NCBI GenBank assembly: GCA_028817035.1
Contig: JAPPQH010000007.1
Location: 1 to 32,652 of the forward strand
DNA: 32,652 nt
Direction: 5' to 3'
Origin: Candidatus Campbellbacteria bacterium
GTDB lineage: Bacteria; Patescibacteriota; Minisyncoccia; Phycocordibacterales; JABAAK01
Shown: positions 1-32,652 of the stretch, one piece after another
Position numbering within the stretch: position 1 is the stretch's first letter
How the letters are laid out: each line of letters starts with the position of its first letter
Translations under genes and position numbers: made by a program
The notes under the pieces: generated by a model
The model's database searches: none
Seen by the model: the letters and a program-made list of their open reading frames with translations, nothing else
Told to the model about the DNA's origin: nothing

Positions 1-60
1 AATAGAAGCGAGTGAAACGAGCGAGCCCGTTAGGGCTATAGGTTCGGTGCTTTTTCTTAG
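1..60. repeat. GAGCGAG-type simple intergenic repeat
   Basis: This GC-richer stretch is built from AGCGAGTGAAACGAGCGAG-like words. It opens with AATAGAAGCGA, which recurs at 8968-8978. The same style of sequence recurs at 8935-9100 and, inverted, at 32524-32600. It has no coding potential that I can support. The function is unknown; it may be a dispersed intergenic repeat. Confidence 0.55.
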
Positions 61-85
61 CGAATGAAATGAGCTTAGAAAACAG

Positions 86-108
86 TTTCATCTGCCTTGC
101 AGATGAAA
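86..108. repeat. perfect 10-bp stem-loop upstream of first secreted protein
   Basis: TTTCATCTGC and GCAGATGAAA form a perfect 10-bp stem around a 3-base CTT loop. A run of A follows on the + strand and no T-tract follows on either side, so it is a weak terminator at best. The rest of 109-198 is AT-rich and presumably holds the promoter of the gene starting at 199. Confidence 0.5.
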
Positions 109-198
109 AATCCCACTCACCCCACCCCCGCTTGATTTATATAACAAGGTGCTGTAATGTAAATAATATATAAATTGTTTAAAATCAAAAAATATATT

Positions 199-2739
199 AT
201 GTCCCTCACAAAAAACCAAAAAGAAGAAACAAACAAGTTTCAAGGAATGAAAGCATTGCTAACACTCGCCATACTTGCAACCATTTTCACTATACACATA
301 GGCTTTTCTTATGCAGATGCTCAAAGTGCTAGAGAATTTGTCCTTGATTTGTCCAATACAAACGGTATTCAATTTTTTGAAGAATCGGGGACTCCAAATG
401 ATGGTGTTGTGACACCAGAATACTTAAAGAACACTGGCATAAGGGTCAGTCTATGTAGCAGATTTTCTGAAGATCCAGAAAAAAGATTGGGCTATTTTAT
501 AGGACTTGATCCACACGGAGGTAGATATTATGTTTCACAAAATCATAGAGACACAAGCAGAACAGACTGTCCAAGTGGCTATACTGCGTATTCTTTCACC
601 CAAAGAATTTCAAATGTAACAGAAGGACCTAATAAAATGTATGTAGCCCAATTTTCCCTTGCAAGCGGTTCGAGATTTCCTCAAAGAATGTTGACACCTG
701 AATATAGTCTTACTATTGCCCAAGAGACAGAACAAACACCCGCACCAACCATCACGGCGATTGCTGTTAGTGAAACTAGATTCTCCTGTGTCACTGGTAA
801 TTTCTTTTATTACACTCCTTGGAGCGATGATTGTCCAAGAATTACAGATGGAGGATCAACTTCTAATAGTGAGATAGTGTTTATCTTAGGTTGTCGTCCA
901 AGCAGAGCAACAGGTGGTCTAGATGTATATGTTAATGGGACAAAGGTTCGTACTGGTGGTCTTAGAAATGTGTCAAACAAAAACTCAAGAGCAAATGAAT
1001 ATGCTTGTCCTACGGCAACCAGTGTCAGTGGTTCTGCAGTAGATTATCACATAACTACTTTGGAGAAGATATATTCACCTGGAGAATACAAAATAGAGGT
1101 AGCAGAACCAGGTAGCAGTCAAAAATCAAACGCAGTGACAATCACCATAGACAAAACAACACCAACAATCACAGGAACAGTTCCAACAATTGAAGGTAAT
1201 CTACTACCTGTTCCCATTACAGTCACAGACAATGTTGGTGTTAGAACAACTGCATCATGGTTTCTACACACACGCAGCACTTGTCCAACCACGGAATCGT
1301 CATACACCAACACATTCACATTAGGTGGCACCGTAAAAAACAGGACAGGAACAATAAGAGTAATAAAACAAAAATCTGCAACACATCTTTGTGTTCGTGC
1401 TGAGGACACTGCAGGAAATACCTCACATAGATACATAGGTCATATCCCTAAGGGGTTTAACGCAACAACAACACCAATCACTGGGCTTGATCGTCCCCAA
1501 GGCATTGCGATAAGTGGTAACCACGCCTATGTGTTTAATCGGAATAACACTCTTTCTATAATCAATATATCAAACGCAACAAGTCCTACAGTGGTGAGTA
1601 GCCCATCAATAACAGGGCTTAACCGTCCTTATGGAATTGCCATAAAAGGAAACTATGCTTATGTTGTAAATCGTAAGGGCAACACACTCTCCATACTTAA
1701 TTTATCAAACGCAACAAGTCCTACGGTAGTGGGCAATCCAATATCAATCACCGGGTTTAGTAATCCCCAAGGTATCGCCATAAAAGGAAACTATGCTTAT
1801 GTTGTAAATCGTAGTGGCAACACTCTTTCTATAATCAACATATCAAACGCAACAAGTCCTACAGCGGTGAGTAGCCCATCAATCACAGGGTTTAATAGTC
1901 CTTATGGAATCGCCATAAAAGGAAACTATGCTTATGTGACAAACATAAACAACACACTCTCCATACTTAATTTATCAAATGCAATAAGTCCTACAGTAGT
2001 TGGCAACCCAATATCAATCACTGGATTTGAGCGCCCTCAAGGTATTGCGATAGCAGGTGACTATGCTTATGTTGTAAATCGTAGTGGAAACACACTCTCT
2101 ATACTTAATTTATCAAACGCAACAAGTCCTACGGTAGTGGGCAATCCAATATCAATCACCGGGTTTAGTAATCCCCAAGGTATCGCCATAAAAGGAGGTT
2201 ACGCCTATGTGACAAACACAACCAACACAATTTCTATCATTAATGTATCCACAAACACAACGCCGCCAGACACCACGCCAACCATCACAGCGATTGGCGT
2301 GTGTCCTGGCGAGACGGGATCGGTGGCACCTTGGTCTTCTGATTGTCCGAGATACACAGATGGACAGCAAGCAAATAAATTGTCGTCAATAAATGGACGA
2401 CGGATTAATTACAATAGAATTGTATATATCTTCGGATGTCGTCCAAATGGATCGGAAACTACAACAGGCAATCTTGATATATACATAAATGATGTAAAGG
2501 TTAGAACAGAGGGAGATAGGACTGATATAACAAACATAAACCCAACAGCAACAACTGAAAAAGCTTGTGATGGTGTGGGTAGCGTCACGGGTAGAGGTAA
2601 TGGATACCACATAACATATCCGAGTGACTGGAATACAGAAAAAACCCCAGGAACATACAAGATACAAGTAGCAGAACCAGGTAGCAGTCAAAAATCAAAC
2701 GCAGTGACAATCACTATTATAAATAGAACATTGCCCTAG
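199..2739 (+). CDS. secreted multidomain protein with six propeller repeats
   Basis: I cannot name a family for this predicted secreted or cell-surface protein of 846 residues. The start is ATG 199, because the paralogue at 3124 begins with the equivalent MSYLKN. An in-frame TTG at 175 is less likely, and ATG 247 would give a minimal signal peptide. A hydrophobic segment ending at SYADAQSA is a Sec signal with AxA-like cleavage. Modules in order: an N-terminal domain (about 36-176) shared with the paralogue; a cysteine-bearing Ig-like domain (about 184-319); an Ig-like segment (about 321-416); six roughly 45-residue repeats with the GIAIKGNYAYVVN core (about 427-684), resembling LVIVD or YVTN-type beta-propeller blades; and a second copy of the cysteine domain (about 693-844). 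The two cysteine domains end in the same AEPGSSQKSNAVTIT string. No anchor or sortase motif is visible. A role in adhesion or surface display is inference. Confidence 0.85.
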   Translation: MSLTKNQKEETNKFQGMKALLTLAILATIFTIHIGFSYADAQSAREFVLDLSNTNGIQFFEESGTPNDGVVTPEYLKNTGIRVSLCSRFSEDPEKRLGYFIGLDPHGGRYYVSQNHRDTSRTDCPSGYTAYSFTQRISNVTEGPNKMYVAQFSLASGSRFPQRMLTPEYSLTIAQETEQTPAPTITAIAVSETRFSCVTGNFFYYTPWSDDCPRITDGGSTSNSEIVFILGCRPSRATGGLDVYVNGTKVRTGGLRNVSNKNSRANEYACPTATSVSGSAVDYHITTLEKIYSPGEYKIEVAEPGSSQKSNAVTITIDKTTPTITGTVPTIEGNLLPVPITVTDNVGVRTTASWFLHTRSTCPTTESSYTNTFTLGGTVKNRTGTIRVIKQKSATHLCVRAEDTAGNTSHRYIGHIPKGFNATTTPITGLDRPQGIAISGNHAYVFNRNNTLSIINISNATSPTVVSSPSITGLNRPYGIAIKGNYAYVVNRKGNTLSILNLSNATSPTVVGNPISITGFSNPQGIAIKGNYAYVVNRSGNTLSIINISNATSPTAVSSPSITGFNSPYGIAIKGNYAYVTNINNTLSILNLSNAISPTVVGNPISITGFERPQGIAIAGDYAYVVNRSGNTLSILNLSNATSPTVVGNPISITGFSNPQGIAIKGGYAYVTNTTNTISIINVSTNTTPPDTTPTITAIGVCPGETGSVAPWSSDCPRYTDGQQANKLSSINGRRINYNRIVYIFGCRPNGSETTTGNLDIYINDVKVRTEGDRTDITNINPTATTEKACDGVGSVTGRGNGYHITYPSDWNTEKTPGTYKIQVAEPGSSQKSNAVTITIINRTLP
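1477..2250 (+). repeat. six tandem in-frame repeats, about 135 bp each
   Basis: Six blade-like repeats encode [PQ/PY]GIAIxGxYAYVxN...NTLSI(I/L)N(I/L)S. Two variants alternate: IINIS ending in SSPSITG, and ILNLS ending in GNPISITG. A stretch at 1733-1789 recurs exactly at about 2141-2197, three repeat units downstream. That indicates recent internal duplication or conversion. Confidence 0.85.
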
Positions 2740-3123
2740 AGTTGCCCAACCAATAATTAAGGCATTAATATAGAGCCAACCACACCAAAAACCCACACAA
2801 ACCCCCTAAAAAGTTTTCCACACAAAATATGCAAGGATAGGGGGGGGGGGGCAAGCCATTTGAGATAATATACAACATAGGTACTAACCGAAGAAGGTGT
2901 TTTGTATTAAACGCAGTCTTGAAAAATAAAATCCAAGAGCACTAATTAATTGGATTGATAAAAGCACTAATTATTACACAACTAACAAGCGAAAGCTTTT
3001 ATCTTGTCATTAATTAACAAAAAATTACAAAGAATCCTAAAAATTAAGGGGTGTATACATTTTGTATGCAAATTACTCAACTAACTAATTAATTAACAAA
3101 GCTCTTAAAACAAACAAATTATT
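2740..3123. other. intergenic region between the two surface-protein paralogues
   Basis: No gene is supported here. The region holds a 12-base G run (2840-2851), an 11-bp direct repeat AGCACTAATTA (2938-2948 and 2963-2973), and a 9-bp inverted repeat GATAAAAGC/GCTTTTATC (2957-2965 and 2995-3003). It also has a possible weak promoter, TTGTCA (3004-3009) with 16-bp spacing to TACAAA (3026-3031). No clear terminator for the upstream gene is visible. Confidence 0.6.
2840..2851 (+). repeat. 12-base poly-G tract
   Basis: Twelve consecutive G residues lie in an otherwise AT-rich spacer, about 270 bp upstream of the second surface-protein start. Homopolymeric G tracts near surface-protein genes are classic slipped-strand sites in other bacteria. 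Phase variation here is only a hypothesis, and the exact length may also be affected by sequencing error. Confidence 0.8.
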
Positions 3124-6100
3124 ATGTCTTACTTAAAAAACACGGAAGAAACAAACAATTTTCACGGAATGAAAGCAAAAATAGCATTTACTATACTTGC
3201 AGCCATTTTCACTATACACATAGGCTTTTCTTATGCACATGCTCAAAGTGCTAGAGAATTTGTCCTTGATTTGTCCAATACAAACGGTATTCAATTTTTT
3301 GAAGAATCGGGGACTCCAAATGATGGTGTTGTGACACCAGAATACTTAAAGAACACTGGCATAAGGGTCAGTCTATGTAGCAGATTTTCTGAAGATCCAG
3401 AAAAAAGATTGGGCTATTTTATAGGACTTGATCCACACGGAGGTAGATATTATGTTTCACAAAATCATAGAGACACAAGCAGAACAGACTGTCCAAGTGG
3501 CTATACCGCTTATTCTTTCAACCAAAGAATTCCAAGTGCAACAGAAGGACCTAATAGAATGTATGTAGCCCAATTTTCCCTTGCAAGCGGTTCGGGATTT
3601 CCTCAAAGAAGGCTGACACCTGACTATAGATTTACCATTGCCCAAGAGACAGAACAAACACCCCCAACACAACAACAAGAGCAACCAGCACAACAACCAG
3701 CACAGCAACCAGCACAACAGCCAGCGCAACAACCAGCACAGCAACCAGCACAGCAACCAGCACAACAGCCAGCGCAACAACCAGCACAGCAGCAACAATC
3801 AAACACACCAACCATCACATCAGTCGCCTTCGGTAGCGATTCTTCTACTTGTCATGAAGGCAACAGAGGTTCCTATGCTTGGGCTAGGAACAATTGTTCA
3901 AGACTCACAGACGGACAATCAACTACTAACAATAGGATTGCATATATCTTAGGATGTCGTCCTACTGGAACATCGGGCAACCTTGATGTATACATAAATG
4001 ATGTAAAGGTCACTACAGGAATTGAAGTAAACTATCATCCCAACAAAAACCCAACAAAAAATGAATATGCTTGTCCTTCGGCAGGCAGTGTTGAAGGTGC
4101 AGGAAAGGGATATTATGTAATCGTTGTGGTTGGTCCTGGCACAAGACAGTTTTTCCCAACACCATTACAAGGACAAAACAGAATACAAGTAGCAGAACCA
4201 GGTAGCAATCAGAAATCAAACACCATCACGGTGAATATTGGTCAGACATCATCACTGCAATCAGCACAGCAACCAGCACAACAGCCAGGAAACACAGATA
4301 ATGCGCCAGTAACAGAACAAAGACAAACTCAGACACAGACACAGACAGCAACTCAAACCCCACAAGGGAACAGAGAACCAGCAGACATAACAGATACATC
4401 ACACACAACAGGCATCAGATTTTCTGAAAAATCTGGAGTTCACAATGACGGACTTCTTGATTCCGTGAAATATGCAAGAACAGTGGGAATAGAGGTGAGT
4501 TTATGTAGCAACTTCATCTCTTCATCGGAGAACGAACAATTAGGATACAACATCACAGTAAATAGTAATGGAAGCAACTACACAATATCACCAGGAACAA
4601 GATATAGAGACACAAGCAGAACAGACTGCCCAAGTGGATACACAGCTTATGTATTCCCACATCGCACTTATGTAGCAAGAGAAAACACAGACAACATTTT
4701 GACAGTCAGTCACTACCAGCGACTACCAGGTGAAAGATCTCGTTACAAATACAATTATCAAGGCTTAGGTTCAAATACACAATACACATTTAGAATTGGT
4801 CAGCCAGTTGCCACACCCACATCACAAACACACACCCTCACGGTAAATCTTCCAAGAGCATCTTTTGAAGAAAATGAAGGGGTTGTTTATGTGGTAGTTA
4901 ATGAAAAAGGTAGCACAGTTGCAACTGGGTCTATAAATTCTATACATTGTGGTAATAGCAGACGATGTTCTGTGGAACTTCCATCAGATAGCTTTGAAAT
5001 GCTTTATGCATACACTTATGACACCAGTTTTTTGAGCGATTTTTATGCTCAAGGTGGTAGGTCTTACGAGCCATTATATAAGGAATGGTATAGAAATTTT
5101 GCATTAGAGAATGGTTATTACCCAATACCCTTACTCTCTTATAGCACTTCTGGATTACATCCAAGTGAAAAAATTCTTAGCACTGGATTTGATGATACTG
5201 GGGTTCATGTTATCAACATAAACAGTATAGAAAAGCACACAAAAGATAGTTTATCCATATATTTGGATCGTGTCTTTGGAAACCCCAGAGAAGGCCTTGT
5301 TGGTGTTTCTATTCATCCAAGTGATGTGTATAAAGATGGATTTATAGGAACAGAAGTCCTTGATATAACCTGTAGAAGAGAGAATGGTAGAGAATATCCG
5401 ACTTATTGTAGAACAGAAGTTCCTATAGGACATGAGGCATTTATTGCTTATGTTAAGAATAAAAATGTAGCACAAGCATATCTCAAGATACACAAAAGAT
5501 TGGATGCAAACTTTTTTGAGCAAAACATACAGGGAAATGAATTACCCGTGTCAATAATCCAAAAATGTAATCTTAATAGACCATATTCAGTAAGCACAGG
5601 TGGATATAGGACAGAAGTGTGTTCTATTGATGAAAATGAATTTGTTCGTGGTGAAGCATCTATAACTATAGACGGCGTTCAAGGAAACTACCTAACCTCA
5701 ACCCCAGATGTAGAAAGAGGATTATTAGATGTTTACTTGAAACCTATTCTTGGTGAGATTGTATCGATAGACAAATCTTCTTATTTAGGTGAAATTGAAC
5801 TTGAGGCAGATAATCAAGATCTTGAAATTGATTCAATTCACCTTGAGATTACCTCACCTTCAACAAATGCAGATGCATCAATCAGAAGCATTAGCCTTTA
5901 TGATAACCCTTTTGATGAATTACCAGTTGCGTTTGGGTTAGTAACATCACAAACAGTAGAACTTGATTTAAGAGGCTTTGAAGTTTCTGCTGGTGAAAGA
6001 AAAACATTAGCAGTTTGGGCAAAACTGGAAGGAATTGATAGGAGTTCCACTGGAACTCCAGGGGGTTTGGTTGAAGTTAGAATTAGCGATGAACCCAACA

Positions 6101-8871
6101 ATGGTGTTAAGGGTTTTGAAGTGTCGGATGCTTATGGAGCCCTTGGAGCAGATAATATTTATGGAGTGGTTGAGGGTGATTTGGTGGGAAGTGTCTACAC
6201 ACACGCATCATACCCAAGATTCGAGCAAATAAGTGTGGGCAGCACACTTGATGGCGGAAGAGATGATGTTTATGGATTAAGGGCGTATGCAGTATATGGT
6301 CCGACATCATATGGTCCGACATCACTTAACAAATTATCATTCAACATCTCTGGAAGAGGGGGTGGAAATCTTAGGCTTGGCGAAGCGAAGCTGTATGCTT
6401 ATGAGTCAAAAGGAACATCAGAACCTGTAAACACAATAAATGATGATGGTCTTCTTAATGCGATAGGAGTTCCTGCAACTTCAAATACCCAAATTACATT
6501 TGACGAACCATTGGTAATTGATGGTGCTGTCTACTTTGTTCTCCGACTGGAGGGCATAAGTGGCTTAGAAGAAGATAGCAGTGTAACAACCTACTTGTTG
6601 GGAGACGATGGTGAACCATCAGATACAGCACGCACAGCAAGTTCTGTAGGAGACAATAACATTGTCTGGTCTCCACATTCAAGGGGATTATCTTATGTCG
6701 CAACGACAGAAGAAGATTGGTTTAATGGCGCAGGCGTAGTCCCTGATAATTTTGGCTCCTCTCCTCGTTCTCAGACGGTGATAACTACTTCTAGTGACCG
6801 CAATCTTCAAGTCAGTTTTGCAGCACTTGCAGATAGAGATATAATTCTTGGTACTGATGATACTAGTGATGTTGAGGTAGCGAGAATTCTTTTTGACGCA
6901 TCAAACTCTATTAATGATATCTTAGTAAAAGACATTGATATCCAGTTCAAGAGAATAAGTTCAGGTGGAGACCTCTATGCCTTTTTTGGATGTTATCTTG
7001 TGCATGAAGGAGATGGAATAAGCAGAAATATACAAGAATTTGTAGGAGTTACTGACACAGTTCAGTTTAGTTTCTTAAATCACGGTTTGAGGATTCAAGC
7101 GGGCAATGACGAGGTCGTTTCTCTCATTTGTGATGTTGACAACGGCTATGATGATGCGGCAGGTACATACCGTATTGATCAAAGCGGTAGCAGTGGAGGT
7201 GTAACTTATGAGAAAATAGGGACGAACGGAAAAATAAAGGCTATTCCTTTCAGAAGTGGAGTAGGCCCTGTCTTGACCGTTATTGATGATGATGAACCAG
7301 AACCTTCACAACTTACAGCCTTTCGGTCTTACGGTATCGCAATAAGAGGTGACTATGCCTATGTTACAAACTATAACGATAATACACTCTCTATAATTGA
7401 CATATCAGACAATGATATATCAGGAGGGGATGTGACGATAAGTCCACGATCATTCCCTGGGTTTGATGGTATATTTGATGGACCTGTTGGTATCGCAATA
7501 GAAGGTGATTATGCTTATATTACGAATTATAATGAAAACGATGGCGCACTCACCATTATTGACATATCAGACAATAATATAGAAAAAGGAGATGTGAGTA
7601 TAATAAGTAATGCCGATGGGTTTGATGGTGTTTTCTATCAAGCTACTGGTATCGCAATAAAAGGCAACTATGCTTATGTTGTAAATCATGGTGGTAGCAC
7701 GCTTGCCATTGTTGATGTGTCAGACTCTCATATAGCAAAGGGGGATTTGACAAGTCTACAATCATTCCCTGGGTTTGATGGTATATTTGATGACCCATTT
7801 GCTATTGCAATAGACGGTGATTATGCTTATATTACAAACTATGACAATGGCGCACTCACCATTATTGACATATCAGACAATGATATAGAAAAAGGAGATG
7901 TGACGACAGTTCCACAAGAAATTACTGGCTTTCGCGGACCTGCCGGTATCGCAATAAGGGGTGACTATGCTTATGTTACAGATCTTGACATCAACACACT
8001 CTTCATTATTGACATATCAGACAATGATATATCAAGAGAAGATGTGACGATAAGTCCACGATCATTCCCTGGGTTTGATGATATATACAACGGACCTACC
8101 GGTATCGCAATAAGAGGTGACTATGCCTATGTTACAAACTATAACGATAATACACTCTCTATAATTGACATATCAGACAATGAGATAACAAAAGGGGATG
8201 TGAGATCAGTTCTTATTGTACCTTATTTTGGTGATAGGGGCTCCGCAGGTTCTCTTGCGACCGTTCCAGATTCTGAACCTATTCAGACTGTCGCAGTTGG
8301 CGATGGGTCAGTGTTAAGAGCCGTAGTACGAGATGAAGACCTTGATGATGATTCAGCAGTTCAGCAGAGCGAATCGTTTTCTGTCGCAGAGGCTTCTTAT
8401 GTATCACCAGCTCAAAGAAGGTCGGCACAGCAGTATGAGAGGGGATTGTTTGGTGGCAAGGTTCCAGTAGCGAGAGCATCAGCAGATGTTCAGGAGTCCT
8501 TGAGCCTTCCTAAAGCCGCAACCGACACTCCTACAATAAACAATGTTTGTATCGGAAGGAGTTTTGAGGGTTGTGTGAGTTACAGAGGAAGTGGTGTTGT
8601 CGTTCAGTCAAAACACATTGCAAAAATATCAGGATGTGCTTCAGAGGGCGACAAGATAACCATATACAACAACGGTGAGGTTGTTGCATCAGGAGATGCA
8701 AAGAAAACCAAAAATCCGATTGTCTGTGATGATCCTACAAGAAGCTCACACTACACACTGACACTTTGGAAAGACGCACAAGAACCAGGCGTGTACTCCT
8801 TCACAGCACAAGCAAAACAAAACGGAGTAAAATCAGAAAAGACAGAAGAATTTATCGTAAATGTCCAATAA
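3124..8871 (+). CDS. giant secreted multidomain repeat protein (paralogue)
   Basis: This is a predicted secreted protein of 1915 residues; I do not recognise the family. The N-terminus has a hydrophobic Sec signal ending SYAHAQSA. The first domain (about 38-175) is nearly identical to the upstream protein. Then come a PAQQ linker (188-223), a cysteine-bearing Ig-like domain (about 228-369), a second Q/P/T-rich linker (about 380-415) and a diverged second copy of the N-terminal domain (about 420-556). A long beta-rich middle with cysteines follows, then six GIAIxGDYAYVTN propeller-type repeats (about 1396-1700) spaced by Asp-rich SDNDI segments. The C-terminal domain (about 1803-1915) has four or more cysteines and resembles the other cysteine modules. 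No transmembrane or sortase anchor is visible. A strong terminator follows the stop. A role as adhesin or surface stalk is inference from architecture. Confidence 0.87.
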   Translation: MSYLKNTEETNNFHGMKAKIAFTILAAIFTIHIGFSYAHAQSAREFVLDLSNTNGIQFFEESGTPNDGVVTPEYLKNTGIRVSLCSRFSEDPEKRLGYFIGLDPHGGRYYVSQNHRDTSRTDCPSGYTAYSFNQRIPSATEGPNRMYVAQFSLASGSGFPQRRLTPDYRFTIAQETEQTPPTQQQEQPAQQPAQQPAQQPAQQPAQQPAQQPAQQPAQQPAQQQQSNTPTITSVAFGSDSSTCHEGNRGSYAWARNNCSRLTDGQSTTNNRIAYILGCRPTGTSGNLDVYINDVKVTTGIEVNYHPNKNPTKNEYACPSAGSVEGAGKGYYVIVVVGPGTRQFFPTPLQGQNRIQVAEPGSNQKSNTITVNIGQTSSLQSAQQPAQQPGNTDNAPVTEQRQTQTQTQTATQTPQGNREPADITDTSHTTGIRFSEKSGVHNDGLLDSVKYARTVGIEVSLCSNFISSSENEQLGYNITVNSNGSNYTISPGTRYRDTSRTDCPSGYTAYVFPHRTYVARENTDNILTVSHYQRLPGERSRYKYNYQGLGSNTQYTFRIGQPVATPTSQTHTLTVNLPRASFEENEGVVYVVVNEKGSTVATGSINSIHCGNSRRCSVELPSDSFEMLYAYTYDTSFLSDFYAQGGRSYEPLYKEWYRNFALENGYYPIPLLSYSTSGLHPSEKILSTGFDDTGVHVININSIEKHTKDSLSIYLDRVFGNPREGLVGVSIHPSDVYKDGFIGTEVLDITCRRENGREYPTYCRTEVPIGHEAFIAYVKNKNVAQAYLKIHKRLDANFFEQNIQGNELPVSIIQKCNLNRPYSVSTGGYRTEVCSIDENEFVRGEASITIDGVQGNYLTSTPDVERGLLDVYLKPILGEIVSIDKSSYLGEIELEADNQDLEIDSIHLEITSPSTNADASIRSISLYDNPFDELPVAFGLVTSQTVELDLRGFEVSAGERKTLAVWAKLEGIDRSSTGTPGGLVEVRISDEPNNGVKGFEVSDAYGALGADNIYGVVEGDLVGSVYTHASYPRFEQISVGSTLDGGRDDVYGLRAYAVYGPTSYGPTSLNKLSFNISGRGGGNLRLGEAKLYAYESKGTSEPVNTINDDGLLNAIGVPATSNTQITFDEPLVIDGAVYFVLRLEGISGLEEDSSVTTYLLGDDGEPSDTARTASSVGDNNIVWSPHSRGLSYVATTEEDWFNGAGVVPDNFGSSPRSQTVITTSSDRNLQVSFAALADRDIILGTDDTSDVEVARILFDASNSINDILVKDIDIQFKRISSGGDLYAFFGCYLVHEGDGISRNIQEFVGVTDTVQFSFLNHGLRIQAGNDEVVSLICDVDNGYDDAAGTYRIDQSGSSGGVTYEKIGTNGKIKAIPFRSGVGPVLTVIDDDEPEPSQLTAFRSYGIAIRGDYAYVTNYNDNTLSIIDISDNDISGGDVTISPRSFPGFDGIFDGPVGIAIEGDYAYITNYNENDGALTIIDISDNNIEKGDVSIISNADGFDGVFYQATGIAIKGNYAYVVNHGGSTLAIVDVSDSHIAKGDLTSLQSFPGFDGIFDDPFAIAIDGDYAYITNYDNGALTIIDISDNDIEKGDVTTVPQEITGFRGPAGIAIRGDYAYVTDLDINTLFIIDISDNDISREDVTISPRSFPGFDDIYNGPTGIAIRGDYAYVTNYNDNTLSIIDISDNEITKGDVRSVLIVPYFGDRGSAGSLATVPDSEPIQTVAVGDGSVLRAVVRDEDLDDDSAVQQSESFSVAEASYVSPAQRRSAQQYERGLFGGKVPVARASADVQESLSLPKAATDTPTINNVCIGRSFEGCVSYRGSGVVVQSKHIAKISGCASEGDKITIYNNGEVVASGDAKKTKNPIVCDDPTRSSHYTLTLWKDAQEPGVYSFTAQAKQNGVKSEKTEEFIVNVQ
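3685..3792 (+). repeat. nine 12-bp repeats encoding PAQQ
   Basis: Nine in-frame copies of CCAGCRCARCAR encode (PAQQ)9. Synonymous variants show a 48-bp higher-order duplication: units 2-5 match units 6-9 apart from the last base. A short related PAQQ stretch lies near 4264-4287. Because the unit is a multiple of three, copy-number change would alter linker length without a frameshift. Confidence 0.9.
7320..8210 (+). repeat. six in-frame propeller-type repeats in the giant protein
   Basis: Six repeats carry a GIAIxGDYAYVTN core followed by an IIDISDN motif. The first and last are nearly identical at DNA level around 7338-7416 and 8107-8185. That indicates recent duplication or conversion between repeat units. 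Confidence 0.8.
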
Positions 8872-8886
8872 AAGTTTGTAAGGACA

Positions 8887-8923
8887 AAACACCCGCCACG
8901 GTAAAGCGTGGCGGGTGTTTATT
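8887..8923 (+). terminator. strong intrinsic terminator after the giant secreted protein
   Basis: A perfect 14-bp stem, AAACACCCGCCACG/CGTGGCGGGTGTTT, encloses a 6-base loop (GTAAAG) and runs into TTTATTT. It starts 15 bases after the stop codon of the upstream gene. Confidence 0.93.
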
Positions 8924-9145
8924 TGTGCGAGTTGCGTCAGCGAGTGGCAAAGCCACGAGCGTTAATAAATAGAAGCGAACAAAGTGAGCGAGTGCCGAAG
9001 GAGGGGGTCGGCGTAAAGTTTCTAGGCTCGCTATTACTCGCCAAGAACTTCCTGCCCGGGCTCACATCGTACTCGTTTCACTCGTACATCGCTCCGCCTT
9101 TCTCCCCCCAACGCAAAGCAAAGCCGTTTGCTTTGCTCCTCCGCC
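8924..9145. other. repeat-rich spacer between terminator and tRNA-Leu
   Basis: I see no credible gene here. The spacer holds GTGGC/GCCAC (8943-8955), AGCGAACAAAGTGAGCGAG-style sequence, a 19-bp copy of the tRNA-Leu 3' end (8992-9010), several CTCGTTTCACTCGTAC-like words, and a perfect 10-bp hairpin GCAAAGCAAA/TTTGCTTTGC at 9113-9136. The style matches the repeats at 1-60 and 32524-32600. Confidence 0.6.
8992..9010 (-). repeat. duplicated 3' end of tRNA-Leu (19 bp)
   Basis: GTGCCGAAGGAGGGGGTCG is identical to 9169-9187, which is the acceptor 3' strand, T-stem and start of the T-loop of the tRNA-Leu gene, in the same orientation 177 bp away. tRNA 3'-end duplications are typical footprints of site-specific integration. 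Here the enclosed segment is too short to be an element, so this would be a remnant or solo site. Confidence 0.6.
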
Positions 9146-9170
9146 ACAATTTAATTAAAAATTAAATTGT
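9146..9170. repeat. 10-bp AT-rich stem-loop abutting the tRNA 3' end
   Basis: ACAATTTAAT/ATTAAATTGT form a perfect 10-bp stem around TAAAA, ending at the discriminator base of the minus-strand tRNA-Leu. It could be a processing or weak termination structure for the tRNA transcript. It lacks the GC content of a standard intrinsic terminator. Confidence 0.55.
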
Positions 9171-9253
9171 GCCGAAGGAGGGGGTCGAACCCTCACTCCC
9201 TTGCGGGAATACGATTTTGAGTCGTACGCGTCTGCCAGTTCCGCCACTTCGGC
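9170..9253 (-). tRNA. tRNA-Leu (anticodon CAA)
   Basis: Read on the minus strand, the acceptor GCCGAAG pairs with CTTCGGC. The gene has a D-arm with AACTGGCAGA, an anticodon stem TACGA/TCGTA with loop CTCAAAA (anticodon CAA, reading UUG), a long class II variable arm (TTCCCGCAAGGGAGT), and a T-stem GAGGG/CCCTC enclosing TTCGACC. The discriminator is A. CCA is not encoded, since the next bases are CAATTT, so CCA must be added post-transcriptionally. A TATTAT/TATAGA-like -10 lies just upstream at about 9258-9268. Confidence 0.95.
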
Positions 9254-9380
9254 AATTATCTATATAATACTACTTTTCCTCTCATAGTGCTATAAAATTG
9301 TGCTTGATAAGACGCAAGCGTCTGCCACCAATTAATTCTTCGGATCACCCCCACAATTCCTCCATAAACAAAAACTTTAA

Positions 9381-9389
9381 TGATACAAT
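9381..9389 (+). promoter_or_regulatory. extended -10 of parB
   Basis: TGATACAAT is an extended -10 (TGn plus TACAAT) ending 7 bases before ATG 9397. The 16-bp string ATGATACAATGGAATA (9380-9395) is identical to the thrS promoter region on the minus strand (18653-18668). The ATG at 9388 overlaps the -10 itself and is therefore an unlikely start. Confidence 0.65.
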
Positions 9390-9396
9390 GGAATAT

Positions 9397-10389
9397 ATGA
9401 TGGTTCCAGAAGAAAAAAACGCGATATATTGGATTGAGGTTGATAAGATAGTTCCTAATCCTTATCAACCGAGAACTGAATTTAATGACGAGAAAATCAA
9501 CATTCTTTCAGAGTCCATAAGGCAGTATGGTGTTTTGCAACCTATAGTTGTGACTAAAAAAGAAGTGCCAAGAGAGGACGGTGGCTTTGATGTTTCTTAT
9601 GAGTTGATCGCAGGTGAGAGAAGGTTGAGGGCGTCAAAATTGGCTGGTCTTAACAACATCCCTGCGATAATAAGGATGGGTTCTCATACTGAGAAATTAA
9701 AACTTGAATTGGCGATAGTAGAAAATTTACAGAGAGAGGATCTTTCACCGGTTGATAGGGCGAAGGCATTTAGACAACTTGCGGAGGAGTTTGGCTTAAC
9801 GCACAACGCGATTGCGGAGAGAGTGGGTAAGAGCAGGGAATACATTTCAAACAGCTTGAGATTGCTTTTGTTGCCAGAGGATATGCTAAACGCAATGATG
9901 GCAAATGATATAAATGAAGGTCATGCACGGCCTTTGCTTATGTTGCAGGGAAGGGGAATTGAACAGCAACATCTTTTCCAAGAAATAATGAAAAAGAAGT
10001 TGACGGTGCGAGTGGCGGAGAAGTTGGCGCGAAGAATTTTAAGTCCAACACAAAACATGGCAAGAAGGGGTGTGTCACTTGATATACAAAACTATGAGAG
10101 AAGGCTTACAGATATGCTTGGGACAAGGGTTCACATTGAGACGGCAGATGGCAGTGACGGAAAGATAATGATTGACTTTTTCTCACGGGATGATTTGGAT
10201 GAGATAGCGCACAAACTCTCGACAGAAACCCTTACAACACAAGAAAATGAAGAGCCAGAGGGTTCAGAGGGCGGCAATGAAAATAACAATGAAAATGAAA
10301 ATGAAAATAAAAGTGAAAATGAAAACAGGGAAGAGAAGAAGGGGTCTGATGATGAGGATTTGTATTCAATAAAAAATTTCTCTATTTAA
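9397..10389 (+). CDS. parB: ParB/Spo0J-family chromosome partition protein
   Basis: This encodes a CTP-dependent parS-binding clamp protein for chromosome segregation. The N-terminal ParB nuclease-like domain carries NPYQPR, the CTP-binding GERRLRA motif (about residue 73) and ENLQREDLSP. The helix-turn-helix follows (IAERVGKSREYISNSLRLL). The C-terminal part ends in a low-complexity tail of Asn/Glu repeats from a 6-bp AATGAA-type DNA repeat (about 10275-10326) before an acidic end. Start ATG 9397 is chosen because an extended -10 ends 7 bases upstream. ATG 9388 adds three residues, and an upstream in-frame start at 9298 would add an unconserved leader. No parA is in the window and I saw no canonical parS site. 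It is convergent with rel, 15 bp apart. Confidence 0.92.
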   Translation: MMVPEEKNAIYWIEVDKIVPNPYQPRTEFNDEKINILSESIRQYGVLQPIVVTKKEVPREDGGFDVSYELIAGERRLRASKLAGLNNIPAIIRMGSHTEKLKLELAIVENLQREDLSPVDRAKAFRQLAEEFGLTHNAIAERVGKSREYISNSLRLLLLPEDMLNAMMANDINEGHARPLLMLQGRGIEQQHLFQEIMKKKLTVRVAEKLARRILSPTQNMARRGVSLDIQNYERRLTDMLGTRVHIETADGSDGKIMIDFFSRDDLDEIAHKLSTETLTTQENEEPEGSEGGNENNNENENENKSENENREEKKGSDDEDLYSIKNFSI

Positions 10390-10404
10390 TTTAATTTAAT
10401 TTAA

Positions 10405-12021
10405 TTAATTCAACTTTGATAAATTTAATTTTCTGAGGGATGCTCTTATTATCCTTTTTGCTGCGTTTGTTTTCACCATATACAGCCATTTTTCATTAAC
10501 AGTGGGTGTCTTTTTTGTTATTATCCTCACAATGTCACCGTTTCCTAATTGTGTTTTTAGTGATGACATTTTTCCATTTACTATTGCACCTATCGCGTGG
10601 TTTCCTATGTCTGTGTGTAGTGCATAAGCAAAATCAAGCGGTGTTGAGTAATGTGGCATGTCAATAACTTCATTTTTAGGCGTGTATATAAAGATTCTTT
10701 CATTAAGAAAATCAAGAAATGGATCTTCCTTTTTCTCAACTTTTTCATCCTCTTCATCAAATATGGAGGACATTTTTTTTAGCCATATCGGAGTAGATAT
10801 ATTACTGTTCACTTTTATGGGAACTTTCTTTTTTGAAAGAAGTGTCCTTATGAAATCAAAAGATATGTTTTGACCTATGGTCCCCAGTGCTTTTTCTTTG
10901 TATGAGAAATGAGATGCTATTCCGAATTTAGATATTAAATCCATCTCCTCAGTTCTTATCTGAAACTCAAACAATTTTCCGTGTGTTAATATCACGGTGT
11001 GAAGGCTTTTATAACCATTTGGTTTTGGGGTGGCGATGTAGTCTTTTATTGAGTTGGGGATGGGAGTCCATATGGAGTGAACTATACCCAGCACTTTGTA
11101 ACAATCTTCTATTGTCTTGACTATCACCCTAAGCGCGAGTATGTCTTTTATGTTGTGTATATCGCCACCTTTCTTCTGCAATTTTTTGTAAAGGCTGTAA
11201 TTACTTTTTATGCGCCACTCAGTTCTGAAATCTGTTGCCTCAACCCCTTTTTTAACAAGTTGTTTTTTTAATGTCTTTAATATGTCTTGCAGATATTTCA
11301 CCCCTTTTTCTTCTATGTTTAGCACTTCGCTTGAGTAAATCCCGTCACTTGATTCCAATGAAGATATCGTGTTTAGCGTGGATGTTCTTTTCCTTATTAT
11401 GTCCTGTATATTTTTATGTTCGTTTGGTTTGAGGTGTAAAAATGCCAGATCTTCAAGTTCTGATTTTATAACCTGTATTCCGAGCCTGTCTGCCACTGGG
11501 ATATACACATATTTTGTCTCCTCCGCTATGCGCTTTCTTTTTTCTTCTGGGAGATGTTGAAGGGTTCTCATATTGTGCAATCGGTCACACAGCTTGATTA
11601 TTATCACGCGGATGTCCATTGAGGTTGCGACAAAAAGTTTCTGCAGACTTGATATGTGTCTTTTCAATCCGCGATATTTCACGCCCCCAAGATTTGAGAC
11701 GCCTTTCACAAGGAACAATATATCTTTACCAAAATTTTCTTTGATGTCTTCTTCTGTTGCTTCTGTGTCTTCAAGCGTGTCGTGCAGAAGGCAAGCGGCG
11801 ATTGTGATGCAGTCCATGTTTAGTGACGCAAGTATTCTTGATGCCGCTATCGGATGTGTTATATATTCTTCTCCAGATTTTCTTTTTTGCCCTTTGTGAA
11901 ACTTTTTAGAGAATTCGTATGCTTTGTGAATAAAATCTATTTCCTCGTCTTTCAGATAATGAATATCTTTTTTTAATTCCTCAATTCCGTCATTTTTAGT
12001 TGTTGATATGTTTTGTTCCAT
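10405..12021 (-). CDS. rel: bifunctional (p)ppGpp synthetase/hydrolase, short Rel
   Basis: This is a stringent-response enzyme that makes and degrades (p)ppGpp. The N-terminal HD hydrolase domain looks intact: H56, HD at 80-81 followed by LED, and CDRLHNMRTL with D146 and N150. The synthetase domain (about 260-375) has the RIKSNYSLYKKL and PKPNGYKSLH motifs and an FEFQIRT strand. A TGS domain (about 440-500, RIFIYTPKNEVIDMP) follows and the protein ends about 40 residues later. At 538 residues it is shorter than the usual 700 or more, because the C-terminal zinc-finger/helical and ACT (RRM) regulatory domains are missing. The start lies 2 bases downstream of the topA stop, so the two are almost certainly one transcript with coupled translation. 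Both catalytic activities are inferred from retained motifs. Confidence 0.93.
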   Translation of the reverse strand: MEQNISTTKNDGIEELKKDIHYLKDEEIDFIHKAYEFSKKFHKGQKRKSGEEYITHPIAASRILASLNMDCITIAACLLHDTLEDTEATEEDIKENFGKDILFLVKGVSNLGGVKYRGLKRHISSLQKLFVATSMDIRVIIIKLCDRLHNMRTLQHLPEEKRKRIAEETKYVYIPVADRLGIQVIKSELEDLAFLHLKPNEHKNIQDIIRKRTSTLNTISSLESSDGIYSSEVLNIEEKGVKYLQDILKTLKKQLVKKGVEATDFRTEWRIKSNYSLYKKLQKKGGDIHNIKDILALRVIVKTIEDCYKVLGIVHSIWTPIPNSIKDYIATPKPNGYKSLHTVILTHGKLFEFQIRTEEMDLISKFGIASHFSYKEKALGTIGQNISFDFIRTLLSKKKVPIKVNSNISTPIWLKKMSSIFDEEDEKVEKKEDPFLDFLNERIFIYTPKNEVIDMPHYSTPLDFAYALHTDIGNHAIGAIVNGKMSSLKTQLGNGDIVRIITKKTPTVNEKWLYMVKTNAAKRIIRASLRKLNLSKLN

Positions 12022-12023
12022 TT

Positions 12024-14186
12024 TTATTTAATTTTGTGTGGGTTATGATTCTCACATTGCTTGTCGCTACATCTTTCGGGAATTGTCTTCGTCCCTTCCA
12101 TCATAAGTTTTTTACACAGCTTGCATTTTTTTCCGGTTGGTTTTGCCCTCATAGTAAAAGAGCAGTCAGGGTAATTTGAGCAACCGAAAAATGGACCAAA
12201 TCTTCCTTTCCTCTCTATTATATCCCCATCACCGCATTCCACACAAGCCACACCCGTTTTCGCTTTCTCAAGCGCGTCTTCGTCTGGCTTTATAAATTTA
12301 CACTTTGGGTAATTCTCGCAACCTATAAACTCGCCATATCTTCCTTCTCTTTTTATCAAACCACCTTTTTTACACTTCGGACATTCCTCTCCGGTTGGCT
12401 CTGGTTTTTTCGGCGCTTTTCCGTCTTCAGAAAGAAGACCCTTGCAGTCCGGAAACCTTGAGCAACTCAAAAACACGCCATTTCTGCCGAGCCTTTTTAC
12501 CATATTTTCGCCACACTCTGGACACTTGAACTCGTCAGGCGCATCGCCAAGGACTGTCACTTTGTCAATATTTTCTTTGTTTTCTAATGATTTCATAAAT
12601 GGTTTGTAAAATTCGTTTAATAATTTGATATATTCTTGCCTTCCAAGAGCTATCTTATCAAGCGCGTCTTCCATGTGCGCGGTAAATGAGTCGCTTGTGT
12701 ATTCTCCAAAATGAGAATTAACGAAATCATTAACCAACTCTCCTGTAACTGTCGGAACAAGCGCTTTGTTCTCCTTCTCCACATAACCCCTCTGAAGCAG
12801 CGTCCTTATTATCGCGACATAGGTGGATGGTCTTCCTATATCCCGTGCATTGAGTTCTTTCACCAGCCCTGCCTCTGAATACCTTGGGGGAGGGCTTGTT
12901 TCTTTCCTCTCACTCTTAATACTATCAAAGATCAAATCCTGTCCTTTTTCAAAGCCAACAATTTCTACATCATCACCTCTTCCTTCTTTGTCCGCGAGCG
13001 TCCATCCGTCCTCTATCGTTTTACTTCCGTTAATAACAAAGTGGGGCATCGCCTTGTCCTCAGTTCCACACATCACTCTTGTTCTCATAACAGTAAAGGG
13101 TATCATCTGTGACGCAAGCGTTCTTGCAAGGATAAGTTTATACAGCAATTTTTCATCTTCAGTTTTTCCTACAGATATTTTTGATGGGTTGGTTGGTCGG
13201 ATGGCCTCATGTGCTTCCTGCGCCACCTTGCTTTTTGTTTTGTATACTGTCTGTGAATATTTATCTGCTCCAAATTGTTTTGTTATCGCTTTTTTGATTT
13301 GCTCGTGGGCAAGTTTAGACAAGTTGATGCTGTCCGTCCTCATGTATGTTATATGACCCCCTTCATAAAGTTTTTGTGCGGCACGCATGGTTTTTGCCGA
13401 AGAAAATGACAACCTCGTGTTCGCTGCCTGTTGTAGTGTAGAGGTCATAAACGGTGGGCGAGGGTTTCTCTTTGCTTCTTTCATTTCTACATCCCTGACA
13501 GACCAACTGCCAGTTTTCGCCATCTCTAAAATTTTCTCCATCTCCTTTTTTTCTTTTGGCTCTTTTTTACATACGGTTTTAAACTTCTTTCCTTTCTTTG
13601 TTTTCAGGTCCGCCTCTATCGTCCAGTACTCAACTGGTTTGAATGCTCTGATTTCCTTTTCTTTTTCCATTATTATCCTTAAAGCAGGGGACTGAACGCG
13701 CCCAGCAGAGAGCCCGTATCTTACTTTTTTCCATACCAGTTTGCTAAGCCCATAACCAAACAACCTATCAAGCACTCGTCTCGCCTCCTGCGCCTTTCTT
13801 AAATTTATATCTATGTCTCGCGGGTTTTGTATCGCATCATCAATCGCTTCTTTTGTTATCTCGTGAAACACAATCCTTTTTGATTTTTTTGGTTTTATAA
13901 CTTCTTTTATATGCCACGCGATTGCCTCTCCCTCTCTGTCGGGGTCAGTCGCAAAAAATACTTCAGTTGCTTTTTTATTTAACTTGCTTAGTCTTTCTAT
14001 AACTTCTTTTTTCTCTTCGGGAATTGTGTAGTGGGGGACATACCCAGCATCAATATCAATAGCACCCTTCTCACTTTTTGGTAAGTCGCGTATGTGTCCT
14101 ACGCTTGCCTCCACCTGATACGGATCGCCAAGATATTTTTGTATGGTTTTTGCCTTTGCAGGTGATTCTACGATAACAAGTTTCAT
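12024..14186 (-). CDS. topA: DNA topoisomerase I (type IA)
   Basis: This enzyme relaxes negatively supercoiled DNA through a 5'-phosphotyrosine intermediate. The protein has 720 residues from ATG 14186 (MKLVIVESPAKAKTI). The longer in-frame start at 14243 is rejected because it precedes the promoter -10. The TOPRIM domain has the ATDPDREGEAIAWH metal motif. The catalytic tyrosine is in ITYMRTDS (about residue 280). Three CxxC zinc ribbons, each with a C-x(3-4)-P-x-C-type partner, and a fourth more divergent cysteine module occupy about 553-718. The gene has its own TTGACA/TATATT promoter 6 bases from the ATG, so its mRNA is probably leaderless, and it leads directly into rel. It is divergent from gyrB across a region that also encodes a candidate non-coding RNA. 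Confidence 0.97.
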   Translation of the reverse strand: MKLVIVESPAKAKTIQKYLGDPYQVEASVGHIRDLPKSEKGAIDIDAGYVPHYTIPEEKKEVIERLSKLNKKATEVFFATDPDREGEAIAWHIKEVIKPKKSKRIVFHEITKEAIDDAIQNPRDIDINLRKAQEARRVLDRLFGYGLSKLVWKKVRYGLSAGRVQSPALRIIMEKEKEIRAFKPVEYWTIEADLKTKKGKKFKTVCKKEPKEKKEMEKILEMAKTGSWSVRDVEMKEAKRNPRPPFMTSTLQQAANTRLSFSSAKTMRAAQKLYEGGHITYMRTDSINLSKLAHEQIKKAITKQFGADKYSQTVYKTKSKVAQEAHEAIRPTNPSKISVGKTEDEKLLYKLILARTLASQMIPFTVMRTRVMCGTEDKAMPHFVINGSKTIEDGWTLADKEGRGDDVEIVGFEKGQDLIFDSIKSERKETSPPPRYSEAGLVKELNARDIGRPSTYVAIIRTLLQRGYVEKENKALVPTVTGELVNDFVNSHFGEYTSDSFTAHMEDALDKIALGRQEYIKLLNEFYKPFMKSLENKENIDKVTVLGDAPDEFKCPECGENMVKRLGRNGVFLSCSRFPDCKGLLSEDGKAPKKPEPTGEECPKCKKGGLIKREGRYGEFIGCENYPKCKFIKPDEDALEKAKTGVACVECGDGDIIERKGRFGPFFGCSNYPDCSFTMRAKPTGKKCKLCKKLMMEGTKTIPERCSDKQCENHNPHKIK

Positions 14187-14192
14187 AACTAT

Positions 14193-14222
14193 AATATATG
14201 AGTAAGCATAAAACTTTGTCAA
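14193..14222 (-). promoter_or_regulatory. topA promoter
   Basis: On the minus strand, TTGACA (14222-14217) is followed after 18 bases by TATATT (14198-14193). The ATG of topA begins 6 bases further on, so the mRNA should start at or within a few bases of the start codon. Confidence 0.8.
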
Positions 14223-14273
14223 ATATAGCCAAAAAGTCGCCAAGTTTTATACACAATAATAATCAGAATCCCA

Positions 14274-14301
14274 TTGACACCATCCACCAAAATGCTATAT
14301 T
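14274..14301 (+). promoter_or_regulatory. promoter of the candidate ncRNA
   Basis: TTGACA (14274-14279) and TATATT (14296-14301) are separated by 16 bases. The predicted start near 14308 places a GCTCAC/GTGAGC hairpin at the very 5' end of the transcript. No protein gene begins before the downstream terminator. Confidence 0.75.
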
Positions 14302-14307
14302 TAAATT

Positions 14308-14566
14308 AGGCTCACATAATTAATTCAAGTGAGCAAATTGTTCTTAACCAAAGCAACAAGGTTTGATTTTGGTTAGTGCCCAAAGTAATCAGCCATTTTT
14401 TTCAAGGAAGAAACAAATATGGGTGTTTCCTCCGACAAGCTGTTCATTTAAAATAGATTAAATCGAAACAGCGACAGGCTTTGGTACGCTTTTAAGCTAG
14501 ACTCTCTTTCATTGAAGGTTACTATACTAGAATAGATCCACTTTGAAAGAGGGTCTTTTCATTTTT
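14308..14566 (+). ncRNA. candidate structured non-coding RNA between topA and gyrB
   Basis: A stand-alone unit of about 260 nt is bounded by a consensus promoter and an intrinsic terminator. Successive hairpins are visible: GCTCAC/GTGAGC (14310-14334), TAACCAAA/TTTGGTTA (14345-14375), GGAAGAAACA/TGTTTCCTCC with one mismatch (14406-14433), GCTGTT + ATTTAA / TTAAAT + AACAGC (14439-14472), and a 13-bp terminator stem. I find no tmRNA, RNase P or SRP RNA signature. 6S RNA or a new class remains possible. A 10-codon mini-ORF (14419-14451) with AAGGAAG upstream lies inside, so a leader-peptide regulator is an alternative, although the terminator precedes an independent gyrB promoter. Confidence 0.6.
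14499..14566 (+). terminator. terminator of the candidate ncRNA
   Basis: AGACTCTCTTTCA (14499-14511) pairs with TGAAAGAGGGTCT (14544-14556), 13 bp with one G-U pair, followed by TTTCATTTTT. The 32-base loop is long for a terminator and contains a small CTAT/ATAG hairpin. Confidence 0.65.
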
Positions 14567-14604
14567 ATATATCACCAAAAACATTTTTATTTTTAATACT
14601 GGCG

Positions 14605-14613
14605 TGGTATAAT
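14605..14613 (+). promoter_or_regulatory. gyrB extended -10 promoter
   Basis: TGGTATAAT is a consensus extended -10 (TGn-TATAAT). The gyrB ATG lies 10 bases beyond it, giving a 5' UTR of only a few bases. No good -35 box is visible. Confidence 0.75.
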
Positions 14614-14623
14614 ATATGTAAAT

Positions 14624-16603
14624 ATGGCAGAAAATAAAAAGAAACAGGACCAGGATTATGGTGCAAAAGATATAACAGTTCTCAAGGGTCTTGAGGCAGT
14701 AAGAAGACGACCGGGAATGTATATAGGAACAACGGGAGATGCAGGCTTGCATCAGCTTGTTACTGAAGTTGTTGATAACGGTCGCGATGAAGCGATGGGA
14801 GGTTTTGCAGATCGCATTGAAGTTGTTCTTTTACCAGACAGCACCGTAAGAGTTTCTGACAACGGAAGGGGAATACCAGTTGACATACACTCTGACACAA
14901 AAGTTTCTGCACTTGAAACAATAATGACAACCCTACATGCAGGAGGAAAGTTTGGCGGAAAGAGTTACACAGTGTCGGGAGGATTGCACGGCGTCGGTGT
15001 GTCTGTCGTGAACGCACTTTCAATAGAAACAGAAGCGATTGTTTATCGTGATGGGGGAATATATCAGCAAAAATATAAAAGAGGTGAGAGAATTGCAAAA
15101 GTAAAAAAAATTGGAACAACAAAATTAAACGGCACGGTGATAACCTTCAAACCCGATTTTGAAATAATTGAAACAAAAGAATTTAACAAAGACACCATAA
15201 CCACATATTTAAGACAGCAAGCATATCTGGTGAGCAACTTGAGAGTAACACTCATTGATTTAAGAGAGTCAGGTTCTCTACTGAAAAAAACAAGTACTGA
15301 AGATTTGTTTTGGGAGGAGTTTAAGTTTGAAGTTCCAACCGAAACATATTTCTTTGAAGGTGGCATCAAGTCTATGGTTCGCTTTTACAACAAGCAGCAT
15401 AGAATCGTGCATGAGAACATATTTCACACTTCCGCGAAACAGGGAGATCAAGAGGTTGAAATCGCCTTTCAATATGTGGATGACATACAGTCAAAAATCC
15501 TCACCTTCGCAAACAACATCCACACCCCAGAGGGCGGAACACATCTCACCGGTTTCAAGTCCGCTTTGACCCGCGTTATGAACTCTTACGCCAAAGAAAA
15601 CAAGATATTCAAGTCGGCAGAGGGCAGTTTTACGAGTGAGGATGTATATGAGGGCTTGACAGCAGTCATCTCGGTAAAACTCCCAGAGGTTCAATTTGAA
15701 GGGCAAACAAAGGCAAAATTGGGTAGCACAGAGGTCAGAAAAGTGGTTGAAACCCTGTTTGCCAAGTCCCTCTCTGAATTTCTTGAAGAATATCCAACTG
15801 AGGCAAAATCCATCACGAAAAAACTTCTCTTAGCATATGATGCGAGAAGGGCAGCGAAGTCCGCAAAAGACAGCGTCCTCAGAAAAGGGGCATTAGAAGG
15901 TTTCACACTCCCTGGAAAACTTTCTGATTGTCATACAAGAAACCCAGACGAAGCAGAGTTGTTTATAGTGGAGGGGCAGTCGGCAGGTGGAAGCGCAAAG
16001 TTGGGAAGGGACAGAAGAACCCAAGCCATCTTACCCCTAAAAGGAAAAATTTTGAATGTAGAAAAAACCCGTTTGGATCGCATGTTAGCATCAGACGAAA
16101 TAAAATCGCTTGTTATATCTCTTGGAACCGCCATTGAGAGTTCATTTGATTCCTCAAAACTTAGATATGGAAAAATAATAATCGCGACAGATGCAGATGT
16201 TGATGGCGCACACATAAGAGCCCTACTCCTCACCCTTTTTTACAGACACTTTAAAGAATTGATAGAAAATGGAAATGTATATATCGCACAACCTCCTTTG
16301 TTTAAGATACAGCAGGGAAAAACAAAAGTATATGCCTTCTCTGATGAAGAGCGAGATAAAGTTATAGCAAAATTAGAAAAGAAAGGAAATGTGTCCGTGC
16401 AGAGATACAAGGGTCTTGGAGAGATGGATTACTCAGAGTTGTGGGAAACAACGATGAACCCTGAAAATCGCGTCTTGCTAAAAGTAAAAATAGCAAATGA
16501 CGATGAAGCAAATGTTGTATTTGAAACCCTTATGGGAACCGAAGTAGGACCAAGACGGCTTTTCATCCAGTCAAACGCAAAATATGCTACATTAGACATA
16601 TAA
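14624..16603 (+). CDS. gyrB: DNA gyrase subunit B
   Basis: This is the ATPase/TOPRIM subunit of DNA gyrase, which introduces negative supercoils. GHKL ATPase motifs are EVVDNGRDEA (catalytic E48 and N52), DNGRGIP (79-85) and GGLHGVGVS (119-127). The transducer and TOPRIM domains follow, with metal-binding ATDADVDGAHI (D523, D525) and PLKGKILNVEK. The usual EGDSAGG motif reads EGQSAGG (Q452), so a normally near-invariant Asp is replaced while the catalytic Glu (E450) is kept. The length of 659 residues is typical of short GyrB. It is divergent from topA and transcribed from an extended -10 with almost no leader. gyrA is not in the window, so formal distinction from parE rests on similarity. 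Confidence 0.95.
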   Translation: MAENKKKQDQDYGAKDITVLKGLEAVRRRPGMYIGTTGDAGLHQLVTEVVDNGRDEAMGGFADRIEVVLLPDSTVRVSDNGRGIPVDIHSDTKVSALETIMTTLHAGGKFGGKSYTVSGGLHGVGVSVVNALSIETEAIVYRDGGIYQQKYKRGERIAKVKKIGTTKLNGTVITFKPDFEIIETKEFNKDTITTYLRQQAYLVSNLRVTLIDLRESGSLLKKTSTEDLFWEEFKFEVPTETYFFEGGIKSMVRFYNKQHRIVHENIFHTSAKQGDQEVEIAFQYVDDIQSKILTFANNIHTPEGGTHLTGFKSALTRVMNSYAKENKIFKSAEGSFTSEDVYEGLTAVISVKLPEVQFEGQTKAKLGSTEVRKVVETLFAKSLSEFLEEYPTEAKSITKKLLLAYDARRAAKSAKDSVLRKGALEGFTLPGKLSDCHTRNPDEAELFIVEGQSAGGSAKLGRDRRTQAILPLKGKILNVEKTRLDRMLASDEIKSLVISLGTAIESSFDSSKLRYGKIIIATDADVDGAHIRALLLTLFYRHFKELIENGNVYIAQPPLFKIQQGKTKVYAFSDEERDKVIAKLEKKGNVSVQRYKGLGEMDYSELWETTMNPENRVLLKVKIANDDEANVVFETLMGTEVGPRRLFIQSNAKYATLDI

Positions 16604-16605
16604 GT

Positions 16606-16611
16606 TATAAT
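16606..16611 (+). promoter_or_regulatory. -10 box of small membrane protein gene
   Basis: TATAAT lies just after the gyrB stop and 6 bases before ATG 16618. This fits the leaderless arrangement seen across the window. There is no convincing -35. Confidence 0.5.
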
Positions 16612-16617
16612 TTTTAT

Positions 16618-16749
16618 ATGGATATAGTAAAAATAATATTAGTGATTGCAGTTATAGTATTGTTTTTGGGACACTTAAATCAAGCATTACTCATAGACGA
16701 CATAGACCACAGATTAGGCTATTTTGAGCAGGAGCAGGAACAGGAGTAG
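16618..16749 (+). CDS. 43-residue single-TM small protein
   Basis: This short open frame begins 6 bases after a TATAAT box. It encodes a hydrophobic helix (residues 3-18, IVKIILVIAVIVLFLG) followed by a polar, acidic tail ending in EQEQEQE. The tail derives from a short GAGCAG-type DNA repeat. The hydrophobic design, the promoter position and the immediately following membrane-protein gene (10-bp gap) suggest a real membrane microprotein, perhaps co-transcribed with the next gene. Function is unknown. It could be spurious given its size; codon conservation in relatives would decide. Confidence 0.5.
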   Translation: MDIVKIILVIAVIVLFLGHLNQALLIDDIDHRLGYFEQEQEQE

Positions 16750-16759
16750 TGGAGAGATT

Positions 16760-17086
16760 ATGGATAAAAACCAAAAAGACCACACCATAGAAATAATTTT
16801 GGTTATTTTCGCGATTATTGTTCCACCTATCACGATTTTCCTCAACGACAGGGGTTATTTTCCTGATACACTTTCTTTCGTCCTTGTGATGACTTCATTA
16901 GCAATACTCTTTATTGTGGTCGTGATGATTTTTGTATGTTGTCTTTTGGCACCTATTGATATGTGTAAAGATAAAATAGCCAAAAGCAAAACCAAGAAAG
17001 AGAAAATTATTGGCCACTCTTTATTAATCGGTTATATTTTGCTGGCTATCTTGATTTTATCTTTTGGAGTAGTATACCTCCTTTAA
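16760..17086 (+). CDS. 108-residue membrane protein, three TM segments
   Basis: The family is not recognised. ATG 16760 is preceded by GGAGAG 3 bases upstream, a rare visible Shine-Dalgarno in this window. An upstream in-frame TTG at 16724 is less likely. Three hydrophobic segments are visible: about residues 11-28 (IEIILVIFAIIVPPITIF), 39-65 (SFVLVMTSLAILFIVVVMIF) and 87-107 (LLIGYILLAILILSFGVVYL). A lysine-rich loop (about 70-84) lies between the second and third. The 3' end overlaps the convergent thrS 3' end by 30 bp, so the two transcripts are antisense to each other there. Function is unknown. Confidence 0.75.
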   Translation: MDKNQKDHTIEIILVIFAIIVPPITIFLNDRGYFPDTLSFVLVMTSLAILFIVVVMIFVCCLLAPIDMCKDKIAKSKTKKEKIIGHSLLIGYILLAILILSFGVVYLL

Positions 17087-18649
17087 TTTCTCCACACACT
17101 CTTTAAGACCGAGTGTCTGCTTCTCTCCCTCGCGAGATTCAATAGTTAAATCGCCACTCTCCATCTCCTTATCTCCAATTATTATGTAATAGGGGACATT
17201 CTCATCTTTAGCTTTGTATATCTTCTTTCCAAGTTTATTGTCGCTGTTGTCGGTTTCTGCTCTTATCCCCGCACTCTTTAACTCATCTGCCACCTCATTT
17301 ACTCTTGCCACCTGTTTTTCAGACACAGAGATAACCACGACCTGAACAGGTGAGAGCCAAAAAGGGAAGTTGCCTTCAAAATTTTCAATAAGAATTGCGA
17401 TAAACCTTTCCAGCGAACCAGTTATTGCACGATGAATTAATATAGGATGTTGTTTCTTTCCCTCATTGTCTGTATAGAAAACATCCAATCGCTTTGGTAT
17501 GTTGAAATCAAGCTGTATCGTTGAGAGTTGTTGGTTTCTTCCAAGAACATCTTTGAAAATAAAATCTATCTTTGGTCCGTAAAACGCCGCTTCACCTTCT
17601 ATTTTTTTAGGCTCACCGAGACCCGCTTTTTGCGCCACGCCCATCAAAATATCTTCCGACTCATCCCAAATCCTATCATCCCCAAGATATTTCTCTTTGT
17701 GATTCATATCGCGGACAGAAACAGTCATATTACAACTCTCTATGCTGAACATACCAAGTCGCTCATAAAATTCTTTAATCATAAGAACACACCTCTCCGC
17801 CTCCTCTTTTATCTGATCTTTAGTGCAGAAAATGTGTCCGTCATCTTGTGTTATGCTCAAAACCCTTGAAAGACCCAACAACTCACCTGGCTGTTCGTTC
17901 CTATATACAGAAGTTATCTCAGAATACCTTACAGGAAGATCCCTATAACTTTTGGGTGAAGAATTATAAATCTGGCAGTGATGAGGGCAATTCATTGGCT
18001 TGATCACCATATCGCCATGCTTCTTATCTTTTATGAAAAAAAGATCTTCTGCAAATTTATCAGTATGACCTGATTTCTCATACAACTTCGCTTTTGCAAG
18101 GTGGGGGATACACACCCTTTTATAACCAAATTTATCCGTTATCTTGTTCAACTCTTTTATCAAAGCGTCCCTTATCGCTGTTCCTTTAGGTGTAAAGAGG
18201 GGAAGACCTGGTCCTATCAAATCTGAAAAAGCGAACAAGTCCAACTTAGTGCCAATTTTCCTGTGGTCTCTTTTTTTGCCCTCCTCCATCATTGCCTTAA
18301 ACTTATTAAGTTCTTCCATTGTCTCTTGCGCATACCCATATATCCTTGTTAATGTCGGCTTGTCATCAGTCGGGTTTCTATGAGCCGCTGCGACACGGAC
18401 AAGATCAAAACAATCTGATGTAAACGACCAACCCATACCAACACAATCAATACCATCCTTCATTTTTTTATTTATGCCAGCAAGATCTTTTTCAGAAATA
18501 GATTCACCTTTCTTCAACTCAATATCATAATAAAAACCATCCTCATCAGTTCCACCACCAACAAAATCTGCATCCTCATATAACGACCTCAGCGTTTTCT
18601 CAAGGATTGATATAAGATTTCTTTTTATTCTTTCAATATCTTTACTCAT
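17057..18649 (-). CDS. thrS: threonyl-tRNA synthetase, lacking TGS and editing domains
   Basis: This class II synthetase charges tRNA-Thr. Catalytic motifs are MNCPHH (about residue 219, zinc cysteine), TQDDGHIF (about 267) and HRAITGSLERF (about 406). A C-terminal anticodon-binding domain (about 430-528) follows. The protein has 530 residues against about 640 for the family. There is no TGS domain. The remnant of the N2 editing domain has IKRNLISILE where the family has the HxxxH zinc-type editing motif, and the CRGPH-containing part is missing. Only the RIYGYAQ...RDHRKIG segment leading into the catalytic core remains. Cis-editing of Ser-tRNA-Thr is therefore probably absent. The start follows an extended -10 by 9 bases. 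The 3' end overlaps a convergent membrane-protein gene. Confidence 0.95.
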   Translation of the reverse strand: MSKDIERIKRNLISILEKTLRSLYEDADFVGGGTDEDGFYYDIELKKGESISEKDLAGINKKMKDGIDCVGMGWSFTSDCFDLVRVAAAHRNPTDDKPTLTRIYGYAQETMEELNKFKAMMEEGKKRDHRKIGTKLDLFAFSDLIGPGLPLFTPKGTAIRDALIKELNKITDKFGYKRVCIPHLAKAKLYEKSGHTDKFAEDLFFIKDKKHGDMVIKPMNCPHHCQIYNSSPKSYRDLPVRYSEITSVYRNEQPGELLGLSRVLSITQDDGHIFCTKDQIKEEAERCVLMIKEFYERLGMFSIESCNMTVSVRDMNHKEKYLGDDRIWDESEDILMGVAQKAGLGEPKKIEGEAAFYGPKIDFIFKDVLGRNQQLSTIQLDFNIPKRLDVFYTDNEGKKQHPILIHRAITGSLERFIAILIENFEGNFPFWLSPVQVVVISVSEKQVARVNEVADELKSAGIRAETDNSDNKLGKKIYKAKDENVPYYIIIGDKEMESGDLTIESREGEKQTLGLKECVEKLKEVYYSKR

Positions 18650-18652
18650 TAT

Positions 18653-18668
18653 TATTCCATTGTATCAT
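18653..18668 (-). promoter_or_regulatory. thrS promoter, same 16-bp box as parB
   Basis: On the minus strand, ATGATACAATGGAATA contains the extended -10 TGATACAAT, ending 9 bases before the thrS ATG. It is identical over 16 bp to the parB promoter box (9380-9395). thrS can thus be transcribed separately from dnaE. Confidence 0.65.
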
Positions 18669-18696
18669 TTCACACCTGCCTCTGCACACCCCAACA

Positions 18697-21600
18697 CTAC
18701 TGCGGATCAAGAATCTCTTCCGCCACAAAAGATACCAAATCCCTGTTCCTCCTCATCCTTCCGCGAACCCAAATACTCCGATGTGGCGATATAAACTCCT
18801 CAAATTTTTCATAAGAATCTGGAAAACACGCACATTCAATAAAAGACTCCTCATCCTCAAGCAAAAGAACCGCCATCCTCCTGCCATCCCTTGTTCTCCT
18901 GTAATTAACCATCCCAATCGTCCCCAATATAAGAGTATTTTTTCCTTCCACAAGGTCCGATATCTTTGGCAAATCTTTACTCTTAGGAGACTCCCTATGC
19001 TTAAAAAGGGGATGACCAGACAAATAAACACCAAGTATCTCTCTCTCACGGAAAAGTTTCTCCTCATCATTCAAATCCGCCTTATTAACAAGTTTTATCT
19101 CTTCCTTGTTATCAATCTCAAACAGCGTGTTTTGGTTCGGAGAGATATTACTAATTTCTTTTTTAAACTCCAACAAACTCTCCATATTCGCAATCAAATC
19201 ACCCCTATCACCAAAATCATCAAGACAACCAGAATAAATCAACGCCTCCAAATTTTTCTTGTTTATCACCTCCCGCGGCATCCTACTCATAAAGTCCGTG
19301 ATTGTAATATACTTACCACCACTCTTTCTCATACTCACAATAGCCTCCGCCGCATTATCCCCAAGATTTTTTATTGAAAGAAGTCCAAACCTTATCCCGC
19401 GACCACCACCACCATCCTCCGTCTTTTCAGTGTCAAATTTAAGACCACTCAAATTAATGTCTGGTCTTATTATAGGAACCGACAACTTGCGACACTCCGC
19501 GATATACTCCGTTATCTTGTCTATATTTCCAGAGTCACTCGTCATACAAGCCGCCATGTAGTCCGCCGTGTAGTGTGTTTTTAAATAAGCAGTCTGGTAA
19601 GATATCTGACCGTAAGACGCAGCATGCGCTTTACCAAAACCATAACCCTGAAACGGCTCAGTCATTGACCAAACATATTCCGCCTTCTTCTCTGACAACT
19701 TAGAGTGCTTCATAATACCCTCAATAAGTTTCTTTTTCTGCTCCCTCATCAGCGCAGGAATCTTTTTACCTATCGCCTTTCTCAACATATCCGCCTCAAG
19801 CCACGAATACCCAGCAAGCTCAATCGCAGTCATCATAATATCCTCCTGATAAACCCAAAGCCCATAGGACTCCTTCATATATTTCTCCAAATTGGGATGT
19901 ATATACTCCACCTTTTTTCTCCCATGCTTCCTGTCAATATACTCAGGAATAACCTTCATAGGACCCGGTCTCAAAAGTGCGATCATTGCGTTTATGTCGT
20001 GTATGCTCTTTGGCTTCAGTTTTCTAAGGTAGCTTTTAACCAAATTTTTTATCACACTACCACTAAACTGAAACACACCGACAATATTTCCTTTTGTAAA
20101 CATCTCAAAAGTATCCTTATCATCAAGAGGAATTTTTGAAAGATTTACCTTCTCACCACAATTTTTTTCTACAAGACGAAGCGCCTCAGCAATAGCAGAA
20201 AGTTGCGTAATACCAAGAAAATCAAATTTCAACAACCCAGCCTCCTCAATAGAATACATATCATACTGAGTTATAACTTTATTTCCTTCTTTCGTATCAA
20301 ACTGAAGCGGAACAAAATCCGTTAGGGGAGTGGGCGCGATCACAACACCACCCGCATGAATTGAAATATGCCTTGCATTACCCTCCATCCTTCTCGCAAC
20401 ATCAACAATTCTCTTCACCTCCTCGTCACTATCATACAACTCCTTCAACTCCTTTGACTCCATCAACGCATCTTTTATATACATAGGGAAACCCTGTTTC
20501 TGAGGGGGAATAAGCCGCGCAATCCTATCCCCAGATGTATAAGAATAACCAAGAGCCCTCGCAGTGTCACGCACAACAGCCCTCGCAAGCATCGTTCCAA
20601 AAGTTCCAATCCGCGCAAACTTCTTTTTACCATACTTCTCCTTAACATAATTCAAAATCTCCTCCCTCCTATCATCCTGAAAATCAACATCAATATCAGG
20701 CGCAGAAGGTCGCTCTGGATTTAAAAACCTTTCAAAAGGAAGTTTGTACTCAAGCGGATCCACATTCGTTATCCCAAGCAAATAAGAAACCAAAGAACCA
20801 GCAACAGACCCCCGCGTGTTTGTTATTATCCCTTGCTCCTTCGCAAAATGAAAAATATCTGCAACCACCAGAAAATAAGGGGTATAACCCTTGCTTATTA
20901 TCACATCCAACTCATAATCAATCCTCTTTTTCACAACCCCATCCACCTTCATCCCCAACTCCTTCGCCCCCTCGCTCACCCTCTCTCTCAATGCCCCCAC
21001 AATATCACCCTCAACATCAGGAGTAGGGAAAGTCCATTTACCAAGTTCAATCTCAAGATTACAATTATCCCTTATCTCATCATTTGATATACACGCCTCT
21101 GGAATATCATCAAACAACTCCTCAAACACCTCCTTCTTAACCATTGATAAATCCGTCTCATTAAGTTCATCATCATAAAAATCCATCGTGTTCTGTATAT
21201 TCAACAAAACATTTTTTCTCACCAACCCATCACCACTCTCCAAATAATAAATCATCTTCTCCGCCACCATCGGAATATCAAGACTCTTAGAAAAATTTAT
21301 CATCTCCTGCCGCCTCTCCACATTCTTCGTATCCTTCGGCTCAACACCAAGATACAACCTACCGGGAAATATCGCCCTATACTCCCTTATCAAATCCTCC
21401 CTCTTACCTTTCTCCGTCACAGTAATCTCACTATTCAAATACGGCATAACCGCGATAACATCATCCCTATATTTTTTTAACAACTCCCTCGTAGTGATAG
21501 GGTACTTATCTAAATTATTTAAGTTCGTCTCAGTCACAAGATCTATCAAATTGTGATAACCCTTCACATTCTCAGCCAACAAAATAATACGCGGATACTT

Positions 21601-21831
21601 CTCAATCTGGTTTCCAAAACTCACAGGCGGCATATAGCAACACACACCTATTATCGGCTTGATACCCTCATCCTTACACGCCTTATAAAACTCAATCGCC
21701 CCATACAAATTCGCATCATCCGTAAGCGCAAGGCACGAATAACCATTTTTTTTCGCAGCCCCAACCAACTGCTTTATTTTTGGCAGCGCCCGTAGTAAAC
21801 TGAAATGACTATGATTATGGATTAGTGTCAT
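18697..21831 (-). CDS. dnaE: DNA polymerase III alpha subunit
   Basis: This is the replicative C-family DNA polymerase. It has an N-terminal PHP domain (HNHSHFSLL at residue 5, LALTDDANLYGAIEFYKA, IKPIIGV). The polymerase core has NTRGSVAGSLVSYLLG, the catalytic PDIDVDFQDD (about residue 378), IGTFGTMLARAVVRD, LRPGPM and FGKAHAASYG. The tandem helix-hairpin-helix region follows, then LGVYLSGHPL and a C-terminal OB-fold (ILGTIGMVNYRRTRDGRRM). At 1044 residues it is about 100 short of E. coli DnaE, mostly because the C-terminal tau-binding part is reduced: it stops soon after the OB fold. It shares a short AT-rich divergent promoter region with rnhB and is followed by thrS. Confidence 0.97.
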   Translation of the reverse strand: MTLIHNHSHFSLLRALPKIKQLVGAAKKNGYSCLALTDDANLYGAIEFYKACKDEGIKPIIGVCCYMPPVSFGNQIEKYPRIILLAENVKGYHNLIDLVTETNLNNLDKYPITTRELLKKYRDDVIAVMPYLNSEITVTEKGKREDLIREYRAIFPGRLYLGVEPKDTKNVERRQEMINFSKSLDIPMVAEKMIYYLESGDGLVRKNVLLNIQNTMDFYDDELNETDLSMVKKEVFEELFDDIPEACISNDEIRDNCNLEIELGKWTFPTPDVEGDIVGALRERVSEGAKELGMKVDGVVKKRIDYELDVIISKGYTPYFLVVADIFHFAKEQGIITNTRGSVAGSLVSYLLGITNVDPLEYKLPFERFLNPERPSAPDIDVDFQDDRREEILNYVKEKYGKKKFARIGTFGTMLARAVVRDTARALGYSYTSGDRIARLIPPQKQGFPMYIKDALMESKELKELYDSDEEVKRIVDVARRMEGNARHISIHAGGVVIAPTPLTDFVPLQFDTKEGNKVITQYDMYSIEEAGLLKFDFLGITQLSAIAEALRLVEKNCGEKVNLSKIPLDDKDTFEMFTKGNIVGVFQFSGSVIKNLVKSYLRKLKPKSIHDINAMIALLRPGPMKVIPEYIDRKHGRKKVEYIHPNLEKYMKESYGLWVYQEDIMMTAIELAGYSWLEADMLRKAIGKKIPALMREQKKKLIEGIMKHSKLSEKKAEYVWSMTEPFQGYGFGKAHAASYGQISYQTAYLKTHYTADYMAACMTSDSGNIDKITEYIAECRKLSVPIIRPDINLSGLKFDTEKTEDGGGGRGIRFGLLSIKNLGDNAAEAIVSMRKSGGKYITITDFMSRMPREVINKKNLEALIYSGCLDDFGDRGDLIANMESLLEFKKEISNISPNQNTLFEIDNKEEIKLVNKADLNDEEKLFREREILGVYLSGHPLFKHRESPKSKDLPKISDLVEGKNTLILGTIGMVNYRRTRDGRRMAVLLLEDEESFIECACFPDSYEKFEEFISPHRSIWVRGRMRRNRDLVSFVAEEILDPQ

Positions 21832-21861
21832 ATAGAATATAATAAACTAATTTTACAATCT
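21832..21861. promoter_or_regulatory. divergent dnaE/rnhB promoter region
   Basis: This 30-bp AT-rich spacer contains TATAAT on the + strand (21838-21843), 18 bases before the rnhB ATG, and TATATT on the minus strand ending 4 bases before the dnaE ATG. No clear -35 boxes are visible. The two genes probably use overlapping divergent promoters. Confidence 0.5.
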
Positions 21862-22515
21862 ATGCGAACCACACTTAAAAAAGGCAACGAAGACTTTATA
21901 ATAGGCGTCGATGAAGTCGGCAGAGGCGCAGTCGCAGGACCAGTAGCAGTCGGTGCCGTTTTGATGACCGCAGACACATACCACAATTACCAAACCGAAT
22001 GGGACACCCTAAGAGATTCTAAAAAACTCACCCAAAAGGGCAGGGAAAAGTGGTGCGAATACATCTCAGCCAAAATCGCAGAAAACACAATGCTCGCAAA
22101 ATGCTCCCAAGTCCAAGCAACAACAATAGACAAAATAGGAATAGTAAAATCCGTATCCCAAGCCGCCAACAAATCCATATCAAGCCTCCTACCAACCCCC
22201 ACAACAACCACAACCCCCAACACACCCACCAAAAAGGGAATAATACTCTGTGATGCAGGCATAAAAATCAAAAAACCCGCAAAATATCAGGTAATAAACA
22301 TAATCCGTGGCGACGAAAAAGAGCCAATAATAGCCCTCGCATCCATCTGGGCGAAGGTATTTCGCGACAAATTGATGCTCAAACACTCAAAAAATTTTGA
22401 CAACTACGGCTTTGACAAAAACAAGGGCTACGGGACAAAATCCCACCTGGAAGCGATAAGAAAAAACGGCACCACAATACACCATCGGACCTCTTTCCTA
22501 AAAATGTATTTCTGA
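21862..22515 (+). CDS. rnhB: ribonuclease HII
   Basis: This enzyme cleaves RNA in RNA-DNA hybrids and removes misincorporated ribonucleotides. The GVDEVGRGAVAGPV motif provides D17 and E18. LCDAG (D131) and RGDEKEP (D151) are the other expected carboxylates. The ASIWAKVFRD and FDKNKGYGTKSHLEAI motifs are typical of the family. An unusual Pro/Thr-rich insertion of about 15 residues (LLPTPTTTTTPNTPT, about 109-123) lies just before the third catalytic strand. It is encoded by ACA/ACC/CCC-rich DNA. The gene ends with TGA, showing UGA is a stop in this organism. It is divergent from dnaE and upstream of rpmF. Confidence 0.94.
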   Translation: MRTTLKKGNEDFIIGVDEVGRGAVAGPVAVGAVLMTADTYHNYQTEWDTLRDSKKLTQKGREKWCEYISAKIAENTMLAKCSQVQATTIDKIGIVKSVSQAANKSISSLLPTPTTTTTPNTPTKKGIILCDAGIKIKKPAKYQVINIIRGDEKEPIIALASIWAKVFRDKLMLKHSKNFDNYGFDKNKGYGTKSHLEAIRKNGTTIHHRTSFLKMYF

Positions 22516-22523
22516 TATAGTTA

Positions 22524-22532
22524 TGGTATAAT
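22524..22532 (+). promoter_or_regulatory. rpmF extended -10 promoter
   Basis: TGGTATAAT is a consensus extended -10 identical in form to the gyrB one. It ends 10 bases before ATG 22543, giving a near-leaderless mRNA. Confidence 0.7.
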
Positions 22533-22542
22533 TCATTTGCAT

Positions 22543-22860
22543 ATGTCATCAAGAATGAGACTTACAAAATCAAAGACAAAAATGAGGCGCTCTCACAGTG
22601 CGCTTAAAACTCCTTTGGTTTCTGTGGACTCAGAAGGCAATGAACACATCAGCCACCGAGTATGCCCAACAACAGGCAAATACAAAGGCAGGCAAGTCTT
22701 CAATCCAAAAGTCAAAAAACCAAAAAAGACAGATGCAGATGATGTCTCAACAACAGGAACAGCAACGGCAACAGGAACAGACACAGCCAGCAAAGAAACC
22801 CAAAAAATAGTTGAACCATCACTTACTTCAGAGGAATTTGAAAAGGACTCAAAAAAATAA
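22543..22860 (+). CDS. rpmF: 50S ribosomal protein L32 with acidic, Thr-rich tail
   Basis: This is a large-subunit ribosomal protein. The L32 core MSSRMRLTKSKTKMRRSH and HRVCPTTGKYKGRQVF is clear. The family usually has a CxxC at this position; here it reads CPTT, so only one of the zinc cysteines remains. A low-complexity Thr/Ala/Glu tail of about 45 residues (about 61-105) extends the protein well beyond the usual 60 or so residues. The start is ATG 22543, 10 bases after an extended -10. An in-frame TTG two codons earlier is less likely. It heads a likely operon with nusB-NUDIX and rnc. A weak AAAAAC/GTTTTT hairpin (22859-22873) lies right after the stop. Confidence 0.92.
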   Translation: MSSRMRLTKSKTKMRRSHSALKTPLVSVDSEGNEHISHRVCPTTGKYKGRQVFNPKVKKPKKTDADDVSTTGTATATGTDTASKETQKIVEPSLTSEEFEKDSKK

Positions 22861-22885
22861 AAACTTCGTTTTTAAAATTTGATCC

Positions 22886-23812
22886 ATGACAAGCAGGCGT
22901 TCAGCACGCATCATAATACTACAAACACTCTTCGCATTAGATTCAAGGTCTATATGGACCCTGAAGGAAGTGGAAGAAGTGTACAAAAACACCATCACCG
23001 AGTTTAACGCAGAGGAAGAAGAAGAAACAGAAACAGAAGCAGAATCAGAGTCATCCTACTCCTTAGTCCTTTTGCGAGGCGTGATAGAAAAAAAAGAACA
23101 AATAGATTCCATAATAGAAAAAAGCACACCAAACTGGCCCCTTGAAAAAATTTCCATAGTAGACAGAAACATACTCCGCATAGGACTCTTTGAACTCCTA
23201 TTTGGAAAATCTTATGATGTCCCCGAACGCGTAGCACTCAACGAAGCCATTGAAGTAGCAAAAAATTATGGAGGAGAAAAAAGCGGAAAGTTTATCAACG
23301 GCGTTCTCGGTTTTGTATATCGCGAACTGGGAGAACCAGGCAGAGCAGAAATAACAGAACAAGAAGAAAAAAATACAAAAGTAAAAAAAACAGTAGGCGC
23401 GATGATCTCCGCCATGCGTGACAACGAACCAGTCTTTGCGATGGTCTACGACATGTTCAACAAATGGACATTATCAAAAGGCTCACTAAAAGAAGGAGAA
23501 AACCCCGAAGACGGAATCCTACGAATCATAAAAGAAGAACTCGGAATAAAAGTAGAAGTCCTTTACAGAATAGGGGAGAACTCATACATCGCAAACGACC
23601 CAAAAGACGGACGAGTAAGAAAAGAAGCCATCTACTTCCTTGTCCGTAGCGACTACACACCCCTAAAACTAAAAGAAGACTGCGGACTCAACGACGCACG
23701 CTGGTTTACAGGAGCAGAACTGGAAGAACTCCTCCTATACAAAGATATGAAAAAAATAATCCTCGCCTCCTCAAACGAAATCATATCAAAACACGCACAA
23801 AACAAACAATAA
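22886..23812 (+). CDS. nusB: NusB antitermination factor fused to a NUDIX domain
   Basis: The N-terminal half (about 1-155) is NusB, the all-helical rRNA antitermination factor that binds boxA with S10. It shows RRSARIIILQTLFALD, ISIVDRNILRIGLFELLF and VALNEAIEVAKNYGGEKS. A Glu/Thr-rich insertion (EEEEETETEAESES, about 42-55) interrupts it. The C-terminal half (about 165-300) is NUDIX-like: the box runs G199-x5-E205-x7-R213-I-I-K-E217-E218-L-G220, matching the consensus except that the E after R is Ile. The metal-binding EE pair is kept. This could be a nucleotide or RNA-cap pyrophosphohydrolase, or a binding domain with reduced activity. The frame is continuous, so this is a true fusion in the given sequence. 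It is followed by rnc after 13 bp. Confidence 0.88.
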   Translation: MTSRRSARIIILQTLFALDSRSIWTLKEVEEVYKNTITEFNAEEEEETETEAESESSYSLVLLRGVIEKKEQIDSIIEKSTPNWPLEKISIVDRNILRIGLFELLFGKSYDVPERVALNEAIEVAKNYGGEKSGKFINGVLGFVYRELGEPGRAEITEQEEKNTKVKKTVGAMISAMRDNEPVFAMVYDMFNKWTLSKGSLKEGENPEDGILRIIKEELGIKVEVLYRIGENSYIANDPKDGRVRKEAIYFLVRSDYTPLKLKEDCGLNDARWFTGAELEELLLYKDMKKIILASSNEIISKHAQNKQ

Positions 23813-23825
23813 AACAAAAAGAAGT

Positions 23826-24515
23826 ATGGAACAGCAACTAAACAATTTTGAAAACAAAATTGGCTACACATTCAAAAACAAACTACTACTAAAAGAATCA
23901 CTCACACACAGCTCCTATGTCAACGAACACAAAAACCTTGAAGTCCGTGACAACGAAAGACTGGAATTTCTTGGCGACGCCGTCCTGGGAGTCGTAATAA
24001 GCGATTTTTTATATAAAAAATACCCCAACTCAGAAGAAGGAGACCTATCACTATACCGCTCAACACTCGTAAAAACAGAAACACTATCAAAAATAATCCT
24101 CGCCTTAGGAATAGAAAGCGTAATCATGCTCTCAAAAGGACAAAAAGCAGACGGCAAACAACCAATGTCAATATATGCAGGAGTCTTTGAAGCACTCGTA
24201 GGCGCAGTTTATCTAGACGGCGGATTTAGTGAAGCATCAAACTTCATAGAAAGATTTATAATCAAAAACGCAGAAACCATAATAGACAGAAACCCACACA
24301 AAGACCCAAAAACATACTTTCAAGAAAAAATGCAAAGCGAACAAAACTTCACACCAACCTATGAACTACTAAAAGAAAGCGGACCAGCACACAACAAAGA
24401 ATTCATCATAGGCGTATTCAACGGAGACAAATGCATCGCAAAAGGGAAAGGCATCTCCAAAAAAGACGGCGAAAAAGCCGCCGCAAAAGAAGCCATCAAA
24501 AAAATGGGGCTATAA
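23826..24515 (+). CDS. rnc: ribonuclease III
   Basis: This double-strand-specific endoribonuclease processes rRNA precursors. The signature ERLEFLGDAVLG (44-55) supplies catalytic E44 and D51, and FEALVGAVYLDGG supplies E122. The C-terminal double-stranded-RNA-binding domain (about 158-228) ends in KKDGEKAAAKEAIKKMG. The length of 229 residues is normal. The start ATG is preceded by AAAAAGAAGT, a weak ribosome-binding site, in keeping with its internal operon position behind nusB. The neighbouring nusB suits a shared role in rRNA synthesis and maturation. It is convergent with a membrane-protein gene 13 bp downstream. Confidence 0.96.
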   Translation: MEQQLNNFENKIGYTFKNKLLLKESLTHSSYVNEHKNLEVRDNERLEFLGDAVLGVVISDFLYKKYPNSEEGDLSLYRSTLVKTETLSKIILALGIESVIMLSKGQKADGKQPMSIYAGVFEALVGAVYLDGGFSEASNFIERFIIKNAETIIDRNPHKDPKTYFQEKMQSEQNFTPTYELLKESGPAHNKEFIIGVFNGDKCIAKGKGISKKDGEKAAAKEAIKKMGL

Positions 24516-24528
24516 AGCCACTACATTA

Positions 24529-24996
24529 TTATTTAAACCGATCTTTAAGAGCCGTCCAAGACATCGCAACAATAGCACCACTAAGTGCAAGACCTACAGA
24601 ATCAAGCACCGTATCAAATGCCGAAACCCCCTCTCTACCATCTAATGCACCAGTAATCAAATCAGGCACCTCCACCAGATAGACATTGACTACATAAATC
24701 CCTATATAAATAGCAACAAAAGAAATAACAAAAACAATAGAATACAAAACCCTCCCCCAATTTCTAAGCATAAACATACCAATCCAAGACGCAACACCAA
24801 CAATCAACAAAATTATTGATATGAAAAAAAGAGCAAGCTCATAATTCATAACCGCCGACACACCAGTCTCAGCAATAGCATCATATTCCTCCTTAGTTAG
24901 ATTAGAAAAATCATTTCGAACATTAACAAGTGCAGAAATTATAATAAGCACTATATGCGTCAAAATAAGACCTCTAAATAATTTTACTTCATTCAT
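24529..24996 (-). CDS. 155-residue four-TM membrane protein
   Basis: The family is not recognised. Start ATG 24996 is chosen because a TTGACA/extended -10 TATAAT promoter ends 6 bases upstream. A GTG/ATG further up would fall inside that promoter. Four hydrophobic segments are visible: about residues 6-24, 50-74 (LALFFISIILLIVGVASWIG), 80-103 and 129-147. The arrangement of a long first extracytoplasmic loop and closely spaced TM2-TM3 resembles small DUF-type membrane proteins, but I cannot assign one. It is convergent with rnc. Confidence 0.75.
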   Translation of the reverse strand: MNEVKLFRGLILTHIVLIIISALVNVRNDFSNLTKEEYDAIAETGVSAVMNYELALFFISIILLIVGVASWIGMFMLRNWGRVLYSIVFVISFVAIYIGIYVVNVYLVEVPDLITGALDGREGVSAFDTVLDSVGLALSGAIVAMSWTALKDRFK

Positions 24997-25002
24997 ACCC
25001 CC

Positions 25003-25033
25003 ATTATAGCATACACACTCACCCAAATGTCAA
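25003..25033 (-). promoter_or_regulatory. promoter of the four-TM protein gene
   Basis: On the minus strand, TTGACA (25033-25028) is followed after 19 bases by TATAAT (25008-25003) with an extended TGC. The ATG is 6 bases further on. The -35 lies inside the 24-bp direct repeat (25023-25046). Confidence 0.75.
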
Positions 25034-25046
25034 AGATTGGTATAAT
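25023..25046. repeat. 24-bp promoter-containing direct repeat, copy 1
   Basis: CCAAATGTCAAAGATTGG followed by TATAAT is identical to 25500-25523. It carries TTGACA on the minus strand (-35 of the gene at 24529-24996) and ATTGGTATAAT, an extended -10, on the + strand. It looks like a compact divergent promoter module. Confidence 0.8.
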
Positions 25047-25049
25047 AGA

Positions 25050-25083
25050 TAAAAAGAAAATGGGCGGACATCGTTGTCCGCCC
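25050..25083 (-). terminator. terminator of the 113-residue protein gene
   Basis: GGGCGGACA (25062-25070) and TGTCCGCCC (25075-25083) form a perfect 9-bp GC-rich stem around TCGT. On the minus strand it is followed by ATTTTCTTTTT. It starts 11 bases after the stop of the minus-strand gene at 25095-25436. Confidence 0.9.
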
Positions 25084-25094
25084 AAATTTGGAGA

Positions 25095-25436
25095 TTACAG
25101 AAAACAATCCACCAGATTTACCTCCACCCCCAGATTACTCCTCTGTTCCCTAAAAGAAACAAAAGCATCTTCTATCCACCTCGCAGTCTCCCTGGCATCG
25201 GTCTTGTCATTGCTTTTTTTGAAACTTGCGAGTGACTCCTCTGCAGCACCCAAACAATCGTTTGCCCATTTAAACGGCAACCGATCTGAATATCTGGTGT
25301 TTTCTTTCCTCCCTTGTTTTTCTTTCCTCCCTTGTTCAAGAGTCTCCCACCCCTTCTTCAGTGCTTTAATCCAAGACTCCAAGAACTTCACGCAGTCTGA
25401 CGAATTGAGCTGTGCTGACTGTTCTCCTTCTCCCAT
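25095..25436 (-). CDS. 113-residue hypothetical protein with strong expression signals
   Basis: The family is not recognised. It is a soluble, charged, probably helical protein (CVKFLESWIKALKKGWETLE, ARWIEDAFVSFREQ). A tandem GRKEKQ/GRKENT repeat comes from an 18-bp DNA repeat (25300-25336). The gene is well supported by signals: a TTGACA-N17-TAACAT promoter, a perfect 9-base Shine-Dalgarno AGGAGGTGA 4 bases before the ATG, and a clean intrinsic terminator. Most neighbours lack a Shine-Dalgarno, so this gene looks foreign or specially tuned for expression. It lies at the edge of the defence island. It could be a small regulator or island-associated protein; no function is claimed. Confidence 0.75.
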   Translation of the reverse strand: MGEGEQSAQLNSSDCVKFLESWIKALKKGWETLEQGRKEKQGRKENTRYSDRLPFKWANDCLGAAEESLASFKKSNDKTDARETARWIEDAFVSFREQRSNLGVEVNLVDCFL

Positions 25437-25440
25437 CTCT

Positions 25441-25449
25441 TCACCTCCT
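25441..25449 (-). promoter_or_regulatory. perfect Shine-Dalgarno (AGGAGGTGA)
   Basis: Nine bases exactly complementary to the standard 16S 3' end lie 4 bases before ATG 25436. This fixes the start of the 113-residue protein and is unusual for this window. Confidence 0.9.
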
Positions 25450-25481
25450 GTTTTGATTTAGAAAGGAACATTACCATCTTT

Positions 25482-25510
25482 ATGTTACACCACACCGCAC
25501 CAAATGTCAA
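25482..25510 (-). promoter_or_regulatory. promoter of the 113-residue protein gene
   Basis: On the minus strand, TTGACA (25510-25505) is followed after 17 bases by TAACAT (25487-25482). The -35 is supplied by the second copy of the 24-bp repeat (25500-25523). Confidence 0.75.
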
Positions 25511-25523
25511 AGATTGGTATAAT
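25500..25523. repeat. 24-bp promoter-containing direct repeat, copy 2
   Basis: This is identical to 25023-25046, 477 bp apart. On the + strand its extended -10 TATAAT ends 7 bases before ATG 25531, which opens a 71-codon frame of doubtful reality that runs through a hairpin. On the minus strand it gives the -35 for the 113-residue protein gene. Confidence 0.8.
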
Positions 25524-25568
25524 GGGTGTGATGAAGAGGCGTGAGGGGGAGGGGAGGGAGTCTCAAAA

Positions 25569-25603
25569 CAAAAACAGCAGGAATATCCTACTGTTTTTGT
25601 TTG
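25569..25603. terminator. bidirectional terminator-like hairpin
   Basis: CAAAAACAG-C-AGGA / TCCT-A-CTGTTTTTG forms a 13-bp stem with one mismatch and a 3-base loop. T-rich flanks lie on both strands. It would stop any + transcript from the promoter at 25500-25523 after about 60 nt, and shield that area from the island. Confidence 0.65.
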
Positions 25604-25619
25604 TCACTTTGTTTAATAA

Positions 25620-25649
25620 CAATGTATACATTGCAGTGTTTACCACTGC
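25620..25649. repeat. palindrome followed by stem-loop
   Basis: The perfect 14-bp palindrome CAATGTATACATTG (25620-25633) is directly followed by GCAGTG/CACTGC (25633-25649) around TTTAC. On the minus strand this looks superficially like a tRNA D-arm (GGCGCAGTGGTAA), but there is no T-arm. It could be an operator or a degenerate tRNA relic. Confidence 0.55.
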
Positions 25650-25681
25650 GCCATCCTATTTATTTGATTGTAGATGTCAAA

Positions 25682-25871
25682 TAGGCAAAAGTCATCTTTG
25701 GGTATTCTTCTTTTCTTCTCATATATTTTTTTATATCAACCTATGATCATCGTTTGATGACTTTTACCTATATAGGTTGATGTGTACACTTTACCATAGA
25801 GAGAACCACCTTTTACAAAATGGATTGTGGGAAAACAAGGAAAATGTTAATAAATATAAAGACTTTTGCCT
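25682..25871. promoter_or_regulatory. interleaved inverted repeats upstream of the ATPase gene
   Basis: Element A (25682-25696, TAGGCAAAAGTCATC) pairs with A' (25756-25770, GATGACTTTTACCTA; one mismatch). Element B (25735-25744, ATCAACCTAT) pairs with B' (25772-25781, ATAGGTTGAT; perfect). The order A-B-A'-B' allows a pseudoknot in RNA. A third copy, GACTTTTGCC (25861-25870), matches A perfectly over 10 bp. TCATC/GATGA offers an alternative small hairpin. These may be operator copies for a repressor or a structured leader. No protein gene is supported between 25604 and 25924. Confidence 0.6.
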
Positions 25872-25886
25872 TTTTATATTATCTGC

Positions 25887-25916
25887 TTGTCATAATTTAG
25901 GAAGTAGGAATATAAT
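25887..25916 (+). promoter_or_regulatory. promoter of the ATPase-gluzincin pair
   Basis: TTGTCA (25887-25892) and TATAAT (25911-25916) are separated by 18 bases. The ATG at 25925 is 8 bases beyond the -10, so the mRNA is leaderless or nearly so. Confidence 0.75.
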
Positions 25917-25924
25917 ATGTAGGT

Positions 25925-28240
25925 ATGATAAAGAAAATTAAAAAGTTGAAAAATCTTGGGATATTTAAAGATTTTAACTGGGGTTCTGAGACGAATGATT
26001 TTAAAAAATTCAATTTAATATATGGTTGGAATAGAAGTGGAAAGACATCTATTTCTCGTATTTTTGCGAGTTGTGAGAAAAAATGTACTTATGACGAAAA
26101 TAAGTTCAAGCAATACCCAAAACATGGAGAATTTGAGATAAAGACAGATAGTGTGTCCATAAAAGATACAGATGTCATTAATAATATTTTACCAATAAAA
26201 GTTTTTAACCAAGATTTTATAGATGAAAATATTTCTTTTGATGATTCAAACCTATGTAACCCTATTATTTATGTTAGTGATAAGGACATTCAAAGTAAAA
26301 GGCAATTGGAAAAATTAAAATTGGATAGTGATGATTTTTCAAAAAAACACATATTGGCAGAAAAAGAAATATTAATACAACAAAAAATAAAAGACAACTT
26401 TCTTGTGCCGTTAGCAAAGAATATTAAGGACGATCTTAATCTTAATTATACTAAAACAACTGTAGAAAATTTAATAAAACAAATCGGCATTGATAATTTT
26501 GATGGCAAATTTCTCTCTGATGAAAATGAAAGAAATTATACTAATATAATTAATAATGAGCCTAAAAATGAACAGCACAAACTTTCAGATTATCAAATCA
26601 ACTTTTCTTTTAATAGTAAAATTATAGATAATTTTCAAAAGATTTTTGAAGAAGTTAAAAATTTACTCAATAAAAATGTTATATCTGAATCATTAGATAG
26701 ATTGAAGAATGATCAAGATTTAAATACCTGGGTTAAGCATGGTTTTGATTTACATAAAACAAAAGAAGAAACAAAAAAATGTTTATTTTGTGAAAAACCA
26801 CTAGATAAAGATTTCTTAGATACCCTCTCAAGACATTTTAGTGAAGATTATGAAAAACTACAGAATCAAATTAATGATTTAAAAAATGGTATTTTGAGAT
26901 TTAAAGAGCAAGAGGTTGAAGTAGAAAATAAAGATCTTTATCCTAATTTGAAAAGTGGGTATAAGAATAATGCAGAAAATTTGAATAAATGTATCAGAAA
27001 AATGAACGAGTGGATTGATAAAACAGTAGAAATTTTAGAAGAGAAATACAACAAACCACTTGATGTTGTAAATAGCCCAGACACTCCACAAGATTTTTTA
27101 AACTCGTATAATTCATCTATTGCAAAGTTGAACGCTATTATTGAAGAACATAATGAGAAGACAAAAAACCATACCCAAGAAGTCGAGAAAGCAAAAGAAC
27201 AACTTGTAATGCACATGATTGCTAAAGCCTTATCTGAAGAAGATTTAAAAAAAATGAATAATGATTTAGAACAAGCTATTAATAATGAAAATACTATTAA
27301 AACGAATCTTGATAAAATTAATCCCGATATTCAAAAACTTGAGAATCAGTCTTCAGATATTGGTGTGGCAATTGCAGATGTAAATAAGCATCTAAAAGAA
27401 TTCTTTGGGGAAGAAGAAATAACACTTGAATTGGCTAAAGAAAATAAAGGATATAGCATAAAAAGAAACGGGGAAATAGCTGAAAATTTAAGTGAAGGTG
27501 AGAAATCAGCAATTGCATTCTCATATTTTATTGTTAAAGTTGGAGAAAAAGAATTTGACAAATCAAATGGAATTATTTTTATAGACGATCCAATTTCAAG
27601 TTTTGATTCAAACTTTATTTATCATTGTTTTTCAATAATAAGAACACATTTCAGTGAAGTTGGACAATTATTTATTTCCACACACAATTTTCAGTTTTTC
27701 AATCTAATAAAGAATTGGTTTATTAGAAATAATAAAAACAGAAAAAAGGGGAATAAAGACGAATGCTGCGAGTTTTTTATGGTAGAAAATTTTATTGAAT
27801 CAAACACAAGAAAAGCAAGAATTGTTGCATTAGATAAGACACTGCGAGAATATAAATCTGAATATCATTTTTTATTTTATAACCTCAAAAAGTTTGTAGA
27901 AAGGGAAGATATACAATATGAAGATTTTTATACTATTGGAAACATGGCAAGGAGATTTTTTGATATTTTTGCAGATTTTAAAAGACCAACAATAGAAGAT
28001 CAAAAGACCAAACTAGAAGAGTTGGTAAAGGATATTAATGACCCAGAAGAAAAAATAAGTATAGCAGAAAAGACAAAAGCGTATAAACTAATTAATGATT
28101 TCTCCCATAATTCTGATCCAGCTAGTGCAATAGAACATAAAGATAAAAGCGAAATTAAAGATGCGATAAAAATTTTATTAAGTATAGTTAAAGAATCAGA
28201 CCCAAAGCATTTTGAACTCCTAAAGATAAAATCTATATAA
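25925..28240 (+). CDS. AAA_13-type ABC ATPase, RloC/PrrC-like
   Basis: This is a 771-residue SMC/Rad50-like ATPase of the AAA_13 group that includes the tRNA anticodon nucleases PrrC and RloC. Walker A is GWNRSGKTS (34-42), followed by the family-typical VFNQDFIDENI (about 92). Long coiled coils flank a CLFC motif (C286, C289) with EKPLDKDF, resembling the RloC zinc hook. The second head half has LSEGE (about 522-526), Walker B IIFIDDP (D554, D555) with PISSFDSN, and the switch histidine in STHNFQFF (about 586). The C-terminal region (about 620-771) contains SEYHFLFYNL, NMARRFFDIF and INDFSHN. I cannot confirm the Arg-Glu-His nuclease triad, so nuclease function is unproven. The stop is 1 base before the next start. 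DNA is markedly AT-richer than the core genes, which suggests transfer. Confidence 0.82.
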   Translation: MIKKIKKLKNLGIFKDFNWGSETNDFKKFNLIYGWNRSGKTSISRIFASCEKKCTYDENKFKQYPKHGEFEIKTDSVSIKDTDVINNILPIKVFNQDFIDENISFDDSNLCNPIIYVSDKDIQSKRQLEKLKLDSDDFSKKHILAEKEILIQQKIKDNFLVPLAKNIKDDLNLNYTKTTVENLIKQIGIDNFDGKFLSDENERNYTNIINNEPKNEQHKLSDYQINFSFNSKIIDNFQKIFEEVKNLLNKNVISESLDRLKNDQDLNTWVKHGFDLHKTKEETKKCLFCEKPLDKDFLDTLSRHFSEDYEKLQNQINDLKNGILRFKEQEVEVENKDLYPNLKSGYKNNAENLNKCIRKMNEWIDKTVEILEEKYNKPLDVVNSPDTPQDFLNSYNSSIAKLNAIIEEHNEKTKNHTQEVEKAKEQLVMHMIAKALSEEDLKKMNNDLEQAINNENTIKTNLDKINPDIQKLENQSSDIGVAIADVNKHLKEFFGEEEITLELAKENKGYSIKRNGEIAENLSEGEKSAIAFSYFIVKVGEKEFDKSNGIIFIDDPISSFDSNFIYHCFSIIRTHFSEVGQLFISTHNFQFFNLIKNWFIRNNKNRKKGNKDECCEFFMVENFIESNTRKARIVALDKTLREYKSEYHFLFYNLKKFVEREDIQYEDFYTIGNMARRFFDIFADFKRPTIEDQKTKLEELVKDINDPEEKISIAEKTKAYKLINDFSHNSDPASAIEHKDKSEIKDAIKILLSIVKESDPKHFELLKIKSI

Positions 28241-28241
28241 A

Positions 28242-28808
28242 ATGATAAGTGAATTTGAAATATTGAAACATCTTCAAAATGAAATGCCTCATATAATGGA
28301 AAAGGTTGAAAATTTATTTGGAGAAAAGGATGAGAGCTGGGGATTTTCTGGGATTAGGATTTGTTCTGATGAGGATGTTCCTTGTGTATATTATCCCCGA
28401 GTAGAAGGAAAAAATATCGGAATATTAATATCCAAATCTTGTATTGATGACAGTGATTGCATAAGGGCAGAATGGCAACTTGCACACGAATGTGTCCATC
28501 TTTTATCTCCTGATAAAAATAAAGGAATAAACGCAAATTTTTTAGAGGAAGGTATGGCGACATATTTTCAGGATAAATATATTTCAGACAAATATAGAAG
28601 AGAGTTTAATTATAAAGAAAAATATAAAAAAGCAAAAGAATTATATTCCGAAATACACAATATAAATCCGCATATTATAAAAAAGATTAGAACAGAAAAG
28701 TGTCCTAATCTAAAGGAAATGACTAAGGAGATTCTGTTAGAATATTGTAAAGGTTTAAAAGATGATACGGCTGAAGCATTAATTCAATCATTTTATAATG
28801 AACAATAG
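28242..28808 (+). CDS. gluzincin-like HExxH protein coupled to the ATPase
   Basis: This 188-residue probable zinc metallopeptidase starts 1 base after the ATPase stop, so the two should be co-transcribed and translationally coupled. The motif WQLAHECVHLL gives H82-E83-x-x-H86, and FLEEGMATYF resembles the LxEGxAxYF glutamate helix of gluzincins (third ligand probably E103). The HExxH-to-Glu spacing (about 17) is short, as in minimal gluzincins. ImmA/IrrE-type (M78) peptidases share HExxH but usually have a different glutamate motif. The remainder is charged and helical. There is no signal peptide or TM segment, so it is cytoplasmic. A role in releasing, activating or restraining the ATPase, or in cleaving a phage or host protein, is inference from the pairing. 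Confidence 0.75.
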   Translation: MISEFEILKHLQNEMPHIMEKVENLFGEKDESWGFSGIRICSDEDVPCVYYPRVEGKNIGILISKSCIDDSDCIRAEWQLAHECVHLLSPDKNKGINANFLEEGMATYFQDKYISDKYRREFNYKEKYKKAKELYSEIHNINPHIIKKIRTEKCPNLKEMTKEILLEYCKGLKDDTAEALIQSFYNEQ

Positions 28809-28841
28809 AGGAAAAAGCAGGGAAATAGGGAAGTGTGAGTT

Positions 28842-30011
28842 TTAACTGTTTCCTTTTGCTTGATTGTGAGGTTTGCATAACATCTCACAATTTTTGATAT
28901 CAGTTTTACCACCATTACTCCAAGGTGTTACATGGTCGGCATCCATTTCTTTAAAATCCCATATTTTATCTTTTTTAGCATCGTGCCCAATAGCACAATA
29001 AGAACAATTTGATATCTTTTTCTTTTTGGCTTCAGCGGTTTGTTTATTGTAAACTTCTTTTTTGCCTGCATCATCAAACAAACGCACATCAAGTAATTTA
29101 GTATCTTTTGAGCCACCAAGAACATACTCAAAAATACCTTTCCGACTTTTAACATAAGGATCACCATAAAGTTTTTGAACTTCTTTTGATATTTTCTTTG
29201 AATCATATTTTTTCTTATGATATTCTTCATACAAACGCCCCCATTCCAGTCCTTGCATTTCCTTTTCAACATCTACAAACATGCCTGAGACCCAGTCAAT
29301 CACTTTATTAAAATGTTTCTTCAACTCATTAATATTCTCATCATAGCGATGGCGACTCATATATTCGTCAATCTTTCCTTTACTCACCCAGTCCAATGCT
29401 CTCTCAAAAAATGCTTGTCTATCTGCACTACCTCTTACATAAGCATTCCATTTTTCTATATTTATATTTTGACTATTACTAAATTCTTTTTTGCCCAATG
29501 TGACAAAAGGTCCAGAATAGATTGCATTTAATAACTCCTGTTCGTTGAGTGGGATTCCTTTAATATTTATGGTCTTAAACCATTCTTTTATTTCACTCTC
29601 TGTTCCTTCACATTCATAAATAAGTAACTTCGTTTGCAAAATTTTCTCTTTTTTGTCTTTTGCAAGACCGCTAAAATATTGTTCCATTCCACCTTGATCT
29701 TTTATAGCAAATTTTTCACCTATAAATCTTCCAAGGCTTGTTATTCGCTGTTGACCGTCTAAAACCTCAAATTTGCTACCACTTGTTTTATTAAAATAAA
29801 TCAATCCTATTGGGTATCCTTTTAGAACTGATTCAATTACAGCAGCCTCTTTTTCACCACCATCAGAGGCATAGAGATAATTGCGCTGATACTCTGGCTG
29901 AATGGTTAGTTTACCAGACAAACCAAATAGACCCTTGCCTTCAAGTTCGTTATACTCAAATCCTTTGCAGATATCTTCAACAGTAATATTGGTTTTTAAG
30001 GTTGTATTCAT
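28842..30011 (-). CDS. DUF262 (ParB-like) plus HNH nuclease protein
   Basis: This 389-residue protein has an N-terminal DUF262 domain, a ParB-like fold used in GmrSD and other restriction proteins: PEYQRNYLY (about 39-47) and the DGQQR motif (85-89). A helical middle leads to a C-terminal HNH nuclease domain: C336-x-x-C339, [12 protein letters not shown] (H360), N374 and [10 protein letters not shown] (C379, H382). All core HNH residues appear present, so it is probably an active, NTP-dependent or NTP-gated DNA endonuclease. It starts 1 base after the stop of the EcoRI-type methyltransferase, so the two form a tight operon and a likely modification-restriction pair. It is convergent with the ATPase-gluzincin pair. 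The DNA is AT-rich. Confidence 0.87.
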
Positions 30012-30012
30012 A

Positions 30013-31143
30013 TCATTTTTTGTGTTTTATTAATATGCGTGCATATTGTGGTTTACCTTTTATATAAGTGCAATCTGTTGCGCTTTTTGTATTATTCATT
30101 AAATGCTCTCTTTCCCCTTTCACATTAGAATTTCCCAATATTTCAAATTGGTCTGGATTATATTTATCAAGAAAAGTAATTGGAACTCCCATCACACCAT
30201 TATAATCGCTTGGAATTGCGTTTGTATAAGGTACCTCAATTGCATTATAGTTATCATAATTTTGATAACTATTTTCTTTTTTTCGTAATTGTTTGTTAAA
30301 TTTTTTATTATCTCTCGCCGTCATAAGTGATAGTGGTTGATGTCGACGACCATGATCAAGATTTGTGAACCATCTTATACTTGGGACTCTGATATATTTA
30401 TTTCCTTTTTCATCAATCCTTAAACTACTACTTCTAACCTCATAATAATTTGGCACTCTAAATTCAACATCACCGCTATGTATACTATAACCAAGCCATA
30501 ATTTATTATCTTTAATCAGCGGAAATATTTCTTTATAGGTAATAGCATTAGAATTTCCCAGTATTAGAAATTTCTTATCGTATTCCATTAAATGTGCAAC
30601 AAACTCTCTAAATAAAGAAAACGGAGGATTTGTAACTACTATGTCTGCTTGTTTTAATAATTCAATGCATTCATCACTTCTAAAATCGCCGTTTTCTTCC
30701 AAGGGTTTCCATTCATTGTTTTTATTTTGTCTCAATAATAAAGCAACGTCTTTTAAGTTAAACTCGCCATCGTCGTCTATATCGCCAACTTCATTTATAA
30801 TCATAAATCTATTGGCTGTTATTTTTGGACGACCTTTTTTGGGTGTTAATGTTTTATCATCCCCAAACAATTCTAGTTGCGTATTTGCTATTGGCGAAGG
30901 TTTGTAACTAGTGGTTATTAGTCGTTTTAATCCAAGCCTCCCAAAATTGAGCACAAAATAACGAAAGAAATTACTCTCATAAGGGTCATCACAATTGCAA
31001 TATACAACTTTGTCTCTAAAAGTATCAATATTATAATCTAAATATGCTTCAATTTCTTTTTGAATATCATTAAATTGAGTATAAAATTCATCTTTCTTGT
31101 TTCTTGCAGCATTTCTTAGATTTTTGTTTGAAGATTTTGCCAT
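30013..31143 (-). CDS. EcoRI-family adenine-specific DNA methyltransferase
   Basis: This 376-residue protein is of the EcoRI methylase family (N6-adenine, S-adenosylmethionine-dependent). The N-terminal [19 protein letters not shown] and [18 protein letters not shown] stretches are family hallmarks. The catalytic [15 protein letters not shown] contains NPPF at 172-175. The target site cannot be read from sequence. Five GAATTC sites noticed by eye (3527, 6884, 11911, 24399, 27398) show the EcoRI site is not absent here. The gene lies immediately upstream of the DUF262-HNH gene on the same strand (1-bp gap), suggesting it protects the host from that nuclease. No EcoRI-like restriction gene is present. 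ATG 31143 has a weak GGA ribosome-binding site and a TGGTAAAAT -10 (31169-31161). Confidence 0.92.
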
Positions 31144-31271
31144 GTTCCACTGTTTTCTCTATTTTACCATAATGCCGGACCATAAAATGTCCCTCGCGAT
31201 AGATAGAAATGTGCACAAAAAGGGAAATGAACTTGCTTTTTAATTGATATAATGGGGTTATCGTAAATATT
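31144..31271. promoter_or_regulatory. divergent promoters, methyltransferase and membrane protein
   Basis: On the minus strand an extended -10 TGGTAAAAT (31169-31161) serves the methyltransferase operon. On the + strand an extended -10 TGATATAAT (31246-31254) lies 17 bases before ATG 31272. No strong -35 boxes are seen, and no obvious operator. Confidence 0.55.
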
Positions 31272-32471
31272 ATGAAAAAGGAAGAAAGAAAAAAAATAAC
31301 AAAAGAGGAGTTTGAGGAAAGATTAATTGCAATGGTAAATGCCCCAGAGGGAAAATACTCTGGATTACATGCAAATGATAAATTTAAAGATAATTTTGAA
31401 CTAAAGAATTTTAACATATTAATAATAAAAAATTTAGTATTTGATTTCGATCCGTTTCAACTCACCTTTAATAGTCCTATAATGAACAATATTAGGGTAA
31501 TGGGCGCATTAGTAAATTTTCTTAATTGTAAATTTGATAAAAAAATTGGTGCTGCAATAATTATTACCAATCCATTTCAACTTAAAGATAATATTTTTTC
31601 TAAAATAGAGGTTTCAATGGACAGTTATGAGAATTTACAAAGACAAGAAAGTTATAGGTTAAAATTGTCCATTGATATTAAGGGAGATAAATTCGCAGGG
31701 ACTAACGAGTTTGATGAAATATTTATAGATATGCAATCTAGTAATTTAAATGGAAGATATTTTAGTGTAGAAAATTTAATTATAGACAATCCTACAAAGA
31801 AGGTAGAAATAAAGAATATCTGTCTAAATGGAAATATGAAATCTGTAATCATTAGGAGCGTAAGTATGAAAGGATTGTTTATTGGCTATCGTATCAAAGA
31901 AAATGTATTTTTTGAGAAAATAATGACCTCGTTAGCATTTAAAGTTTCAGAAGTTTTTCAGATGGAGGATGTTGAAATAACTGATGGATTTTTATTTAAT
32001 ATGGATCCAAAATGTATAGAGTTTAATTTTTTAAGAATAAATAACATAACTTTTCCACCTATTTTTAGCGAACAAAGACAAAGATATTTTTTTAATGTTT
32101 TGCGTCATCGGTTGGAAGAGAAGAAAGATTTTATCGGTGCTGTTGAGTTGTATAACCAAGAATTAAATTCGTATGCAGAAAATACCACTCAAGCACAAAA
32201 ATGGTTGATTCTTGTTAAAAATTTTCTAAGCAAGCATAGGACAGATATTTTAAGACCGATAATATTTTATTTCATGGTGATTATATTTTTCTTCTCTATT
32301 TATCTTTTATATTTTAGATGTGATTTTGACGATATATTCCCAGACATTATCAGACCTTGGAGTACTGTTGATGGGGCATGGGGTCCTTTTGAGGCAATAA
32401 GAATTATAGCAATATCAGTTTTGTATTATGAGATAATTGTTAGCGCGAGGCTATTTGTTTATAAGAAATAA
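31272..32471 (+). CDS. 399-residue protein with two C-terminal TM helices
   Basis: The family is not securely recognised. Residues about 1-280 are a soluble region alternating hydrophobic and polar residues (LIIKNLVFDFDPFQLTF, VEIKNICLNGNMKSVIIRS), suggestive of a beta-helix or solenoid, perhaps a degenerate pentapeptide-like repeat. A helical linker follows (RQRYFFNVLRHRLEEKKDF, AVELYNQELNSYAE). Two TM helices are at about 333-356 (IIFYFMVIIFFFSIYLLYF) and 370-396. The solenoid, linker and two-TM layout resembles pentapeptide-repeat membrane/ion-channel-type proteins, so a membrane effector is possible but unproven. It is divergent from the methyltransferase operon, and the DNA is AT-rich like the rest of the island. 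The start is ATG 31272, the first Met after the extended -10. Confidence 0.7.
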   Translation: MKKEERKKITKEEFEERLIAMVNAPEGKYSGLHANDKFKDNFELKNFNILIIKNLVFDFDPFQLTFNSPIMNNIRVMGALVNFLNCKFDKKIGAAIIITNPFQLKDNIFSKIEVSMDSYENLQRQESYRLKLSIDIKGDKFAGTNEFDEIFIDMQSSNLNGRYFSVENLIIDNPTKKVEIKNICLNGNMKSVIIRSVSMKGLFIGYRIKENVFFEKIMTSLAFKVSEVFQMEDVEITDGFLFNMDPKCIEFNFLRINNITFPPIFSEQRQRYFFNVLRHRLEEKKDFIGAVELYNQELNSYAENTTQAQKWLILVKNFLSKHRTDILRPIIFYFMVIIFFFSIYLLYFRCDFDDIFPDIIRPWSTVDGAWGPFEAIRIIAISVLYYEIIVSARLFVYKK

Positions 32472-32487
32472 CACCCCAAACACATCC

Positions 32488-32519
32488 TATAATAAATATA
32501 TTATAATATATTTATTATA
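32488..32519. repeat. perfect 32-bp AT-only palindrome
   Basis: TATAATAAATATATTA is followed directly by its exact reverse complement, 17 bases after the stop of the preceding gene. It may act as a bidirectional terminator or transcript-stabilising hairpin, or mark an island edge. A related 9-bp hairpin AATAAAATA/TATTTTATT lies near 32625-32645. Confidence 0.8.
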
Positions 32520-32652
32520 ATACTACTCCGCTCGCTCGCCCTCACTCGGTGGCTCCACCGCCTCGCCCTCGCTCACTCCGTTCGCTCACCCCCACGCTCC
32601 GCGACCCTTCCACCCAATTATAATAAAATATACTATTTTATTATTTTACAAA
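32520..32652. repeat. GAGCGAG-type repeat (inverted) at the window end
   Basis: CTCGCTCG, CCTCACTCGGTGG, CTCCACCGCCTCGCC, CTCACTCCGTTCGCTCACC and related words form a GC-rich low-complexity block in AT-rich surroundings. It is the reverse-strand counterpart of the repeats at 1-60 and 8935-9100. No gene is visible. Confidence 0.6.

Follow-up and report, generated by a model that had tools for sequence, protein, structure and literature searches.

An RloC-family ATPase gene adjoining a predicted gluzincin gene in a low-GC, restriction-associated region of a Candidatus Campbellbacteria genome

RloC is thought to have replaced the reliance of PrrC on a restriction enzyme with an internal switch. 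PrrC, as encoded in EcoprrI, is a protein of 341–416 aa with an ABC–HEPN layout and no zinc-hook insert, and it is linked to type I restriction–modification (R-M). RloC is an ABC ATPase of 658–897 aa in which a coiled coil bearing a CX2C zinc hook divides the ATPase, and the C-terminal region carries an Arg-X3-Glu-X36–52-His triad in which a Ser often precedes the His (PMC2610378). The nuclease of RloC and PrrC has been assigned to the HEPN superfamily (PMC3710099). Characterised RloC is ATP-driven, is activated by linear DNA and by inducers of DNA breaks, and has an internal switch; according to a published proposal it works without an external partner (PMC3874168). Zinc-hook mutants of the Geobacillus RloC are hyperactive, and it has been suggested that partly degraded forms may be active (PMC2610378). 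In a 2008 survey, only eight of 72 RloC genes lay at type I or III R-M loci, a figure that does not extend to type II, and two RloC genes were reported adjoining ArdC (PMC2610378).

The window analysed here is the whole of a 32,652-nucleotide stretch of a Candidatus Campbellbacteria contig, from a genome of 566 kb with a completeness of 97%. It contains an RloC-type gene followed, on the same strand, by a gene for a 188-aa protein (Table 1). A preliminary description of this DNA had reported the two ORFs as very tightly spaced, and ORF analysis confirms both their coordinates and the gap of one base between them. Both genes start with ATG.

Table 1. Features of the RloC–peptidase region, with positions in the window
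Feature	Position	Strand	Basis or remarks
Sigma-70-like promoter match, TTGTCA-18-TATAAT	25887..25916	+	Directly 5' of RloC; 11/12 consensus matches
RloC-family protein, 771 aa	25925..28240	+	ABC ATPase head, inserted putative coiled coil with zinc hook, C-terminal HEPN nuclease
Walker A, GWNRSGKT, residues 34–41	26024..26047	+	G34, G39 and K40 invariant in relatives
Zinc-hook motif, CLFC, residues 286–289	26780..26791	+	Both Cys invariant in every relative aligned
ABC signature, LSEGEKS, residues 522–528	27488..27508	+	Key residues invariant in relatives
Walker B, IIFIDD, residues 550–555	27572..27589	+	Key residues invariant in relatives
HEPN-fold nuclease domain, residues 645–771	27857..28237	+	AlphaFold2 model, pLDDT 81; triad R676, D680, H728
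Predicted gluzincin metallopeptidase, 188 aa	28242..28808	+	Motif conservation, AlphaFold2 model, structural alignment
Predicted zinc-binding motif, HECVH, residues 82–86	28485..28499	+	
Candidate third zinc ligand, E102-E103, in E-x-x-A context	28545..28550	+	Both Glu and A106 invariant
GmrSD_N/DUF262-HNH type II restriction endonuclease	28842..30011	-	PADLOC REase_II, 9e-80; convergent with peptidase gene
M.EcoRI-type adenine methyltransferase	30013..31143	-	PF13651, 6.8e-137; PADLOC MTase_II

The first gene had been described as an RloC-like AAA_13 ATPase with a CxxC hook and intact Walker and signature motifs, and profile searches and alignment agree with this. The protein matches Pfam AAA_13 (E=1.9e-127, residues 11–753), and its best profile match, over the full length, is the PADLOC candidate PDC-S06 (4.4e-162), a putative single-gene phage defence whose profile covers one protein. 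A match to Lamassu LmuB (4e-8) was dismissed as generic SMC/ABC similarity, that to PDC-S06 being far stronger. C286 and C289 fall between Walker A and the ABC signature, so that the hook insert splits the ATPase domain, and the length lies inside the RloC range. In size, ABC motifs and CX2C insert, the protein resembles RloC of Geobacillus kaustophilus and Acinetobacter baylyi (PMC2610378; PMC3874168). With PrrC it has the ABC–HEPN layout in common, but it is far longer and has a hook, and the R-M genes beside it are type II and convergent; the location of PrrC in an R-M operon is instead shared by same-phylum relatives of the window ATPase.

At the C-terminus, the Arg–Glu–His triad proposed in the preliminary description is present in part: Arg, His and an RloC-like spacing were found (R676-x3-D680-x47-H728, with S727 before the His), but the acid is Asp and not the Glu of characterised RloC. 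R676, S727, H728 and both hook Cys are invariant in 18 of 18 viral-contig relatives aligned, of which 16 have Glu and two have Asp at position 680. Asp also occupies this position in several RloC genes of the same phylum, all of them without the peptidase. For an AlphaFold2 model of residues 585–771 (pLDDT 81), the top VIA-align ranks are HEPN toxins and HEPN-fold proteins (Z 7–9), in agreement with the superfamily assignment of the RloC/PrrC nuclease. The triad spacing and the model support a C-terminus of the anticodon-nuclease type, as had been suggested. The ABC motifs, the position of the CX2C hook, the HEPN-type domain and the length are thus those of RloC and, because these and the triad spacing agree with the published definition, the ATPase is treated here as a member of the RloC family, with Asp for Glu the one point of difference in the triad.

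The gene downstream of the peptidase gene is convergent, so the transcription unit stops after RloC and the peptidase, which are probably carried on one message. The promoter-like sequence 5' of RloC is a consensus match only, such sites being no commoner in the scan than in shuffled sequence. GC3 is nearly equal in the RloC and peptidase genes (0.20 and 0.21), and stays at 0.20–0.25 through the restriction pair and a 399-aa gene to the contig end at 32652, against 0.27–0.49 elsewhere in the window. The endonuclease shares 65.6% identity with a homologue on a Moraxella plasmid. In view of this homologue and the drop in GC3, the low-GC stretch looks like a horizontally acquired defence island. 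The defence setting proposed for the two genes is borne out by the type II R-M pair in the same stretch (28842–31143), which is the only R-M adjoining RloC on the contig.

The 399-aa protein encoded in the low-GC stretch (31272–32471) has no match in Pfam, PADLOC, NCBIfam or PHROGs; hydrophobic stretches close to its C-terminus suggest membrane segments. Just 5' of the island, a 33-nt direct repeat (88%; 25014–25046 and 25491–25523) lies at the starts of two doubtful small ORFs and is possibly a remnant of an insertion boundary. Elsewhere in the window, a single 308-aa ORF just before RNase III (22886–23812) combines a NusB domain (residues 6–145) with a NUDIX domain (residues 190–292), and the contig start (175–8871) encodes two large proteins, of 854 and 1915 aa, both with LVIVD repeats.

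The 188-aa protein falls into no family of Pfam, NCBIfam, PHROGs or PADLOC. Across 22 aligned relatives from many phyla, H82, E83, H86, E102, E103 and A106 do not vary, so the HECVH and LEEGMATYF (residues 101–109) motifs are not a chance resemblance. HECVH-X15/16-E fits the gluzincin pattern HEXXH-X(8–28)-E (PMC9266454), the spacing being about two residues shorter in most relatives. The AlphaFold2 model has a mean pLDDT of 93.6, and in VIA-align about 160–169 of its 188 residues align with M1 catalytic domains (Z about 10), with leukotriene A4 hydrolase (LTA4H), IRAP and aminopeptidase N the best structural matches. In M1 enzymes the HEXXH–Glu spacing is X18. The window protein shares with M1 gluzincins the predicted fold over nearly all of its length, the HEXXH and the downstream Glu, but differs from them in being a stand-alone single domain with a shorter spacing and no detectable sequence family. 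Foldseek with the same model gave no E-value below 0.2, so the fold call depends on VIA-align together with the catalytic motif. No signal-peptide-like start is visible at the N-terminus. A compact gluzincin metallopeptidase is thus predicted from model and motif, in line with the earlier reading of the partner as a cytoplasmic zinc peptidase of this type, and its family is apparently undescribed.

Kinship with M78/ArdC-type proteins was considered because of the two RloC genes reported beside ArdC. A Pfam scan of the 22 peptidase members gave no family match, M78, ImmA-IrrE and ArdC-type families included, with which distant kinship remains compatible; the structural matches listed for the model contain no M78/ArdC-type proteins, which excludes nothing. 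One of the 22 relatives matches NCBIfam NF045524 (MXAN_6640 family HExxH putative metalloprotease) very weakly (E=0.009), and the window protein does not match it. A hit of a single member to the polysialyltransferase family PF07388 (E 6e-4, below cut-off) and matches to caspases in the PDB (E 0.2–0.5) were rejected as chance.

Profile searches placed relatives of the peptidase in 17 bacterial genomes, which range from Cyanobacteria to Chloroflexi, and in 22 plasmid records, a number of which are short fragments. One further relative lies on a viral contig (L057:5917–6483) among apparent phage structural genes, as prophage cargo would. Queried singly, neither the window peptidase nor the ATPase retrieved relatives from genomes and viral contigs; these were found once alignments served as the query. 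No peptidase relative was found in phage records at E 1e-3, and searches of 240, 286 and 380 genomes of the same phylum or class, and of 251 genomes around a Chloroflexi member, yielded a single additional hit, distant and weak (L056, E 2e-6).

The neighbours of these genes are diverse, and comprise HsdM, HsdS or HsdR, a RelB-domain gene, an Abi-like gene, or none. On a Deinococcus plasmid the order is HsdM–HsdS–peptidase–HsdR with a 4-nt overlap; so tight an arrangement suggests that co-expression with defence genes is selected for. HsdM–peptidase–HsdS and HsdM–peptidase arrangements occur at two further loci (L011 and L014), and at another (L021) the peptidase adjoins a type ISP enzyme. In enterobacterial plasmids the peptidase comes after other genes, several of which have a RelB-antitoxin-like N-terminus; a convergent gene of about 290 aa lies directly after the peptidase in these plasmids. 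Proteins that appear alike by eye are encoded near the peptidase in Achromobacter (L003:4126–4977) and Phytobacter (L016:8522–9196), the former without a Pfam match. In Yersinia thracica (L020:7686–8522) the peptidase domain lies in one ORF behind a signal-peptide-like N-terminus, and to judge from this N-terminus the protein may be exported or the product of a gene fusion. Restriction-linked peptidases are scattered in the tree, and the window peptidase is a long branch which belongs to no supported set and cannot be placed, as expected for a mobile accessory gene.

The preliminary description proposed that the ATPase and the peptidase may form a new two-gene defence system, and named failure of the pair to recur in other genomes as one result that would refute this. 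In a profile search of 71 loci, the peptidase was detected only in the window and in loci that had been fetched by the peptidase itself, the distant L056 among them. The 71 loci include about 30 other RloC loci with their flanks, drawn from plasmids, viral contigs and same-phylum genomes, although a few of them end soon after RloC; none carries the peptidase, and none was found when the flanks of six same-phylum RloC loci were widened to 6.7–18 kb. Conversely, no close RloC was found at E 1e-10 in any of the 17 peptidase genomes, the query's own genome serving as the positive control. Among 380 same-phylum genomes, RloC-type genes are present in seven and the peptidase family in two, the second very distant, and the two overlap in the window genome alone. 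The RloC–peptidase pair is so far a single instance in the plasmid, viral-contig and genome loci searched. As the pair recurred in none of these, the searches lend no support to a fixed new two-gene system; the novelty lies not in the pair but in the apparently undescribed gluzincin family and its repeated occurrence in restriction operons.

Linkage to restriction is seen for RloC as well. Five of the seven same-phylum RloC-type genes, the window gene included, are restriction-linked and two (L080 and L081) are unlinked, in what is a small sample. In L076 RloC comes fourth in a type I operon (HsdR–HsdM–HsdS–RloC), in L079 it lies between HsdS and HsdR (HsdM–HsdS–RloC–HsdR), and in L078 it follows two methylases and an AlwI-type endonuclease. 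At a fourth locus (L077:7578–11973, genome G210), an AAA_13/PDC-S06 ATPase with a CAFC hook and a C-terminus of the form FRKICE...QH is encoded between M.EcoRI and GmrSD/HNH genes in one operon, an RloC-type protein thus separating M from R. Genes of both these restriction families also adjoin the window pair, in convergent orientation. At these four loci, some of the subunit names were read from sequence and not profile-scanned. On a Shewanella plasmid (L031:4941–8034), a TIR-domain gene comes after an RloC-type ATPase gene and may be a further accessory.

We consider it rather probable that the window RloC is an anticodon nuclease acting as a second line of defence beside the type II R-M pair, with the gluzincin as a modular neighbour and not a fixed partner. 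By analogy with characterised RloC, DNA ends or a failure of restriction would drive the ATPase, and this would unleash the HEPN domain to cut tRNAs in the anticodon loop and stop translation. D680 in place of the catalytic Glu counts against a plain anticodon-nuclease reading, and the convergent orientation of the restriction genes, outside the RloC operon, counts against RloC as their guard. The peptidase belongs to a mobile, apparently undescribed family whose members are accessories of various defence loci. The likeliest role for it, put forward with low confidence, would be proteolytic control in the restriction/RloC response, with RloC, a restriction subunit or a phage anti-restriction protein as the target; the many unrelated genes that adjoin its relatives count against assigning it such a role. 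They would also fit two independent mobile defence genes that came to lie side by side by chance and have no functional link, as would the scatter of restriction-linked copies on the tree and the presence in the island of an R-M pair and the 399-aa gene. Chance is nevertheless somewhat unlikely, as a one-base gap is tighter than expected of unrelated insertions and the Deinococcus peptidase gene is likewise closely embedded in its operon.

The same tight gap, shared strand and matching GC3 could point instead to a dedicated system, in which the peptidase specifically activates, releases or restrains RloC, for example by cutting the hook or coiled coil or by freeing the HEPN domain. Proteolytic activation is attractive since zinc-hook mutants are hyperactive (PMC2610378), but RloC genes without the peptidase are the rule, and the internal switch of characterised RloC is proposed to work independently of a partner (PMC3874168). 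With the pair absent from about 30 RloC loci and about 29 peptidase loci, no second case in 380 same-phylum genomes, and no peptidase beside the closest RloC found (L076, 48% identical over its length), such a dedicated system is unlikely. It is very improbable that the peptidase is the effector and the ATPase a DNA-end sensor whose nuclease is weakened by Asp-680. The Asp itself would suit that arrangement, and the Deinococcus peptidase fills the HsdS–HsdR slot that RloC takes in another operon; R676, S727 and H728 are kept, however, the triad is otherwise under clear constraint, and several same-phylum RloC genes without the peptidase also have Asp.

With the restriction linkage seen in the phylum, type II included, the idea of RloC as a guard of restriction becomes testable. 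One may speculate, as a long shot, that the mobile restriction-linked gluzincins respond to a breach of restriction by cleaving the linked nuclease, an anti-restriction protein or a subunit of the restriction enzyme. If this were true, the window peptidase would add a proteolytic switch to the ATP-driven one of RloC, and a defence nuclease would be under the control of a zinc peptidase. With its genes in restriction operons, on plasmids and on a viral contig, the unnamed gluzincin family offers a concrete candidate for a proteolytic layer of anti-phage defence.
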